From: Rhodospirillales bacterium
GTDB lineage: Bacteria; Pseudomonadota; Alphaproteobacteria; Rhodospirillales; SHVQ01
Length of the DNA stretch: 64,000 nucleotides
Direction of reading: 5' to 3'
NCBI GenBank assembly: GCA_009694195.1
Contig: SHVQ01000007.1
Coordinates: 1 to 64,000 of the forward strand
This document shows, piece after piece, positions 1 to 64,000 of the stretch. The notes under the pieces are model-generated. The model was not told the DNA's origin. It did not search any database and saw nothing but the letters and a program-made list of their open reading frames with translations. Both the position numbers and the translations under genes were made by a program. Every line of letters starts with the position of its first letter. The first letter of the stretch is position 1.

Positions 1-632
1 GGGACGCCAAGCTCCCGTTCCAAGCTTTCCACGGCGCCGATCGAGCGGAGCGCCGTGCAGCTGATGAACACGCCGTCGGTCTTCTTGATCGTGGCGCGGT
101 GCTCAAGGACCTTGGCCTTGATCTTGTCGGTCGGGATCTTGTCGATATCGCGGCTCTTGGCGCAGTCGAAGGACGCGAACTCGACCACGTCGACGCCGTT
201 CGCCTTCAGGAACTCGACCTCGATCTTGTTGGTCTTCTCCGGGTAAGGCGTGACCATGACGACCTTGCGGAGCCCGAGCGCCTTGTGGGCTTCGACCATC
301 GAGGTCGCAGTCGTGGTGGCGGGAATGCCGCCCGCAGCCTTGGTGATCTTGGCCGCAAGCTCCTTGTCCCAGCCGAAGCCCTTGAACAGGCTTCCGCTCG
401 TGCACGCGAAGACGATGAGCTCGGGGTCGACCTGCGAGACCTGCTGGGCGCAAGCTTCGGCCGAGTCGGTCATCAACGTGAGCGTGTCGACCGTCGCCGC
501 CGCCGAGGCCGGAGCCTGGTAGAGGCGCGAGACATGGAACGAGATATCGTTCGGCAGATAGTTCCGGAAGTCGGCTTCGACGATCGGATCGGAGGCGGGA
601 ACGAGAACGCCTAAGCGGCGCATGACGGTCAT
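1..632 (-). CDS. Maleate isomerase / Asp-Glu racemase family protein, C-terminus cut by window edge
   Basis: About 210 residues are visible from ATG 632, preceded by GGGAG six bases upstream. The N-terminus RRLGVLVPASDPIVEADF and two cysteine motifs (IVFACTSGS near residue 79, FISCTALRS near residue 193) mark the maleate cis-trans isomerase / arylmalonate decarboxylase / Asp-Glu racemase superfamily. These enzymes use a pair of cysteines for proton transfer on dicarboxylic acids. It is the downstream partner of a close paralogue, with only 20 bases between them, so the two are tandem duplicates in one operon. The last roughly 40 residues lie outside the window. The substrate cannot be told from sequence; the neighbouring hydroxy-acid dehydrogenases suggest a dicarboxylate. 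Confidence 0.8.
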   Translation of the reverse strand, partial: MTVMRRLGVLVPASDPIVEADFRNYLPNDISFHVSRLYQAPASAAATVDTLTLMTDSAEACAQQVSQVDPELIVFACTSGSLFKGFGWDKELAAKITKAAGGIPATTTATSMVEAHKALGLRKVVMVTPYPEKTNKIEVEFLKANGVDVVEFASFDCAKSRDIDKIPTDKIKAKVLEHRATIKKTDGVFISCTALRSIGAVESLERELGV

Positions 633-652
633 GGTGTACTCCCTTTGCTAAA

Positions 653-1411
653 TTACTCTGCGGCCCGGGCTTTGGGCCCGGCCTTCACTTTAAAGAGGCG
701 TCCGGCTTTGACGCCGGAGCTGTCGATGCCGAGTCTCTGCAACATGTCCCAGATGCTCGACGCGTTCGAGGTGATCACCGGCTTGTTGTACTCGGCTTCC
801 AGGGACTCGATCGTTTCCATCGAGCGGAGCGCGGTGCAGCTGATGAAGATCGCATCGCACGCCGCGATCTCCTTCTTGTTCTCGCGCACGCGTGAGATGA
901 TCTCGTCCGGCGTCTTCTTGTCGATATCGCGGCTGTTCGGGCAGTCGAAGGTCGTGTGGCTCTTGATCTCGACGCCGTTGCCCTTGAAGAACTCACGCTC
1001 GATCTTGTTGATCTCGTCCCGGTAGGGCGTGACCATGAAGGCGGTGCGCGCGCCGACCGCGTTCAGCGCTCTCGCGACGCAACCCGACGTCACGGTCGCC
1101 GGAATTCCCGTCGCGTCCGTGATGCTCTTGGCGAGCGTGTTGTCCCAGCCGACGCCTTTATAGAAACTCGCGGCGGTGCAGCAGAAGAGGATGAGTTCGG
1201 GATCGACCTGAACCATGGTCTTGGCCACGGCAGGAGCGTTATCCGTCATGCTGTTGAGCGACTCGAAGGCCGCGGTCTTGGCCTGCGCGGCCTGCGGCAG
1301 TCGGCCGGTATGGAAGGAGATGCCTTTCGGCAGGAAAAGGTGAAAGTCGTTTTCGACGATGGGATCCGAGGCCGGAATGAGAACGGCGATCCGGCGCGGC
1401 GTCTGGAACAT
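653..1411 (-). CDS. Maleate isomerase / Asp-Glu racemase family protein (intact tandem copy)
   Basis: 252 residues, the usual length for maleate cis-trans isomerases. Residues 7-20 (RIAVLIPASDPIVE) begin the first half-domain. Cys77/Cys78 in LFCCTAAS and Cys192 in ISCTALRS occupy the two catalytic cysteine positions. MVTPYRDEINKIE (around 126-138) is also typical of the family. The start ATG 1411 has GGAGG-like purines upstream (ggaggaaacc on the minus strand). It leads the short operon with the truncated copy and diverges from the Ldh2 genes across a 147-base gap carrying a nested inverted repeat. Keeping both cysteines favours isomerase or racemase over decarboxylase, which has one. The substrate is unknown. 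Confidence 0.82.
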   Translation of the reverse strand: MFQTPRRIAVLIPASDPIVENDFHLFLPKGISFHTGRLPQAAQAKTAAFESLNSMTDNAPAVAKTMVQVDPELILFCCTAASFYKGVGWDNTLAKSITDATGIPATVTSGCVARALNAVGARTAFMVTPYRDEINKIEREFFKGNGVEIKSHTTFDCPNSRDIDKKTPDEIISRVRENKKEIAACDAIFISCTALRSMETIESLEAEYNKPVITSNASSIWDMLQRLGIDSSGVKAGRLFKVKAGPKARAAE

Positions 1412-1442
1412 GGTTTCCTCCGGTTGTAAGACTGCGTGTTGA

Positions 1443-1473
1443 CCCGCGAGTCTATCTTATAGATTAACGCGGG
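1443..1473. promoter_or_regulatory. Nested inverted repeat in divergent promoter region
   Basis: Outer arms CCCGCG (1443-1448) and CGCGGG (1468-1473) enclose inner arms TCTAT (1451-1455) and ATAGA (1459-1463). The element sits between the divergent isomerase and Ldh2 genes. On the minus strand it contains TATAAG (plus 1456-1461), a good -10 match placed about 45 bases before the isomerase start. An operator overlapping a promoter is the simplest reading; no regulator gene is adjacent. Confidence 0.4.
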
Positions 1474-1558
1474 CTTCGTGGCGAGAATTTCGGGGAGCTT
1501 TTCTCGCCCCTGGCTCTGGTATATGACGGGTGCCTTCTTATCCGGGGGAGGAAACGGA

Positions 1559-2623
1559 ATGAACGGTCGGCCGACGCGAACGATCGCCGTCGCGACGCTT
1601 CGCGATTTCATGGAACGTCTCCTCGTCGCGGCGGGGGCCAGCGCCGAGAACGCACGCGACTGCGCGGGCGTGTTCCTCGAGGCCGACCTCCGCGGCATTA
1701 CGCTGCAGGGCCTCGATCACATGTCGTCCATGCTGCGAAGCTTGCGCAACGGCAAGATGGCCGGCGCCGCCCGGCCGGTGATCGCGTGCGAGACCGCAGC
1801 GACCGTGCTCATCGACGGGAACCGCGGGCCGGGGCAGGTGGCGGCAATCCTCGCCTGCGACCTGGCCGTTAAAAAGGCGCGCAAAGCCGGTACCTGTGCG
1901 GTCGCCATCCGCAATAGCTCGGATGGCTTCATGGTCGGCTATTACGTCGACCGCATCGCGCGCGAGGGGATGATCGGCTTCATCTTTTCGGACGCGCCGC
2001 CCCTCGTCCGTCCCCATGGCGGCGTCGAGCGGATCCTCGGCACCAACCCATTGGCCATCGGAATTCCGACCGGCGGCGCCAACCCGATGGTGTTCGACAT
2101 GGCGACCAGCGCCCGCTCAGCGTCGCGGGTCCGCCAGGCCGCCTATCACAACGAGGATATCCCGGGAGCAGAAGGCGTCGATTCCAAGGGCCGCTTCTCG
2201 GTCAAGGCGACGGAGGTCCGTGACGGCGCCATCGGCCCGCTCGGGGGAGCCAAAGGCTTTGGCCTTGGGATGATCGTCGCGTTGTTCTCCGGCCCGCTCA
2301 CCGGTTCCGCGTGCGGTAAGGCGCTCAATCCGTGGTTCGATCCGGCACCGGGGCATCTGCCGGGCAAGGGGCACCTGGTCATCGCGATCAATCCGGCCGC
2401 ATTCGGCGACGAGCAGGATTTCCGGATGAACGTCGGGGCCTACCTGGACAAGGTCCGCCACTCCCGCAAAGCACCGGGGGTCCACGAAATTCGCATTCCC
2501 GGCGTGCGCGCCGGAATGACGTGCGAGCAGTCGCTCCGCGAAGGCCGCGTCACCCTGTATGAAGCCATTTGGGACAACATCAAGAAGGTTGCCCACGACT
2601 TGAACGTGACAGTTCCCGCTTAA
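1559..2623 (+). CDS. Ldh2-family (malate/L-sulfolactate/ureidoglycolate dehydrogenase-like) oxidoreductase, copy 1
   Basis: 354 residues of the Ldh_2 fold (PF02615), NAD(P)-dependent dehydrogenases that oxidise 2-hydroxy acids. I chose ATG 1559 because GGGGGAGG lies just before it and because paralogues begin the same way; an ATG 27 codons upstream has no such site. Recognisable blocks are FMERLLVAAG, EADLRG, ERILGTNPLAIGIPT and FDMATSAR, then a glycine-rich GGAKGFGLGM. The family's catalytic SHG histidine is replaced: residues 47-52 read ITLQGL, with Gln at position 50. A His occurs three residues later (GLDHM). First of four Ldh2 paralogues in 5.3 kb. The substrate is unknown. Confidence 0.8.
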   Translation: MNGRPTRTIAVATLRDFMERLLVAAGASAENARDCAGVFLEADLRGITLQGLDHMSSMLRSLRNGKMAGAARPVIACETAATVLIDGNRGPGQVAAILACDLAVKKARKAGTCAVAIRNSSDGFMVGYYVDRIAREGMIGFIFSDAPPLVRPHGGVERILGTNPLAIGIPTGGANPMVFDMATSARSASRVRQAAYHNEDIPGAEGVDSKGRFSVKATEVRDGAIGPLGGAKGFGLGMIVALFSGPLTGSACGKALNPWFDPAPGHLPGKGHLVIAINPAAFGDEQDFRMNVGAYLDKVRHSRKAPGVHEIRIPGVRAGMTCEQSLREGRVTLYEAIWDNIKKVAHDLNVTVPA

Positions 2624-2640
2624 GCCGAGAGGAGGAGGCC

Positions 2641-3711
2641 GTGACCGCACAGACCGGACAGCCCCGGCGCAAGATAGACGCGAACGTGCTTCGCGACCTG
2701 ATGGAGCGCCTCCTGATGGCCGCCGGCTGCGATGGGGAAAACGCGAGGGGAGCCGCCGACGGATACCTGGAGGCCGATTTGCGCGGCCATACGATCCAGG
2801 GCCTCGACCACATGTATTCGACCCTCGGGCGCATCCAGAAGCGCGAGGTGAACGGCAAGTCGAAGCCCCGGATCGTCCGCGAAACGGAAGCCACGGCTCT
2901 CATCGACGGCGACACAGGCGAAGGGCACTTCGTCGGCTGCCAAGCCGTCGAGATCGGCATCCGCAAGGCCCGCGCCGCCGGCTCGTGCATGGTCGGCCTC
3001 ATCAACACCGACGACATCTTCATGCTGGGTTACTACGCCCACAAATTCGCCGACGCCGGCCTCGTCAGTCTCATCTTCACCAACAGCTTCCCGGTGCGCG
3101 TCCACCCGGCCGGCGGCATCGACCCTGTGCTCGGCACCAATCCCATCGGCATCGGCGTGCCGACGGCGGAAGGGTTTCCGTTGATCTGGGATTCGGCGAC
3201 CAGCACGTCGGCCATCGGACATATCCGCATCGCGAGCTACCGGGGCGATCCCATTCCGGCGGGCGTCGCCGTCGATGCCGACGGGCGCCCGACGCGCGAC
3301 GCCGTCGCCGCCCTCAAGGGCGCCCTTACGCCCTTGGCCGGGGCCAAAGGTTACGGTCTCGGGCTGTGCGCCGCGATCCTCTCGGGCCTCTTGATCAGCG
3401 CCGACCTGGGCAGCGTACTCCGCGATGCGTTCGCGCGCGGCGACGGGACGAAACGCCGCGGCCATTCGTTCATCGCGATCGACCCTCGGGCGTTCGGCGA
3501 TGCGGCCCGCTTTCGCGCCGCCGCCAGCGCGCACCTGAAGCAGATCAAGTCGTCACGCAAGACGCCCGGCGTTCGGGACATTTTGGTTCCCGGCGAGCGC
3601 GCCCTGGCGCTTCGCGAGCGCAGCCTCAAGGAGGGAGTCCTGATCCTCGAGAGCGTCTGGCAGAACACGGGCAAGCTTGCGGCTGGGCTCGGCGTCGCGA
3701 TGCCGGCGTGA
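2641..3711 (+). CDS. Ldh2-family oxidoreductase, copy 2
   Basis: 356 residues from GTG 2641, chosen because GAGAGGAGGAGG lies directly upstream and only 17 bases separate it from the copy 1 stop. Domain blocks match copy 1: DLMERLLMAAG, YLEADLRGH, DPVLGTNPIGIGVPT, IWDSATSTS and GAKGYGLGLCA. The SHG histidine position is again Gln (HTIQGLDHM, Gln53). The central segment DTGEGHFVGCQAV differs from the GPGQ seen in copies 1 and 4, so the copies are not recent duplicates and may differ in substrate. Likely cotranscribed with copy 1 and the following GST gene. Confidence 0.8.
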   Translation: MTAQTGQPRRKIDANVLRDLMERLLMAAGCDGENARGAADGYLEADLRGHTIQGLDHMYSTLGRIQKREVNGKSKPRIVRETEATALIDGDTGEGHFVGCQAVEIGIRKARAAGSCMVGLINTDDIFMLGYYAHKFADAGLVSLIFTNSFPVRVHPAGGIDPVLGTNPIGIGVPTAEGFPLIWDSATSTSAIGHIRIASYRGDPIPAGVAVDADGRPTRDAVAALKGALTPLAGAKGYGLGLCAAILSGLLISADLGSVLRDAFARGDGTKRRGHSFIAIDPRAFGDAARFRAAASAHLKQIKSSRKTPGVRDILVPGERALALRERSLKEGVLILESVWQNTGKLAAGLGVAMPA

Positions 3712-3808
3712 ACTCGGAAGATATGGCCCTTATCGCGCCAATGGTGTTAGCCTGTCGCCAGAGACAGTCCGGCCCACGGACGAACAGCGCCCGCCGCGGA
3801 GGAGACGC

Positions 3809-4420
3809 ATGAAGCTCAGGTACTCACCGACCTCGCCTTACACGCGGAAGGTGACCGTCACGGCCCTCGAAACCGGCCTGCACGACAAGATCGAGCGCGT
3901 CCCGACCAACGTCGACGATCCCAACAACGACATCTGGACGCAGAATCCGCTCGTCAAGGTTCCGTGCCTCGTCACCGACGACGGTACGCCGCTCTTCGAC
4001 TCGCCGGTGATCTGCGAGTACCTCGACAGCCTGAGCAAGGGACCGAAGATGTTCCCCGCGCCGGGCCCCGCCCGCTGGACGGCGCTGCGCCGCCAGGCGC
4101 TCGCCGACGGCATCATGGATGCGGCCATTCTCCGCATGGGCGAGAGCCGCCGCGAGAAGAACCTGCAGTCGGAGGCGTTCCTGAAGAAACAAAGCCGCAA
4201 GATGGAGCAGGGCCTCGACGCCCTCGAAGCGGAGGCCGACAAGCTGAACGGCCCCCTCGACATCGGGCTCATTTCCATCGGCTGCGTGCTCGAGTATCTC
4301 GATTTGCGGTGGCCCGGCGACGAGTGGCGGAAAAAGCGGCCGAAGCTGACCGCCTGGCAGAAGACATTCGGCCAGCGTCCGTCGATGTTGACGACCGTTC
4401 CGCCGAAGCCCACGACCTGA
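3809..4420 (+). CDS. Glutathione S-transferase family protein
   Basis: 203 residues, normal GST length. The thioredoxin-like N-domain starts MKLRYSPTSPYTRKV, where SPYTRKV is the usual active-site Ser/Thr loop. NPLVKVPCLVTDDGTPLFDS holds the cis-proline (VPCL) and the glutathione-binding ES/DS turn (FDSPVICEYLD). An all-helical C-domain follows. ATG 3809 has GGAGGAGAC immediately upstream; an in-frame ATG 44 codons earlier would overlap the preceding gene and lacks support. It sits inside the Ldh2 run, about 90 bases after copy 2, so it is probably in the same transcript. It may detoxify a reactive intermediate or act as an isomerase; the sequence does not decide. Confidence 0.85.
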   Translation: MKLRYSPTSPYTRKVTVTALETGLHDKIERVPTNVDDPNNDIWTQNPLVKVPCLVTDDGTPLFDSPVICEYLDSLSKGPKMFPAPGPARWTALRRQALADGIMDAAILRMGESRREKNLQSEAFLKKQSRKMEQGLDALEAEADKLNGPLDIGLISIGCVLEYLDLRWPGDEWRKKRPKLTAWQKTFGQRPSMLTTVPPKPTT

Positions 4421-4486
4421 CCTGCTTGACGGATCTGTCCGGGAGAGAGATGTTGCGACAATCCACCGAGGAAGGGGGAGCCCAAG

Positions 4487-5725
4487 ATGCCCAGCGCTAA
4501 ACCCGTAACAATCAAGAACAGCGATTTGCGTTCCCTCATGGAGCGGCTGATCAAGGCCGGGGGCTGCAAGCCCGATACGGTCTCCACGGTCGCCAACGTC
4601 TTCTACGAGGCGAACCTGCGCGGTATTCCGATCCAGGGCCTCAACCATCTGCTCGGGTTTGTCCGCAACTTGAAGTCGGGCAAGGTCAACCCGGACGGCA
4701 AGCCGAAACTCGTCAAGGAAGGCGCCGGCTTCGCCATGATCGAGGGCAACAAGGGCCCCGGCGTTCTCGCCGGCATCTACGCCGCCGACGTCGCGGTCGA
4801 GAAGGCGAAGAAGTCGGGCTTCTGCACGGTCGGGATCACCAACTCGGCCGACATCTACATGGTCGGCTTCTACGTCGAGCGCATCGCGCGCAACGGCTTG
4901 GTCGGCCTCTGCTTCACCGACGCGACACCCGCCGTGCACCCGACCGGCGGCATGGAGAAGATGCTGGGAACGAACCCCATCGGCATCGCCGTGCCGACCA
5001 AAGGCGGCGATCCGATCGTTCTCGACTTCGCCACCTCGGCCACGTTGCTCACCCACATCAAGTACGCCGCGGCACACGGGACGAAGCTGCCGCCCGACGT
5101 CGCCATCGGGCCGGACGGCAAGATGACGACCGATCCCAATCTCGCCCTGCAAGGCGCGGTCAGCCCGCTTGGCGGCCACAAGGGCTTCGGCCTCGGCTTG
5201 AGCGTCGCGCTTCTGTCGGGCGCCCTCGTCGGCGGCGCGATGGGACATGGTCTTGCGGGCGACAAGCCCGGACCGAAAGGCCATCTGTTCATGGCCATCG
5301 ACCCGGCGGCGTTCGGCGACCCCGACTCCTTCCGCAAGGGCGTCAGCGCCTACGTCACGGAAGTGAAGTCGTCGCGGAAGGCTCCCGGCGTGAAAGAAAT
5401 CCGCGTCCCGGGCGAGCGGAGTTTCGCCGAGCGCGAGCGTTCGCTCAAGCGCGGCACGGTCGAGATCGATCCCGTCCTGTGGGAAAACACGATCAAGCTC
5501 GCAGGCGAGCTCGGCGTTGCGTTACCCTCGCTGGGCGGCGCTCCGAAAGCTAAGCCTGCGGCGAAGAAGCCCGCCAAGAAGGCCAAGGCCGCCAAGCGCC
5601 GTCCGGCGGCGCGCAAGGCCAAGGCCGCGAAGCGTCCCGCCAAGCGAAAGGCGAGCGCGAAACGGAAGCCCGCGCGTGCGGCGAAGCGTAAGGCGCCGGC
5701 GCGGAAGGCCAAGAGGCGGCGCTAG
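4487..5725 (+). CDS. Ldh2-family oxidoreductase, copy 3, with Lys/Arg/Ala-rich C-terminal tail
   Basis: 412 residues: an Ldh2 catalytic domain (about 1-349) plus a basic tail (350-412). The start ATG 4487 has AAGGGGGAG upstream. Catalytic blocks include LMERLIKAGG, YEANLRGI, EKMLGTNPIGIAVPT, LDFATSATL and GGHKGFGLGL. The SHG histidine is Gln50 (PIQGLNHL). The tail is made of AKKPAKK- and AKRKA-type repeats and resembles histone H1 or AlgP-like bacterial tails, which bind DNA or other polyanions. The three paralogues here lack it. The reading frame is continuous to TAG 5725, so the tail belongs to the protein unless the assembly is wrong. Confidence 0.8.
   Translation: MPSAKPVTIKNSDLRSLMERLIKAGGCKPDTVSTVANVFYEANLRGIPIQGLNHLLGFVRNLKSGKVNPDGKPKLVKEGAGFAMIEGNKGPGVLAGIYAADVAVEKAKKSGFCTVGITNSADIYMVGFYVERIARNGLVGLCFTDATPAVHPTGGMEKMLGTNPIGIAVPTKGGDPIVLDFATSATLLTHIKYAAAHGTKLPPDVAIGPDGKMTTDPNLALQGAVSPLGGHKGFGLGLSVALLSGALVGGAMGHGLAGDKPGPKGHLFMAIDPAAFGDPDSFRKGVSAYVTEVKSSRKAPGVKEIRVPGERSFAERERSLKRGTVEIDPVLWENTIKLAGELGVALPSLGGAPKAKPAAKKPAKKAKAAKRRPAARKAKAAKRPAKRKASAKRKPARAAKRKAPARKAKRRR
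5534..5722 (+). repeat. Low-complexity Lys/Arg/Ala tail coding repeat
   Basis: This stretch encodes the last 63 residues of Ldh2 copy 3. By count 31 residues are Lys or Arg and 22 are Ala. Short degenerate units such as AAKKPAKK, AKAAKRP and AKRKA recur, typical of slippage-grown histone-H1-like tails. Confidence 0.8.
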
Positions 5726-5775
5726 CCGACCCTTCCGTTTATCCACGTTAGTCGGTTCACAATCGGAGCGTCGGC

Positions 5776-6840
5776 ATGGCCAGACACGCGTCGCGTATGG
5801 TTCGCATCGAAGTATTGCGCGACCTCATGGAGCGCTTGATCGCGGCCGGCGGTTGCGACCGCGAGATGCAGAAGGAGGTGGCCAACGTTTTCCTCGAGGC
5901 CAACCTCCGCGCGATCCACCACCAGGGTCTCGACTACATGCCCAAATTCCTGGAGGCGCTCAAATCGGGCAAGATCAAGCCGAACGGCCGCCCGCGCATC
6001 GTGAAGGAAGGGCCGGCTTTCGCCTTGATCGACGGCGATCGGGGCCCGGGGCAAACAGCCGGCAACATGGCGGCGGAGGTCGCGGTCCGTAAGGCGCGCG
6101 AGGCGGGCGCGGCCGCGGTCGGCGTCACCAATTCCAGCGACATGTACATGGTCGGCTATTTCGTCGACATCATCGCCGACCGGGGTTGCATCGGTCTCCT
6201 ATGGTCGGCCTCGCCGCGCCTCGCCCACCCCCATGGCGGCGTCGAGCGCCGGCTCGGCACCAACCCGCTCGCTGTCGCGGCACCCGGCGGCGACGGTTAC
6301 AACTACCTGATCGATCTCGCCACCACGGCGCTCGCGCGCTCGACCGTGCGGAACGCCGACTATCACGGCGAGCCGATCCCGGAAGGCTGTGCGCTCGGCC
6401 CCGATGGCCTCCCCACGACGAATGCCGCCCGCGCGTTGCAGGGAGCCTTGAGCCCTCTCGCCGGCGCCAAAGGCTTCGGCCTCGGGCTCATCGTCGGATT
6501 TCTCTCGGGCCCGCTCGTTGGCGGCGACGTTGGCTTCGCCATGGACGGCTGGTACGAGCCGAACCCGAAGTCGGTCGGCAACAAGGGGCACTTCTTCGTC
6601 GCCATCGACCCGGCGGCGTTCGTCGGTGCGGACGCGTACAGGCGCGCGGCGCGCGACTATTTCAATGCGTTGAAGAACTCGAAGAAGTCGCCCGGCGCGT
6701 CGGAGATTCGGATCTCCGGCGAGCGCGTGCACGGCGCGCGCAGGAAGGCGCTGGCGGAGGGCGCCGTGCCCATCGACGAGGTGGTCTGGCAGAACACGGC
6801 CAAGCTCGCCGCCAGCCTCGGCGTCGCGATGCCGGATTAG
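5776..6840 (+). CDS. Ldh2-family oxidoreductase, copy 4
   Basis: 354 residues from ATG 5776. The ribosome site is weak (cggagcg), and ATG 5797 (MVRIEVL) is an alternative start. Family blocks are DLMERLIAAGG, FLEANLR, ERRLGTNPLAVAAP, IDLATTALAR and AGAKGFGLGLIVGF. The histidine of the usual SHG motif is Gln50, in HHQGLDYM; here two histidines precede it. The gene ends eight bases before a poorly conserved spacer and faces the convergent lyase gene. Its GPGQTAGNMAAEVAVRKA block is closest to copy 1. Ldh2 proteins are cytoplasmic NAD(P)H-linked dimers; the substrate is unknown. Confidence 0.8.
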   Translation: MARHASRMVRIEVLRDLMERLIAAGGCDREMQKEVANVFLEANLRAIHHQGLDYMPKFLEALKSGKIKPNGRPRIVKEGPAFALIDGDRGPGQTAGNMAAEVAVRKAREAGAAAVGVTNSSDMYMVGYFVDIIADRGCIGLLWSASPRLAHPHGGVERRLGTNPLAVAAPGGDGYNYLIDLATTALARSTVRNADYHGEPIPEGCALGPDGLPTTNAARALQGALSPLAGAKGFGLGLIVGFLSGPLVGGDVGFAMDGWYEPNPKSVGNKGHFFVAIDPAAFVGADAYRRAARDYFNALKNSKKSPGASEIRISGERVHGARRKALAEGAVPIDEVVWQNTAKLAASLGVAMPD

Positions 6841-6864
6841 AACGTCGTCAGCTCCGAATCCAGT

Positions 6865-8226
6865 TCAGCCGCTCTTTGCGGGCGTCGCGCTGCCCGTGGC
6901 ACGATCGACGAAGATCTCGGCGAGGCCGACATACCCGTGCGGGTCGAGCATGGCGTCGATCTCGGCGCTCGTGAGGTTGGCGGCGATAGCCGGGTGATCG
7001 AGGAGGGCATCCTTGAGCGGAATGTCCTTCTCGAACGCGCCCATGCACACTTGGTAGACCATCTCGTGGGCTTCCTGCCGGCCGAACGTCTCGCTGAGCC
7101 GCATCATCACCGCTTCGGACATCAAGAGGCCCTTCTGGATGTACAGATTGCGCTCCATGTTCTGCGGCCGGACCGAGAGGCCGCGCAGCACATAGAGCAT
7201 CTTCTTTAAGGCCGCATCCGCCAGGCAGCAGACGCGGGAAAGGAATTCGCGCTCCACCTGCAGGCCGATCTTGTCCCGCTCGTGCTCCGCCAGCATCCCT
7301 TCGAGCGCCAGCGGCGCGGTCGAGCGCACGACCTTCGCGATGGCGACGATGGTCTCGCACGTCGGCGGGTTGCGCTTGTGCGGCATCGTGCTGCTGCCGA
7401 CCTTGCCCATGGCGAACGGCTCCTCGAGCTCGCCGAACTCGGTCTTCTGCAGGCAATAGATTTCGTGCGCGATCTTGCCGATGGTCGACGTGGAGATCGC
7501 GAGAACGCAGACCAGTTCCGCGATGCCGTCGCGCGCCGTGTGCCAGGTGATGTCGGGGGATCGGAGCCCAAGCTCCCGCATCAGGCCGTCTTGCACCGGA
7601 ATTCCATTCTTGCCGAGGGCGGCATGGGTGCCGACGGCGCCCGAGAACTGCCCGACGAGCACCCGCTCGCGCATCTCGCCCAAGCGTTCGAGATTGCGCG
7701 CGATCTCGGAGGCCCACACCGCGACTTTGAAACCGAAGGTGATTGGGAGCGCCTGCTGGCCGTGCGTGCGGCCGGCCATGGGCAAGGCTTTGTATTTCTG
7801 GGCAAGCGCGCAGACGACACCGTGCAGCTCGCGCGTCCCGGCCTCGATGACATCGAGCGCTTCGCGCAGCTGGAGCACGGTGCCCGTGTCGATGATGTCC
7901 TGGGTCGTCGCGCCCCAGTGCACGTACTCGCCGTGATTCCCTGCGCATACTTTCTTGATCGCGCGGAGCAGGGGCACGATCGGATGGGAGGTTCGATCCA
8001 TCTCGCGCTTGAGCTCGTCCAAATCGATGAGCTCGACACGCGCGTTCCGGCATATCTCCTTGGCGGCATCTTCCGGGATAATGCCGAGTCCGGCCTCGAC
8101 CTTGGCCAGGGCGGCTTCGACGTCCAGCCACTTCTGGACGGTGTTCTCGTCGCTGAAGATCCGCCGCATGGCCTCCGTGCTGAACTGGTCCTTGAACAGG
8201 CGGCTGTCGATCACGTAGGCGCCCAT
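6865..8226 (-). CDS. Fumarase/aspartase superfamily lyase, adenylosuccinate lyase (PurB)-like
   Basis: 453 residues. The superfamily signature is clear as GSSTMPHKRNP (around 286-296), the mobile loop carrying the catalytic Ser. GEYVHWGATTQD and GRTHGQQALPITFG are the other two conserved active-site regions, supplying TTQD and THGQ. The family eliminates a nitrogen- or carbon-linked group from a succinate moiety to give fumarate. PurB and carboxymuconate cycloisomerase are the closest named relatives. The start ATG 8226 has AGGAG about ten bases upstream. The setting (aminotransferase, exporter) suggests catabolism of an N-substituted amino dicarboxylate rather than purine synthesis, but a housekeeping PurB role cannot be excluded. 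Confidence 0.75.
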   Translation of the reverse strand: MGAYVIDSRLFKDQFSTEAMRRIFSDENTVQKWLDVEAALAKVEAGLGIIPEDAAKEICRNARVELIDLDELKREMDRTSHPIVPLLRAIKKVCAGNHGEYVHWGATTQDIIDTGTVLQLREALDVIEAGTRELHGVVCALAQKYKALPMAGRTHGQQALPITFGFKVAVWASEIARNLERLGEMRERVLVGQFSGAVGTHAALGKNGIPVQDGLMRELGLRSPDITWHTARDGIAELVCVLAISTSTIGKIAHEIYCLQKTEFGELEEPFAMGKVGSSTMPHKRNPPTCETIVAIAKVVRSTAPLALEGMLAEHERDKIGLQVEREFLSRVCCLADAALKKMLYVLRGLSVRPQNMERNLYIQKGLLMSEAVMMRLSETFGRQEAHEMVYQVCMGAFEKDIPLKDALLDHPAIAANLTSAEIDAMLDPHGYVGLAEIFVDRATGSATPAKSG

Positions 8227-8248
8227 GGCGGCCGAACTCCTGAGGTGA

Positions 8249-8260
8249 GGGGGGGGGGGG
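8249..8260. repeat. Twelve-base poly-G tract
   Basis: An uninterrupted run of 12 G lies between the aminotransferase stop and the lyase start, 22 bases before the lyase ATG on the minus strand. Such tracts slip during replication and sequencing. Its length could alter leader spacing but not the reading frame. Confidence 0.7.
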
Positions 8261-8272
8261 ATCCCAGGCGCT

Positions 8273-9619
8273 CTAGGACAGCTTCAGCGTCGTCAGCCCC
8301 TGGCCGACCGTGTCGACGAACTGGTCGATATCCTTTTCCGTCATCGGCGTCGTGACGGCGCACATTCCGGTCGGTGCGATGATGACGCCGTGGTCGAGCA
8401 GGTATTCGCAAAGCTGGGCCAGGCGTTGGCGCTCGTCCGGCTTCGGATACTGGGACCGGTAGCCGCTGAGCGTGCGCTCGTGCGTGTGGATGCGGAAGAG
8501 CGAGCCGTGTCCGGTCACTTGGGCGTTGGCGCCGGCGGCCTTGATCGCGCGCCGGAGGCCCTGGCGCGCTCGCTCGCCGAGCGCGTTGATGCGGTCGAAC
8601 ACGGGCCGGGTGAGGAGCCGCATGGACTCGGCGCCCGCCGCCATCGTCACCGGGTTCCCGGAGTAGGTGCCGGACTGCGGCACTTTGGTCTTGCCCTTGG
8701 TCGGATCGAATACGCTCATGAATTCGTCGCGCCCGCCGACCGCGCCGATGGGAAAGCCGCCGCCTATGATCTTGGCGAGGCAGGTCAGATCGGGATCGAT
8801 CCCGAATTCGCCTTGGGCGCCGTGATATCCCAGGCGGAAGCACAGCACTTCGTCGCAAATGAGGAGGACCCCGTTGCGCGTGCAGAAGTCGCGCAGAAAA
8901 TCGAGAAACTCTCGGGTCGCCGAGATCATGCCCGCCTTGTTGGCGACGGGGTCGATGAGCACGCACGAGAGGTTGCCCTTCTCGGCCTCGAGAATTTTCT
9001 TGGCGCGCGGAACGTCGTTGAAGGGAAACACGACCACGTCGTCGAGCATGTGCTGGGGCGTGCCCTTGGTATAGGCGATGGACGCGGGTTTGTCCTCGGT
9101 GCCCCAGTTGTCGGGCGTGGGCTCGAGGCTGACCTCGGCGTAGTCGTAGCTGCCGTGAAACGCGCCCTCGCATTTCGCGACCTTGGGCCGGCCGGTATAG
9201 GCGCGCGCGGCCTTGATCGCCCACATCACGCATTCGGTGCCGGAATTCTGAAAGCGGATCTTCTCGATCGAGGGGACGCGCGCGCAGAGGATTTCCGCGA
9301 GCTCGACCTCCTTCTCAGTCGCGAACGAGAACCCGGTGCCGTTCCGCACCTGCTCCATCACCACCTTTTCGATGGCGGGATGCCCGTAGCCGTGGATGGC
9401 CGCGGTGTAATTGTTGTTGAAGTCGATGCGCTCGATTCCGTCCACGTCGACCACGCGGGCGCCGTGCCCGGAGCGGACGTAAATGGGGAACGGCGATGCA
9501 TAGGTGGCCTGCCGGCTCGTTCCGCCCGGCAACACCTTCCGCGCGCGCTCGAAGATCTGGGCCGAGCGCGAGTTGAGCCTGCTCGGGGAAGGCGCGGAGT
9601 CGGGTTTCTTGGGGGCCAT
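8273..9619 (-). CDS. Class III aminotransferase, glutamate-1-semialdehyde aminomutase-like
   Basis: 448 residues, PLP-dependent fold type I. Landmarks in order are RVVDVDGIERIDF, the phosphate-binding region NSGTECVMWAIKAAR, LLICDEVLCFR (the Asp that pairs with the pyridine N) and LAKIIGGGFPIGAVGG, which carries the PLP lysine. The next match is HemL/glutamate-1-semialdehyde 2,1-aminomutase and related omega-aminotransferases. The N-terminal extension and the absence of haem genes argue for a catabolic transaminase. The start ATG 9619 follows aaGGAccc. It lies between the DMT exporter and the lyase on the same strand, with a 46-base gap to the lyase, so an operon is likely. Confidence 0.78.
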   Translation of the reverse strand: MAPKKPDSAPSPSRLNSRSAQIFERARKVLPGGTSRQATYASPFPIYVRSGHGARVVDVDGIERIDFNNNYTAAIHGYGHPAIEKVVMEQVRNGTGFSFATEKEVELAEILCARVPSIEKIRFQNSGTECVMWAIKAARAYTGRPKVAKCEGAFHGSYDYAEVSLEPTPDNWGTEDKPASIAYTKGTPQHMLDDVVVFPFNDVPRAKKILEAEKGNLSCVLIDPVANKAGMISATREFLDFLRDFCTRNGVLLICDEVLCFRLGYHGAQGEFGIDPDLTCLAKIIGGGFPIGAVGGRDEFMSVFDPTKGKTKVPQSGTYSGNPVTMAAGAESMRLLTRPVFDRINALGERARQGLRRAIKAAGANAQVTGHGSLFRIHTHERTLSGYRSQYPKPDERQRLAQLCEYLLDHGVIIAPTGMCAVTTPMTEKDIDQFVDTVGQGLTTLKLS

Positions 9620-9702
9620 TTTTGGGTCCTTGGATGTGAGGTGGCCGTGGAAATGACGTCCGGATTATGCGGGCTTGGGAACCCGCGTACAAGGCCGCCG
9701 GC

Positions 9703-10593
9703 TCAGCGCGAATCGCGCAGGCCTTTGCGCAATGCTTCCCGGTGTAGGACATAGAGCCCGCTGCCGATGACGAAGGCGGCGCCGACGGCCGTGTAGGCAT
9801 CGGGAACGTCGGCCCACATCCAATATCCCAGCACGACGGCCCAGACGACCGACGAGTACTTGAACGGCATGACGACGGACACTTCGCCGAACCGGAACGC
9901 CTGCACGATCAAGTACTCGCTCAAGGCGAGGATCGAGCCGGTGAACACGAGGAGACCCACGTGCTCCGGCGTCGGCATTGTCCAGCCGAACGGTATCGTG
10001 GCGAGGCCGAGGATGCAGACGCCGAGGTTCGAGTGAAAAACGATGGCGACCGAAGTCTCGGTGAACGTCATCTTGCGCGTGAGCACGTCGCGGATGGCGC
10101 AGGCGAAGGCCGACGCGACGGGGAGAACGACCGCGACGTTGAGCGCGGCCTCGGTCGGACGCAGCATGACCACCACGCCGATGAATCCGGCGGTGACGGC
10201 CATCCACCGGCGCCAGCCGACGTTCTCGGCCAGCATCGGCACGGCCAACGCGGTGACGAACAAGGGCCCCGTGAACGTGAGCGTGACGGCGTCGACGAGC
10301 GGCATCACCCGCACGCTCAGGATGAAGAACACCATCGAAACCATGAAGAGGGCCGCCCGGATCGCGTGGGTCCCGATCCGCCGGGTCCGCAGCGCTTGCA
10401 AGCCCCCGGCCCGTGCGACGAACGGCAAGAGCGTGAGAAGGGTGATGAGCGCGCGGAGAAAAATGATCTCGCCAGGCGGATAATGGGGCGCCACCCACTT
10501 GATGGCGGCATCCTGGACCGTCACCACGAACGCCCAGCCCACCATGAAGAGGATGCCCTTCATGGGCTGGGAGCGGGTGGGAAGTGTGCTCAT
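9703..10593 (-). CDS. EamA/DMT-family inner-membrane transporter
   Basis: About 296 residues with two EamA repeats and roughly ten hydrophobic segments, for example ILFMVGWAFVVTVQDAAIKW and ALFMVSMVFFILSV. I took ATG 10593 (MSTLPTRSQPMKGILF); an ATG 21 codons upstream and one 10 codons downstream are possible. These carriers usually export amino acids or metabolites. The position ahead of the aminotransferase and lyase suggests substrate or product export. It is preceded on the same strand by the HD-domain gene, 129 bases away. Confidence 0.8.
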   Translation of the reverse strand: MSTLPTRSQPMKGILFMVGWAFVVTVQDAAIKWVAPHYPPGEIIFLRALITLLTLLPFVARAGGLQALRTRRIGTHAIRAALFMVSMVFFILSVRVMPLVDAVTLTFTGPLFVTALAVPMLAENVGWRRWMAVTAGFIGVVVMLRPTEAALNVAVVLPVASAFACAIRDVLTRKMTFTETSVAIVFHSNLGVCILGLATIPFGWTMPTPEHVGLLVFTGSILALSEYLIVQAFRFGEVSVVMPFKYSSVVWAVVLGYWMWADVPDAYTAVGAAFVIGSGLYVLHREALRKGLRDSR

Positions 10594-10722
10594 GCGTCCA
10601 CCCGGACGGACGGACGAATCGGCTGAGCGCCGGCAAAGAAAGAGCGCCGGCCGCACGGGGTTGCCGCGCGGGCGGCGCTCATGGATGTATCGGATCGCGT
10701 GGGTTGGAGCGCCCGGAAGAGC

Positions 10723-11382
10723 TTATGTCTTCACGAACGCGCCGGCGGTCGTGATGTCGGCCGTGATCGCGGTCATCGGGATCTTGTCGAGATCGACCTT
10801 GGTGTGGGGTCCCCACGGCTCGCGCGCAAAGATGCGGCGGATCATCGGCTCGAAGAACTCGATCGGCATCGTGTCGTACTTGGGATCGAACGCTTCCGCG
10901 TCCCACTTGTCGGTGAATTCCTTCGTCTTTTCGTAGCAGAAGTGATTCTTGAACCGCTCGCGGACGTAGCGATCACGATCGAAGTGATGCCAGAAGAAGT
11001 AGCCCTGGAAGATCGCGTGATGCAGGACCATCCAATGGCACGCCGGCGTCACGTAGGGCTTCAGCATGGTGGCGGCGAATTCGGCATGATTGTCGGGTGC
11101 GAGCTGGTCGCCGACGTCGTGCAGCACGGCGGCAACGACGGTCTCTTCATCGGCGCCGTCGCGATACGCGCGCGTCGCCGTCTGCAGGCAATGCTCGTAG
11201 CGGTCGACCTGTTCGCCCGGAAATCCGTCGTGCATGACGTCCAGGTACTTGAGGACGCGGTCCGCGGTCTCGGCCCGGAACGGCTTCGCGATCTCGCGGC
11301 CGAGCAGATAGTCTTCCCGAGTGCCCTTCGCCATGCTGGTGTAGCTGACGGTTCGAGTGTCTTTCTTCTTGATTTCATTCAT
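10723..11382 (-). CDS. HD-domain protein with MIOX/PhnZ-like metal ligand pattern
   Basis: 219 residues from ATG 11382, which has AATGGAGGA upstream. The visible ligand order is H (RYEHCLQ), HD (VLHDVGD), H (NHAEFAA), H (LHHAIF) and an acidic C-terminal part. That H-HD-H-H/D pattern is shared by myo-inositol oxygenase and the phosphonate oxygenase PhnZ, which bind two irons, and is longer than the one-metal HD phosphohydrolase motif. The C-terminal third (KWDAEAFDPKYDTMPIEFF) looks conserved in this subfamily as I remember it. I therefore favour a di-iron oxygenase over a nucleotide hydrolase, with moderate certainty. It heads the minus-strand operon. Confidence 0.7.
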   Translation of the reverse strand: MNEIKKKDTRTVSYTSMAKGTREDYLLGREIAKPFRAETADRVLKYLDVMHDGFPGEQVDRYEHCLQTATRAYRDGADEETVVAAVLHDVGDQLAPDNHAEFAATMLKPYVTPACHWMVLHHAIFQGYFFWHHFDRDRYVRERFKNHFCYEKTKEFTDKWDAEAFDPKYDTMPIEFFEPMIRRIFAREPWGPHTKVDLDKIPMTAITADITTAGAFVKT

Positions 11383-11472
11383 GGCGTGGGTTCCTCCATT
11401 GACGTGAAATCCGGCAAGAATTCTCCTTGAGGTATAGCCGATCACCGCTTGAATATCCAGCCATTGCCTCTG

Positions 11473-11501
11473 TTGATTGTGCGGCACGGAGGCGCCATAT
11501 T
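11473..11501 (+). promoter_or_regulatory. Candidate sigma-70 promoter for the aminotransferase operon
   Basis: TTGATT (11473-11478) and CATATT (11496-11501) are separated by exactly 17 bases and lie 46 bases before ATG 11548. Four of six positions match in each box compared with the consensus. Confidence 0.4.
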
Positions 11502-11532
11502 CACGGCCCTCAGCCACATTTGCCGGCCGTAA

Positions 11533-12750
<1,218 letters not shown>

Positions 12751-12813
12751 TGCAGGTTGCGGTCGCGGCGGAGGTTCGCTAGGGTTGACCGGAATCCGTC
12801 GAGGGAGCCAGGA

Positions 12814-13629
12814 ATGACAGCCACGGTCGCCATGCCCAAGGCAGCGCGCAACCCATTCGCGACAAAGCCGGTCGATGAAATCCTTGCCTCCGATGAAGAA
12901 GCGGCGCTCCGCATCCAGCTCGCGGCCGCCTATCGGATGTTCGAGCACTACGGGTGGACGAAGCTGACCGTGATCTTCGGCCACATCACGATGCGCGTCC
13001 CCGGGCCCGACCGCCACTTCCTCATCAATCCATACGGGCTCCGCTACGACGAGATCACCGCCTCCAACCTGGTGAAGATCGGCATCGACGGCCATAAGGT
13101 CGAGGACAGCCCTTACGACGTGAATCCTGCCGGGTTTGCCATCCACGGCGCCATCCATGCCGTGGCGCCGGGCGCCCACTGCGTCATGCACACGCATACG
13201 CGCGCCGGCATGGCGGTCGCCGCGCTCGACTGCGGCCTGCTGCCGATCAGCATGGCGTCGATGAGTTTCAACGGCGGCATCGGCTACCACGAGTACGAGG
13301 GCTCGGTCGTCACCGACGACGAGAAGCCGCGGCTCGTGCGCGACCTTGGAAACCACAAGGCGCTGATGCTGAAGAACCACGGCCTGCTGACGGTCGGCGA
13401 GACGATTCCCGAGGCCTTCATTTACCTATGGCGATTGGAATCCTCGTGCCAAGTCCAGCTCGACGCCATGGCGACCGGTGAGAAGCTCACGCTTCCAAAG
13501 CTTGAAGTCACCGAGAAGTCGGCGCGTCAGATGGACATGCTGCCGGAAGGCTCGAACGACATCGGCGTCCTTTCGTTCGCCGCCAACATGCGCCTGATGG
13601 ACAAGATCGACCCCTCATACCGCCATTGA
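12814..13629 (+). CDS. Class II aldolase/adducin family protein
   Basis: 271 residues from ATG 12814, with GGAG/AGGA upstream; a start 19 codons earlier is unsupported. Zinc ligands are visible as HTHTRAG and a later KNHGLL histidine. GHITMRVPG and FLINPYGLRYDEITASNLVKI are the usual N-terminal blocks. Class II aldolases cleave hydroxy-oxo acids or sugar phosphates, or decarboxylate, using Zn2+. This subgroup without a phosphate-specific signature is often called adducin-like and has no assigned substrate. It follows aspB by 63 bases and precedes the M24 gene. Confidence 0.82.
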   Translation: MTATVAMPKAARNPFATKPVDEILASDEEAALRIQLAAAYRMFEHYGWTKLTVIFGHITMRVPGPDRHFLINPYGLRYDEITASNLVKIGIDGHKVEDSPYDVNPAGFAIHGAIHAVAPGAHCVMHTHTRAGMAVAALDCGLLPISMASMSFNGGIGYHEYEGSVVTDDEKPRLVRDLGNHKALMLKNHGLLTVGETIPEAFIYLWRLESSCQVQLDAMATGEKLTLPKLEVTEKSARQMDMLPEGSNDIGVLSFAANMRLMDKIDPSYRH

Positions 13630-13720
13630 TCCCGGCTCCGTTCTCCCGTGTCTCGTTCTACCGACGGGGCCTCTCCTCCTTCGAATTCCTCACTGCAACC
13701 AACCAAGGAAAATTGAGACC

Positions 13721-14899
13721 ATGAGCATCGAAACGCTGTTGAAGAAAGTGAAACTCGGCTCCGAAGCGGCCTTCCCGAAGAAGGAGTTCGACCGTCGCGT
13801 GGGCGCGTTGCAGGCGATCCTGCGGAAGAAGGGTATCGATCTCTTCATGACCAGCGGGGCCGAGAACATCTTCTATCTCTGCGGCCAGCAGACGCCCGGC
13901 TATTACATGTTCCAGTGCCTGTTCGTCCCGGCGAAGGGCACGCCGTTCCTGGTCATGCGCGGGCTCGAGCGGTTCAACGCGCGGGCCAACAGCTACCTGG
14001 AAGACATTCAAGGCTATTCCGATACCGGGCACCCCGCCGCCGCCGTCGTCGACGTCGTGAAAGCCCGCGGCTGGAAAGGGAAGAAGATCGCGGTCGACCG
14101 CAATGCCTGGTTCCTCACTGTAAATATTTACGAGCGGTTGTCGCAAGCGCTCGGAAAGACGCTCGACGGTTCCGACCTGGTAGAATCGCTTCGGCGGGTG
14201 AAGTCGCCGCTGGAGCTCGAGTCCATGAAGCAGTCGGGCATCATCAACGACGCCGGTATGCGCGCCGGCCTCGCGGCCGTCCGCCCGGGCGTCACCGAGA
14301 ACGACGTTGCCGCCGCGACCATGGGCGCCCTCATCGCCGCGGGCTCCGAGTATCTCGGGATGGAGCCGTTCGTCACCTCCGGCCCCCGGTCGGGCCATCC
14401 GCACTCCACGTGGCGCCGCCGCAAGCTGGAAGACGGCGACATGTGCGTCATCGAGACGGCGGGCTGCTACAACCGCTACCACGTGGCGAGCTTCCGCAGC
14501 GTCGCCATCGGCAACGTCCCGCAGAAGTGCCGTGACTGGTACAAGATCTGCCTCGAAGCGCTGGAGACCGGCGTTCGGGCCGTTAAGCCGGGCGTCACCG
14601 CCGCCTACGCCCACGACGCCGTGCAAAAGGTCATCGACCGCCATGGCGTGACCGACAGCTACCGCAAGCGCCTCGGCTACAGCCTCGGCATCTCCTTCGC
14701 GCCGGACTGGGGCGAGGGCAACATCCTGAGCCTGAACGCCGGCGTCAACGTCGAGCTCAAGCCCGGGATGACGTTCCACGTGCCGATCACGCTCCGCGAC
14801 TACGGCAAGTTCACGGTCGCCGTCAGCGAGTCGGTGATCGTGACATCCCGCGGCTGCGAGCAGTTCGGCAAGGTCCCGCGCGACCTCGTTCAGGTCTAA
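13721..14899 (+). CDS. M24-family hydrolase, ectoine hydrolase (DoeA/EutD)/creatinase-like
   Basis: 392 residues with a creatinase N-domain (about 20-165) and a pita-bread C-domain. The C-domain lacks most aminopeptidase metal ligands: the GHG histidine site reads GYSLGIS and the first Glu site reads FHVP. The segment GYSLGISFAPDWGE closely resembles that of ectoine hydrolases as I remember it, and creatinase likewise works without metal on a cyclic C-N bond. I infer hydrolysis of a cyclic or amide nitrogen compound. No DoeB deacetylase is nearby, so ectoine itself is uncertain. ATG 13721 follows a purine run (aaggaaaattgagacc). Confidence 0.72.
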   Translation: MSIETLLKKVKLGSEAAFPKKEFDRRVGALQAILRKKGIDLFMTSGAENIFYLCGQQTPGYYMFQCLFVPAKGTPFLVMRGLERFNARANSYLEDIQGYSDTGHPAAAVVDVVKARGWKGKKIAVDRNAWFLTVNIYERLSQALGKTLDGSDLVESLRRVKSPLELESMKQSGIINDAGMRAGLAAVRPGVTENDVAAATMGALIAAGSEYLGMEPFVTSGPRSGHPHSTWRRRKLEDGDMCVIETAGCYNRYHVASFRSVAIGNVPQKCRDWYKICLEALETGVRAVKPGVTAAYAHDAVQKVIDRHGVTDSYRKRLGYSLGISFAPDWGEGNILSLNAGVNVELKPGMTFHVPITLRDYGKFTVAVSESVIVTSRGCEQFGKVPRDLVQV

Positions 14900-14930
14900 G
14901 CGCTCTCACGTCTGCGGCATCGAGTTCATC

Positions 14931-15470
14931 GTGGCACGGCCGCGGCAGACCCGGAAGGACGGCGGGGTCGATTGGCCCAAAGCCGTCCATCGGGTCCTGC
15001 GCGTGGCTGATATCCGACATATCGCCTTCGTTCCCGATGCTGGATTGAGCCGCCTGATTGATCTCTGCGGCGCCGACCCCGCAATGCGCCTCATTCCGCT
15101 CACGACGGAAGAGGAGGGGATCGGTGTCCTCGCCGGCGCGTGGCTCGGCGGTGAACGGGGCGTGCTCCTGATGCAGAGCAGTGGCGTCGGGAATTGCATC
15201 AACGCCTTCTCTTTGATCGCCACCTGCCGATTTCCGTTTCTCGCGATCGTCACCATGCGGGGCGAGTGGGGCGAGTTCAATCCGTGGCAGGTCCCCATGG
15301 GCCAGAAGGCCGAAGCGGCGCTTAAGCTGGCGGGCGTCGTTCCCTATCGCCCCGAGGATGAAGCGAGCATCGCTCCGACCGTGGACGCCGCGCAGAAATT
15401 CGCACGCGACAGCGACGTGGCAACGGCCGTGCTCGTCTCGCAAGCGTTGATCGGGATGAAGCGATGGTGA
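14931..15470 (+). CDS. ThDP-dependent decarboxylase, PYR (alpha) subunit, sulfopyruvate decarboxylase ComD-like
   Basis: 179 residues from GTG 14931. This is only the pyrimidine-binding domain of a ThDP enzyme. The catalytic glutamate lies in TTEEEGIGVLAG (residues 60-62), and QSSGVGNCINAF is the conserved loop. Split alpha/beta decarboxylases of this size are typical of sulfopyruvate decarboxylase (ComDE), with phosphonopyruvate decarboxylase the fused relative. The stop overlaps the beta-subunit start, so the two are translationally coupled and should form a heteromer. The product would be a C2-substituted aldehyde plus CO2. The true 2-oxo acid is not certain. Confidence 0.75.
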   Translation: MARPRQTRKDGGVDWPKAVHRVLRVADIRHIAFVPDAGLSRLIDLCGADPAMRLIPLTTEEEGIGVLAGAWLGGERGVLLMQSSGVGNCINAFSLIATCRFPFLAIVTMRGEWGEFNPWQVPMGQKAEAALKLAGVVPYRPEDEASIAPTVDAAQKFARDSDVATAVLVSQALIGMKRW

Positions 15471-16075
15471 AGGCCGCACGAACAGGAGCCGACGGGACGC
15501 TCGGCCGCCGAAACGCCGTCCGGGCGTTGCTCAAGGACCGGGGCGATCTGCTGGTCGTGAGCGGACTCGGGTCGCCGACTTGGGACGTGGCCGCGGCGGG
15601 CGACTCAGCGAGTAACTTCTATATGTGGGGCGCCATGGGCAGCGCTGCCACGATTGGCCTCGGGCTCGCGCTGGCGCAGCCGCGGCGGCCCGTCCTCGTG
15701 ATCACGGGGGATGGGGAGCTGATGATGGGCATGGGCGCGCTCGCCACCATCGGCGTCCAAAAGCCCTCGAATTTCGCGCTCGTCGTTCTCGACAACGAGC
15801 GCTACGGCGAGACCGGCATGCAGATGAGCCACACGGCCCACGGCATCGACCTCGCCGTCATAGCGCGCGGGAGCGGGTTCAGGACGGCGCTCACCATCGG
15901 TACGATGGCCGGCGTGACGTCGCTCGCACGCGTGCTTCATCGGAAGGTGGGCCCCGTGTTCGCCGCGATCAAGGTGCTCGCAGGGGAGGACGCGCGCGTC
16001 CTTCCCCCGCGGGACGGCGTGTTCCTCAAGAACCGGTTCCGCGAAGCGATCTTGCGGAAGGCCGACAGTCGATGA
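15464..16075 (+). CDS. ThDP-dependent decarboxylase, PP (beta) subunit, ComE-like
   Basis: 203 residues. The ThDP/Mg2+ diphosphate motif runs from GDGELMMGMG (82-91) to DNERYG (110-115), with Asn111 as the metal ligand. MWGAMGSAATIGLGLAL is the usual start of this domain. ATG 15464 lies inside the alpha-subunit stop region (ATGGTGA), a seven-base overlap that indicates coupled translation. Together with the alpha subunit it forms one active site. It follows an aminotransferase and an aldolase in the same run, consistent with decarboxylation of a 2-oxo acid. Confidence 0.78.
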   Translation: MVKAARTGADGTLGRRNAVRALLKDRGDLLVVSGLGSPTWDVAAAGDSASNFYMWGAMGSAATIGLGLALAQPRRPVLVITGDGELMMGMGALATIGVQKPSNFALVVLDNERYGETGMQMSHTAHGIDLAVIARGSGFRTALTIGTMAGVTSLARVLHRKVGPVFAAIKVLAGEDARVLPPRDGVFLKNRFREAILRKADSR

Positions 16076-16145
16076 CGACCGCATGCCAAACCGGTTTCGA
16101 TCTGCTACAGTTGGAAACGGATCTTTGAACCTTCGAGAGTGTGCG

Positions 16146-16628
16146 TTGTCCGCCCACGACTTTGAATTCACCGGCATCGACGGAAAGCCGGCCCCCATGT
16201 CCGCCTTCAAAGGCAAGGCGGTTCTCGTCGTCAACACGGCGTCCGAATGTGGGTTCACGCCCCAATACGCCGATCTCGAAGCGTTGTGGCAGCGTTATCG
16301 CGACCGGGGGCTCGTCGTGCTCGGAATCCCGTCCAACGATTTTGGCGAGCAGGAGCCGGGCAGCGAGACCAAGATCAAGACGTTCTGCGAAGGTCGGTTC
16401 AACGTCGATTTCCCCATGACCTCGAAACAGAAGGTCGTCGGCGGTCAGGCGCACCCGTTTTTTCAGTGGATCGTGAAAGAGCTGGGCGAGGGGGCGGCGC
16501 CGCAGTGGAACTTCCACAAATACTTGATCGACCCGGACGGAGCCATCGCCGGGCTGTGGCCATCGCGGGTGAATCCGCTCGACGCCGACATCACGAAGAC
16601 GATCGAATCGTTGCTGGGCAAGGGATGA
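16146..16628 (+). CDS. Glutathione peroxidase family thiol peroxidase
   Basis: 160 residues if translation starts at TTG 16146 (MSAHDFEFTGIDG), which matches the usual family N-terminus; ATG 16083 would add 21 unlikely residues. The peroxidatic cysteine is in NTASECGFTPQY, and the WNFHKYL block supplies the conserved Trp and Asn. A cysteine rather than selenocysteine is present. It reduces hydroperoxides in the cytoplasm with thioredoxin or glutathione. It lies between the ThDP decarboxylase and a flavin reductase and may protect oxygen-sensitive chemistry in this run. Confidence 0.88.
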   Translation: MSAHDFEFTGIDGKPAPMSAFKGKAVLVVNTASECGFTPQYADLEALWQRYRDRGLVVLGIPSNDFGEQEPGSETKIKTFCEGRFNVDFPMTSKQKVVGGQAHPFFQWIVKELGEGAAPQWNFHKYLIDPDGAIAGLWPSRVNPLDADITKTIESLLGKG

Positions 16629-16638
16629 GCGTCCTCCC

Positions 16639-17403
16639 GTGCAGTTGACGATCGCATCGCCAGTCGTCCGGAAACACCGCTACAAGGTAACGCGCATCGT
16701 CGATGCCACGCACGATGTCCGCCGGGTCTGGATGGAATCGGTGGGCCGGACGGCATTCAATTTCGAAGCGGGCCAGTTCGCGAGCGTGACGTTCGGAACC
16801 TTGCCGCCGCGGGATTATTCGATGGCGAGTCGTCTCGACGAGCCGCTGCTCGAGTTCCACATCCGCCACGTCGGCCGCGATGGAGCCAGCGCGTACGTCG
16901 CGCGGGCGCTCAAGCCGGGCGACGACGTGGAGGTCGAGGGCCCGTTCGGAGACGCGTGGCTCCGCCGCGATCACAAAGGGCCGATGATCGCGATCGCCGG
17001 CGGCTCCGGCCTCGCGCCGATCAAATCCATCGTCGAGACCGCGCTTGCGCTCGGCATGGGTCAAGAGGTGCGGCTCTATTTCGGGGTTCGCGACGAACCG
17101 GACCTCTATCTGGAAGACCATTTCGCCGCCCTTTCCGAACGCCACGCCAACTTTCGCTTCGTGCCCGTGCTGTCCCACGCGAAAGGGCGGACCCGGCGCT
17201 GCACCGGCCTGGTCGGCGAGGTCGTGGCCGGCGACTTGGGCGACGTGCGCGGCCATAAGGCCTACCTCGCGGGGCCGCCGCCGATGGTCGAGGCGGCGAC
17301 CGCGATGCTGAAGGCCAAGGGCCTTCGCGACGAAGACCTGCACGCCGACCCGTTCTATACGGAAGCCGAGATGGTCGCACGCGGCCGAGCGCCCAGGTCG
17401 TAA
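16639..17403 (+). CDS. FAD/NAD-binding ferredoxin-reductase-like protein
   Basis: 254 residues from GTG 16639, eleven bases after the peroxidase stop. The FAD-binding RDYSMAS motif (the RxYS motif) lies around residues 54-60. The NAD(P)H domain starts IAGGSGLAPIKSIVE and ends in LAGPPPMVEAAT. The protein has no plant-type [2Fe-2S] domain, so it is the reductase half of phenol-hydroxylase or CDP-6-deoxy-glucose-reductase type electron chains. It would pass electrons from NAD(P)H to a separate iron-sulfur protein or oxygenase. No such partner is adjacent; the TauD and HD oxygenase candidates do not normally need one. Confidence 0.82.
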   Translation: MQLTIASPVVRKHRYKVTRIVDATHDVRRVWMESVGRTAFNFEAGQFASVTFGTLPPRDYSMASRLDEPLLEFHIRHVGRDGASAYVARALKPGDDVEVEGPFGDAWLRRDHKGPMIAIAGGSGLAPIKSIVETALALGMGQEVRLYFGVRDEPDLYLEDHFAALSERHANFRFVPVLSHAKGRTRRCTGLVGEVVAGDLGDVRGHKAYLAGPPPMVEAATAMLKAKGLRDEDLHADPFYTEAEMVARGRAPRS

Positions 17404-17442
17404 GGACTCGAAGCCGAGAAAGCTCTAACGACCTTGACTTCG

Positions 17443-17461
17443 TATTTGCTAATAGCAAATA
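17443..17461. promoter_or_regulatory. Perfect inverted repeat, likely operator of the RelE/Xre module
   Basis: TATTTGCT (17443-17450) and AGCAAATA (17454-17461) are perfect 8-base arms around AAT. The element ends seven bases before the toxin GTG and lies just after TTGACT (17434-17439), a -35-like hexamer. Position and symmetry fit autorepression by the downstream helix-turn-helix antitoxin. Confidence 0.6.
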
Positions 17462-17468
17462 TTAGGCC

Positions 17469-17726
17469 GTGGACCTAGTCGTTGAACACGAAGCGGCCAA
17501 AGTGCTGGCGAGGATGCAGCCCAAAATCGCGAGCGCGATCATTCGGACGCTCCGATCGGTCGCGGTGGCGCCTTTCGCTCCTCATCGAAACGTTAAGCGG
17601 CTGAGGGGCGACAAGGATTACTTTCGTCTCCGCCGCGGTGATTGGCGCGTCTTGTATCGTGTCGATCAGACGGCCGGACAGGTGATCGTTGAAGCCGTTG
17701 TGACAAGAGGAGACGCATACCGATGA
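17469..17726 (+). CDS. RelE/ParE-type toxin
   Basis: 85 residues from GTG 17469. The compact fold shows a helical first half (EHEAAKVLARM) and the RelE-type strand FRLRRGDWRVLYRVD, followed by IVEAVVTRGDAYR. Basic residues in the strand region are those that usually contact mRNA on the ribosome. The stop shares ATGA with the start of the antitoxin gene, the toxin-first order seen in higBA-like modules. It probably cleaves mRNA when the antitoxin is degraded. No strong ribosome site is visible, which fits low expression. Confidence 0.85.
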   Translation: MDLVVEHEAAKVLARMQPKIASAIIRTLRSVAVAPFAPHRNVKRLRGDKDYFRLRRGDWRVLYRVDQTAGQVIVEAVVTRGDAYR

Positions 17727-18061
17727 GCAGGCGCGACAATGTGACGCGTTCCCAGTTCAAGGCCTTAGCCGAGCGAGTTGAGGACCTGGAAGACGTACTG
17801 TTTCTGAGTCGGGCCGAGGCATCGAGCGACGAACGCAAATATCTTCCGGTCAAGATGGTGGAGCGGATGGTTGCAGGAGAAAGCCGCATCCGCATTTGGC
17901 GCGAGAATCGAGGCATGACGGCGAAGATGCTGGCGGAGGCTGCGGGCGTCGATCCTGCCTATCTTTCGGAGATCGAAACGGGAAAAAAACCAGGTTCCGT
18001 GAAGGCGCTCCAAAGCGTGGCGAAGGCGTTGCGCGTGAGCCTCGATGACGTCGTAGGGTGA
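17723..18061 (+). CDS. Xre-family helix-turn-helix antitoxin
   Basis: 112 residues. The N-terminal half (about 10-45, FKALAERVEDLEDVLFLSR) is a helical toxin-binding region. The C-terminal half has a classical HTH_3 motif: IRIWRENRGMTAKMLAEAAG, then AYLSEIETGKKPGS. The start overlaps the toxin stop by four bases (ATGA), so the pair is coupled. It should neutralise the toxin and bind the 17443-17461 repeat. The gene ends at 18061. The following 249 bases up to hicB hold no gene I can support. Confidence 0.88.
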   Translation: MSRRDNVTRSQFKALAERVEDLEDVLFLSRAEASSDERKYLPVKMVERMVAGESRIRIWRENRGMTAKMLAEAAGVDPAYLSEIETGKKPGSVKALQSVAKALRVSLDDVVG

Positions 18062-18310
18062 AGGGTTTAATCCGGGAGCTTGAATTTGGGCTTGCCATCG
18101 ATGTGGAAGAAACGATGTCAACGAATGAGTGGTTGCGCGTATGGGCGCGCCGTCACCGGCAAATGGCCTGACGCCGATTGATCATTCTTGGTAAGCGTCA
18201 TCAGGCGTGGCTCGGCAGGAAGCACCCGACACCTGAAGTGATCGTATGTTGTGCTGCCCGCGGCCTTTCCGAATGATTATCGATGCGGGATCGGCTTTGA
18301 CCTGCGCGGT

Positions 18311-18688
18311 TCAGACTCGGGCTCGCTTTCCTTTTTTAGCTCCCCGCACGCCGAGACCCTCGGCGAGCAGCGAAACTGCGAGCGTGTTCAGGCTCACCCC
18401 TTCGGCCTTGGCGCGGAGGGCAAGGCGTCGGTGCAACGAGCGCGGTGCCCGCATCCTCCATTGACCGCTTCCTTTTGTTGGAGTCGGGCTATCGCGGCCG
18501 AGGTCCCTTAATGTTTCGAGGGCAGCAGTCAAAGCGAGCCGGCCGTCCCGGATGGCGTCCTCGGGCGTTTCTCCATCGCCCAAACAGCCCGGGACGTCTG
18601 GGAACTCACACAGAAAGCCGCCCCCCTCGTCGACGGTCAGTGGCCGAACGACAAAGGGGTACTGGTCAATATCTTTCTTCTTCATCAT
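18311..18688 (-). CDS. hicB: HicB-family antitoxin with ribbon-helix-helix domain
   Basis: 125 residues. The N-domain (about 8-65) is the partial RNase-H-like HicB fold, seen in YPFVVRPLTVDEGGGFLCEF and PDVPGCLGDGETPEDAI. The C-domain (about 78-115) is a ribbon-helix-helix or Arc-like region, RMRAPRSLHRRLALRAKAEG then SLNTLAVSLLAEGLG, which binds DNA. ATG 18688 follows GAGGGATATG. It lies downstream of and overlaps the hicA frame. The antitoxin itself is intact even though the toxin is frameshifted, the arrangement expected if toxin loss is tolerated but antitoxin loss is not. Confidence 0.82.
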   Translation of the reverse strand: MMKKKDIDQYPFVVRPLTVDEGGGFLCEFPDVPGCLGDGETPEDAIRDGRLALTAALETLRDLGRDSPTPTKGSGQWRMRAPRSLHRRLALRAKAEGVSLNTLAVSLLAEGLGVRGAKKGKRARV

Positions 18689-18913
18689 ATCCCTCGATCA
18701 TGGCGACGAAACGCCGGATATACACAGGTTTGATGGGCTTTCGCGCAGGCACCGTCAGTATTGGTCTCCCAACGGGAGCGAAGACCACGTGACTCCCGCC
18801 CGGCGCGCGGTAGGAATACCAAGGCGATCGGCGATGGCCTTTAACTGTTCGATCCGCCAGTCGCCACGCGGATTCCGGCGCATCGCAACGATACGCTTAT
18901 CGCCTTTGACCAT
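18666..18913 (-). pseudogene. hicA: HicA-type toxin with a one-base frameshift
   Basis: From ATG 18913 one frame reads MRRNPRGDWRIEQLKAIA and DRLGIP. It then leaves the HicA pattern and stops near 18755. A second frame, offset by one missing base at about plus 18810-18814, continues with YRAPGGSHVVFAPVG, LTVPARKPIKPVYIRRF and VAMIEG up to TGA 18666. Joined, they give a normal HicA of about 82 residues with the GGSH catalytic histidine and the VPARKPIKP strand. The end overlaps hicB by 23 bases, as in intact hicAB operons. This is either an inactivated toxin or a base-call error. Confidence 0.72.
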
Positions 18914-18914
18914 G

Positions 18915-18934
18915 TGGTACCGCCGACGGTACCA
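18915..18934. promoter_or_regulatory. Perfect inverted repeat at the hicA start, likely HicB operator
   Basis: TGGTACCG (18915-18922) and CGGTACCA (18927-18934) are perfect 8-base arms with spacer CCGA. The repeat begins one base before the hicA ATG on the minus strand. It is the natural binding site for the ribbon-helix-helix domain of HicB. Confidence 0.6.
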
Positions 18935-19084
18935 TTTCAGACCTTCCGAATCAAGCGGCCGCTCGTTCTTTCTCTGGCAATGAAGCGCCTTGACCATGCA
19001 TCCTCTCATCGCAACACTGCACCGCGAATGTTGGTGACGGTCGGCACGTTTCGTGATCCAGGTTATGGCGAAGAGATTGGCCCA

Positions 19085-20128
19085 ATGATTCCATCCAGCT
19101 CGCTCGATGGACCCGCCGCCTGGCGAGGGGCGGAGTTGGCATCGTCCGAGTCCTGGATCTATCGGCTTTCCGCCTCCGAACTCGCGGAAATCGAGGCGGC
19201 GATGCGGGGAATTGAGGCCGGCCATGTAGATATCGCGTCCATCCGGCGCGAAACCTTTCCCCTCCCGGGGCTGGGCCCCCGACTTGCGGAACTTTTGCAA
19301 GAAATCATCTTCGGCCGCGGCTTCGTTCTTGTCCGCGGGCTCCCGGTCCAGCGCTACACAGCCACCGAAACGGCGATTGCCTTCTGGGGCATCGGCGCTC
19401 ACCTTGGCCGCGCGCTTCCCCAGAACGGCAAGGGCCACCTCCTGGGACATGTGCGCGACTTCGGGCGCGATCCCAACGATCCCACCTATCGGCTCTATCA
19501 AACCGCCGTCGAAATGACGTTTCACTCGGACTCCTGCGACGTGGTCGGACTCATGTGCCGGAACAAGGCCAGGTCGGGCGGCCAAAGCCTGATCGTGAGC
19601 TCGGTCAGCGTTTGCAATGCCATGACCGAGCGTCGGCCCGATCTCGCGCGGCTGCTCTTCGGGTTGCTTGCGACCGACCGGCGGGGCGAAATTCCGGCAG
19701 GCGCCAAGCCTTACTACGTCATTCCCGTGTTCAACTACGACGGCCGTACGATCACCACCATGTATAATCGCGAGTACATAGAATCGGCACAGAGATTTGC
19801 GGAGGTGACGCGGCTGACCCCGACGCACCTCGAGGCTTTCGCGCTGTTTGACTCGTTGTGCGACGAGTTGAAACTCGCCATGGACCTGGTTCCCGGCGAC
19901 ATGCAGTTCCTTCACAATCATCAGATCCTTCACGCGCGCACGGCCTATGAGGACTGGCCCGACGACGCGAATAAGCGCCACCTTCTGCGGCTCTGGCTTT
20001 GCCCGCCCATCGGCCGCACGCTTCCGTCCTGCTTTGCCGAACGTTACGGAAGCATCGCGGTCGGAAATCGCGGGGGCGTCGTCGTGCCGGGGGCTGAAAC
20101 TCGCGTGCCGCTCGAGCCCGAGGGCTGA
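19085..20128 (+). CDS. TauD/TfdA-family Fe(II)/2-oxoglutarate dioxygenase
   Basis: 347 residues if started at ATG 19085 (MIPSSSLDGPAAW); the open frame extends upstream to 18914, so the start is uncertain. The 2-His-1-carboxylate iron site is seen as FHSDSCD (HxD) and HNHQILHAR (distal His), with Arg residues after it to bind 2-oxoglutarate. GFVLVRGLPV is the common N-terminal strand. These enzymes hydroxylate taurine, herbicides, carnitine precursors or small acids. It is followed 31 bases later by an M24 hydrolase and may share its transcript. It diverges from hicA. The substrate is not predictable. Confidence 0.8.
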   Translation: MIPSSSLDGPAAWRGAELASSESWIYRLSASELAEIEAAMRGIEAGHVDIASIRRETFPLPGLGPRLAELLQEIIFGRGFVLVRGLPVQRYTATETAIAFWGIGAHLGRALPQNGKGHLLGHVRDFGRDPNDPTYRLYQTAVEMTFHSDSCDVVGLMCRNKARSGGQSLIVSSVSVCNAMTERRPDLARLLFGLLATDRRGEIPAGAKPYYVIPVFNYDGRTITTMYNREYIESAQRFAEVTRLTPTHLEAFALFDSLCDELKLAMDLVPGDMQFLHNHQILHARTAYEDWPDDANKRHLLRLWLCPPIGRTLPSCFAERYGSIAVGNRGGVVVPGAETRVPLEPEG

Positions 20129-20159
20129 CGAAAAAAAGACGATAGGGAGAGGGAGATTC

Positions 20160-21317
20160 ATGCCGCTGCACTTCACGCCGGAAGAACTGGCCGCGCGCCG
20201 CAAAAAGGCCGTCGCCGGCATGACCGCGCGCGGCCTCGACGGCCTTCTCATGTTCCGCCAGGAGAGCATGTATTACCTCACGGGCTACGACGGCTTCGGG
20301 TTCGTGTTCTTTCAGGTGCTCTATCTCGGCGCCGACGGCCGCCTCGTTCTGATCACGCGGAAGCCCGACGAGCATGTCGCCCGCTACACCTCGATGATCG
20401 AAGACATCCGGGTGTGGATCGACCGGCCGGACGCCGACCCCGCGTTCACCGATGTCCGCCCGATGCTCGAAAGCTTCGGCTGCAAGGGGAAGCGGCTCGG
20501 GGTGGAGTGGGACGCGTATGGCTTGACGGCCAAGAACGGGCGCAGGCTTCAGTCGGCGCTGGAGACGTTTTGCCGGCTCGAGGACGCATCCGACCTCGTG
20601 ACTCTTCTCCGCGTCGTCAAGAGCCCGCCCGAGATCGCCCACGTGCGGCGCGCGAGCGAGCTTGCCGACGACGCCCTCGAGGAAGCGTGGCGCCTTGCCA
20701 GGCCGGGCGTCCACGTGAACGACGTGCTGGCCGCCATGCAGGCGATCGTGTTCAAAGGCGGCGGCGACTATCCGGGCAACGAGTTCATCGTCGGCTCCGG
20801 CCCGGCCGGAAAGCTCGGCCGCTATCAGTCGACACGCCACGTGATGACCGCCGACGACGTGCTGCAGGTCGAGCACGCCGGCGTCTACCGCCACTATCAC
20901 TCCTGCCAGTTCCGCACGATCAAGATCGGCAAACAGAACCCGAAGCACGAATCCATGTATCGGGTCAGCCTGGAGAGCCTCGCCGCCTGCAAGGAAGCCG
21001 CCAAGCCCGGCAATACCTTCGGCGACGTCTTCGCGGCGTACGCGCGGGTCATGGAGGGGAGGGGCTTCGGCAACAGCCGCCACAACGCTTGCGGCTACGG
21101 GCTCGGAGCCCTTTTCCATCCCAACTGGATGGACTGGCCGATGTTCTATCGCGACAACCCTGTGGTGATCGAGCCGGGCATGGTTTTGTTCTTCACCGGC
21201 GGCGTTCGCGACCATGCCGACGACCTTTTCGCCGTCGCGGGCGAGACCGTTCTCGTCACCGAGAAGGGCCACGAGCGGCTCTCGCGATTGTCCCTCGATT
21301 ACGTCCGCAATCCCTAA
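20160..21317 (+). CDS. M24-family creatinase/prolidase-like hydrolase, metal ligands not conserved
   Basis: 385 residues from ATG 20160, preceded by GGGAGAGGGAG. The creatinase N-domain is followed by the pita-bread domain. The normal metal ligands are missing: the His motif reads CGYGLGALFHPNWMDWP and the C-terminal region reads LFFTGGVRDHADDLFAV. It therefore belongs with non-metallo members such as creatinase or ectoine hydrolase rather than with aminopeptidases. A different subgroup from the 13721 gene (PNWMDWP against PDWGE). It is adjacent to the TauD-type oxygenase and upstream of a GAF protein and the peptide ABC system. The substrate is unknown, probably an amide or cyclic nitrogen compound. 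Confidence 0.72.
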   Translation: MPLHFTPEELAARRKKAVAGMTARGLDGLLMFRQESMYYLTGYDGFGFVFFQVLYLGADGRLVLITRKPDEHVARYTSMIEDIRVWIDRPDADPAFTDVRPMLESFGCKGKRLGVEWDAYGLTAKNGRRLQSALETFCRLEDASDLVTLLRVVKSPPEIAHVRRASELADDALEEAWRLARPGVHVNDVLAAMQAIVFKGGGDYPGNEFIVGSGPAGKLGRYQSTRHVMTADDVLQVEHAGVYRHYHSCQFRTIKIGKQNPKHESMYRVSLESLAACKEAAKPGNTFGDVFAAYARVMEGRGFGNSRHNACGYGLGALFHPNWMDWPMFYRDNPVVIEPGMVLFFTGGVRDHADDLFAVAGETVLVTEKGHERLSRLSLDYVRNP

Positions 21318-21393
21318 CCAAGTCCCCACCGAATTCCCGTTGCGGCGGCGCCGGGATTGAAGGCATCATCGCCCGCCCGGCATCCCTGGGGTC

Positions 21394-21412
21394 TGCGGGG
21401 GAATCCCCCGCA
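21394..21412. other. Hairpin between M24 and GAF genes
   Basis: TGCGGGGGA and TCCCCCGCA are perfect 9-base arms around a single A. No T-run follows on either strand, so this is not a normal intrinsic terminator. It could act in mRNA processing or be a small dispersed repeat. Confidence 0.4.
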
Positions 21413-21461
21413 AGAGGCCCCCTGGGGGGAGCCGATCGCCGATAAGGAGGAGAGTCTCGCC

Positions 21462-21950
21462 ATGAAAAAGCCCGTCCGCAAAAAGGACGACATCGTTGCC
21501 GTCGCGTCCCAGAAAATCGCCGATCGAATCCTGGAAGGCACGATCGGAGCCTTCTCGCTCTGCTGCGTCCGCTTGCCTGAATCGGGGCTCTACCGGATTC
21601 TCGGCGTGGCCGGCGAATTTCCGCGCAAGAACATCATTCCCCTCGATTTTCGTGCGGGCCAGGGCGGAACCGGCGGCACGGTCGTGAAAACGGGCGTCCC
21701 GCGCCTCGCGCACGACTACCTGATCGAGTATGCCAACAGCCCCTTCCGCAGGACGGCCGACTCGATGAGCGTCCGCTCCCTCATCATCGCCCCGGTCGGG
21801 AAGAAGCTACCCACTTATGGCGTCATCTACGTCATCGGCCGGCAGCCCAACATGTTCACCCGCGGCGACCTCAACCGCCTGATCGCCGAAGCCCGGGTCG
21901 CCGAAGTCGCCCTCGAGCTCGCCATGGATCAGGCCGGCTGGAAATACTGA
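21462..21950 (+). CDS. Stand-alone GAF-domain protein
   Basis: 162 residues from ATG 21462, with a strong AAGGAGGAG site. An open frame extends 35 codons upstream without support. The whole protein is one GAF-like fold: IADRILEGTIGAFSLCCVRL, then YRILGVAGEFPRK, VVKTGVPRLAHDY, and SVRSLIIAPVGKKLPTYGVI. No output domain, kinase or DNA-binding region is present. It may sense a small metabolite or act with a partner. It lies 122 bases upstream of the ABC importer operon on the same strand. I do not recognise a named family. Confidence 0.7.
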   Translation: MKKPVRKKDDIVAVASQKIADRILEGTIGAFSLCCVRLPESGLYRILGVAGEFPRKNIIPLDFRAGQGGTGGTVVKTGVPRLAHDYLIEYANSPFRRTADSMSVRSLIIAPVGKKLPTYGVIYVIGRQPNMFTRGDLNRLIAEARVAEVALELAMDQAGWKY

Positions 21951-21978
21951 CGCGCTGCCCATCCCTTTTTCGGCTTAG

Positions 21979-22006
21979 TTGCTTAGTCGGTCTTACTTGC
22001 TAAGAT
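21979..22006 (+). promoter_or_regulatory. Possible promoter of the peptide-type ABC operon
   Basis: TTGCTT (21979-21984) and TAAGAT (22001-22006) are 16 bases apart and lie 66 bases before ATG 22072. The match is only partial. The region also has a repeated TTGCTWAG octamer (21979-21986 and 21997-22004), which could be a regulator half-site. Confidence 0.28.
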
Positions 22007-22071
22007 AGCGGACGCGCTGAAATGTGGAGGACCGCTTGGTCCGGCGCGCCGCAGTCAGGGAGGATTCATTG

Positions 22072-23706
22072 ATGCGATATCTGAACGTTGCCTCGATCGT
22101 TGGGGCGGCTGCGATCGCCATTTCCATCTCGGCGGCGCCCGCCCTCGCCCAGGACGTCAAGGGGCCGCGCTACGGCGGCACGCTGATTTCCGTGCTGCCC
22201 GACGATCCGCCGTCCCTCTGTTCTTGCGTTTCCAACTCCTTCCTCGCGCGCATGGTGTCGCCGCAGATATTGGAGGGATTGCTGGATTACGAACAGGACC
22301 TGTCGCCGAAGCCGCTGCTCGCGGAATCGTGGACGGTCTCTCCCGACGCCAAGACGATCACCTTCAAGCTCCGCAAGGATGTGAAGTTCCACGACGGCAA
22401 GCCGATGACCGCCGACGACGTGGTGTTCTCCGCCAACGAGGTGTGGGCGAAACACCTGGCCGACGCGCGGGCGCGGATGACGGCCGCGGGCATGGCGATG
22501 GAGAAGATCGACGACTACACCGTCGCCTTGAAGATGAAGGAGCCCTACGTCTACGCGATCAATTACCTCTCCAGCCACTTCGGGCCGGTTGTGCCGAAGC
22601 ACCTCTATGCCGGGACCGATATTCTGAAGAACCCCGCCAACATGAAGCCGGTGGGGACCGGACCTTTCAAGTTCGCCGAATACCTGAAGGGGAGCCACAT
22701 CGCGCTCGATCGCAATCCCGATTACTGGCGGAAGGACGCGCAGGGACGGAAACTTCCCTACCTGGATCGCGTGGTGATGCGGATCATGCCCGACGCCACG
22801 GCGCGCATGCTCGCGATGACGAAGAAGGACGTGGATTACCAGAACTACCCGGCGTTCCCGGCCGATCAGGCCCTCAAGCTGAAGGAGCAGGGCTTCTCGG
22901 TCGGCGCCGAGCCCATCGCCGGCATCGCCCGCATCTCGCGGGTGATCGTCAACCAGCGCCGCCCGCACCTTGGAAAACCCGAGGTCAGGAAGGCGCTGCT
23001 GCACGCGATCAACCGCGAGGAGATCTTGCAGAAGGTCGGCTACGGCTACGGCAAGGTCTCCATCGGTCCACTGCACCAACTGAACCCGCCCTATAAGGAC
23101 ACGATCAATCACGACGTGCCGAAGTATCCCTACGACCCCGCGCTCGCCAACAAGATGCTCGACGATGCCGGCTTCAAGCGCGGCGCTGACGGCAACCGGT
23201 TCAGCATCACCTACGTGCTCTCGCGCGGAAACGTGCAGGACGGCAGCATGGCCGAACTGATGCGCGACTACTTCAAGGCGGTCGGCGTCACGCTTGAGAT
23301 CGAGAAAGTGGACGATCCGACGCGCCTTGCCCGCGCGGCCAAGCGTGAGTTCGACCTCATGAGCTGGGGACCGATCATCTCCGGGCCGACGCCGGACGGG
23401 CTCCGCGAGCATTGGGATTCCAAGCTGAAAGACGTGGCCCAGGCCTTCAGCAACTCGGGCGGCACCGACAACAAGAAGCTGGATGAGTTGCTGCAGAAGG
23501 CGACCGTCACCGCCGACGTGAAAGAGCGCAACGCGATCTGGAAGGCTTGGCAGAAGGAGATGCAGGACAACGTCCACGAGTGGTACATCTTCGACGTGAT
23601 GATCGTGAGCGTCTGGAACCCGGATTTCGTCGGCCTCCCGCAGAAGGTCTGGGGCCACTACGATCCGCACACGTTCATCTGGTGGAAAAAGGGCAAGCCG
23701 GCGTAA
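22072..23706 (+). CDS. ABC transporter periplasmic substrate-binding protein, family 5 (Dpp/Opp type)
   Basis: 544 residues from ATG 22072, with GGGAGGA upstream. A signal peptide is clear: MRYL, then a hydrophobic core (VGAAAIAISISAAPALA) and a likely cut after ALAQ. SBP_bac_5 landmarks follow: PQILEGLLDYEQDLSPKPLLAESW, KFHDGKPMTADDVVFS, GTGPFKFAEY, and VRKALLHAINREEIL. The family captures peptides, opines, nickel or similar compounds in the periplasm. It is the first gene of a complete five-gene importer. The substrate is unknown; the catabolic context and nearby amidohydrolase suggest a peptide-like or amide compound. Confidence 0.9.
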   Translation: MRYLNVASIVGAAAIAISISAAPALAQDVKGPRYGGTLISVLPDDPPSLCSCVSNSFLARMVSPQILEGLLDYEQDLSPKPLLAESWTVSPDAKTITFKLRKDVKFHDGKPMTADDVVFSANEVWAKHLADARARMTAAGMAMEKIDDYTVALKMKEPYVYAINYLSSHFGPVVPKHLYAGTDILKNPANMKPVGTGPFKFAEYLKGSHIALDRNPDYWRKDAQGRKLPYLDRVVMRIMPDATARMLAMTKKDVDYQNYPAFPADQALKLKEQGFSVGAEPIAGIARISRVIVNQRRPHLGKPEVRKALLHAINREEILQKVGYGYGKVSIGPLHQLNPPYKDTINHDVPKYPYDPALANKMLDDAGFKRGADGNRFSITYVLSRGNVQDGSMAELMRDYFKAVGVTLEIEKVDDPTRLARAAKREFDLMSWGPIISGPTPDGLREHWDSKLKDVAQAFSNSGGTDNKKLDELLQKATVTADVKERNAIWKAWQKEMQDNVHEWYIFDVMIVSVWNPDFVGLPQKVWGHYDPHTFIWWKKGKPA

Positions 23707-23751
23707 CCGACATCCCGGTGTATCCGTCCCGAGTTGCATCCCCCTCTCTAA

Positions 23752-23812
23752 CCCTCCCCCGCAAGGGGGGAGGGATCTCTAGTGTTGCGCCCTCCCCCTC
23801 GACGGGGGAGGG
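23752..23812. repeat. Twin CCCTCCCCC hairpins (REP-like) inside the ABC operon
   Basis: Two similar hairpins lie head to tail. The first is CCCTCCCCC (23752-23760), GCAA loop, GGGGGGAGGG (23765-23774). The second is CCCTCCCCC (23790-23798), TCGAC loop, GGGGGAGGG (23804-23812). They sit between the binding-protein and permease genes, where such elements often protect the upstream message and lower downstream expression. Confidence 0.65.
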
Positions 23813-23871
23813 ATGGGGTGGGGGTGTGCCTTCTCGTAGCGCCCGTAGGTTTTAGCAGCGAAGGGGCGAGC

Positions 23872-24858
23872 GTGGCTGCGGATCGGGCGACCGGCATCCC
23901 CTCCTTCGTCGCGAGGCGGCTTCTGTCCGCCGTCCCCACCGTTCTCATGGTGCTGGTCATCGGCTTCGTGGTGACGCGCCTCGCGCCCGGCGATCCCGTC
24001 ACCTATCTCGCGGGCGAGCAGGCACCGCCGGAGATGATCGCCGAGATCAAGGCGAAATACCTGCTCGACCGTCCTTACCATGTGCAGTTCGCCCACTATC
24101 TCCTCGGCCTCGCGAAGGGCGATTTGGGGTACTCCTTCGCCTACCGCCAGGAGGTGGGGAGCCTGATCCTGGAACGGGTGCCGGCGACGCTCCTTCTCGT
24201 CGGCTCCTCCATCGTCATCGCGCTCACGTTCGGCATCACGATTGCGCTTCTCGCGGCGCGTTTTCTCAATCGCACCCTCGACCGGGTGCTCTCCGCCGTC
24301 TCGATGGTCGGCTACTCGGTTCCCGTGTTCTGGCTTGCCCAGCTGTTGATGTTCTTCCTGGCCGTGAAGCTGGACATGTTCCCGGCCGGCGGCATGCAGG
24401 ATTTCCGCTCGCCCTCCGCCGGCTTCGCCAAGGTGATCGACCTTCTGCACCACCTGGCGCTCCCCGCCCTCAACCTCGGCCTCATCTACACCGGCCTCAT
24501 CGCCCGGCTCACGCGCGCCGAGATGGCGGAGGTGCTGACCATGGACTTCATCCTGACGGCACGGGCGAAAGGAGTGCCCGAGCGCACGGTGCTGGTGCGC
24601 CACGCGCTCAAGAACGCGCTTGCCCCGGTCATCACCATGACCGGCGTGCTCGTCGGCACCATGTTCGCGGGCGCGATCTTCACGGAAACGATTTTCAGTT
24701 GGCCGGGGCTCGGGCGGCTCCTCTACGACTCGCTCTTCGCCCGCGACTATCCGGTGATCACCGCGATGTTCGTGCTGACATCGGTGACGCTCGTGGTCGT
24801 CAACCTGGTGGTCGATCTTCTCTACTCGTTGGTGGACCCCCGCGTGAGGACCACCTGA
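23872..24858 (+). CDS. ABC transporter permease, DppB/OppB type
   Basis: 328 residues from GTG 23872, supported by GAAGGGGCGAG upstream; the open frame begins 30 codons earlier but within the hairpin repeat. The first membrane helix (RLLSAVPTVLMVLVIGFVV) is followed by the DppB-type LAPGDPV motif. A BPD_transp_1 domain with about six helices carries the EAA-like loop MDFILTARAKGVPERTVLVRH. It forms the translocation channel with the next permease. The stop overlaps the start of the next gene (TGATG), so the two are coupled. Confidence 0.9.
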   Translation: MAADRATGIPSFVARRLLSAVPTVLMVLVIGFVVTRLAPGDPVTYLAGEQAPPEMIAEIKAKYLLDRPYHVQFAHYLLGLAKGDLGYSFAYRQEVGSLILERVPATLLLVGSSIVIALTFGITIALLAARFLNRTLDRVLSAVSMVGYSVPVFWLAQLLMFFLAVKLDMFPAGGMQDFRSPSAGFAKVIDLLHHLALPALNLGLIYTGLIARLTRAEMAEVLTMDFILTARAKGVPERTVLVRHALKNALAPVITMTGVLVGTMFAGAIFTETIFSWPGLGRLLYDSLFARDYPVITAMFVLTSVTLVVVNLVVDLLYSLVDPRVRTT

Positions 24859-25718
24859 TGGAAGCCGTCGTCGCCCGCGCCCGCGCCGTCGCCGGGCTCT
24901 TCCTCGGCGACGCGGCGACGCGCCTCGCCTTCGGCTATCTTGCTCTCGTCGTCGCGGTCGCGATTTTTGCCTCGTGGATCGCGGAATTTCCGCCGCTGCA
25001 GACCTCTGTTGGCCCGGCATTCGCGAGGCCGGGCGTGCCCTATTTCATGGGGACGGACGACCTCGGCCGCGACATTTTCAGTGGCGTCGTTCACGGCGCG
25101 CGGGTCTCGCTCGGCGTCGGCTTCGTCGCCGCGACCGCGTCCGCCTTCATCGGCGTCGTCATGGGCGTCGTTGCCGGCTACTTCGGCGGGCGGATCGACG
25201 TCGCTCTCATGCGGGTGACGGAAGTCTTTTTCGTCATCCCCATGGTTTTCCTCGCCATCCTTCTCGTGGCGTTCTTCGGAAGCGGCATCTGGAACGTCAT
25301 CTTCGTGATCGTGATCCTGAGCTGGCCTGCGACCGCGCGCCTCGTGCGCGGCCAGGTGCTCTCGTTGAAGGAGCGAGAATTCATCAAGGCCGCGCGCGCG
25401 CTGGGCGAGGGGCACGCCTTCATCATGTTCCGCGAGATCCTGCCGAACACGCTGGCGCCGATCATCGTCAACGGCTCGATCCAGATGGCGCAGGCGATCG
25501 TGGTGGAGGCGGGCTTGAGTTTCCTCGGCCTCGGGGACCAGAACCTCACGAGCTGGGGCGTGATGCTGTTCCGCTCCCAGCGGTTCCTGATGCAGGAGGC
25601 CTGGTGGACGTTCGTCTTTCCGGGCTTGGCCTTGTTCCTCACAGTGCTGGCGCTCAACGTGCTTGCCGATTCCTTGAACAACATCCTCAATCCGCGCACG
25701 CGGCACCGGAAGGCCTGA
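24858..25718 (+). CDS. ABC transporter permease, DppC/OppC type
   Basis: 286 residues from ATG 24858, whose first base is the last base of the DppB stop. The N-terminal helix (LAFGYLALVVAVAIFASWI) is followed by the family signature FMGTDDLGRDIFS. The EAA loop is KEREFIKAARALGEGHAFIMFREILPN in outline, and GLSFLGLGDQNLTSWGVML is typical of DppC. It pairs with the preceding permease in the inner membrane. Two bases separate its stop from the ATPase start. Confidence 0.9.
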   Translation: MEAVVARARAVAGLFLGDAATRLAFGYLALVVAVAIFASWIAEFPPLQTSVGPAFARPGVPYFMGTDDLGRDIFSGVVHGARVSLGVGFVAATASAFIGVVMGVVAGYFGGRIDVALMRVTEVFFVIPMVFLAILLVAFFGSGIWNVIFVIVILSWPATARLVRGQVLSLKEREFIKAARALGEGHAFIMFREILPNTLAPIIVNGSIQMAQAIVVEAGLSFLGLGDQNLTSWGVMLFRSQRFLMQEAWWTFVFPGLALFLTVLALNVLADSLNNILNPRTRHRKA

Positions 25719-25720
25719 GG

Positions 25721-26677
25721 ATGCTGCTCAAGGTCGAGGACTTGAGGACGCACTACAAGCTCCCGGACGGCCGCGCCGTCCGCTCGGTCGACGGCGTCAG
25801 CCTGGATGTGGCGGCCGGCGAGATCGTCGCCATCGTCGGCGAATCGGGTTGCGGCAAGAGCACGACCGCGCTTTCGATTCTCCGCCTGATCCGGCCCCCC
25901 GGCCACATCGCGAGCGGGCGCGTGGTGTTCAACGGCGTGGATTTGATCGGGCTGCCCGAAGAACGCATGCGCGACATTCGCGGCAAGGACATCGGCATGG
26001 TCTTCCAGAACCCGGTGACCTACCTCAACCCGGTTGAGCGCGTGGGCGACCAGATCGCCGAGGCGGCGATCCTCCACCTCGGTCTCGGGCGGAAGGAGGC
26101 CCGGGCGAAGGTCATCGAGATGCTCGGGCAGGTCAGGATTCCGGCGCCGGAGCGGGTCGCACAGTCCTATCCCCACGAGCTCAGCGGCGGAATGAACCAG
26201 CGCGTGCTCATCGCGATCGCCATGATCTGCCGGCCGTCGCTCGTGATCCTGGACGAGCCGACCACCGCCCTCGACGTCACGATTCAGCGCGAGATCATCA
26301 ACCTGATCCGCGACTTGAAGGCGCGGCTCGGCGTTTCCATGATTTTTATTACGCACGATTTCGGCCTGGTCGCCGAGCTCGCCGACCGCGTCTACATCAT
26401 GTACGCGGGCTGCGTGGTCGAGCACGGCAGCGTCTTCGACGTGTTCCGCGAACCCTTGCATCCCTACACCCAGGCCCTGCTCGGCGCCGTCCTCAGCATC
26501 AATGAATACAAGGAGACGCTCGTCAGCATCGAGGGCTCGGTCCCCGATCTCAAGGCGCCGCCCTCGGGGTGCCGGTTTCAGTCGCGCTGCCCGCGCGCCA
26601 TGCCGAAGTGCGCGGAGGCGCCTCTATTGAAGGAGCACCGGCAGGGCCACGCGGCCGCCTGCTGGCTCTACCCCTGA
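25721..26677 (+). CDS. ABC transporter ATPase, DppD/OppD type
   Basis: 318 residues from ATG 25721. Walker A is GESGCGKST (around 41-49), the Q-loop is [11 protein letters not shown], the ABC signature is LSGGMNQR, Walker B is [12 protein letters not shown] and the H-loop is ITHDFG. The C-terminal oligopeptide-transporter domain has the [14 protein letters not shown] cysteine cluster, which in this family can bind a [4Fe-4S] cluster. It energises the importer as a heterodimer with the following ATPase. The start lies two bases after the permease stop. Confidence 0.92.
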
Positions 26678-26685
26678 GGCGCGGC

Positions 26686-27675
26686 ATGGCGGTCTTGCTC
26701 CAGGCGACCGGGCTCAAGAAGCACTTCCCCCTCAAGCGCGGACTGTTCGGGAAGTCCCAGGTCGTGCACGCGGTCGACGGCGTCGACTTCGAGGTGGCGG
26801 AAGGGGAAACCCTCGGCCTCGTCGGCGAGAGCGGCTCCGGGAAATCGACCATCGGCCAGATGGTCGTCCGCCTGCTGCAGCCGACGTCCGGGACGATTCT
26901 TTACCGCGGCAGGGACATCGCCCACCTCTCGCCGGCGGAAGCTTTGGAGTTCACCCGCGAGGTGCAGATCGTCTTCCAGGACCCGTACTCCTCGCTCAAC
27001 CCTCACAAGACCGTCGGCCAGACGCTCGCGCGGCCGTTTCGCATCCACGGCGCCGCCCGCAACGGAGCCGAGATCCAGGCGCGCATCCTGGACGTGCTCC
27101 GCGACGTCGGCCTCAATGAGGCGTTCATCGGGCGCTATCCCCACGAGATGAGCGGCGGCGAGCGCCAGCGCGTCTGCATCGCGCGGGCGATCGCGCTCCG
27201 GCCGAAGCTTGTGGTGGCCGACGAGGCGGTCTCGTCCCTCGACGTTTCGATCCGGGCACAGCTTCTAAATCTTCTGAAGGACCTGCAGCGGAAATACAGC
27301 CTCGCCTATCTCTTCATCACGCACGATCTGGCGACGCTCCGTTCCGTCGCGCACCGGGTCGCCGTGCTTTATCTCGGGAAGCTCATGGAGATCGGCACGA
27401 CCGAAGACGTGATCCGCCGCCCGAGCCACCCGTACACACGGGCGCTGCTGGCCTCCGTGCCGATTCCCGATCCGGTCGCCGCCCGGAAGCGCACGGCGTC
27501 CGAGCTCGGGGGATCGATTCCCTCGCCGGTCGAGCCGCCCCCGGGATGCCGGTTTCACACGCGCTGCCCGGAGGCGCGCGACGTCTGCCGCACCGACGAG
27601 CCCGCGCTCCGCGCATTCGGCGCGCAGCGGGCCGCCTGCATTCCAGACGTGGTGGAACGGCTGCGGGCGGAGTAG
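26686..27675 (+). CDS. ABC transporter ATPase, DppF/OppF type
   Basis: 329 residues from ATG 26686, eight bases after the DppD stop. It shows the DppF N-terminus [14 protein letters not shown], Walker [11 protein letters not shown]-loop [13 protein letters not shown], signature MSGGERQR, Walker [12 protein letters not shown] (Ala in place of Pro after DE) and H-loop ITHDLA. The C-terminal domain carries [14 protein letters not shown]. It completes a five-gene binding-protein-dependent importer. The next gene runs the other way and ends seven bases downstream. Confidence 0.92.
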
Positions 27676-27681
27676 GTCGGC

Positions 27682-29067
27682 TCAGGAATACGCGAGCGGC
27701 GCGATCTTGGTCGTCGCGCAGGTCGAATCGTACTTCTGCACGAACCTGGCCCACGCCGAGTGATTTGCGTCCTTGGTCTCCGCCTGCACTTTCTTTTCAT
27801 CGAGTTTCGTGAACTTTCCGGCGTCGAGCAGCACCTCGCCGTCGACCAGCACCGTGTGCACGTGGTGCATGGTCGCGTGCCAGATGAGGTTCGAGAGCGG
27901 GTTGTTGAGCGGCCCAAGTCCGGTCATGCCGGCATCGACGATCGTCACGTCGGCGCGCTTGCCCTTTTCAAGCGAGCCGAGCTCGTTTTCCATGCCGAGC
28001 GCGCGGGCTGCGCCCATCGTTGCCATGTCGAGGACGTCTTCAGAGACGAGCGCCATCGGATTGGCCGTCTTTACGCGTGCGACGGTCGCCGCCGAACGCA
28101 TGACCTCGAAGAAATCGGAGAAATAGTTGTCGGTTCCGAGACCGACGTTGAGGCCGCGCGACCTGAGGTCGGCGATCGGGGCGATCTGCCCGCGCATGGC
28201 GTTGACCTGCGGGCAGTGGCCGATGTGGGTCTTGGTCTTCACCAGCAGGTCGAAATCGTCCTCGTCCGCCACGTAGCAGTGGGTGGTGATGACGTCTTCG
28301 CCCATCATGCCCACGTCGTGGGCGTACTGGAACGCCTTCTTGTTGTACTTCTTGCCCGTCACCTCGTTCTCGAGCTTGCCCCAGCCGAGGTGGATGGCGA
28401 TCCGGCGGCCGAGCTTGTCGGCGGCCTTGCGGAGCTCGGTTAGCTGTTCTTCCGAGCAATTGGCGACACCGCGTGGCGCGATCAGCGTCGTGATCCGGCC
28501 GTCGCTCTCGCCGTGCCAGTCCTTGGCGAAGCGGATCGAGCGCTCGTTCTGGTCCTTGCGCAGCGCCGGGTCCACCTTGTACGTACGGTCGATCAGGCTC
28601 TCGGCGGGGACGTCCACCGCCATCAGGCCCATGGCGCTCCGGATGCCGGAGGTCTTGACGGCTGGTGCGACAGCTTCGATGTCTTCTTCCATCTCCACCA
28701 CGGTTGTGACACCGCTCCGCAGCAGCTCCATGTAAGTGTAGAGACCCATCCGGCGCCGCTCGTCATGCGACATCAGCGCGTTCATCGGGTTGTAGGTGCC
28801 GACCGCCGCGTCGTAGAGCGTCCGGTCCTCGACCATGCCGCGGAAGCACGTCCAACCCGCGTGCGTATGCAGGCTTATGAGGCCCGGAATGACGACCTTG
28901 CCGGCGGCGTCGATGACCCGCCCGGGTTTCGGGTAGCGGGCCTCGATCTCCTTGCTGGGCCCCACGTCCTTGATCTTCTTGCCGTCGATGAAGACGGCGC
29001 CGAGCGCGTAGATAGTCTTCTTCTTGTCGTTGGTCACGACGGTCGCGTTCTTGATCAGGATACTCAC
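27682..29067 (-). CDS. Amidohydrolase, cytosine deaminase/TrzN-SsnA-like
   Basis: 461 residues from GTG 29067, chosen because GGGAGGA precedes it and an ATG seven bases earlier leads at once to a stop. The metal site shows HTH (LISLHTHAG, His67 and His69), a later His in IHLGWGKLENE, His in TTHCYVADE and Asp in VGLGTDNYF. That is the single-metal subtype III pattern of deaminases and dechlorinases such as AtzA, TrzN and SsnA. Reaction: hydrolytic removal of an amino, amide or halide group. It follows the TcuA-like gene by 34 bases on the same strand, so they are probably one operon. The substrate is unknown. Confidence 0.85.
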   Translation of the reverse strand: MSILIKNATVVTNDKKKTIYALGAVFIDGKKIKDVGPSKEIEARYPKPGRVIDAAGKVVIPGLISLHTHAGWTCFRGMVEDRTLYDAAVGTYNPMNALMSHDERRRMGLYTYMELLRSGVTTVVEMEEDIEAVAPAVKTSGIRSAMGLMAVDVPAESLIDRTYKVDPALRKDQNERSIRFAKDWHGESDGRITTLIAPRGVANCSEEQLTELRKAADKLGRRIAIHLGWGKLENEVTGKKYNKKAFQYAHDVGMMGEDVITTHCYVADEDDFDLLVKTKTHIGHCPQVNAMRGQIAPIADLRSRGLNVGLGTDNYFSDFFEVMRSAATVARVKTANPMALVSEDVLDMATMGAARALGMENELGSLEKGKRADVTIVDAGMTGLGPLNNPLSNLIWHATMHHVHTVLVDGEVLLDAGKFTKLDEKKVQAETKDANHSAWARFVQKYDSTCATTKIAPLAYS

Positions 29068-29101
29068 GGCATGATCCTCCCTCTCGTTGGGCGAAGTCTG
29101 T

Positions 29102-30595
29102 CTAGTTCTGTCCTCTCGCCGCCCGCGCGGCGGAACTGCCCGCGATGCGGCCAAAGACGGCGCCGGACATCAGCCCGGTTCCGCCCGGGTAGTTGAAGTA
29201 GAAGAGCCCGCCGACCAGCTCACCGGCCGCGAACAGGCCCGGAATCTCGGCGCCTTCGGTGTCGATGACCTGGGCAGCCGTGTTGATGCGGAGCCCGCCG
29301 AAGGTGAACGTGATCCCGCACGTAACAGCGTAGGCTTCGAACGGCGGTGTGTCGATGGGGTTCGCCCAGTTGGTTTTCGGGACCTTGAGGCCGGTGGCGC
29401 AGCGGCCGTCCTTGACGGTCGGGTTGAACGGAATGTCCGTTCGGATCGACCGGTTGTACTCCTCGATCTCCTTAAGAAACCCCTTCGGATCCACGTCGTC
29501 CAATTTGCCCGCGAGCTCTTCCAGCGTATTCGCGGTGACCTTCGTCACCTGGCGGATGCGGTACTCGTCGCGCAAATACTTCAGCACCTTGCTGTCGAAG
29601 ATCTGCCACGCGAACTGTCCGGGCTGGGAGAGGATCACGCCGCCGTATTTCGCGTACGTGTAGTTGCGGAAATCGGCGCCTTCGTCGACGAAGCGCTGAC
29701 CGGTCGCGTTGACCATAATTCCGAACGGATAGCTGTGCTTCTGGAAGTTGTCGCCGACCGCGAGGTCGCCGAATTCCGGCGCGTTGCGGTCCCAGCCGAC
29801 CGCGTGGCAGCCGGACCAATGGCCGTAGGGCGAGGCGCCGACGTCGAGCGCCATCCGGATGCCGTCGCCCGTGTTGAACCGTGTCCCCCGCACTTTGGAC
29901 AAATCCCAGCCCGGCCCGAGATACCGGGTGCGCCACTCCGGGTTCGCCTCGAACCCGCCGGTCGCCACCACGACCGCCTTCGCGCGGATTGGAAACGTCT
30001 CGCGCCCGCGGCGGACGTTGGCGCCGACGACCGCGCCGTTCTCGGCGATCAGCGAGCTTGCGCGCGTCTCGTAATGGATGACGATCCCGGCGCGCTTGGC
30101 CGCGTTCGTGTGATAGTCGACGAGGCCCGGCCCGCCGCCCGAAACTTCCAGCGTGAGGCCGCCCCAGAACTTGAATTTGCCGTCCACTTTGAACGCTTGC
30201 CGCCCGTACCCGGGGATGAAGCGAATGCCCTTCGAGCGCATCCAGAGCGCGGTCTCCAGGCTGCTGTTGACGAGGAGCTCGACCAAGTCCGGGTTGGCCT
30301 GGTGCTGGGTCATCCGCGCCATGTCGTCGAAGAAATCTTCGCGGGTGTAGGTGCCGAAATCGACGTTCTTCTTTTCATCATCCGTGAGATCGGGCATCAG
30401 CTTCAGGATGTCGTCCATGCTTTCGTAGACGCAGCGGACCATGCCGGCCGTGAAGCGGCTGTTGCCGCCGCGCTCGTCGAACGGCGCGCGCTCGAGCACG
30501 GTCACGTCGAGACCGGCGTCGCGCGCGGTCAGTGCGGCGCAGAAGGCGGCGTTTCCCCCGCCGATCACCAATACGTCGGTTTGCGTTTCGGCCAT
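29102..30595 (-). CDS. FAD-dependent tricarballylate dehydrogenase (TcuA)-like flavoprotein
   Basis: 497 residues. The N-terminal FAD Rossmann motif is VLVIGGGNAAFCAALTARDAG. GGNSRFTAGMVRCVYE is typical of TcuA, and the C-terminal FAD region reads PGLFAAGELVGGLFYFNYPGG. The protein belongs to the fumarate reductase/succinate dehydrogenase flavoprotein family. TcuA oxidises tricarballylate to cis-aconitate and passes electrons to TcuB, but no TcuB gene is next to it. It may instead oxidise another polycarboxylate or act as a 3-ketosteroid-type desaturase. It diverges from the ThDP decarboxylase operon across 187 bases. Confidence 0.8.
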   Translation of the reverse strand: MAETQTDVLVIGGGNAAFCAALTARDAGLDVTVLERAPFDERGGNSRFTAGMVRCVYESMDDILKLMPDLTDDEKKNVDFGTYTREDFFDDMARMTQHQANPDLVELLVNSSLETALWMRSKGIRFIPGYGRQAFKVDGKFKFWGGLTLEVSGGGPGLVDYHTNAAKRAGIVIHYETRASSLIAENGAVVGANVRRGRETFPIRAKAVVVATGGFEANPEWRTRYLGPGWDLSKVRGTRFNTGDGIRMALDVGASPYGHWSGCHAVGWDRNAPEFGDLAVGDNFQKHSYPFGIMVNATGQRFVDEGADFRNYTYAKYGGVILSQPGQFAWQIFDSKVLKYLRDEYRIRQVTKVTANTLEELAGKLDDVDPKGFLKEIEEYNRSIRTDIPFNPTVKDGRCATGLKVPKTNWANPIDTPPFEAYAVTCGITFTFGGLRINTAAQVIDTEGAEIPGLFAAGELVGGLFYFNYPGGTGLMSGAVFGRIAGSSAARAARGQN

Positions 30596-30782
30596 GTGTC
30601 CGGTCTTTCGTGCTTTGATGGGGTGGAACGGGATATTTTTATACCGTCATCGGACCCGGGAGAGGAAGCGTCAAGCGACGGTCTCGTAGCAGTTAAGGCA
30701 ACCACGAGAATAGCAAAACGGGCTGGCCGGGGGTAGAGTGGGCATGGTGTAATAACGCCCCAACCAGGAAGGAAAAATCTCC

Positions 30783-32402
30783 GTGACGAATACGACGACG
30801 ACCGCAGCTCTGGTCGCGCGCTATCTTTCGACCGCCGGCATCAAGCACATCTTCGGCTACCCCGGCGACCCCAACCTCGACTACATGGAAGCCGCTCGTG
30901 TCGAAGGCATCGAGTACGTGCTCGCCCGCCGGGAAGGGACCGCGGCGTTCATGGCGGACGCCTATGGCCAGCTCACCGGACGTCCGGGCGTCTGCATGTC
31001 GACCCTCGGGCCCGGTTCCACCAACCTCGTGAATGGCGTCGCGACGGCGCTGCTCGACCGCTCGCCCATGCTCGCGATCTCCGGCCAGATGAGCACGAAG
31101 CAGGAGCCGACGTTCACCCACCAGTACATCGATCACAACCGGCTGTTCGCGCCGATCAGCAAGTGGGTCGTGCGCTTGGTCCCGGAGGCCGCGGGCGCGA
31201 TCATGCGGAAGGCGTTCCGCATCGCGACGGCCGAGCGGCCGGGGCCCGTCCACATCACGACGCCCAGCAACGTGGCCGCGCTCGAAGCGACGGACGCCGA
31301 GATCCGGCTTCCACCGATGGCCGCCATTGACGAGTGGCCGAACGGATTCCGCGTCAACGGTGCCGGCGCCAAGCCCGCCGCCATCCTCGCCAAAGCAAAG
31401 CGGCCGGCGGTGGTCGTCGGCATGGCGGCGATGCGTGCCAAGGCCGGGCCTCAAATCAAGGCGCTCGTCGAGAAGGTCGGCATGCCGGTCGTCGTCTCGG
31501 CCAAGTCAAAGGGGACGATTGCCGAGGACCACGCCTATTTCGCCGGCACCCTCGACATGGCGTGCAACGGCTACGTTTGGGAGTTCTTGAACAAATCCGA
31601 TCTCATCCTGGCCGTGGGCTTCGATGCGGTCGAGCTGATCAAGCCGTGGCGCTCGAAGGCGCCTGTCATCCATATCGACGCGGTGCCCAACACCGATCAA
31701 GTGTATCCGGCCGATACGGAGCTCGTCGGCTCGATCCCGGCCATCATTCAATATTTGACCGATTCCTATCACGGCGAGGTCAGGTGGTCGGAAAAGGAAA
31801 TCCAGGTCCATCGGGAGGAGCTGGCCCGCCAGTACTACTTCGGGCGCGAGAAGGGGAAGCTCAACCCGACGGACGTGGTGGACGCGGCCCAGAAGGCGTT
31901 TCCCCGGGACACGATCATCACCATGGACGTGGGCTCGCACAAGATCACGATCGGTCAGGGCTGGAAGACTTACGAGCCCGGCACCGTGCTGCTCACCAAC
32001 GGCCTCTCGTCGATGGGATTTGCGTTGCCGGGGGCGATCGCGGCGAAGATGCTGCGCCCCGAGCGGCCCGTAGTCTGCTTCATCGGCGACGGCGGCTTCG
32101 CCATGTGCGACAGCGAGCTGCGTCTGGCGGCGAGCCTCAAGCTCGGTCTCGTCGTCATCGTGTTCAGCGACAACAGCCTGAACCGGATCGAGATCAAGCA
32201 GATGAAAAAACAGTATGCGTCCGTCGGCACGCGGATCGAGTCGAGCGACCTCGCCAAGATCGCCGAAGCCATGGATTGTGACGGCGAGCGGGTCGACAGC
32301 GCTGCCGCGCTGGAAGCGGTGCTGGCCCGGGCGAAGAACCTGGACCGCCCGCTGCTCATCGACGCGCGCGTCGATCCGGCCCAATATGCGGCGCAGTTCT
32401 GA
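30783..32402 (+). CDS. ThDP-dependent 2-oxo acid decarboxylase / acetolactate-synthase-like enzyme
   Basis: 539 residues from GTG 30783, with AGGAAGG upstream. The three-domain ThDP fold is complete. The catalytic Glu51 is in RREGTAAFMADAY, PGSTNLVNGVATALLDRSPML follows, and the diphosphate motif runs from GDGGFAMCDSE to FSDNSLN in the C-domain. It resembles benzoylformate decarboxylase and acetolactate synthase. The operon continues with PrpD-like, beta-hydroxyacid-dehydrogenase-like and aldehyde dehydrogenase genes. I infer that it decarboxylates a 2-oxo acid to an aldehyde, which the last gene oxidises. The exact substrate is unknown. Confidence 0.82.
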   Translation: MTNTTTTAALVARYLSTAGIKHIFGYPGDPNLDYMEAARVEGIEYVLARREGTAAFMADAYGQLTGRPGVCMSTLGPGSTNLVNGVATALLDRSPMLAISGQMSTKQEPTFTHQYIDHNRLFAPISKWVVRLVPEAAGAIMRKAFRIATAERPGPVHITTPSNVAALEATDAEIRLPPMAAIDEWPNGFRVNGAGAKPAAILAKAKRPAVVVGMAAMRAKAGPQIKALVEKVGMPVVVSAKSKGTIAEDHAYFAGTLDMACNGYVWEFLNKSDLILAVGFDAVELIKPWRSKAPVIHIDAVPNTDQVYPADTELVGSIPAIIQYLTDSYHGEVRWSEKEIQVHREELARQYYFGREKGKLNPTDVVDAAQKAFPRDTIITMDVGSHKITIGQGWKTYEPGTVLLTNGLSSMGFALPGAIAAKMLRPERPVVCFIGDGGFAMCDSELRLAASLKLGLVVIVFSDNSLNRIEIKQMKKQYASVGTRIESSDLAKIAEAMDCDGERVDSAAALEAVLARAKNLDRPLLIDARVDPAQYAAQF

Positions 32403-32417
32403 TGTTGAGGTCTGGTC

Positions 32418-33809
32418 ATGCCGACGGTGCTTGAAAAACTCGGCGCATACGCGGCGGGTCTCCGGAGCGGGACGATCCCGCCGGAAGCTCTGCACGGCGC
32501 GCGCCGTTGCGTCGTCGACTGGTTTGCGGCGGCCATTCCGGGCGGCGTGGTGCCGCCGGCGACCCTGTTGGCGGACGTGCTGGCCGCGGACGGCGATTCG
32601 GGCCGCGCGCTGCTGATCCCGTCCGGCCGCATGGCCGGCATGCGAACGGCCGCGCTGGTCAACGGCACGGCCTCCCACACCATCGAGTTCGACGACATCT
32701 TCCGCGACGCGATTTACCATCCGGGCTCGCCCGTGATCGCGGCGGCCCTCGCCGCGGCTCAGAGCCGGGGCAGGGACGGAAGCGCTTTTCTCCGGGGTGT
32801 GATCGCGGGCTACGAGGTCTCGACCCGCATGGGCGTGGCTCTCGGTTCGACCCACTACGAGTACTGGCATACGACCGGGACCGTCGGCTCGTTCGGCGCC
32901 GCGGTGGCCGCGGCCGTCGTGCTCGGCCTCGATGGAGCGAAGACCGCGCATGCGATTTCCGCGACGGCGACCATGGCGGCGGCTCTGCAAGAATCCTTTC
33001 GCGGCGAATCCATGTTGAAGCCGCTGCACGCCGGGCGCGCCGCCGAAACGGGCGTGCTCGCGGCGCTCGCGGCGGAAAAGGGGCTCACCGGCGTCTCCAC
33101 CATGCTCGAGGGCGCGCGCGGCATCGGCGCCGCCATGAGCCGCAACGCCGATTGGGGCAAGGCCTTCGATGGTCTCGGCACCCGCTACAACGTGATCGAC
33201 ACGACCCAAAAAAATCACGCGTGCTGCGGCCATACGTTTGCCGCCATCGATGCTGTCATCGCGCTCCGAAACCAGCACAAGCTCACACCGGAGAACGTGA
33301 AACGCATTTCGGTCGGCACGTATGGAAAGGCGCTCGAAGTCGCGAACATTCCCGACCCGAAGACGGCGTTCGAAGCCAAGTTCAGCCTCGCCTATTGCTG
33401 CAGCGTGGCTCTCGCGACGGGGCGCGTGCGCTTCGAGGCGTTCAGCCCGGAGCGGCTGAGTGACCCGATCGTGCGCGGCGCGATTCACAAGGTGGCGGCG
33501 GTCGTCGACCCGGATGCCGACAAAGCGTTTCCGAAGCGCCGCTCGGCCACGGTCGAGATCGAGACGACCGACGGCCGCCTGTTGAAATTCCATGCGCCCA
33601 CCCGCAAGGGAGATCCCGAGAATCCGCTGACCGACGCAGAATTGACCGACAAGTACCGCGAGCTCGTGGATGCGGTCATGGGCGAGCGCACCTCGAAGGC
33701 GCTTCTCGATATCCTGTGGAAGATCGATTCCGCCGGCGATCTCGCTCGTCTGCCGTTGAACGTCGCCGGCACGCAGTCCGCCCCGGCGAAAGTGGCGGTC
33801 GGGAGGTAG
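32418..33809 (+). CDS. MmgE/PrpD-family protein
   Basis: 463 residues, normal for the family that includes 2-methylcitrate dehydratase (PrpD), cis-aconitate decarboxylase and iminodisuccinate epimerase. Typical blocks are NGTASHTIEFDD, HPGSPVIAAALA, GYEVSTRMG, ESFRGESMLKPLHAGRAAETG and QKNHACCGHTFAAIDA. The all-helical domain 1 is followed by the smaller lid domain. It lies 15 bases after the decarboxylase and two bases before the next gene, so the operon is tight. A role as dehydratase, isomerase or decarboxylase on a tricarboxylic or dicarboxylic acid is plausible, matching the divergent TcuA-like gene. Confidence 0.87.
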   Translation: MPTVLEKLGAYAAGLRSGTIPPEALHGARRCVVDWFAAAIPGGVVPPATLLADVLAADGDSGRALLIPSGRMAGMRTAALVNGTASHTIEFDDIFRDAIYHPGSPVIAAALAAAQSRGRDGSAFLRGVIAGYEVSTRMGVALGSTHYEYWHTTGTVGSFGAAVAAAVVLGLDGAKTAHAISATATMAAALQESFRGESMLKPLHAGRAAETGVLAALAAEKGLTGVSTMLEGARGIGAAMSRNADWGKAFDGLGTRYNVIDTTQKNHACCGHTFAAIDAVIALRNQHKLTPENVKRISVGTYGKALEVANIPDPKTAFEAKFSLAYCCSVALATGRVRFEAFSPERLSDPIVRGAIHKVAAVVDPDADKAFPKRRSATVEIETTDGRLLKFHAPTRKGDPENPLTDAELTDKYRELVDAVMGERTSKALLDILWKIDSAGDLARLPLNVAGTQSAPAKVAVGR

Positions 33810-33811
33810 CG

Positions 33812-34708
33812 ATGGCGACGGCACCGGCGATCGGTTTCATCGGTTTCGGCGAGGCAGCCCCGGCCATCTCCAAAGGGCTGAAGGGCGAGGGGGTAGACGC
33901 TCTTTTCGCCTATGACATCGCGGCGAAGAAACCGGAGCTGGCGGCCCGCTTCCAGGCCAAGGCGAAAGAATCGGGTGTCACTCTCGTCGATTCGATGGCC
34001 GAGCTGGCGAAAAAATCCGAGATCGTCTTCTCCAGCGTGACCTGCTCGGCTGCGGTCGATGTCGCCAAGGCCATGGTGCCGCATCTCTCCAATCGCCATT
34101 TCTATGTGGACATCAATTCGGCCGCTCCGGAGGTCAAACGGGAGGTCGAAAAGATGATCGCGCCTTCCGGGGCCAAGATGGTCGAAGCCGCCGCGATGGA
34201 TGCGGCGACGACCCACGGCCATAAGATACCGCTCCTTCTATGCGGCAAGGAAGCGAAGGCGCTCGCCGAGATCCTGACCCGCTACGGGATGCGGATGGAA
34301 GTCTTGGGGCCGGAGATCGGGCCCGCGTCCGCGACCAAGATGTTCCGCTCGATCATGATCAAGGGCATGGAGGCGCTGTTCATCGAGTGCGCGCTGGCGT
34401 CCAGCCGGTTCGGCGTCGCCGAGCGCGTGTTCGGCTCGCTCACGGACAGCTATCCCGGCATCGACTGGAACGATTTCGCGACCCACCTCATGCAGCGCAC
34501 CGCGCTCCACGCCGAGCGCCGCGCGCACGAGATGGAGGAGGTCTCGCGCACGCTCGAATCCATCGGCGAGACCCCGATCATGTCGAAGGCCGCCGTCGCG
34601 CGGCTGATGGGAACCGTGCCATACGGGCTCAAGGCCCGGTTCGGCGACAAGGCGCCGGACCACTATCGCGACGTTGTCGCAGCGATCCGGGAGGGTCAGA
34701 AGAAATGA
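33812..34708 (+). CDS. NAD(P)-binding beta-hydroxyacid dehydrogenase-like protein (DUF1932 type)
   Basis: 298 residues from ATG 33812, with GGGAGGTAGC upstream. The Rossmann N-domain starts IGFIGFGEAAPAISKGL. The C-terminal helical part (SATKMFRSIMIKGMEALFIE) is the DUF1932 version of the 6-phosphogluconate dehydrogenase fold. Members reduce or oxidise hydroxy acids or imines with NAD(P)H. The stop overlaps the aldehyde dehydrogenase start (ATGA). The position between a PrpD-like protein and an aldehyde dehydrogenase suggests a 3-hydroxy acid step. Confidence 0.83.
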   Translation: MATAPAIGFIGFGEAAPAISKGLKGEGVDALFAYDIAAKKPELAARFQAKAKESGVTLVDSMAELAKKSEIVFSSVTCSAAVDVAKAMVPHLSNRHFYVDINSAAPEVKREVEKMIAPSGAKMVEAAAMDAATTHGHKIPLLLCGKEAKALAEILTRYGMRMEVLGPEIGPASATKMFRSIMIKGMEALFIECALASSRFGVAERVFGSLTDSYPGIDWNDFATHLMQRTALHAERRAHEMEEVSRTLESIGETPIMSKAAVARLMGTVPYGLKARFGDKAPDHYRDVVAAIREGQKK

Positions 34709-36126
34709 CGGACTGCAAGCTCTTCATTGCCGGAGAATGGGTGGACGGGACGGGCACCTTTCCGGTCAAGGACAAGTACACGGGGACCGTGCTGGCGACC
34801 GCGGCAAAGGCGAGCCGCGAGCAGGTACGGCGCGCGGTTGCCGTCGCCAACGATGTCTTCCGGAAGACGCCGCTCGATCCCTATCGGCGCTACGAGATCC
34901 TGGCGAAGGCGGCCGACATCGTGAAGGCGCGCTCGAAGGAGCTGATGGACATCATCTCCGCCGAAAGCGGGTTTACGCTCGCCGACGGCCAGATGGAGGT
35001 GACCCGCAGCATCCAGACACTGCTCAATTCGGCCGAGGAGGCGAAGCGCATTCACGGGGACATTGTTCCCATCGACGCGGCGCCCGGCCAGGCGAACCGG
35101 TTCGGATTCACCGTTCGCGTGCCCTTGGGCGTCGTCTGCGCGATCACGCCCTTCAACGCGCCGCTTAACACGGTCCTGCACAAGGTTGCGCCCGCGCTCG
35201 CGGCCGGCAACACGGTCGTGCTCAAGCCCGCGTCCTACACGCCGATCACGGCGGCGAAGGTTTGCGAGATTTTCGCCGAATCGGGCCTGCCGTCGGGCTA
35301 CCTCAACATGGTGATGGGCGGCGGCGGCGACGTCGGCATGTGGCTGCTGGAAGACCCGGATATCCGATTTTATACGTTCACGGGATCGACCGCGGTCGGC
35401 CGCGTCATTCAGGCGAAGGTCGGGCTTCGGCGCACGGCGCTCGAGCTCGGCAACATCTCGGCGACGATCGTCTGCGAGGACGCCGACCTCGCGTGGGCGG
35501 TGCCGCGCTGCATGAACGCCGGCTTTCGCAAGGCGGGGCAGGTCTGCACGTCCGTTCAGCGGCTCTACGTGCAGGACGGGATACTGAAGAAATTTGTCGA
35601 CCAGCTCGCTGATGCCACGAGCAAGGCCAAAGTCGGCGATCCCAAGAAGGCGGACACCCTCGTCGGCCCGCTCATCGACCTGAAGGAAGCCGAACGGGCG
35701 GAAACCTGGGTCGGCGAAGCCGTCAACGGCGGCGCCAAGGCGCTCACCGGCAACCGGCGCGAGGGCGCGGTTTTCCATCCGACGATCCTCACGAACGTGA
35801 AGCAGGAGATGCGCGTCATGTGCGACGAAGTCTTCGCGCCGGTGATCTCGATCCTTCCCTACGGCACGCTCGACGAAGCGATCGAGCGCGTGAACGCGAC
35901 GCCCTACGGCCTCGCCGCCGGCATCTTCACCTCGAATTTGAAGACGGCGCTGACCGCGGCGAAGCGGATCGAATGCGGAACCGTGCACATCAACGAAACG
36001 TCGTCGAGCCGGGTGGACCTCATGCCCTACGGCGGCATGAAGGACTCAGGGTTCGGCCGCGAAGGGCCCAAATACTCGATCCGCGAGATGACCGAAGAGA
36101 AGATGATAACGGTGAGTCTGCCGTAA
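34705..36126 (+). CDS. NAD(P)-dependent aldehyde dehydrogenase
   Basis: 473 residues from ATG 34705, overlapping the previous stop by four bases. The catalytic residues are all visible: Asn151 (TPFNAPL), Glu247 (ALELGNIS) and Cys281 (GQVCTSVQ). The NAD-binding glycine motif is FTGSTAVG. It resembles the succinate-semialdehyde, lactaldehyde and phosphonoacetaldehyde group. As the last gene of the decarboxylase operon it most likely oxidises the aldehyde made by the first gene to the acid, yielding NAD(P)H. It ends 16 bases from the convergent flavin reductase gene. Confidence 0.88.
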   Translation: MTDCKLFIAGEWVDGTGTFPVKDKYTGTVLATAAKASREQVRRAVAVANDVFRKTPLDPYRRYEILAKAADIVKARSKELMDIISAESGFTLADGQMEVTRSIQTLLNSAEEAKRIHGDIVPIDAAPGQANRFGFTVRVPLGVVCAITPFNAPLNTVLHKVAPALAAGNTVVLKPASYTPITAAKVCEIFAESGLPSGYLNMVMGGGGDVGMWLLEDPDIRFYTFTGSTAVGRVIQAKVGLRRTALELGNISATIVCEDADLAWAVPRCMNAGFRKAGQVCTSVQRLYVQDGILKKFVDQLADATSKAKVGDPKKADTLVGPLIDLKEAERAETWVGEAVNGGAKALTGNRREGAVFHPTILTNVKQEMRVMCDEVFAPVISILPYGTLDEAIERVNATPYGLAAGIFTSNLKTALTAAKRIECGTVHINETSSSRVDLMPYGGMKDSGFGREGPKYSIREMTEEKMITVSLP

Positions 36127-36141
36127 GCCGCCCGCCTGGCG

Positions 36142-36819
36142 TCAGACCCGTTTCTTCGTCGGCACGCCCATGTGGGTCTTGCGGAAGTCCTTGGCGAACT
36201 TCGGATCGGTCGTCGGCATTTCGAAGATGTGGTCGACGGACGTGTAGTCCATGTAGCCGAGGCGCGCCAGCGGGCGCACCTTCACGATATCGACTTTGCC
36301 GTCGGGCATGATGATGTCATCCCGGATGTGAACGCCGATCACGCGCCCGATGACGACGTGGTGCAGCGTCTCCGGTGAGTTCGCGGGTAGCACCAGGGTC
36401 TGGTGGTACTTGCACTCGAAATGGATCGGTGACGCGGCGACCCGGGGCGGTTTCACCAGACGCGAAGGAGCTTTCTCCAGGCCCGCAAGCTCGAACTCGT
36501 CGACGTCTGGATCGACGTACCAGGACGTGGTGTTGACGGCCTCGCGCAAGTCCCAGGTCGCCATGTTGACGACGAATTCGCCCGTTCGCTCCGCATTGAT
36601 GACGGTGTCCTTCGGCTGGCCGCCGCCGGGTCGGCTCCCGCCCGAGAACATCACGAAGGGCGGATCGTGGTTCAAGGAGTTGAACTGGCTGAAGGGCGCC
36701 AGATTGACGATCCCGGTCACGCTGATCGTGGTGATCCAGCCGATCGGGCGCGGAACCACGCATGCCTTGTAGGGATTGTAGGCAAGGCCGTGATCGTCTT
36801 TGTCGGGTTCGTAGAACAT
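36142..36819 (-). CDS. Flavin reductase-like (DIM6/NTAB family) FMN-binding protein
   Basis: 225 residues from ATG 36819; the open frame extends 28 codons upstream into the spacer without support. PRPIGWITTISVTGIVNLAPFSQFN is the typical FMN-binding split-barrel segment, and KDTVINAERTGEFVVNM follows it. Family members reduce flavin with NAD(P)H or act as flavoproteins with their own substrate. It is the last gene of a minus-strand operon (RraA-like, enoyl-CoA hydratase, thioesterase, this gene). There it could supply reduced flavin to a monooxygenase encoded elsewhere. Confidence 0.85.
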   Translation of the reverse strand: MFYEPDKDDHGLAYNPYKACVVPRPIGWITTISVTGIVNLAPFSQFNSLNHDPPFVMFSGGSRPGGGQPKDTVINAERTGEFVVNMATWDLREAVNTTSWYVDPDVDEFELAGLEKAPSRLVKPPRVAASPIHFECKYHQTLVLPANSPETLHHVVIGRVIGVHIRDDIIMPDGKVDIVKVRPLARLGYMDYTSVDHIFEMPTTDPKFAKDFRKTHMGVPTKKRV

Positions 36820-36838
36820 CGGCGTTTCTCGCGGTTGA

Positions 36839-37309
36839 TTATTTCTCGTCCGGCGTGGTGGCTGCTGCGGGTATCGTCGCGATGAACGCTCGCCGGGCTT
36901 CATCCGGAACCGGCTTCACCTTCCGCGTCCCCCGATCGCGGCAAACGACCACGCTTTCGGCCGTCGCCGAAAGCTGGCCGTCGCGGAAGAGGCCGTGGCC
37001 GAGCGTCATGGAGGAGTTTCCGATACGGAGGATGCGCGTTCCCACGTCGACCGAGCCCGGATACTGGAGCTCGCGGCGGAAGTCGATCTTGACGCTGGCA
37101 AGGACGAAATCGAGCTTGCCCGTGCTGTCGACTTCCAGGATTTCACGCATGAACTGGGTGCGCCCGGCCGCAAAGAACGCCGAGTAGACCACATTGTTGA
37201 TGTGGTTCCAGGAATCCACGTCGGAAGGCCGGAGCGTCACCGTCACCCAGTGGCCGAAGGATTTGACGTCCGTGAGATCGACGGTGGGTGAGTCCTTGGT
37301 CTTGTTCAT
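36839..37309 (-). CDS. Hotdog-fold acyl-CoA thioesterase (4HBT type)
   Basis: 156 residues. The hotdog signature RPSDVDSWNHINNVVYSAFF contains the catalytic Asp and the HxNN turn of 4-hydroxybenzoyl-CoA thioesterase-like proteins. FVLASVKIDFRRELQYPG is the second conserved strand pair. It hydrolyses a CoA thioester in the cytoplasm, probably the product of the upstream enoyl-CoA hydratase. It lies 17 bases after that gene and 19 bases before the flavin reductase. Confidence 0.87.
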   Translation of the reverse strand: MNKTKDSPTVDLTDVKSFGHWVTVTLRPSDVDSWNHINNVVYSAFFAAGRTQFMREILEVDSTGKLDFVLASVKIDFRRELQYPGSVDVGTRILRIGNSSMTLGHGLFRDGQLSATAESVVVCRDRGTRKVKPVPDEARRAFIATIPAAATTPDEK

Positions 37310-37326
37310 GTCTTTGGGACCGGCCC

Positions 37327-38121
37327 TCAGCGCCCGGTGAACCGGGGCTTTCGCTTTTCGGCGAACGCCGTGCGGCCTTCATTGTAATCGTCGCTCGCGT
37401 AGCAGGCGTCGACCAGCCGCTCGCAGACCTCCAGGTCGCGGTCGGCCGGGTCCTTGATCGCCTCTTCGACCGTGCGCTTGGCGGCGCGGACGCTGAGCGG
37501 CGCGTTCTCGGCGATGGTGCGCGCGTAGTCGTCAACGTACTGGGCGAGCTCGGATTCCGGAACGACGCGGTTGATCAGGCCCATCGCGAGGGCTTCCGCA
37601 GCCGAGAACTGGCGGCCGGTGAACAGAATTTCCTTCGTGTACTTGGGGCCGACGCTCGTCAGAAGAAGCCGGACGTCCTCGAAGCGATAGCCGAGGCCGA
37701 GCTTCGCCGGGGTCACCCCGAAGCGGGCGGTGTCGGCCGCGATCTGAATATCGCAGAGGATTGCGACCTCGACGCCGCCGCCGATGCAATAGCCTTCGAT
37801 CATGGCGATCGTCGGCTTGCTCACTTCGGCGAGCGTGTCGTGCGCATAGCGCTGCATGCGGTCGCTCTCCGCGGCGGCTCCGGGGTTCGCGCGCGTGTCC
37901 TTGAATTCGGAGATGTCCGCCCCTGCCGAAAACGCCTTGCCGCCCGCGCCCTTGACGACGATGACGCGGACGCCGTCGTCCGCGTCGAGGTCCCTGAGGA
38001 TGACGGGGATCGCCTGCCACATCTCCGTGCCGATGGCGTTGCGGCGCGCGGGACTGTTCAGGATCAGGCGCGCAATGGCGCCCTCCCGCTCGATGATGAT
38101 TTTATCGGTTGGCGATTTCAT
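37327..38121 (-). CDS. Enoyl-CoA hydratase/isomerase (crotonase) family protein
   Basis: 264 residues from ATG 38121 (MKSPTDKIIIEREG). Crotonase landmarks are AFSAGADISEF (first oxyanion-hole strand), IEGYCIGGGVEVAILCDI (second oxyanion hole with GGGxE) and FGVTPAKLGLGY. The region aligned with Glu164 of rat hydratase reads LLLTSVGPKYTKEILFTG, so the second catalytic acid is not obvious and isomerase or hydrolase activity is possible. The longer open frame running into the RraA gene is not real. It is the second gene of the minus-strand operon. Confidence 0.87.
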   Translation of the reverse strand: MKSPTDKIIIEREGAIARLILNSPARRNAIGTEMWQAIPVILRDLDADDGVRVIVVKGAGGKAFSAGADISEFKDTRANPGAAAESDRMQRYAHDTLAEVSKPTIAMIEGYCIGGGVEVAILCDIQIAADTARFGVTPAKLGLGYRFEDVRLLLTSVGPKYTKEILFTGRQFSAAEALAMGLINRVVPESELAQYVDDYARTIAENAPLSVRAAKRTVEEAIKDPADRDLEVCERLVDACYASDDYNEGRTAFAEKRKPRFTGR

Positions 38122-38150
38122 GACACGAGCCTTGCGGATTGGAATGACGG

Positions 38151-38813
38151 TCAATCGAACCCCATCGATTTCAAGAGATCGCCGACGCCCAGCAGCTCGA
38201 CGGTCGTTTTGCCGCCGCGGATCTCCCGGCGTTTCGCGTCTTCGTCCGCGTCGCGCTTGCGCGCGTTCTTGAGGACCGCCGGAGCGTCCTCGCGGGACAC
38301 GATCACAACCCCGTCGTCGTCGCCGACGACGATGTCGCCGGGAGATACGGGCACGCCCGCGCAGATGATGGGAGCTGCGACCTTGCCCGGCAGCCCTTTC
38401 GCCGGCCCGCGCATATTGGCGCCGCGTGCGAAGACATTGAACCCCATGCTGCGGAGAGTCTCCGCATCGCGGACGCAGCCGTCGATGACGAGGCCGGCGA
38501 CGCCACGGACCATGGCCGCGGTCGCCATGATGTCGCCCCATGCCGCCATCTCGGTAAATCCCATGGCGTCGATCACGAGCACGTCGCCGGGCTTGGCGAT
38601 GCTGATCGCGTAGTGGAGCATCAGGTTGTCGCCGGGGGGCGAGAAAACGGTGAGAGCCGGCCCGCACACCTTCATTCCCGGATAGAGGGGCTTGATCGAA
38701 AACGGCATCGCGCCCTTCTTTCCGGCGGCTTCGAAGATCGTCGAGGCGCCGATCGTTCGAAAGGCGGTGATCAGCTCGGCATCGGGGCGCGGGAAGTTCT
38801 TATTGACGGCCAT
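38151..38813 (-). CDS. RraA-family aldolase (4-hydroxy-4-methyl-2-oxoglutarate aldolase-like)
   Basis: 220 residues. The HMG/CHA aldolase motifs are present: GDNLMLHYAI, GDIMATAAMVRGVAGLVIDG (substrate-binding), VRDAETL with the catalytic Arg-Asp, and GDIVVGDDDGVVIV (metal site). The fold is shared with RraA, the RNase E inhibitor, but the Asp/Arg set favours an enzyme. It splits hydroxy-oxo dicarboxylates to pyruvate plus a second oxo acid, or decarboxylates oxaloacetate. ATG 38813 has GGGGGAG upstream. It leads the operon of CoA-thioester enzymes. Confidence 0.83.
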   Translation of the reverse strand: MAVNKNFPRPDAELITAFRTIGASTIFEAAGKKGAMPFSIKPLYPGMKVCGPALTVFSPPGDNLMLHYAISIAKPGDVLVIDAMGFTEMAAWGDIMATAAMVRGVAGLVIDGCVRDAETLRSMGFNVFARGANMRGPAKGLPGKVAAPIICAGVPVSPGDIVVGDDDGVVIVSREDAPAVLKNARKRDADEDAKRREIRGGKTTVELLGVGDLLKSMGFD

Positions 38814-38973
38814 GCTCTCCCCCTGTCGGGAACAAAACCAAGAAACGGCGGCCCCGCTGGCGCGCGGCCGTCCATCGTCTCGACAGGGTACAGAATCAGA
38901 TCATCTCGCGCCAGCGGTGCGCGGATGTTTTCTGAAGACCGGGAAGGTCAGGTCGCGCGTCGGGAAGCGAAAG

Positions 38974-39333
38974 CTAAGCGTCCGGTGGAGCCCACGCCTT
39001 CTGGGTGATGCGGGTCGTGATCTCCATGATCTTCTGGCTCTCATCCATATAGTCGCTGGCCGCCGTGCTCAGATAAGTGCTCTGAACGTCACGGATCTGC
39101 TCCCAATCCCGGCATGACGTCACGGCTTTGCTTGCCGCGAGATCGGCCTCGACCCGGCGGGCGAGAAACCGGAATACTTCCTGGTTCATCTCCGCCATCC
39201 CCGCGAGCATCTTCTGGCTCGCCTCGACATATCCGGCGATGCCCGTGCCCGCAAAATCGACGAAGGATGTGAACTGGGGAGCTTGGCTGAAATGATCGTT
39301 CTTTTTATCCGATGAAACTGGCTTCTCTGCCAT
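38974..39333 (-). CDS. Phasin-family granule-associated protein
   Basis: 119 residues, mostly amphipathic helix: TGIAGYVEASQKMLAGMAEM, NQEVFRFLARRVEADLAASK, then WEQIRDVQSTYLSTAASDYM and DESQKIMEIT. This matches short alphaproteobacterial phasins, which coat polyhydroxyalkanoate granules. It has its own strong promoter just upstream and is separated from the RraA operon by 160 bases, so it is expressed independently. No PHA synthase lies in the window. Confidence 0.82.
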   Translation of the reverse strand: MAEKPVSSDKKNDHFSQAPQFTSFVDFAGTGIAGYVEASQKMLAGMAEMNQEVFRFLARRVEADLAASKAVTSCRDWEQIRDVQSTYLSTAASDYMDESQKIMEITTRITQKAWAPPDA

Positions 39334-39375
39334 GGAATGATCCTCGTCTCCTGGGGGGCGTGGGAAAACGGCGTA

Positions 39376-39404
39376 ATTATAAGCTGTTGCCGCATATACC
39401 TCAA
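39376..39404 (-). promoter_or_regulatory. Strong sigma-70-like promoter of the phasin gene
   Basis: On the minus strand TTGAGG (plus 39399-39404) and a consensus TATAAT (plus 39376-39381) are separated by 17 bases. The -10 lies 43 bases before ATG 39333. The remaining spacer up to 39616 shows no gene I can support. Confidence 0.65.
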
Positions 39405-39616
39405 TGAAACCAACCTTCGCGCCGGCGAGATCAACACTTACCCCGTCGTGAAAGCTGTGACGGCCATCACTGGTAGAGGGCTTATTTTCTTAGGTGCGGC
39501 GCACCCTAAGTCTGCCAGCACGAAGTTGCGAATCGGCCTGCGGAAGGTGACTGACCGCGGGCAGAAGGCGCGCCCCGAAACGGCGGCGCGCGCCTGGAGA
39601 CCCCGGAACTAGAATC

Positions 39617-40417
39617 TCAAGCCAGGGCGGCGGCACCCTCTCTCGCCGCAACCGGGCGCCGGCGGAACAACGTTCCCGCATCGGGGGCAATGGGATTCAC
39701 CCCCAGCAGCTGCAGGCTGTGCCAGACGCAGGCTTGCGTTGCGGTCACCATCGGGCGCCCGACGATTGCTTCCAGTTCGTCAAGACAGTTGAGACTATCG
39801 ATCGCCGTGTCGGGCAGGAGCAGGAGATTGCCCTTATCAGGATGGCGAGCGGCAAACCGCGCCAACGCGGCCCGAATATCGATCCGGAACGATGCGGCGC
39901 CATCGGCGGCCCCGAGCGAGTCCGTGCCGGAGATCGTCATGCCGGCATCGCGGACGCAGGCGAGGAACATGGCGGTGACCGGTTCGGGGTAGGCCCCGAG
40001 CACGTCGACGGTCTTCGCGTTCAGCGCCCGGGCGGCGGCAAGCATGGAAAGCGTCGCCGAGGTAAAGGGACGTCCCGTCAAATCTTCGATCTGCCGCGCC
40101 TGGTCCCGCGCCCATTCCGGCCCGCCGATGAAACTCGCGCTCGTGCAGGCCCACACGATTGCGTCGCACCCGTCCGCGACGAGTTCCTTCGCCAACGGCC
40201 CGAGACTGTCCTTTCCCCCCATCCGGCGGAGCGACTCCGGCGCGTGCCCGGCGGCGGAGTAGGGCCGCTTGAATCGAAACGAGACGCCGTTGATGCCGTG
40301 GGCGGGGAGCCAGCGATCGAGGTGGAGGATCTCCGTGTCCGTTCCGTCGGCAGGATAGAGGAGGCCGAGCCGTTTTCCGGATTTGGGCCGCGCCGGCGAA
40401 GAGGATGAATCGTTCAT
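39617..40417 (-). CDS. Maleate isomerase/Asp-Glu racemase-like protein, second cysteine replaced
   Basis: 266 residues. The N-half has RLGLLYPADGTDTEI and the first cysteine motif IVWACTSASFIGG. At the place of the second cysteine motif the sequence reads LLLLPDTAIDSLNCLDEL, with Asp instead of Cys before TA. One-cysteine members include arylmalonate decarboxylase, although there the retained cysteine is the other one. It lies seven bases after the DMT transporter on the same strand, so they form a carrier-enzyme pair. Possible roles are a decarboxylase, a ligand-binding relative, or an enzyme with altered acid-base residues. Confidence 0.72.
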   Translation of the reverse strand: MNDSSSSPARPKSGKRLGLLYPADGTDTEILHLDRWLPAHGINGVSFRFKRPYSAAGHAPESLRRMGGKDSLGPLAKELVADGCDAIVWACTSASFIGGPEWARDQARQIEDLTGRPFTSATLSMLAAARALNAKTVDVLGAYPEPVTAMFLACVRDAGMTISGTDSLGAADGAASFRIDIRAALARFAARHPDKGNLLLLPDTAIDSLNCLDELEAIVGRPMVTATQACVWHSLQLLGVNPIAPDAGTLFRRRPVAAREGAAALA

Positions 40418-40424
40418 AAGAGTC

Positions 40425-41369
40425 CTATGCAGTGGAGGGTGGTTTCGAAGAGTTGCCTGTGACGTTTTTGGCGGCCGATCTGAGCGCGCGCTCGCGGAAG
40501 GTAATGTAGGTCGTGGACGAAAAAATCAACACCGCGCCGATCCACGTCCAAACATCCGGGACCTCCGCGTAGACCATATAGCCGAATATGGCCGACCAGA
40601 TCAGGCGCGTGAAGTCCATGGGCATGACCGCGGTGACCTCGGCGTCCTTGAGCGCCTGGGCGACGAAGAGCTGATTGAGGGTTCCGAAGGCGCCGATCAG
40701 CACCAGCCACCCGAACTGGTCCAGCGTCGGGGTCTGCCAGACAAAAATGGCGGGGATCAGGGCCAGCGGCGTCATGAAGAGGCCGAGGTAAAGCGTCATC
40801 GTGATCGACGATTCGGTGCGCGAGATAACGCGGATCATCGCGACGACCACACCCCACATGGCCGCGGCGACGACGACGAGGGCGGCGCCGACGTCGAGTT
40901 CGGCAATCCCCGGCCGGAAGATCACCCACGTGCCGAAGAACCCCGTCGCGAGGGCCGCGAGGCGGCGGGCCCGCAGCCGTTCTCCCAGGAATAGGAACGC
41001 GAGCGCCGAGGCGAACAGCGGGGACGAGAAGTCGAGCGCCGAGACCTTGGCGAGCGGCGTGAACGCGAGCGCCGCGAAGACCAGCCACATGCCGATGACG
41101 TTGCAGCCCGATCTCGCTGCGTGCATGCCGAGGTGCTGGGTCCTGAATGCAGCCATGCCATACGGCAGGACCAGGGGAATCATGAACATCAAGCCGAAGA
41201 GACAGCGGAAGAACGAGATCTCGAAGGAGTGGATGTCGGCGGACACGTGGCGGATCGTCAGGTGCGTCAACGCGGTGAACAACGCCGAGATCAACATGAA
41301 CGCCATGCCGCGAAGCGTGCTCGGGCTCATCATGAGCGATCCGCGCTCGGCGTTCGGGGATGGGGTCAT
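40425..41369 (-). CDS. EamA/DMT-family inner-membrane transporter
   Basis: 314 residues with ten predicted membrane helices in two EamA repeats, for example GMAFMLISALFTALTHLTI and VIGMWLVFAALAFTPLAKV. The motif ALDFSSPLFASALAFLFLGERL ends the first repeat. A nearer start at ATG 41333 is possible. It differs clearly from the first DMT carrier at 9703. Paired with the isomerase-like gene it may export or import the acid that enzyme handles. It diverges from the PilZ gene. Confidence 0.82.
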   Translation of the reverse strand: MTPSPNAERGSLMMSPSTLRGMAFMLISALFTALTHLTIRHVSADIHSFEISFFRCLFGLMFMIPLVLPYGMAAFRTQHLGMHAARSGCNVIGMWLVFAALAFTPLAKVSALDFSSPLFASALAFLFLGERLRARRLAALATGFFGTWVIFRPGIAELDVGAALVVVAAAMWGVVVAMIRVISRTESSITMTLYLGLFMTPLALIPAIFVWQTPTLDQFGWLVLIGAFGTLNQLFVAQALKDAEVTAVMPMDFTRLIWSAIFGYMVYAEVPDVWTWIGAVLIFSSTTYITFRERALRSAAKNVTGNSSKPPSTA

Positions 41370-41506
41370 GGCCGTGCCACCGCGTGACGGCGAATTCTCT
41401 TGATGTATGCGGACGAACGTTTCACCATTCGAATCGCGGACGCGATGCGGGGACCCCGATGTGAGAAAGCCGCCACAGGAGCGTCTCGCGAGGGATGGGC
41501 ACGGTC

Positions 41507-41824
41507 ATGGTGGATGATCAACGCAGGCATCCGCGAATCGCTTTCAAGAGGAATGTTCAGACACGCTCGAAGAACGCACGGCAGAATGGCTCCCTCAAGG
41601 ACATTTCAGCGAGCGGCGCGGCGATCTCCGTCGACCTCGACGTCGAGAAAAACGACATGGTCGAGATCGACATCGAGGACATGAGCCCCCTTTCCGGCCG
41701 CGTCGCGCGATCGTTCGACGACGGCATCGCGGTCGAGTTCGATCTTGAAGAGGACGAGGAAGAACGGCTGCTCGCGGAAATGACGGCGCTCCACGGCGGG
41801 ATGCGCATCGAAGAAGTCGAGTAG
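41507..41824 (+). CDS. PilZ-domain c-di-GMP-binding protein
   Basis: 105 residues from ATG 41507 (MVDDQRRHPR); ATG 41495 would add four residues, and its ribosome site is too close. The whole protein is one PilZ domain. The N-terminal RRHPR holds the arginines that grip c-di-GMP, and DISASGAAISV is the DxSxxG motif. The acidic C-terminus (FDLEEDEEERLLAEM) is a helix. It probably relays c-di-GMP to motility or polysaccharide systems and is unlinked to the catabolic genes around it. Confidence 0.86.
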   Translation: MVDDQRRHPRIAFKRNVQTRSKNARQNGSLKDISASGAAISVDLDVEKNDMVEIDIEDMSPLSGRVARSFDDGIAVEFDLEEDEEERLLAEMTALHGGMRIEEVE

Positions 41825-41851
41825 GCTGTCGCCGGCGGCTTTCGCGGGCTC

Positions 41852-41947
41852 GTCATCGGCTGCTGAAGGCCGAGACCAGCCGCGACAGCCAGGACGGCTC
41901 CGGTTTTTTTGTGGGCCGCGCGGTCTTTTTCGGCTCCCGGGCGACCA
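41852..41947 (-). CDS. Possible 31-residue basic microprotein
   Basis: ATG 41947 opens MVAREPKKTARPTKKPEPSW followed by LSRLVSAFSSR and TGA. It lies 13 bases after the stop of the small gene at 41961-42188 on the same strand. No ribosome site is visible. The sequence is basic with a short amphipathic end, but chance is a fair alternative. Confidence 0.22.
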
Positions 41948-41960
41948 TTTTGCGCGACAG

Positions 41961-42188
41961 CTATTTTCGGCTCGCGTTCGGATTCCTATACGTGAAAATA
42001 TTTCGGAAGCTTCCGCTCTCGCTGACGGCGTAATAAGCGATGCGCTCGATCGCGCCGTCGATCTTGCAGCGCATGATCGCGTCTCCCTCGGCGGCATCGC
42101 GATCGGCGATCGTGTGGCTGAGCTCGAGACGCCCTTCCTTGAGCGCTTGCCCGTTCTTGCAGACGTATATTTCGGTGACGGCCGACAT
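41961..42188 (-). CDS. Small conserved-looking protein of unknown function
   Basis: 75 residues from ATG 42188 (MSAVTEIYVCKNGQ), with GAGAGGGGAAG upstream; a longer frame begins 26 codons earlier without support. No signal peptide or membrane segment is seen. The pattern CKNGQALKEGRLELSHTIAD, then MRCKIDGAIERIAYYAVSES, suggests a small beta-rich fold with two cysteines. I do not recognise the family. It is flanked by the PilZ gene (convergent) and a dehydrogenase (divergent). Confidence 0.6.
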   Translation of the reverse strand: MSAVTEIYVCKNGQALKEGRLELSHTIADRDAAEGDAIMRCKIDGAIERIAYYAVSESGSFRNIFTYRNPNASRK

Positions 42189-42275
42189 CGGCTTCCCCTC
42201 TCGTCGCACGCCTGCCCAGGGTGAACGGACTCTAACGGGGGATGAGAGAGCAAGTCCAGCAGTCAAGCCACGACC

Positions 42276-43430
42276 GTGAACCCGGTTCGAAATTTACCGG
42301 GGAGCGTTGCAAAATTGCGGCTCTTCGGCGATGGTCCCTCTTCGTTGCGGGAAACGGGGGAGGCGGACATTCGCATTCTGATTCTGCCGGGGGACGGCAT
42401 CGGCCCGGAAATCATGGGGGTGGCCCGGGCTGTGATCGAGACCCTCGACCGCCGCTTCGGTCTCGGGCTCACGCTTGAGGAACGCGCCATCGGCTTCGCG
42501 GCGCACGCGGTCGAGGGAACGACGATCCCCAAGTCCGTCGTCGAGGCCGCGCGTGCCGCCGAGGGAGTCGTCCTCGGCCCGGTCTCGACGTTTACGTACC
42601 CGCCGGCGGCGCAAGGAGGAATCAACCCCTCCGCCACCTTGCGAAAGACGCTCGACCTCTACGCGAACATCCGGCCGTCGCGCGCGCGCAAAGGGGTGCG
42701 GGCGCTGACTCCCGAGATGGATATGATCATCGTCCGCGAGAACACCGAAGGCTTCTACGCCGACCGCAACATGCTGACCGGAACGGGCGAGTTCCAGCCG
42801 AACGAGGACATGGCCTTTTCGCTCCGCAAGATCACGGCCCAAGGCTCGCGCCGGATCGCGGAGACCGCCTTCGAATTGGCGGACAGGCGACGGCGCAAAG
42901 TGGCCGCCATTCATAAAGCAAACGTGCTGAAGGTGACGGACGGCCTGTTCCTGCGCGAAGTGCGCGCAGTCGCGCAGCGCTTCCCCCAAGTGGCTCTCAA
43001 GGACGTGATCGTCGACGCGATGGCGGCGCTCCTGGTGCGAACGCCGGCGGCCTTCGACGTCGTTCTCGCGACCAACATGTTCGGCGACATCCTCTCGGAC
43101 GAGGCGGCCGAGCTGTCGGGCGGGCTCGGGCTCGCGGGGTCCCTCAACGTCGGCACGTCCCACGCGGTGGCCCAGGCCGTGCACGGCTCGGCACCGGACA
43201 TCGCCGGCAAGGGCATTGCCAACCCGACGGCGCTGATCCTGTCGGTCGCCATGCTGCTGGATTGGCTCGGCGTCCGGCACCGCCGCGACACCTTCGTCGA
43301 GGCCGCGCGCCACCTGGACGTGGTGGTCGATGCTACCCTCGCCGACCCGAAGACGCACACGCGCGACCTCGGGGGCACTGCGACGACGGAGGAGTTTGGA
43401 CGCTCGGTCGTGAACGCGATCGGTTCCTAG
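42276..43430 (+). CDS. Isocitrate/isopropylmalate/tartrate dehydrogenase family protein
   Basis: Up to 384 residues from GTG 42276; the recognisable domain begins at IRILILPGDGIGPEIM. A good GGGGGAGG site lies just before ATT 42369, which would give 353 residues and needs a rare ATT start. Core motifs are IVRENTEGFYADRN (substrate loop), HKANVLKVTDGLF (catalytic Lys and NAD region), DAMAALLVRTPAAFDVVLATNMFGDILSDEAAEL (Mg2+-binding aspartates) and GSAPDIAGKGIANPTA. The enzyme oxidatively decarboxylates a 2-hydroxy acid with NAD(P). The NTEGFY loop is like isocitrate or homoisocitrate enzymes rather than LeuB. Its stop overlaps that of the convergent M24 gene. Confidence 0.82.
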   Translation: MNPVRNLPGSVAKLRLFGDGPSSLRETGEADIRILILPGDGIGPEIMGVARAVIETLDRRFGLGLTLEERAIGFAAHAVEGTTIPKSVVEAARAAEGVVLGPVSTFTYPPAAQGGINPSATLRKTLDLYANIRPSRARKGVRALTPEMDMIIVRENTEGFYADRNMLTGTGEFQPNEDMAFSLRKITAQGSRRIAETAFELADRRRRKVAAIHKANVLKVTDGLFLREVRAVAQRFPQVALKDVIVDAMAALLVRTPAAFDVVLATNMFGDILSDEAAELSGGLGLAGSLNVGTSHAVAQAVHGSAPDIAGKGIANPTALILSVAMLLDWLGVRHRRDTFVEAARHLDVVVDATLADPKTHTRDLGGTATTEEFGRSVVNAIGS

Positions 43431-44605
43431 CCGACGACCGGCAGCTCCTTCGGCGCCCGCGGCGTGAGATAGTCGTAACCCGTCTTGGTGACGGCGACGA
43501 CTTCCTCCAGCAGGAACCCGCCGAACGGCCGCGCGAGCTTCGGCTCCAGGTGGATGATCATGCCGGGCTCCAGCACCGTCCGGTCGAAGGCGGCGACCGA
43601 CGGCGGCTCCGTCATCTCGAGGCCCGAGGCGTGCCCCATGCGGCCCGCGAAACCCATCATCTCGGTCAAGCCGCGGCGCTTATACGACTTGTCGCGCGCC
43701 GTGACGGCGTCGGAGATCGGCCGGCCTGGCTGGATCGCATCCACGCACTCGGTCGTCACGTCGTAAATGATGCTGTAGATTTCCTTCTGATCCGCCGTCG
43801 CCTTGCCGACCGCGACCATGCGGTCGAAATCCGAGTAATAGCCTTTGATGGTGCAGGCGGGATCGGACCAGACGATGTCGCCTTTCTGGATTTTGCGGTC
43901 GGTCGCCGTCATTCCGTACTTGTTGTAATTGCCGGGGCCGGAGTGGATCGGGAGGAACGGCACCGTGTCGGCGCCCGCCCTCAGGATCTCGATGAAGATG
44001 TTCTGGTGAACGGCGCGCTCGGTCATCCCGGCCTTCGCGCTCCGGAGCGCCTTCATCAGGCCCTTGCTGGAGGCGTGGCAGGATTTCCGGATCACCTCCA
44101 CTTCCGCCGGCGATTTGATCTGGCGCAGCTTCCAGAGCGCGGGCGATCCGTCCACGAAGCGAATCCCCTTGGCCGCCTTTTCCAGGTTCCGGAACACGGT
44201 CATCGGCAGCGCCATGTGCATTTCCTGGCCGAAGTCGACGCCGACCCGGCCGCGCTTGAGGCCGATATCCTTGAACACGTCGACGAGGGGCGCGATCGAA
44301 TCGTCCGCGAAGCCGGTGTAGTGCCGCGTATCCTCAAGATGCGAGGTCACGAACATGACGTCCTTTTCAAGGGTCGCCGAAAGCGTGACCGGCTGCTTGT
44401 CCACCGCCACCACCGTGAACATCGGGCGCGACGTGGAGATCGAGAACTCGCTGTGGTGGCCCGAGAGGTAGCGGTGATTGGGCTTGTTGGTGATGAGAAG
44501 CCCGTCGAGCCCGTGTTCGCGCATGAGCTTCCACAGGCGCTTGTACCGCTGCCGATACTCGGACTTCGGAAAATCCGCGTTCTGTCCTCTTTTTACGGTG
44601 GCCAT
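43427..44605 (-). CDS. M24 metallopeptidase, Xaa-Pro dipeptidase (prolidase)-like
   Basis: 392 residues from ATG 44605, with GGGAG upstream. Unlike the two other M24 proteins in this window, it keeps the metal ligands: two Asp (WSDPACTIKGYYSDFDR), the His in GRMGHASGLEMTEPP and the Glu residues in IIHLEPKL and LLEEVVAV. It should therefore be a true two-metal aminopeptidase or prolidase acting in the cytoplasm. The stops of this gene and the convergent dehydrogenase share the bases CTAG. SixA lies 68 bases upstream on the same strand. Confidence 0.82.
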   Translation of the reverse strand: MATVKRGQNADFPKSEYRQRYKRLWKLMREHGLDGLLITNKPNHRYLSGHHSEFSISTSRPMFTVVAVDKQPVTLSATLEKDVMFVTSHLEDTRHYTGFADDSIAPLVDVFKDIGLKRGRVGVDFGQEMHMALPMTVFRNLEKAAKGIRFVDGSPALWKLRQIKSPAEVEVIRKSCHASSKGLMKALRSAKAGMTERAVHQNIFIEILRAGADTVPFLPIHSGPGNYNKYGMTATDRKIQKGDIVWSDPACTIKGYYSDFDRMVAVGKATADQKEIYSIIYDVTTECVDAIQPGRPISDAVTARDKSYKRRGLTEMMGFAGRMGHASGLEMTEPPSVAAFDRTVLEPGMIIHLEPKLARPFGGFLLEEVVAVTKTGYDYLTPRAPKELPVVG

Positions 44606-44673
44606 GATGCTCCCTCGATCGAAGTTTGTTATGTCTGGAACGGTTTGCATGGAACCCGAAATCGGCGTGGATT

Positions 44674-45195
44674 TCAACGCTGCTGCAGGTCCTTCGGCCG
44701 GATGAGCCGATCCAGGCGAAGCGTGCCGCGGGATAGCGCATCCCATCCGGCAATCTTGCCGGTGAGGATGGCGAGAGCGGCGGGCGGCAGATCGGCGATC
44801 AAGCGCCGCTTGGTGTCGGCATCGCTCCCGTCGCTGCTGAGCAGGAGCGCGAGCTCCTGCAGGCCCGGATTGTGTCCGATGACCATCACCGATGCGGCGG
44901 CGTCCGGCACGGCGCGGAGCCGGCGCATCAGGTTTTCGGCGCTCGCCATGTAGAGCCGCTCCTCGATCGCAACCGAAGTGCCGGTGGGGAATGCCGACCG
45001 GACGGCATCAAGCGTTTCGCGAGCCCGCGCGGCGGCGGAACAGAGAACCTGGTCCGGGCGTATGTCGAGGGAGGAAAACTCGGCGGCCATGGCAGCCGCG
45101 CACACGCGGCCGCTCTCCTCGAGAGGACGATCGAAATCCTCGAACGCAAGGCTCCGTTGCGCTTTCGCGTGGCGCAGGAGGTAAAGCGACCTCAA
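44674..45195 (-). CDS. sixA: SixA-type phosphohistidine phosphatase
   Basis: 173 residues. The N-terminal LYLLRHAKA has the catalytic His9 and Arg8 of the histidine phosphatase superfamily. FDRPLEESGR and SAAARARETLDA are typical of the small SixA group, and the second active-site His is in VIGHNPGLQEL. It dephosphorylates phosphohistidine on phosphotransferase or sensor proteins. It lies just downstream of the formate dehydrogenase operon (27 bases), but I see no functional link. Confidence 0.85.
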   Translation of the reverse strand: MRSLYLLRHAKAQRSLAFEDFDRPLEESGRVCAAAMAAEFSSLDIRPDQVLCSAAARARETLDAVRSAFPTGTSVAIEERLYMASAENLMRRLRAVPDAAASVMVIGHNPGLQELALLLSSDGSDADTKRRLIADLPPAALAILTGKIAGWDALSRGTLRLDRLIRPKDLQQR

Positions 45196-45222
45196 GAGCC
45201 GTGTCCGTGCACCGCGAACGGT

Positions 45223-47985
45223 TTATTCGGCCGCCGCGCGCACGGGTTCTACCCGGGCGGCGCAGAACTTGAACTCCGGAATCTTTCCGATCGGATCGAG
45301 CTGCGGGTTCGTCAGCACGTTGGCGGGGGCTTCGCCGAAGCAAAACGGGATGAACACCATCCCTTCCGGGACATCGTTATCCTGGCGGGCTTTGATGGTG
45401 ATCGTCCCCCGGCGGGTCTCGACTCGGACCATGTCGCCCGGCTGTAATCCGAGCCGCTTGAGTTCCTTGCGGTTGAGGAACGCAATCGCTTCGGGCTCGA
45501 TGGAATTGAGAACGCTGGCGCGACGGGTGATCGCGCCGGTGTGCCAGTGCTCCAAAAGGCGGCCGGTGGAGAGCACCATCGGGTACTTCGCGTCCGGCAG
45601 CTCGGCCGGCGGAACAAGGCCGGCCGGCACGATTTTTCCGCGACCGCTCTTGGTCGGGAACCCTTCGACGAAGATGATGTCGTTTCCGGGCTGGCCCGGG
45701 TCGTTGCACGGATAGGTGACGACGTCCTCCCGCTCGATCCGCTCCCATGTGATGTTGTCGAGGGAGCGCATGACCTTCTTCATTTCGGCGAACACGTCTT
45801 TCGGGTGCGTGTACGCCCAGCCGAGACCGAGGCGCTGGGCGAGCTGCTGGACGATTTCCCAGTCCTGCCGCGCGTCCCCGGGAAGCGGCACTGCCGCTCG
45901 CCCGAGCTGGATCTGCCGATTGGTGTTCGTGAACGTGCCGGTTTTTTCCGCCGCGGAGGATGACGGCAGCACGACGTCGGCATGCCATGCCGTTTCCGTG
46001 AGGAAAATGTCCTGCACGACCAGGTGGTCGAGCTTTGCCAGCGCATCCCGCGCGTGCTTCTGATCGGGGTCCGACATCGCCGGGTTCTCGCCCATGATGT
46101 ACATGGCCTTGATGGTGCCGGCGAGGATGGCGTTCACGATCTCGACGACGGTGAGGCCGCGCTTGGTGTCGAGCTTCATTCCCCAGAGTGCTTCGTACTC
46201 GGCGCGGATCTCGGCGACCTCGACGGAGCGGTAGTCTGGGTAGACCATCGGGATGAGGCCTGCGTCCGACGCACCCTGCACGTTGTTCTGGCCGCGCAGC
46301 GGGTGGAGCCCCGTTCCCGGCCGGCCGATCTGGCCCGTGATCAAGGCGAGGCTGATCAGGCAACGGGCGTTGTCGGTGCCGTGCACGTGCTGGGAAATGC
46401 CCATGCCCCAGAAGATGATCGAGGCGCGTGACGTGGCATACGTGCGGGCGACGTCGCGGATCGTCTTTGCGTCGATCCCGCAGAGCGGCGCCATCGCTTC
46501 CGGGGAGAAGCCCTTGATCTTCTCCTGCAGGTCCTGGAAGCCCTCGGTGTTCGCCTGCACGTACTGACGGTCGTACAGGTTCTCCTCGATGATCGTGTGC
46601 AGCATGGCATTCAGGAGCGCCACGTCGGAGGCGGGCTTGAATTGGAGCGACCACGTTGCATACCGTGAAAGCGCCTGGCCGCGCGGGTCGATGACGACCA
46701 GTTTCGCTCCCCGCTTTGCCGCCTGCTTGATATACGTGGCGGCGACGGGGTGGTTTTGGGTCGGGTTGGCGCCGATCACGATGATGCACTCGGCATCCTC
46801 GGCCGCGGTGAACGGCGCGCTCACGGCGCCCGAGTTGATCGTCTCCATGAGGGCGGCGACCGATGACGCGTGACAGAGCCGGGTGCAATGGTCGACGTTA
46901 TTGGTCCCGAAGCCCGTGCGCACGAGCTTTTGGAACAGGTAAGCTTCCTCGTTCGTGCACTTGGCCGATCCGAATCCGGCCAGCGCCTTCGATCCATCGC
47001 GGTCGAGAACGCGCTTGAGGCCGGCGGCCGCCCGGCCGAGGGCTTCTTCCCAGGTCGCCTCGCGGAAGTGGGTGAACGGGTTCGCGGGATCGACGACGTC
47101 GTCGCCCCGCTTGCCGACGCCGTCCCGCCGCACAAGCGGCTTGGTCAGGCGTTGTGGGTGGCGGGTGTAGTCGAAGCCGAAGCGTCCTTTGACGCAGAGC
47201 CGGTTCTCGTTCGCCGGGCCTTCGCGTCCGTCCACGTAGAGAAGCCGGTCGTTCTTGACGTAAACCTTCGTCTGGCAGCCGACGCCGCAATAGGGACAAA
47301 CGGTGTCGACCGACCGATCGGGGTATTGCGTCCGCGTGCCGCGTTCGTCGAGCAGCGATTTTTCCATCAGCGCGCCGGTCGGGCACGCCTGGACGCATTC
47401 ACCGCAGGCGACGCACGTGCTGATCCCCATCGGGTCGTCGAAATCGAACACCACCTTGGCGCCGTGGCCGCGATACGCCATCCCGATCACGTCGTTCACC
47501 TGAACTTCGCGGCAGGCGCGCACACATAGCCCGCATTGAATGCAGGCATCCAGGTTCACGGCCATGGCGATGTGGCTCGGATCGGGAGCGATCGCTTCCC
47601 GCGCCGGGAAGCGGCTCTTCTCGACCCCGACGCGGTCGGCCCAGTTCCAGAACTTCGATTCCGGATCGTGGCTCGTCTTCCGCGCGGGCTGGTCGGCGAT
47701 CAGCAGCTCGAAGACAAGCTCGCGGTTCTTGCGGGCGCGGTCGGACGCGGTATTGACCTTCATCCCCTTGACGGGCTTCCGGATGCACGAGGCGGCGAGC
47801 ACGCGCTCGCCTTCGACCTCGACCATGCAGGCGCGGCAATTGCCGTCCGGCCGGTAGCCGGGCTCGGGCAAATAGCAGAGATGCGGGATCTCGATGCCGA
47901 GGCGCTTGGCGACCTGCCAGATCGTCTCGCCGGCGCGCGCCTCTACGGGCGTGCCGTTCAAGGTGAACGGGGTCGTCTCGCTCAT
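45223..47985 (-). CDS. fdsA: NAD-dependent formate dehydrogenase, molybdenum/tungsten alpha subunit (FdsA type)
   Basis: 920 residues from ATG 47985. An N-terminal [2Fe-2S] domain has Cys37, 50, 53 and 67. Two ferredoxin clusters follow (CIQCGLCVRAC near 148-158, CVACGECVQAC near 191-201). The molybdopterin domain opens with CPYCGVGC (230-237). The catalytic residue is Cys371, followed by His372 (RLCHASSV), so no selenocysteine is used. The protein oxidises formate to CO2. The start overlaps the beta-subunit stop by four bases (ATGA). Clusters and length match soluble NAD-linked enzymes such as that of Rhodobacter capsulatus. No fdsC/fdhD chaperone gene is in view. Confidence 0.9.
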   Translation of the reverse strand: MSETTPFTLNGTPVEARAGETIWQVAKRLGIEIPHLCYLPEPGYRPDGNCRACMVEVEGERVLAASCIRKPVKGMKVNTASDRARKNRELVFELLIADQPARKTSHDPESKFWNWADRVGVEKSRFPAREAIAPDPSHIAMAVNLDACIQCGLCVRACREVQVNDVIGMAYRGHGAKVVFDFDDPMGISTCVACGECVQACPTGALMEKSLLDERGTRTQYPDRSVDTVCPYCGVGCQTKVYVKNDRLLYVDGREGPANENRLCVKGRFGFDYTRHPQRLTKPLVRRDGVGKRGDDVVDPANPFTHFREATWEEALGRAAAGLKRVLDRDGSKALAGFGSAKCTNEEAYLFQKLVRTGFGTNNVDHCTRLCHASSVAALMETINSGAVSAPFTAAEDAECIIVIGANPTQNHPVAATYIKQAAKRGAKLVVIDPRGQALSRYATWSLQFKPASDVALLNAMLHTIIEENLYDRQYVQANTEGFQDLQEKIKGFSPEAMAPLCGIDAKTIRDVARTYATSRASIIFWGMGISQHVHGTDNARCLISLALITGQIGRPGTGLHPLRGQNNVQGASDAGLIPMVYPDYRSVEVAEIRAEYEALWGMKLDTKRGLTVVEIVNAILAGTIKAMYIMGENPAMSDPDQKHARDALAKLDHLVVQDIFLTETAWHADVVLPSSSAAEKTGTFTNTNRQIQLGRAAVPLPGDARQDWEIVQQLAQRLGLGWAYTHPKDVFAEMKKVMRSLDNITWERIEREDVVTYPCNDPGQPGNDIIFVEGFPTKSGRGKIVPAGLVPPAELPDAKYPMVLSTGRLLEHWHTGAITRRASVLNSIEPEAIAFLNRKELKRLGLQPGDMVRVETRRGTITIKARQDNDVPEGMVFIPFCFGEAPANVLTNPQLDPIGKIPEFKFCAARVEPVRAAAE

Positions 47986-49697
47986 CGCACGTCCTCCGGA
48001 AAGTACTTCAGCACGGACAGCAGGGGATTGGGGGCCGCTTGGCCAAGGCCGCAGATGGAGGAGTCGCGCATGACCAGCGACAGGTCCTTCAGCAGATCCG
48101 TGTCCCAGGTTTTCTTCGACATCAACGCCACGGCCTTTTCCGTGCCGTTCCGGCAGGGCGTGCACTGGCCGCAGCTCTCGTCCTCGAAGAAGCGCATCAG
48201 GTTGAGTGCCACGGCTTTCATATCGTCTTGATCCGAAAGGATTACAACCGCATGGGAGCCGACGAAGCAACCGTGCGCTTCGAGCTTGCCGAAGTCGAGG
48301 GGCAGGTCGGCCATGCCGGCCGGCAGGATGCCGCCCGAGGCGCCCCCCGGAAGATATCCTTTAAAGGTGTGTCCCGCGGCCATGCCGCCCGAATAGGTGT
48401 CGATCAGCTCGCGGGCCGTCGTGCCCGCCGGCGCGATCTTCACCCCCGGATTCTTGACGCGCCCGGAAACCGAATAGGACCTGAGACCCTTGCTGCCGTT
48501 CTTGCCCTGCTGGATGAACCAGTCCGGTCCTTTCTCGATGATGTCGCGCACCCAATGGAGCGTTTCCACATTATGGGTGAGCGTCGGGCGCCCGAAGAGG
48601 CCGCGCTCGGAGGGATACGGCGGCCGGTTGCGGGGGAGGCCGCGCTTTCCCTCGATCGACTCGATCATCGAGGACTCTTCGCCGCAGATGTATGCGCCGG
48701 CCCCGCGGCGCAGCTCGACGCCGACCTTGCCGGTCAGTCCTTCCTTTTGGAGCCGCGCGATTTCCTTTTCGAGGATCGCGCGAACGGCCGGATATTCGTC
48801 GCGGATGTAGACGTAACACGTCTCGACTTCCGTCACCCATGCGGCGACCAGCATGCCTTCCAGGAACCGGTGCGGATCGCGTTCGAGGTAGTAGCGGTCT
48901 TTGAAGGTACCGGGCTCGCCCTCGTCGCCATTGACCGCGAAGAGCCTGGGCTTCGGTTGCTGGCGTACGATCTTCCACTTCTGGCCGGAGGGAAATCCGG
49001 CGCCACCGAGGCCTCGGAGGCCCGAGGTCTCCATGATCTTGACCAGATCGTCGGCGGTTCGCTTGCCCGCGTAACAGTCCTTCAACAGCCGATAGCCGCC
49101 GGCGGCGATATAGGCGTCGAAATCCACATACGTCGGCACGTGCGGATGAACGTGCCCGTCCTTGGCCGCCTTCAGCAGGGACTGAGCGGTCGCGTGATCG
49201 ACGTGGCTGTGGCCGACCTCCGCGACCGGAGCCGTGTCGCAGCGTCCCATGCAGGGCGCTCGCAGGACGCGGATATCCTTCCCGGACCTTGCCTTGAGCT
49301 CCTGGATGAGCTTTTGAGCGCCCATCAGCTCGCACGTCAAGCTGTCGCAAACGCGGATAGTTACCTTGGGCGGCGGCTGCTCGCCCTCGAGGACGATGTC
49401 GAAGTGAGCATAGAACGACGCGACTTCGTAAATCTCGGCCATCGGAAGGCGCATGATGTCGGCGAGCGCCTGCAGGTGCTCGGCCGAAAGGCAGCCGAAC
49501 CGATCCTGGACCAGATGCAGGTACTCAATGAGAAGATCGCGTCGTCGCGGGCGGTCGCCGAGCAGCGCCCGAATGTCTTCGGCGGCCTGAGGGTCCGGCT
49601 GACGCCCTTTGTTGAATGCCGGATCGCGCCGACGCCCCGACCCCGGTGGAATCATTCGTTCGAAAGGCCGATCGGCCGGGCTTTTAGTCTCCGTCAT
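47982..49697 (-). CDS. Formate dehydrogenase diaphorase subunit, NuoE-NuoF (FdsG-FdsB) fusion
   Basis: 571 residues from ATG 49697, with AGGACGG upstream. The N-third is a NuoE/FdsG thioredoxin-like domain with a [2Fe-2S] site: CDSLTC then CMGRC. The rest is NuoF/FdsB: FMN and NADH binding (LRGLGGAGFPSGQKW, GDEGEPGTFKDRYYLE, RGAGAYICGEESSMIESIEG) and a [4Fe-4S] motif SCGQCTPCRNG. It passes electrons from the alpha subunit to NAD+. FdsG and FdsB are separate genes in the best-known enzymes, so here they are fused. It is the first gene of the operon, diverging from the GntR regulator. Confidence 0.88.
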   Translation of the reverse strand: MTETKSPADRPFERMIPPGSGRRRDPAFNKGRQPDPQAAEDIRALLGDRPRRRDLLIEYLHLVQDRFGCLSAEHLQALADIMRLPMAEIYEVASFYAHFDIVLEGEQPPPKVTIRVCDSLTCELMGAQKLIQELKARSGKDIRVLRAPCMGRCDTAPVAEVGHSHVDHATAQSLLKAAKDGHVHPHVPTYVDFDAYIAAGGYRLLKDCYAGKRTADDLVKIMETSGLRGLGGAGFPSGQKWKIVRQQPKPRLFAVNGDEGEPGTFKDRYYLERDPHRFLEGMLVAAWVTEVETCYVYIRDEYPAVRAILEKEIARLQKEGLTGKVGVELRRGAGAYICGEESSMIESIEGKRGLPRNRPPYPSERGLFGRPTLTHNVETLHWVRDIIEKGPDWFIQQGKNGSKGLRSYSVSGRVKNPGVKIAPAGTTARELIDTYSGGMAAGHTFKGYLPGGASGGILPAGMADLPLDFGKLEAHGCFVGSHAVVILSDQDDMKAVALNLMRFFEDESCGQCTPCRNGTEKAVALMSKKTWDTDLLKDLSLVMRDSSICGLGQAAPNPLLSVLKYFPEDVR

Positions 49698-49894
49698 AAA
49701 TTCCGTCCTACCCGCAGAAGCGGTGGCTGTAAACACTTATGCTGACATGCCGACGAGGCGAAAACCGATGGCCATTCCTTTGTCGTTCGCCAGCCGACAG
49801 GCAGCGAAGCAGGCCGTACTTTCGGACGGCTTGGGTAATTTCGCATTCCCCGAAGTTCCAGTATCACAAGCTCCACCTGCTTTGCCAGAGCCCT

Positions 49895-49909
49895 CCGGCA
49901 TGATGCCGG
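49895..49909. promoter_or_regulatory. 15-base palindrome, candidate FCD-GntR operator
   Basis: CCGGCAT (49895-49901) and ATGCCGG (49903-49909) are perfect arms around G. It lies upstream of gntR, between it and the formate dehydrogenase genes, which suits a regulator controlling both. Confidence 0.35.
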
Positions 49910-49927
49910 CGGAATCCACTCTGGCGC

Positions 49928-49956
49928 TTGACATCGGAGAGGCCGTCTTATGGGAT
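49928..49956 (+). promoter_or_regulatory. Possible gntR promoter
   Basis: TTGACA (49928-49933) is a perfect -35 hexamer, followed after 17 bases by TGGGAT (49951-49956), a poor -10. It lies 64 bases before the gntR ATG. Confidence 0.35.
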
Positions 49957-50019
49957 AGGCCGCCTCGCGGCCTGGGCGTTCGAGGCCGGTTACCCCAGAT
50001 TGGATTGGATGGAAAAGCG

Positions 50020-50709
50020 ATGGTGACGGCGCGGTTGAACGTCCAGCCGATTGAGACGAATTTCAGCCTCAAGGACAAGATCTACGATTCCTTGAAGCAA
50101 GCGATCACGTCCATGAACATCTACGCCGAGAACGTCGACTTGCGTCTCGACGAGCGTCAGCTCTCGGAAAAACTCGCGACGAGCCGGACTCCGATCCGGG
50201 AAGCGCTCGCGCGGCTCGAACAGGAGGGCCTGGTCGAGATCGTCCCGCGCAAGGGCGTCTACATCGTCCGCAAGACGAAGTCCGATATCCTGGAGATGAT
50301 CACGGTCTGGGCGGCGCTCGAGAGCATGGCGGCCAGGCTTGTGACCTTGAACGCGACGGACGCCGAGATCACATCGCTGCGGAAGCTGTTCACCACGTTC
50401 GAGGACGGCGAGGTGAAGGCGCGCATCGACGAGTACTCCGTCGCCAACATCAAGTTTCATCAGGCGATCATCGAGATGAGCCGGTGCCGGCTGCTGAAGG
50501 ACGTGACGGACAACCTGTTCATCCACGTGCGCTCCATCCGGGCGCGCACGATCGCCGACAACGACCGCGCCAACCGCTCGATCATCGATCACATGAACAT
50601 CATCGAGGCGATCGAGCGGCACGATACGGAACTCGCCGAGCGCCTGGTGCGCGAGCACGCGCTCAATCTCGCCGCCCACGTCGAGCGCAACGTCACCTAT
50701 CTCGATTGA
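50020..50709 (+). CDS. GntR-family (FadR/FCD) transcriptional regulator
   Basis: 229 residues from ATG 50020 (MVTARLNVQPIETNFSLKDK). A winged helix-turn-helix is seen at about 20-85: LDERQLSEKLATSRTPIREA, then LARLEQEGLVEIVPRKGVYI. The all-helical FCD domain follows, with metal and ligand positions such as IKFHQAIIE, MNIIEAIERHD and VREHALNLAAH. FCD regulators sense small organic acids. Its place between formate dehydrogenase and the TctACB genes suggests that it controls the formate and formyl-CoA systems on both sides. Confidence 0.87.
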   Translation: MVTARLNVQPIETNFSLKDKIYDSLKQAITSMNIYAENVDLRLDERQLSEKLATSRTPIREALARLEQEGLVEIVPRKGVYIVRKTKSDILEMITVWAALESMAARLVTLNATDAEITSLRKLFTTFEDGEVKARIDEYSVANIKFHQAIIEMSRCRLLKDVTDNLFIHVRSIRARTIADNDRANRSIIDHMNIIEAIERHDTELAERLVREHALNLAAHVERNVTYLD

Positions 50710-50736
50710 GCGCCGCGGCCCCGAAAGCGTGAGAGG

Positions 50737-51252
50737 TTAGTAGCCGAAGTACGCCTCGATCGGGCCCTTCGGCAGCGGCACGAGAAACCACCGTTCGAAA
50801 GTGAAGAACAGCAGAGCCACCACGCCGGTGGCGACGGGGACGTTGAGCGTCCAGCCGTAACGTCCGAAATAGCGCATGAAAAGCGCGATATAGATTGCCG
50901 ACGCGACATAGAAGCCGATGAGCGCGGTGACGCCCACATAGGCGAGTAGGGGAACGAGAACGAGCACCACTTGCCGGGCCGCGTGTACGCCCACGAAACT
51001 CTCGCTCCCGGATTCGCGCGCGAGCAGGGTGCGGATCAAAATGCCGGCGCTCGCGAGCATCATGATAACGCCGATGTAGAAGGGGAAGTATCCTGATGCC
51101 GGCCCCTCGTGCTCGTTCCAGCCGATGCCGAGCCGGAGACTGTCGATGATGACGACCGTGCCCGCCGCGATGAAGAGAAGAGTGACGACGATCTCCATGG
51201 TTCGCACGGAGACGAGCGCATCGCCGGAAGGTGTGTCGCGATCGGATTCCAT
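50737..51252 (-). CDS. tctB: Tripartite tricarboxylate transporter small membrane subunit, TctB
   Basis: 171 residues with four hydrophobic helices (EIVVTLLFIAAGTVVIIDSL, YFPFYIGVIMMLASAGILIR, VVLVLVPLLAYVGVTALIGF, VATGVVALLFFTFERWFLVP). GIGWNEHEGPASGYFPFYIG is the conserved TctB segment. It is the last gene of tctA-tctC-tctB and lies 76 bases after tctC, separated by a strong hairpin. With TctA it forms the sodium- or proton-driven carrier in the inner membrane. Confidence 0.87.
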   Translation of the reverse strand: MESDRDTPSGDALVSVRTMEIVVTLLFIAAGTVVIIDSLRLGIGWNEHEGPASGYFPFYIGVIMMLASAGILIRTLLARESGSESFVGVHAARQVVLVLVPLLAYVGVTALIGFYVASAIYIALFMRYFGRYGWTLNVPVATGVVALLFFTFERWFLVPLPKGPIEAYFGY

Positions 51253-51283
51253 GCGGGGGAACGTGTTCTGACGAGGGTGTCTC

Positions 51284-51319
51284 AGGCCGGGCGGCGTTCA
51301 CGACAACGCCGCCCGGCCT
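51284..51319. other. Perfect 15-base hairpin between tctC and tctB
   Basis: AGGCCGGGCGGCGTT (51284-51298) and AACGCCGCCCGGCCT (51305-51319) flank the loop CACGAC. No T-run follows on the minus strand. It is probably a message-stabilising or partly terminating element that keeps the binding protein more abundant than TctB. Confidence 0.6.
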
Positions 51320-51328
51320 GCGCTCGAT

Positions 51329-52363
51329 CTAGGGTTTGTGGAGGAAGCCCGCTTCCTTCATCAGGTCGCGGTGCAAGTTCTCGGCCGATTCGACCCACGA
51401 CCGATATTGGCCGCCGCTCATGAACGTCTGGTTGAAGGCGCCTTGTTCCATGAACGATTTCCAATCTTCGGTCGCCATCACCTTCTTGAGCAGTTCGACA
51501 TAGTAGTCGACCTGCGCTTGATTCACGCCGGGCGGCATGAAAATGCCGCGCAGCATCTGGTATTCGACGTTGACCCCGGATTCCTTGCACGTGGGGATGT
51601 CGCTCCAGGCCATGTTCGGCGTCACTTTCGCCGTGTACGTGCTGCGCTTCGCATCGAAAATGCAGAGCGCTCGAAGCGTTCCGGCCTTCCAATGCGCCAC
51701 GGCCTCGATCGGATTGTTGACGGTCGAATCGACGTGCTTGCCGACCAGCTGGGTCGCCACCTTGCCGCCGCCCTCGAAGGGGACGTAGGTGAACTTCTTT
51801 CCGCCGATCACGCGCTCGAGCGCGACCGTGATGATCTGATCTTCCTGCTTCGATCCGGTGCCGGCCATTTTGAATTGCCTGTCGTTGCCGGCCTTCACGG
51901 CGCCGAGATACTCCTGCGCGGTCTTGTGCGGCGATTCGGAGTGCACCCACAAGACGAATTGGTCGAGCGAGAGCATGGCGACGGGGGTCAGGTCTTTCCA
52001 GCCGAACGGCACGCCCGTCGCCATCGGCGTCGTGAACAGATTTGAGAGCGTGATGATGATCTTGTGCGCATCGCCCGAGCTTTGCTTCACGTCGAGGAAG
52101 CCTTCGGCGCCCGCGCCGCCCGACTTGTTGATGACCACCAGCGGCTGCGGCGACAGGTTGTGCTTGCTGACCACGCCTTGAATGAACCGCGCCATCTGGT
52201 CGGCCCCGCCGCCGGTGCCCGCCGGAATGATGAACGTGATCGGTTTCGTCGGCTGCCAGCCTTGTGCGAGGGCGTCGCTTGCGAGACCTACCGCATTTAG
52301 CGCAAGCGCTCCAAACAGGAGGCCTGCGATCCGCGCATGACGGTAGCGAAGAATGGCATACAT
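51329..52363 (-). CDS. tctC: Tripartite tricarboxylate transporter binding protein, TctC/BUG family
   Basis: 344 residues from ATG 52363, with AGAGGAGT upstream. A signal peptide runs to about residue 34 (FGALALNAVGLASDALA, then QGWQP). BUG landmarks are KPITFIIPAGTGGGADQMAR, VVINKSGGAGAEGF and FTYVPFEGGGKVATQLVGKH. The periplasmic protein captures a small acid, commonly citrate, tartrate or another carboxylate or hydroxy acid. Its position beside the formyl-CoA-type genes makes a 2-hydroxy acid a reasonable substrate, as an inference from context only. Confidence 0.88.
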   Translation of the reverse strand: MYAILRYRHARIAGLLFGALALNAVGLASDALAQGWQPTKPITFIIPAGTGGGADQMARFIQGVVSKHNLSPQPLVVINKSGGAGAEGFLDVKQSSGDAHKIIITLSNLFTTPMATGVPFGWKDLTPVAMLSLDQFVLWVHSESPHKTAQEYLGAVKAGNDRQFKMAGTGSKQEDQIITVALERVIGGKKFTYVPFEGGGKVATQLVGKHVDSTVNNPIEAVAHWKAGTLRALCIFDAKRSTYTAKVTPNMAWSDIPTCKESGVNVEYQMLRGIFMPPGVNQAQVDYYVELLKKVMATEDWKSFMEQGAFNQTFMSGGQYRSWVESAENLHRDLMKEAGFLHKP

Positions 52364-52463
52364 ATAATGAGCACTCCTCTGTCTACAGGGTCTTTTTTCT
52401 TTGCGTGATTATCTCACACGCGGGCATTCCGGCCAAGAACACACGTTCAAGCCGCGGAGGCGG

Positions 52464-53975
52464 TCACGCGGCGCGATCTCGAATAAGCAGGCTCGCCCGG
52501 TGCACGAGAGGGCCGATCAGCGGCCACAGCAGCATGATCACGCCGAGACCGAAAACGCTCCCGACCAGCCAATTCGACCAGAAGATCGCGAGGCTGCCTT
52601 GCGAAAGCAGCATCGATTGACGGAAGGAGTTTTCCGCCATGTCTCCGAGCACGAGAGCGAGGACGAGTGGGGGCAGCGGATAGGAGAGCTTGTTGAATAC
52701 GTAACCGATGACGCCGAACAGCACCATCAGCCACACGTCGAAGATCGCATTGTTCACCGTGAACGCGCCGATCGCGCAAACCACCATGATCACCGGAGTG
52801 ATGATGCTGAAGGGGATGCGCAGGATTGCCGCGAAGAGCGGGACGCACGTGAGCACGATGATAAAGCCGGCGACATTGCCGAGGTACATGCTGGCGATCA
52901 GGCCCCACACGAACTCCTTATGCTCGATGAAAAGCAGCGGCCCCGGCTGCAATCCCCAGATCAAGAGGCCGCCGAGCAGCACGGCGGCGGTGGGCGAGCC
53001 CGGGATGCCGAGCGTGAGCATGGGCAGCAGCGCGCTCGTGCCGGCGGCATGAGCGGCCGTCTCCGGCGCGACCACGCCTTCAAGCTCGCCCTTGCCGAAT
53101 CGATCCCCGTTCTTCGACATCTTTTTGGCGACGCCGTAGCTCATGAAGGACGCGGGCGTCGCGCCGCCGGGCGTAATGCCGAGCCAGCAGCCGATCAGGC
53201 AACTGCGGAATGCCGTGAGCTTGAATTGAGCGAGCTTCTTCCATGTTTGCAAGACCACGTTCAATTGCAGCCGGGCTTGCACGCCCTTGAGCGAGAGTCC
53301 GCCTTCCATCGTCGTCAGAATTTCCCCGATGCCGAAGAGCCCGATGACGGCGACCAGGAACTCGAACCCGCGGAGCAGCTCGGTCGTCCCGTACGTCATC
53401 CGCAGCTGACCGGTGACGATGTCGAGTCCGACCGCCGCGAGGGCGAAGCCGAGCATCATGGAGGCGATGGTCTTCAGGGGCGAGGCCCGGCCCATCCCGA
53501 CGAAGCTCGCGAACGTGAGGAACTGGACGGCAAAAAACTCGGCCGGGCCGAATCGCAGCGCGAACTTTGCGACGAGCGGCGCCAGGAAAGTGATGACGAT
53601 CACAGCGAACAACGCGCCGACGAACGATGATGTGAAAGCGGCCGTTAACGCTTCGCCGGCGCGGCCTTGCTGTGCCATTGGATAACCGTCAAACGTCGTC
53701 GCGACCGACCATGGCTCGCCCGGGATGTTGAAAAGGATCGACGTGATCGCGCCGCCGAACAGCGCGCCCCAATAAATGCAGGAGAGCATGATGATCGCCG
53801 ACGTCGGCGGCATCGAAAACGTGAGCGGCAGCAGAATGGCGACGCCATTGGCGCCGCCGAGCCCTGGAAGTACGCCGATGATGACGCCGAGAACGATTCC
53901 GAGGGCCATCAAGGCGAGGTTATAGGGCTGAAGCGCGACTCCGAATCCTTGGAATAGTGAGGAGATCTCCTCCAA
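52464..53975 (-). CDS. tctA: Tripartite tricarboxylate transporter large membrane subunit, TctA
   Basis: 503 residues from TTG 53975, with GGGACGAG upstream. About twelve helices are predicted. Two TctA signature loops are seen: GVLPGLGGANGVAILLPLTF and LGITPGGATPASFMSYGVAK, plus IPGSPTAAVLLGGLLIWGLQ near the middle. It is the first gene of the operon. The upstream region with repeated GATTCGTT boxes separates it from the divergent 2-hydroxyacyl-CoA-lyase-like gene. Confidence 0.9.
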   Translation of the reverse strand: MEEISSLFQGFGVALQPYNLALMALGIVLGVIIGVLPGLGGANGVAILLPLTFSMPPTSAIIMLSCIYWGALFGGAITSILFNIPGEPWSVATTFDGYPMAQQGRAGEALTAAFTSSFVGALFAVIVITFLAPLVAKFALRFGPAEFFAVQFLTFASFVGMGRASPLKTIASMMLGFALAAVGLDIVTGQLRMTYGTTELLRGFEFLVAVIGLFGIGEILTTMEGGLSLKGVQARLQLNVVLQTWKKLAQFKLTAFRSCLIGCWLGITPGGATPASFMSYGVAKKMSKNGDRFGKGELEGVVAPETAAHAAGTSALLPMLTLGIPGSPTAAVLLGGLLIWGLQPGPLLFIEHKEFVWGLIASMYLGNVAGFIIVLTCVPLFAAILRIPFSIITPVIMVVCAIGAFTVNNAIFDVWLMVLFGVIGYVFNKLSYPLPPLVLALVLGDMAENSFRQSMLLSQGSLAIFWSNWLVGSVFGLGVIMLLWPLIGPLVHRASLLIRDRAA

Positions 53976-53994
53976 CGTTCTCGTCCCTCGATTG

Positions 53995-54014
53995 CAACGG
54001 ACATGACTCCGTTG
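53995..54014. promoter_or_regulatory. Inverted repeat just upstream of tctA
   Basis: CAACGGA (53995-54001) and TCCGTTG (54008-54014) are perfect arms around CATGAC. It begins 20 bases before the tctA start on the minus strand, so it lies in the leader or core promoter. Confidence 0.45.
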
Positions 54015-54031
54015 ACGACAGCGTCCGGACT

Positions 54032-54102
54032 AACGAATCGCCCGGCTACTTCTCGCGTCGCGTCCCTGCGACACGACGATTCGTTTTTTCTGATTCGTTT
54101 TT
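54032..54102. promoter_or_regulatory. Cluster of GATTCGTT boxes upstream of tctA
   Basis: GATTCGTTTTT occurs twice with a 14-base period (54078-54088 and 54092-54102). The inverted octamer AACGAATC lies at 54032-54039. Three copies of one octamer in 71 bases suggest binding sites for one regulator, possibly the nearby FCD protein. Confidence 0.45.
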
Positions 54103-54448
54103 ATGAAGATTGAGTGTGCCCCAAGTCTTGCAACCATTTCGTATGTGGTATACATGATACTCGTCCGATGCCTGATGTAAAGCAAAGCAACGAGGCTTAA
54201 AAAAATTTTCGGACGCGTCGAACACGTGGAGACTGAATTCCGAATGGTCGAGCAGCAAGCGACTGATCCGGACGTGACGGTCAGTCGTCGAGTTTGCAAA
54301 CGGGCTCTCGATCGCGAGCAATGGATCGGCGATTCGAATCCGGTGCAGGCATGAGCGCCGCGGCTCGATCCACCTCAGGATGCATTTATCCTTATTGTTA
54401 GAGAGCGGCGTTTTTATTGACGAGTGATTCCCCTTGAGGGAAAACCGA

Positions 54449-56170
54449 ATGGCGAAGAGCGCAACGGATACCCTGGCGAAAAAGACCCGATCGAACGACG
54501 TGATCTCGGGCGGACATCTGGTCGCCAAAGCCCTGAAGAACGAAGGCATCGACGTCATCTTTACCCTGTGCGGCGGACATATCATCGATATCTACGATGG
54601 ATGCATCGACGAGGGGATCAAAATCATCGACGTTCGCCACGAGCAAGTCGCGGCCCACGCGGCCGACGGCTACGCCCGGATGACCGGAAAGCCCGGCTGT
54701 GCCGTGGTGACGGCGGGACCCGGCACCACCGACGCCATGACCGGCGTCGCCAATGCCTTCCGTGCCGAGAGCCCGATGCTGCTGATCGGCGGCCAGGGCG
54801 CGCTCAGCCAGCACAAGATGGGCTCGCTTCAGGATTTGCCGCACGTTGACATGATGCAGCCGATCACGAAATTCGCGGCCACCGTTCCGCACACGGCGCG
54901 CATCGCCGACATGATCAGCATGGCATTCCGCGAGTGTTTCAATGGCGCGCCGGGACCCTCGTTCCTCGAGATCCCCCGCGACATCCTCGACGACGAGGTC
55001 GAGATCACGAAGGCGGTAATCCCGCAGCCCGGCCATTATCGCGCTTCGGCGAAGTCGATCGGCGATCCCGGCGCCATCGAGAAGCTCGCCGACATACTTA
55101 TTAAGTCGCAGCGCCCCTGCGTCCTCATGGGCCAGCAGCTCTGGACCTGCCGTGGAACCGAATCGGCGCGCGAGTTCCTCCGCACGCTCAATGTTCCTGG
55201 GTTCTTCAACGGCGGCGGCCGCGGCACGCTTCCGCCGGGCGATCCGCATCACTTCCACCGCACACGGAGCTACGCCTTCGGCAAAGCCGACGTCATCGTC
55301 GTGGTCGGCACGCCGTTCGATTTTCGAATGGGCTACGGCCGTCGCCTCAGCAAGGAAGCCATCGTCGTCCAAATCGACATGGATTATCGGACCGTCGGCA
55401 AGAACCGAGACATCTCGCTTGGGCTCGTCGGCGACGTCGGTGCCATCCTAAAAGCGGTCACTCAGGCCGCAACGGGGCGAATCGGGAACAGCGCAAAAAC
55501 ACGCGAATCGTGGTTGCGGGAGCTGCGCGAGGGCGAAAAAACGGCCCATGAGAAGCTGATTCCGAAATTCATGGACAACGCGAAACCGATCAACCCGTTT
55601 CGCGTCGCCTACGAAATTAACGAAATGCTCACCGAAGATTCGATTTACATCGGCGACGGCGGCGACGTGGTCACGATCTCGGCACAGGCCGTACAACCCA
55701 GGAATCCCGGGCATTGGATGGACCCCGGCCCGCTCGGAACGCTCGGCGTCGGCGTGCCGTTTGCGATGGCGGCGAAGTTCGTGCATCCGACGAAGGAAAT
55801 AATTTGCTACTTCGGCGACGGCGCGTTCTCGCTCACGGGGTGGGATTTCGAGACATGCGTGCGTTTCAAGTTGCCGTTTCTCGGAATTATCGGTAACAAC
55901 TCTGCTATGAATCAGATTCGGTATGGTCAGATTTCCAAATATGGTCCCGAACGAGGCGATGTCGGCAACAAGCTCGGCGATGTCGAGTACAGCAAGTTTG
56001 CCCAGATGCTCGGTGGATACGGCGAAGAAGTTCGCGACCCCGAGCAGATCAAGCCGGCGTTGATGCGCGCGCGCGAAGCCGTGCGATCCGGCGTTCCGGC
56101 ACTGGTCAACATCTGGGTCGATCCGAATATCTATGCGCCAGGCACTATGAACCAGACGATGTACAAGTAG
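54449..56170 (+). CDS. ThDP-dependent 2-hydroxyacyl-CoA lyase-like enzyme (ILVBL/HACL2 type)
   Basis: 573 residues from ATG 54449, with GAGGG eight bases upstream. The N-terminus GGHLVAKALKNEGIDVIFTL, then CGGHIIDIYD, is the hallmark I know from human ILVBL/HACL2. The catalytic Glu65 lies in RHEQVAAHAADGYARM. The diphosphate motif runs from GDGAFSLTGWDFET (456-469) to NNSAMNQ (483-489), much like the GDSAFGFSGMEVET of oxalyl-CoA decarboxylase. HACL enzymes split 2-hydroxyacyl-CoA to an aldehyde and formyl-CoA. The next gene is formyl-CoA transferase, which strongly supports a formyl-CoA role over acetolactate synthase. Confidence 0.78.
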   Translation: MAKSATDTLAKKTRSNDVISGGHLVAKALKNEGIDVIFTLCGGHIIDIYDGCIDEGIKIIDVRHEQVAAHAADGYARMTGKPGCAVVTAGPGTTDAMTGVANAFRAESPMLLIGGQGALSQHKMGSLQDLPHVDMMQPITKFAATVPHTARIADMISMAFRECFNGAPGPSFLEIPRDILDDEVEITKAVIPQPGHYRASAKSIGDPGAIEKLADILIKSQRPCVLMGQQLWTCRGTESAREFLRTLNVPGFFNGGGRGTLPPGDPHHFHRTRSYAFGKADVIVVVGTPFDFRMGYGRRLSKEAIVVQIDMDYRTVGKNRDISLGLVGDVGAILKAVTQAATGRIGNSAKTRESWLRELREGEKTAHEKLIPKFMDNAKPINPFRVAYEINEMLTEDSIYIGDGGDVVTISAQAVQPRNPGHWMDPGPLGTLGVGVPFAMAAKFVHPTKEIICYFGDGAFSLTGWDFETCVRFKLPFLGIIGNNSAMNQIRYGQISKYGPERGDVGNKLGDVEYSKFAQMLGGYGEEVRDPEQIKPALMRAREAVRSGVPALVNIWVDPNIYAPGTMNQTMYK

Positions 56171-56238
56171 GCGCGAGCATTGGGGGGCCTTGCCTGGCGT
56201 ATCCCTCCGCTCGTACTTGAAAACGGAGAGAGGAACGA

Positions 56239-56295
56239 ATGGCTAAGAAACCAGCGAAGAAGAAATCTAAGGCAAAAGGTAAGAAGAAGAGATAG
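56239..56295 (+). CDS. 18-residue lysine-rich microprotein, in frame with frc
   Basis: ATG 56239 has a strong GGAGAGAGG site six bases upstream. It reads MAKKPAKKKSKAKGKKKR and ends at TAG 56293-56295. The next codon is the frc ATG in the same frame. The Frc N-terminus is itself lysine-rich. So either a short leader peptide couples translation to frc, or the stop interrupts a longer basic extension. Frc has no ribosome site of its own except the purine-rich end of this peptide. Confidence 0.5.
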   Translation: MAKKPAKKKSKAKGKKKR

Positions 56296-57675
56296 ATGAA
56301 GAAATCGCGCATCGCCAAGACGAAGGCGAAGCCGAAAAAGGCACTACGAAAAGTCGCGAAGCCGGCCCCGCGTTCGCGCGGGGCCGGTTCGGCGAATCGG
56401 GCACGGTCCTCGCGCCGGCCGACGCGGTCAAAGGCGGCGGTAGGAAAGGGAGCGCTCGCCGGGGTTCGCATTCTCGATATGTCGCACATTCAAGCAGGGC
56501 CCTCGGCGACGCAGATCATGGCGTGGCTGGGCGCCGACGTCATCAAGGTCGAGATGCCCGGCCGCGGCGATATCACGCGCGGCCAGCTTCGCGATCTGCC
56601 GAACGTCGACAGCCTCTATTTCACGATGCTCAACTGCAACAAGCGGAGCATCACCATCAATATGAAATCGGACCACGGCAAGGCGATCTTTACCGCCCTG
56701 CTGAAGAAGGCCGATGTCCTGATCGAGAATTTCGGTCCGGGCGTGATGGATCGCCAGGGGTTTCCCTGGGAAACGATCCGCAAGATCAACCCCCGCGTTG
56801 TCTATGCGTCCATCAAGGGCTTCGGACCGGGGCCTTATGCGGATTGCAAGGCCTATGAGAACGTCGCCCAGTGCATGGGCGGCTCCGCCAGCACGACGGG
56901 CTGGGAGACCGGCCCGCCGACGATAACCGGGGCCCAGATCGGCGATTCGGGGACGGGCATTCACTGCATCGTCGGGATACTCGCGGCGCTTATTCATCGC
57001 GAGCGGACGGGGCGCGGACAGCGCGTCGAGCTCGCCATGCAGGACTGCGTGCTCAACCTGACGCGGGTCAAGATGCGCGACCAGCAGCGGCTCGCCCACG
57101 GGCCGCTCCGCGAGTATCCGAACAAATCCTTCGGCGAAGCCGTGCCGCGGGCGGGCAATGCGTCGGGCGGCGGCCAGCCCGGGAACGCGCTCCGGTGCAA
57201 AGGGAACGGACCCAACGATTACATCTACGTGATCATCCAGCCGCAGGTGTGGGCGCCGCTGATGAATTTGATCGGGCGGCCCGAGCTCATCCAGGACGAG
57301 CGCTACGCGACGCCGGAAGCGCGCCTGCCGCGTCTCGACGAAGTCTGGGCCATCGTCGAGGCGTGGACGCAGACTCAAACCAAATTTGAGGCGATGACCA
57401 AGCTGAATGACGCCGATGTCCCGTGCGGCCCAATCATGTCGATGAAAGATTTGATCGAAGATGAGTCGCTCGTTTCTCGGGATATCATGGTCGATGTTCC
57501 GCACCCGACCCGGGGCTCGTTCAAGACCATCGGCTGCCCGATCAAGCTTTCCGACTCTCCGGTCGAAGTGAAGGCCTCGCCGCTGCTCGGCGAGCATACG
57601 GACGATATCCTCACCGGGGAGCTGGGATACACGAAAGAGGAAATCCAGGCGTTGCGGGCAGAAGGCGCCATTTAG
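56296..57675 (+). CDS. frc: Formyl-CoA transferase (CoA-transferase family III) with basic N-terminal extension
   Basis: 459 residues. Residues 1-52 are a Lys/Arg/Ala-rich extension. The catalytic domain starts [19 protein letters not shown]. Asp217 in [13 protein letters not shown] is the nucleophilic aspartate (Asp169 in Oxalobacter Frc once the extension is removed). The blocks [37 protein letters not shown] and [11 protein letters not shown] match Frc closely; the glycine loop GGGQP closes over the active site. It exchanges CoA between formyl-CoA and a carboxylate. It follows the lyase by 125 bases and is likely cotranscribed with it. Confidence 0.87.
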
Positions 57676-57753
57676 TACCCGACCCTCGACCGTCCTCCGC
57701 GGCCGCTTGGAGAAACGGGCGAGAGAAGCGACGGACGCGTCTCAGGGGGAACT

Positions 57754-58668
57754 ATGCGGATCATCGTGATGGGCCAGCAGGCCTTCGGCAAGGCGGTTGT
57801 CGAAGCGCTGCTCAATCGCGGCGATGCGGTTATCGCGGTCTTCTGCGCGCCCGACAAGGAAGGCCGGCCGGCGGACCCGATCAAGGACTTCGCGGTCCAG
57901 AAGGGTCTGCCCGTCTACCAGCCGAAGTCCTACAAGGACGCCGACACGCTGACGCAGATTCTGGACCTCAAGCCCGACCTCTGCTTGATGGCCTACGTCA
58001 CCATCTTCGTCCCGAAAGAGGCGCGCGAGATCCCGGCCAAGGGCTCGCTCTGCTTCCATCCGTCGTTGCTGCCCCGCCACCGCGGCCCGAGCTCGATCAA
58101 CTGGCCGATCATGTGGGGCGAGACGAAATCGGGCCTCACCGTCTTCTATCCCGACGATGGGCTCGACACCGGCGACATCCTTCTGCAGAAGGAGATCGAC
58201 ATCGGTGACGAGGATACGCTCGGAACCGTCTATTTCGAGAAGATATTTCCCTTGGGCGTGCAAGCCATGCTCGAGTCGGTCGATCTGATGAAGCGCGGCA
58301 ACCCGCCCCGCATCGTGCAGGACAACGCCAAGGCGACTTACGAGAGCTGGTGCAGGGAAGCCGACGCCAAGATCGACTGGGCGAAGCCGGCGGACGATGT
58401 CTTCAACCTGATCCGCGGAACCAATCCGCAACCCGGCGCCTGGACGATGCACCAGGGCAAGAAGCTCGGCATCTTCGAGTGCGCAAAAATCCGAGCGGCA
58501 GGGGGAAGCCCCGGTGAAGTGACCGACGTGACCGCGGACGGCGTCACCGTCGCCGCCAAAGGCGGGCATATTCTCATCAAGCGCGTTCGTCCGGAGGGCG
58601 ACAAGAAAATCACGGCGATCGAGCACGCGGCCAAAGGGGGCATCGCGAAGGGCACCCGGCTCGGGTGA
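57754..58668 (+). CDS. Formyltransferase, 10-formyl-THF dehydrogenase hydrolase-domain-like
   Basis: 304 residues. The formyl_trans_N domain carries the catalytic HPSLLPRHRGPSSINW, with the family His and the following Asp region in DDGLDTGDILLQKE. The C-domain (about 205-300) is the Fmt-type OB fold. The wording INWPIMWGETKSGLTVFYPDDGLDTGD is closer to the N-domain of ALDH1L1 than to Met-tRNA formyltransferase. It would transfer or hydrolyse the formyl group of 10-formyl-THF. It lies 78 bases after frc and before formate-THF ligase, so it belongs to C1 handling rather than translation. A second fmt copy is the alternative. Confidence 0.8.
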   Translation: MRIIVMGQQAFGKAVVEALLNRGDAVIAVFCAPDKEGRPADPIKDFAVQKGLPVYQPKSYKDADTLTQILDLKPDLCLMAYVTIFVPKEAREIPAKGSLCFHPSLLPRHRGPSSINWPIMWGETKSGLTVFYPDDGLDTGDILLQKEIDIGDEDTLGTVYFEKIFPLGVQAMLESVDLMKRGNPPRIVQDNAKATYESWCREADAKIDWAKPADDVFNLIRGTNPQPGAWTMHQGKKLGIFECAKIRAAGGSPGEVTDVTADGVTVAAKGGHILIKRVRPEGDKKITAIEHAAKGGIAKGTRLG

Positions 58669-58743
58669 CGCATTCGCGGTTTCGAGGGAGCGCGGGAAAT
58701 CATCGGCCCCATCAGGGGGCAGGCGTCAGGGAGGGGATAGTCC

Positions 58744-60462
58744 ATGGCAAAGAAAGCGGGACCGGCGAAGGCTGGGTCCATGAGGACGGCGCCGAAAAGC
58801 GACATCGAGATCGCGCGCGCCGCGCGCATGAAGCCGATCGCGGAGATCGCGCGGAAACTCGGGATTCCCGATAAGTACCTGATCCAATACGGCCCCACCA
58901 AGGCCAAGGTGTCGTTCGACTTCATCGAGACGCTGGCGAAGAAGAAGGACGGCAAGCTCATCCTCGTCACGGCGATCACGCCGACGCCCGCGGGCGAGGG
59001 CAAGACGACGACGACCGTCGGCCTCGGCGACGGGCTCAACCGGATCGGAAAACGCACGGCCATCTGCCTCCGCGAACCGTCGCTCGGTCCCTGCTTCGGC
59101 GTGAAGGGTGGGGCGGCGGGAGGCGGTTACGCGCAGGTGGTGCCGATGGAGGACATCAACCTCCATTTCACCGGCGACTTCCACGCCATCACGTCCGCCA
59201 ACAACCTCCTCGCGGCGCTTCTCGACAATCACATCTATTGGGGCAACGAGCTCGGGATCGATCCGCGCCGCGTCGCCTGGCGTCGCGTCATGGACATGAA
59301 CGACCGGGCGCTCCGCCAGATCGTGAGCTCGCTCGGCGGAGTCGCCAACGGATTCCCGCGCGAGGACGGCTTCGACATCACGGTCGCCTCCGAAATCATG
59401 GCGATCTTCTGTCTCGCGACCAACCTCAAGGATCTGGAGGCGCGCCTCGGGCGCATTGTCGTCGGCTATACGCGCGACCGCAAGCCGATCCTCGCGAAGG
59501 ACCTCAAGGGGGCAGGGCCGATGTCGGTCCTGCTCCGCGATGCGCTCGCGCCCAATCTCGTCCAGACGCTCGAAAACAACCCGGCGTTCATCCACGGCGG
59601 CCCCTTCGCCAACATCGCGCACGGCTGCAACTCCGTGCTCGCGACCCGCACCGCGCTCAAGCTCGCGGACTACGTGGTGACGGAGGCCGGGTTCGGGGCC
59701 GACCTCGGCGCCGAGAAGTTCTTCGACATCAAGTGCCGCATGGCCGGCCTCAAGCCGAGCGCGGCCGTGATCGTCGCGACCGTGCGGGCGCTCAAGATGC
59801 ATGGCGGCGTCGCCAAGGGCGATCTCGGCATCCCGAACGTCGAGGCAGTCCGCGCGGGCTGCGCCAACTTGGCCCGCCACGTGGCCAACGTGAAGGGCTT
59901 CGGCGTCGCTGCCGTGGTCGCCATCAACCGGTTCAACGCCGACACGGACGCCGAGATCCAGGTGGTCCAGGAGACGGCCCGCAAGCTCGGCGCCGAGGCC
60001 ATCCTCTGCACCCACTGGGCGGACGGCAGCAAGGGCACGGAGGCGCTCGCCCGCCACGTGGTCAAGCTGGTCGAGAAGGGCAACTCCAAGTTCAAGGTCC
60101 TCTACCCGGACAGCATGCCGCTCTGGGACAAGGTCAAGACGATCGCCACGAAGATCTACGGCGCCGCCGACATCCAGGGCGACGCCAAGGTCCGCCAACA
60201 GTTCAAGGACCTGCAGGACGGCGGCTACGGCAACCTTCCCATCTGCATGGCCAAGACCCAGTACAGTTTCTCGACCGACCCCAACATGAAGGGGGCGCCG
60301 AGCGGCCACATCGTCTCGGTCCGTGAAGTGCGACTTTCGGCCGGCGCTGGGTTCGTGGTCGTCATCACGGGCGAGATCATGACCATGCCCGGACTGCCCA
60401 AGGTGCCGGCGGCGAACAGCATCTTCCTCAACGAACGCGGCCAGATCGAAGGCCTGTTCTAA
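58744..60462 (+). CDS. fhs: Formate-tetrahydrofolate ligase
   Basis: 572 residues, slightly longer than usual because of a basic N-terminus ([19 protein letters not shown]). The P-loop [16 protein letters not shown] lies near residue 80. [33 protein letters not shown] and [20 protein letters not shown] are family signatures. It makes 10-formyl-THF from formate, ATP and THF, and can run backwards to gain ATP. ATG 58744 follows GGGAGGGGATAG. It is the last clear member of the formyl-CoA group and complements the formate dehydrogenase. Confidence 0.93.
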
Positions 60463-60521
60463 TATTGACCTCACGTCGTGGAGCCCCCAAAAAGGGACTC
60501 CTCGAAGGATGAGGTTCGAAA

Positions 60522-61523
60522 ATGGTTGCGATTCCCGATTCGATGAAGGCCATCGAGATCCGCGAGCCCGGCGGGCCCGAAGTCTTGACGCCGGCCGAGC
60601 GCCCGGTCCCGAAGCCGGGGCAGGGTGACGTGCTGATCCGCGTTGCCTATGCCGGCGTCAACCGGCCGGACGTGGTTCAACGGAAAGGTCAATACCCGCC
60701 GCCGCCCGGAGCTTCCGATATTCCAGGCCTCGAGGTCTCCGGCACGATCGTGGCCCTGGGGTCCGGCACTGAGGCTTGGCGCGACGGCGATCTCGTGTGC
60801 GCGCTGCTCACCGGCGGCGGCTACGCCGAATATGCCGTCGCGCCGGCGGCCCAGTGTCTGCCGCTCCCGCGCGTCCTCGGGCTGAAAGAGGCGGCAGCCC
60901 TGCCGGAGACATTTTTCACCGTCTGGAGCAACGTGTTCGACCGCTGCCACCTCGCTGCGGGTGAAAATTTCCTCGTCCACGGCGGAACCTCCGGCATCGG
61001 CACGACGGCGATCCAGCTCGCCAAGGCGTTCGGCGCCCGCGTCTATGCCACGGCCGGATCGGACGAAAAGTGCCGAGCGTGCGAGCGACTCGGCGCCGAC
61101 CGCGCGATCAACTACAAGACCGAGGACTTCGTCGCGATCGCGAAGGAGGCACCGGGGGGCGGCGTGAACGTGATCCTGGATATGGTCGGCGGCGACTACA
61201 TTCAGAAGAACATCTCCGCCCTCGCGGTCGGCGGCCGGCTCTGCTTCATCGCGTTCCTCGGCGGCAGCAAGGTCGAGGTGAACTTCATGTCGGTGCTGCT
61301 GAAGCGACTCACCATCACGGGGTCCACCTTGCGGGCGCAGCCGGTTCCCTTCAAGGCTGCGATCGCGAAACAGATCAAGGACAAGGTATGGCCGCTGATT
61401 GCCCAGGGCCGCATCAAGCCGGTCATGCACGCCGAATTCCCGCTCACCAAGGCGGCCGACGCTCACCGGCTGATGGAATCGAGCACGCATATCGGAAAAA
61501 TCGTATTGTCCGTTGTCCCTTAA
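60522..61523 (+). CDS. NAD(P)H quinone oxidoreductase, zinc-less MDR family (PIG3/QOR-like)
   Basis: 333 residues. The GroES-like N-domain (AGVNRPDVVQRKGQYPPPPG, then IPGLEVSGTIVALG) lacks catalytic zinc cysteines. The Rossmann motif is NFLVHGGTSGIGTTAIQLAKAFG and the coenzyme region continues YATAGSDEKCRACERLGADR. It reduces quinones or enones with NADPH. It starts 60 bases after fhs, past a small imperfect hairpin (60480-60501), and precedes the D-hydroxyacid dehydrogenase by 26 bases. Its role in the pathway is unknown. Confidence 0.87.
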   Translation: MVAIPDSMKAIEIREPGGPEVLTPAERPVPKPGQGDVLIRVAYAGVNRPDVVQRKGQYPPPPGASDIPGLEVSGTIVALGSGTEAWRDGDLVCALLTGGGYAEYAVAPAAQCLPLPRVLGLKEAAALPETFFTVWSNVFDRCHLAAGENFLVHGGTSGIGTTAIQLAKAFGARVYATAGSDEKCRACERLGADRAINYKTEDFVAIAKEAPGGGVNVILDMVGGDYIQKNISALAVGGRLCFIAFLGGSKVEVNFMSVLLKRLTITGSTLRAQPVPFKAAIAKQIKDKVWPLIAQGRIKPVMHAEFPLTKAADAHRLMESSTHIGKIVLSVVP

Positions 61524-61549
61524 GACGGGCGGCAGTGAGGAAGGCCCGA

Positions 61550-62503
61550 ATGGTCAAGCTCGCACTCCTCGACGACTACCAGAACGCGGCGCTCAAGATG
61601 GCCGACTGGGGCCGGCTCCCGAAGGACGTGAAGATCACCGTCTTCAACGACACCATCGCCGACATCGAAGGCGTCGCAAAGCGTCTCCAGGATTTCGAGA
61701 TCATCGGCATCATGCGCGAGCGCACGCCCTTCCCGCGTGCCCTGTTCGAGAAGCTGCCCAAGTTGAAATTGCTGGTGACCACCGGCATGCGCAATCTCGC
61801 GATCGATCTTGCGGCGGCGAGGGATCGGGGCGTCATCGTGTGCGGCACCGATGCCTCTGCCGGCGCCACGGTCGAGATGACCTGGGCCCTGATGCTCGCG
61901 CTCATCCGCCACGTCCCGGCCGAGGACCGGGCCATGCGCGAAGGCCGCTGGCTGCATACCATTGGCTGCGATCTCAAGGGCAGGACGCTTGGGATCATGG
62001 GTCTCGGCCGCCTCGGCTCGCAGGTCGCGGCCATCGCGCACGCCTTCGGGATGAAGCTCATCGCCTGGAGCCAGAACATGACGGACGAGCGCGCGAAAGC
62101 ATGCGGCGCCGTGCGCGTGAGCAAGGAGGACCTGCTCTCCCAGTCCGATATCGTCACCATCCATCTGCTGCTGAGCGACCGCACGCGCGGCCTGATGGGC
62201 CCGGCCGAGCTCCGCCTGATGAAGCCGACCGCGTATCTCATCAATACGTCGCGCGGGCCCATCGTGCAGGAGCAGGCGCTGATCGACGCCATCAAGAAAC
62301 GGCAGATCGCGGGCGCCGCCATGGACGTCTACGACATCGAGCCCTTGCCCAAGGACCATCCGTACCGGAGCCTGGAGAATACCGTGCTCACGCCCCACGC
62401 GGCCTACTCGACCGAGGAGACGTTCCGGGTTTTTTATCCGCAGATGGTCGAGGATATCTCCGCCTACCTCGCGGGGAAGCCGATCCGCATCCTCAATCCG
62501 TGA
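61550..62503 (+). CDS. D-2-hydroxyacid dehydrogenase (phosphoglycerate-dehydrogenase-like)
   Basis: 317 residues from ATG 61550, with GAGGAAGG upstream; the open frame continues 160 codons upstream as a shadow. The NAD Rossmann motif is LGIMGLGRLGSQVA. Catalytic residues are Arg in INTSRGPIVQ, Glu in DVYDIEPLP and His in LTPHAAYST. It reduces a 2-oxo acid to the D-hydroxy acid, or the reverse. Directly upstream of the SuyAB-like pair it could supply or remove one enantiomer. It does not look specifically like SlcC, so a sulfolactate role is only a guess. Confidence 0.88.
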   Translation: MVKLALLDDYQNAALKMADWGRLPKDVKITVFNDTIADIEGVAKRLQDFEIIGIMRERTPFPRALFEKLPKLKLLVTTGMRNLAIDLAAARDRGVIVCGTDASAGATVEMTWALMLALIRHVPAEDRAMREGRWLHTIGCDLKGRTLGIMGLGRLGSQVAAIAHAFGMKLIAWSQNMTDERAKACGAVRVSKEDLLSQSDIVTIHLLLSDRTRGLMGPAELRLMKPTAYLINTSRGPIVQEQALIDAIKKRQIAGAAMDVYDIEPLPKDHPYRSLENTVLTPHAAYSTEETFRVFYPQMVEDISAYLAGKPIRILNP

Positions 62504-62584
62504 GGCGGGCAATCTTGTTTTGAGAACGCGATACGCATCTGATACCCCTAGAGCAGCGGAGATCGAAAACGGAGGGACAAGGAC

Positions 62585-62872
62585 GTGGCTGCACCTCATT
62601 TTCTCGTGCACAACCCGACCGACACGGTCGGGGTCGTGGTGGTCGAAGACGTGAAGGCCGGCCGTGCGCTGAACGGCTGGATGATGGAGACGGACAAAAC
62701 CATCAAGCTGAAGGCGCTCGACCCTGTCCCGCTCGGGCACAAGATCGCGCTTCAAGACATCAAGAAGGGCGAAACCATCATGAAGTACGGGCATGATATC
62801 GGCCGCGCGGTCGCCAAGATCGGGAAGGGCCGGCACGTCCACGTCCACAACGTGAAAACGAAGAGGTGGTAG
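62585..62872 (+). CDS. suyA: SAF-domain small subunit of a UxaA-family hydro-lyase, SuyA-like
   Basis: 95 residues from GTG 62585, with GGAGGGACAAGG upstream. The protein is one SAF beta-clip: [20 protein letters not shown], then [20 protein letters not shown] and [20 protein letters not shown], ending KTKRW. Altronate dehydratases carry this domain fused to the large domain. A separate gene of this size ending NVKTKRW is how I remember the alpha subunit of (2R)-sulfolactate sulfo-lyase. The large subunit starts three bases after the stop. It would help bind substrate or metal. Confidence 0.65.
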
Positions 62873-62874
62873 TC

Positions 62875-64000
62875 ATGGCCCGTAAAAACCCGGCGCCCAC
62901 GTTCTGGGGTTACCGTCGGAAGAACGGCCGGGTCGGCGTTCGCAATCACGTGATCGTGCTTCCGCTCGACGATCTGTCGAACGCGGCCTGCGAGGCCGTG
63001 GCGAACAATATCAAGGGCGTGATGGCGTTGCCCCATGCCTACGGGCGCCTCCAATTCGGCGCCGACTTGGATCTGTTCTTCCGCACGCTGATCGGGACGG
63101 GCGGAAACCCCAACGTCGCGGCCTGCGTCGTCATCGGAATCGAGCCCGGTTGGACCAAGCGCGTGGTCGACGGCATCGCCAAGACGGGAAAGCCGGTGGA
63201 AGGGTTCGCGATCGAGCGCAACGGCGACATCAACACCATCGCCGCCGCCAGCCGCAAGGCGAAGGAATTCCTCCAGTGGGCGAGCGAACAGAATCGCGTC
63301 GAGTGCCCGGCGACCGACCTTTGGGTGTCCGTGAAGTGCGGCGAGTCCGACACCACTTCGGGACTCGCCTCCAATCCCACGGTCGGCAACTTCATCGACA
63401 AGATGGACGCGGTCGGCGCGACCACGTGCTTCGGCGAGACCTCCGAGATCACCGGCGCCGAAAAAGTCTGCGCCTCGCGCGGCGCTACCAAATCGGTCGG
63501 CCAGAAGTTTTTTAAAACGTGGAAGGCCTACATGGACGAGGTGATCGAGCCCCACAAGACCAACGACCTCTCCGAAAGCCAGCCGACCAAGGGCAACATC
63601 GAGGGTGGCCTCACGACGATCGAGGAAAAAGCCTACGGCAACCTGGAAAAGATCGGCCGCAACGCCCGCTACATCGACGTGCTCGGCCCCGCCGAGACGC
63701 CGTCGAAGGGCCGCGGCCTCTATTTCATGGACACGTCGTCGGCTGCCGCCGAATGCGTGACCTTGCAGGCGGCGGCGGGCTTCGTCGTCCACCTGTTCCC
63801 GACCGGCCAGGGCAACGTCATCGGCAATCCGATCGAGCCGGTGATCAAGCTCACGGCCAATCCGCGCACCGCGCGCACCATGAGCGAGCACATCGATCTC
63901 GACGTCTCCGGCATCCTCCGGCGCGAGCTCACCCTCGACAAGGCCGGCGACCAGTTGATCGACGTGACGCTCCGCACCTGCAACGGGCGCCTCACCGCGG
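62875..64000 (+). CDS. suyB: Large subunit of UxaA-family hydro-lyase, SuyB-like, cut by window edge
   Basis: 375 residues visible from ATG 62875, close to full length. Motifs are [60 protein letters not shown] and [20 protein letters not shown]. These are the D-galactarate dehydratase/altronate hydrolase C-domain, an iron-dependent lyase. The split organisation and the GESDTTSGL segment fit (2R)-sulfolactate sulfo-lyase, which releases sulfite and pyruvate, but a dehydratase for another acid is a real alternative. The C-terminus lies outside the window. Confidence 0.65.

Follow-up and report, generated by a model that had tools for sequence, protein, structure and literature searches.

The window analyzed here (the whole stretch of 64,000 nucleotides that begins contig SHVQ01000007.1 of a Rhodospirillales bacterium) carries four genes for Ldh_2 family proteins which have Gln in place of a histidine that is taken to be catalytic. 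The question raised by this locus is whether such proteins still act as dehydrogenases and, if so, on which type of substrate. E. coli AllD ((S)-ureidoglycolate dehydrogenase; structures 4FJS/4H8A/4FJU) serves as reference, and AllD numbering is used throughout. AllD mutants H116A and R48A are fully inactive, H44A retains ~1/500 of kcat/Km, and Arg48 binds the substrate carboxylate (PMC3527362). The same study described both histidines, His44 and His116, as invariant across the family and suggested that one or the other serves as catalytic residue in every member (PMC3527362). AllD uses His116 as the base, whereas His44 is located beside the nicotinamide.

The Ldh_2 gene array

All four genes are on the + strand: copy 1 (1559..2623, 354 aa, PF02615 score 325 bits), copy 2 (2641..3711, 356 aa, 320 bits), copy 3 (4487..5725, 412 aa, 340 bits), and copy 4 (5776..6840, 354 aa, 322 bits). 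Their reading frames are intact, and the matches of 320-340 bits (cut-off 38.8) extend over the whole chain. Copies 1, 2, and 4 show 46-49% pairwise identity to copy 3, which has a C-terminal tail rich in Lys, Ala, Arg, and Pro. A glutathione S-transferase-like gene (3809..4420, + strand; GST_N_2 63 bits; PRK10357-like with 136 bits, under the cut-off of 181 for that model) is located between copies 2 and 3. The array is adjoined by a EutA/arylmalonate-decarboxylase-like gene (656..1411, - strand; Amdase PF17645 114 bits; ectoine_eutA 110 bits, far under the cut-off of 318). A class III aminotransferase (8276..9619, - strand; PF00202 211 bits) is encoded close to the array, and an ectoine-hydrolase/creatinase-like M24 hydrolase (13721..14899, + strand; PF00557/PF01321; ectoine_DoeA_2 293 bits, under the cut-off of 575) represents a type of neighbor that recurs in related loci (see below).

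Copy 3 was modeled by AlphaFold2 from 42 sequences (mean pLDDT 96.6, pTM 0.93; an earlier model from 12 sequences had reached pLDDT 79). Upon comparison with solved structures, the only strong matches were members of the Ldh_2 family (VIA Z 38-44; 40.6-41 for AllD), so that the fold is considered intact. Membership in the Ldh_2 family is certain, both by descent and by fold. None of the cut-offs for characterized subfamilies is reached by the copies in the window: they score 161-175 bits against TIGR03175 (AllD ureidoglycolate dehydrogenase, cut-off 496.2), 212-236 bits against NF040650 (L-sulfolactate dehydrogenase, cut-off 500), and 162-195 bits against NF007504 (YbiC/HcxB malate/lactate/ureidoglycolate dehydrogenase, cut-off 336).

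Active-site residues

The sequences were aligned with AllD, YiaK, and YbiC from the E. coli K-12 record, and active-site geometry was read from this alignment rather than from coordinates. The initial annotation had reported Gln at the histidine of the SHG motif in all four copies. This is confirmed by a gapless alignment, which places the Gln of the motifs LQGLDH (copy 1), IQGLDH (copy 2), IQGLNH (copy 3), and HQGLDY (copy 4) at AllD His44 (residues Q50, Q53, Q50, and Q50; codons at 1706, 2797, 4634, and 5923). To regard the SHG histidine as the catalytic one proved too simple, as AllD H44A is weakly active and H116A is dead (PMC3527362). The base with the best support, His116, is Asp in each of the four copies (D122, D125, D122, and D122; codons at 1922-1924, 3013-3015, 4850, and 6139-6141), and the spacing of 72 residues between Gln and Asp equals that between His44 and His116 in AllD. 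The two-histidine signature of the family is thus replaced by Gln and Asp throughout the array. As judged from the alignment, this second loss is one that the initial annotation had missed, and the observation is stronger than first claimed. The annotation had itself named a true catalytic histidine located elsewhere and kept in all copies as a finding that would speak against it; with Asp at position 116 in 4/4 copies, this is not what was found.

Arg48 corresponds to His in copies 1-3 (H54, H57, and H54) and to Tyr in copy 4 (Y54). The histidine which the initial annotation had put three positions after the Gln, as a possible substitute base, in fact follows it by four positions and occupies the Arg48 site; that copy 4 lacks it had been noted correctly. 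Its role as a substitute base finds no support, the site being Tyr in copy 4 and in 8/30 clade proteins. Ser43 is represented by Leu, Ile, Ile, and His (H49 in copy 4). Since the positions of His44, His116, Arg48, and Ser43 are all changed in the four copies, the whole substrate side of the predicted site is altered, not one residue only.

These changes were followed in 104 collected sequences, among which 30 have Q44, 70 have H44 together with H116, and four have other pairs. D116 is found in 29 of the 30 Q44 proteins, the exception being a relative with Gly (L049:4775-5827), and neither Q44 nor D116 is found in any of the 70 canonical relatives (0/70). With 30/30 and 29/30 in the clade as opposed to 0/70 in canonical proteins, the pairing is not due to chance. 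The positions that best discriminate the clade from the family are 44 (Q), 116 (D), 145 (H), 47 (D), 190 (Y), 48 (H/Y), 119 (M), and 118 (F). Position 48 is His in 22 and Tyr in 8 of the 30 clade proteins. A new His is present at position 145 in 29/30 (H151 in copies 3 and 4), the remaining protein being copy 1, which has Arg (R151). In addition, Ser43 is variable, Tyr52 is lost, Gly118 and Ala119 are mostly replaced by Phe and Met, and position 47 has become Asp. When the clade was compared with the 70 canonical proteins, no candidate substitute emerged, as no histidine shared by all four copies was restricted to the clade. Position 263 is the sole candidate with His in all four copies, and it is no special replacement because it is also His in 24/70 canonical proteins.

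The cofactor side is preserved. The NAD contacts of AllD are shared by the clade, with T156 in 28/30, P158 in 30/30, D174 in 29/30, K224 in 28/30, and G306 in 30/30 proteins. Position 308 differs: the NAD-specific AllD has Asp there and the NADPH-using DpkA has Arg (PMC3527362), and Arg is likewise present in 27/30 clade proteins, which hints at the use of NADP(H) and would be compatible with NADPH.

Distribution, phylogeny, and selection

The genome containing the window (2.5 Mb, 49 contigs, 73% complete, MAG-like) encodes 16 Ldh_2 proteins, as compared to 0-8 per genome in 40 genomes of the same order. The Q44/D116 pair occurs in 12 of the 16, eight of which are encoded outside the array. 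One of the other four (L010) has lost both histidines differently (Ser/Asn), and at position 44 the last three appear canonical.

A profile built from the 12 members of this genome separates the clade (~400 bits and up) from canonical proteins (at most 319 bits). With this profile, the clade was detected in 2 of 297 other genomes of the order. A class sample of 289 genomes yielded one full and one partial member, and no clade member was found in a phylum sample of 398 genomes. A scan of 84,980 species with a single peptide pattern including the Asp retrieved 11 clade loci, a number that represents a lower bound, from alpha- and gammaproteobacterial MAGs, Sodalis sp. dw_96, an Enterobacterales MAG, and a Spirochaetaceae MAG. 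As the pattern contained the Asp, the frequency of D116 among these loci is biased and that of Q44 is not. In total, 18 further Q44 proteins were collected beyond the genome with the window; they come from a spirochaete MAG and from alpha- and gammaproteobacteria, Sodalis among them. Within the genome samples, the clade is sparse. Viral contigs yielded no relatives, and the closest plasmid hits (Halomarina, Haloarcula, Martelella; at most 44% identity) have the canonical SHG and H116.

In a maximum-likelihood tree of the 104 proteins, the 30 Q44 proteins form a single branch with support 100/100. Copy 2 clusters with proteins from Sodalis, Enterobacterales, and Hyphomicrobiales (a group of seven, 100/99), copy 1 clusters with a paralogue from its own genome (on C8), and copies 3 and 4 fall elsewhere. 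The copies in the window are not mutual nearest relatives, so that the array brings together paralogues of old origin; a recent tandem duplication was rejected on account of the identity of 46-49% and the separate subclades. In six close pairs from different genomes, dN/dS is 0.075-0.145. These close pairs are under purifying selection, which, together with the retained NAD(P)-site residues, shows that the clade is not decaying. The view of the initial annotation that the Gln is common to the copies, ancestral, and not a sign of decay is borne out, and the Gln subfamily, which it had proposed to delimit by alignment, turns out to be a rare single clade.

Gene neighborhoods

The surroundings of 22 clade loci were compared with those of 40 canonical Ldh_2 loci of the same class, using neighbor models that were trained on the neighbors themselves. 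Ectoine-hydrolase/creatinase-like M24 proteins are encoded near 14/22 clade loci versus 0/40 canonical loci (p=1e-8), and AllC/ErtE-like M20 carbamoylases near 8/22 versus 0/40 (p=1e-4). Weaker associations concern alanine dehydrogenase (4 versus 0 loci) and proteins of the arginase family (3 versus 0). Linkage to hydantoinase HyuA/HyuB was rejected (2/22 and 1/22 clade loci versus 3/40 each for canonical loci). The density of M24 genes was checked because several of the genomes are rich in them (37-41 genes), including that with the window (41). In the latter, M24 genes occur at 4/8 clade loci versus 1.8 expected, which is weakly above chance (p=0.09). Outside of this genome, M24 genes occur at 10/14 clade loci, and several of the genomes concerned are poor in M24; the joint expectation for the nine positive outside loci is 0.65, or, as a rough estimate, ~1.2 when loci without a hit are added. 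In Sodalis sp. dw_96, which has only 6 M24 genes in 5.9 Mb, an operon-like run opens with a polar amino-acid ABC transporter, followed by M24 and M20, then by a gene resembling 2-hydroxyacid dehydrogenases and an unknown gene, and lastly by the clade protein and a further M20.

Among solved structures, the ectoine hydrolase DoeA (6TWJ/6TWK) is closest to the M24 neighbors, whose scores are under the DoeA family cut-offs. The EutABC/EutD (DoeA) clusters for ectoine and hydroxyectoine resemble the clade loci in their M24 ectoine-hydrolase-like genes and the array of the window in its adjoining EutA-like genes, with all matches under cut-offs. To our knowledge, the known ectoine catabolic clusters have not been described with an Ldh_2 gene. 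The neighboring enzymes differ among clade loci, and no complete known pathway was recognizable at them. M24, M20, and arginase-type proteins, alanine dehydrogenase, and amino-acid transporters suit the breakdown of cyclic amidines, of ureido or guanidino compounds, or of N-substituted amino acids. The operons of the clade are indicative of so far unexplored routes by which small nitrogen-rich compounds are broken down.

A sulfolactate pathway was considered in view of genes in the window that are ComD/E-like (14931-16072) or encode UxaA-type dehydratases (62585-63999). It was rejected because Arg48 is lost, the scores are far under the cut-offs, and such neighbors were not noticed at other clade loci.

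Proposed function

An artefact of assembly, binning, or alignment, or a recent decay confined to a single MAG, might be suspected given the fragmented and incomplete source genome. Such an explanation, which we consider next to impossible, is already refuted by independent genomes: the residue pair is also present in independent assemblies, including that of Sodalis sp. dw_96 (a record without MAG label) and the spirochaete MAG, and the gapless 72-residue spacing and the intact reading frames likewise argue against it. A natural conserved clade without both histidines is a direct exception to the family-wide invariance claimed in the AllD study (PMC3527362), beyond which we found no literature on Ldh_2 proteins that lack these histidines.

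We favor, as a plausible reading that falls somewhat short of being probable, an NAD(P)-dependent oxidoreductase whose active site has been rebuilt and is less positively charged, with Asp116 in place of His, and which acts on an imine, an amine, or an amidine-derived intermediate. Hydride transfer would be retained, as we infer from the conserved contacts to nicotinamide, ribose, and phosphate. Asp116 may stand in for His as acid/base or as cation stabilizer. Because two His and one Arg are lost and Asp is gained at position 116, and usually at position 47, neutral or cationic C-N substrates would be preferred over the anionic substrates (2-hydroxy/2-oxo acids) of canonical members. Different members of this substrate class would be served by the individual paralogues. 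A family-based label such as "Ldh family" or "malate/lactate dehydrogenase" very likely names the wrong substrate.

Precedents exist inside and outside the family. P. syringae DpkA (delta1-piperideine/pyrroline-2-carboxylate reductase, 1WTJ/2CWH; 30% identity), a family member with the common fold and, like the clade, with Arg at position 308, reduces cyclic imines (PMC3527362). Unlike the clade, DpkA keeps both histidines and Arg48, so that imine chemistry does not need the change. D-type imine reductases have an Asp donor flanked by nonpolar residues (Phe/Met), among them a characteristic Met (PMC7540600), and beta-hydroxyacid dehydrogenases acquired imine-reducing activity when Asp was introduced in place of the catalytic Lys (PMC7756219). 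The D-x-F-M run of the clade is reminiscent of the former, with putative contacts of F118 and M119 to Asp116, and the clade would be a natural parallel to the latter, an engineered conversion of hydroxy-acid dehydrogenases into imine reductases. Both have a fold unrelated to Ldh_2 and are not family members; the comparison concerns the mode of action only.

A conventional dehydrogenase of 2-hydroxy/2-oxo acids whose base has been relocated (to His at position 145, His/Tyr48, or Asp116) is rather unlikely in our view. The new His145, nearly universal in the clade, falls in sequence between Ser140/Asp141 of the substrate shell and Phe147 of the adenine pocket, most clade members have His48, and the clade is nested in the tree among Ldh_2 proteins of the hydroxy-acid type. 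However, neither new histidine is universal (Arg at 145 in copy 1, Tyr at 48 in copy 4), the essential carboxylate binder Arg48 of AllD (PMC3527362) is lost throughout the clade, and the 40 canonical Ldh_2 loci compared are devoid of the M24 and M20 neighbors. M. jannaschii L-sulfolactate dehydrogenase ComC (2X06), the closest solved sequence (287 bits to the clade profile), shares the fold and has an intact S43-H44-R48-H116 set for sulfolactate-type anionic substrates, a set that the clade lacks. Loss of redox function, leaving a pseudo-enzyme, a binding protein, or a non-redox lyase or racemase on an NAD-binding scaffold, is clearly improbable. It would account for the absence of both family-invariant histidines and for the relative at L049 that is also devoid of D116. 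It is at odds with the retention of the nicotinamide-, ribose-, and phosphate-contacting residues in at least 28/30 proteins, with the near-invariance of the replacements Q44 and D116 themselves, with the low dN/dS, and with the operon-like setting among catabolic enzymes. The suggestion in the initial annotation of a reaction other than hydride transfer likewise finds no support, given the conserved NAD(P) contacts.

The preferred reading of an oxidoreductase for C-N substrates can be extended to a hitherto undescribed enzyme class, with a Gln/Asp/His(Tyr) site instead of the His/His/Arg site for anionic hydroxy/oxo acids, that is part of catabolic ectoine- or creatine-like modules with M24 and M20 hydrolases and that has expanded, in a single lineage with small genomes, to 12 or more paralogues; this extension is possible but doubtful. 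Tandem clade copies also occur in other genomes, with three in a row at locus L049 and at locus L050.

Genes within and beside the array

Two EutA/arylmalonate-decarboxylase-like genes adjoin each other immediately upstream of the Ldh_2 array, one assigned by sequence likeness (3-632, -) and the other checked against families (656-1411, -). Copy 3 of the array is closed by a Lys/Ala/Arg/Pro-rich tail of about 60 residues (5537-5722) which resembles histone H1 and AlgP; no tail of this type was found among the other 163 genes called in the window and the own-genome neighbourhoods. The window also carries two short genes (14931-16072) similar to the alpha and beta subunits of sulfopyruvate decarboxylase, both with matches below the cut-off, and, at 62585-63999, a large UxaA/galactarate-dehydratase-like gene, cut off by the window end, together with its apparent partner, a small gene that precedes it.

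M24 (ectoine-hydrolase/creatinase-like) genes, recurrent neighbours of the clade with Gln44 and Asp116 (AllD numbering), number 41 in the 2.5 Mb of this genome, three of them inside the window (at about 14, 21, and 44 kb). A comparable excess (37-39 genes) is seen in other clade-bearing genomes; Sodalis, with 6 genes, shows no such excess.

Related loci

Two further Ldh_2 genes of the same genome, which are sisters, carry Asn116, one with an NSG motif (L010, C5:74669-75637) and the other with SHG (L003, C10:58023-58988). This is a second active-site change, independent of that in the clade. Within the clade, one member (L049:4775-5827) has Gly at the Asp116 position; Asp116 is retained in its 91% identical homologue from locus L050.

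In both Enterobacterales loci, the clade gene lies directly downstream of a gene encoding a protein of about 300 residues (L056:7109-8005; L058:7064-7963), for which a search with the L056 copy returned no Pfam match.
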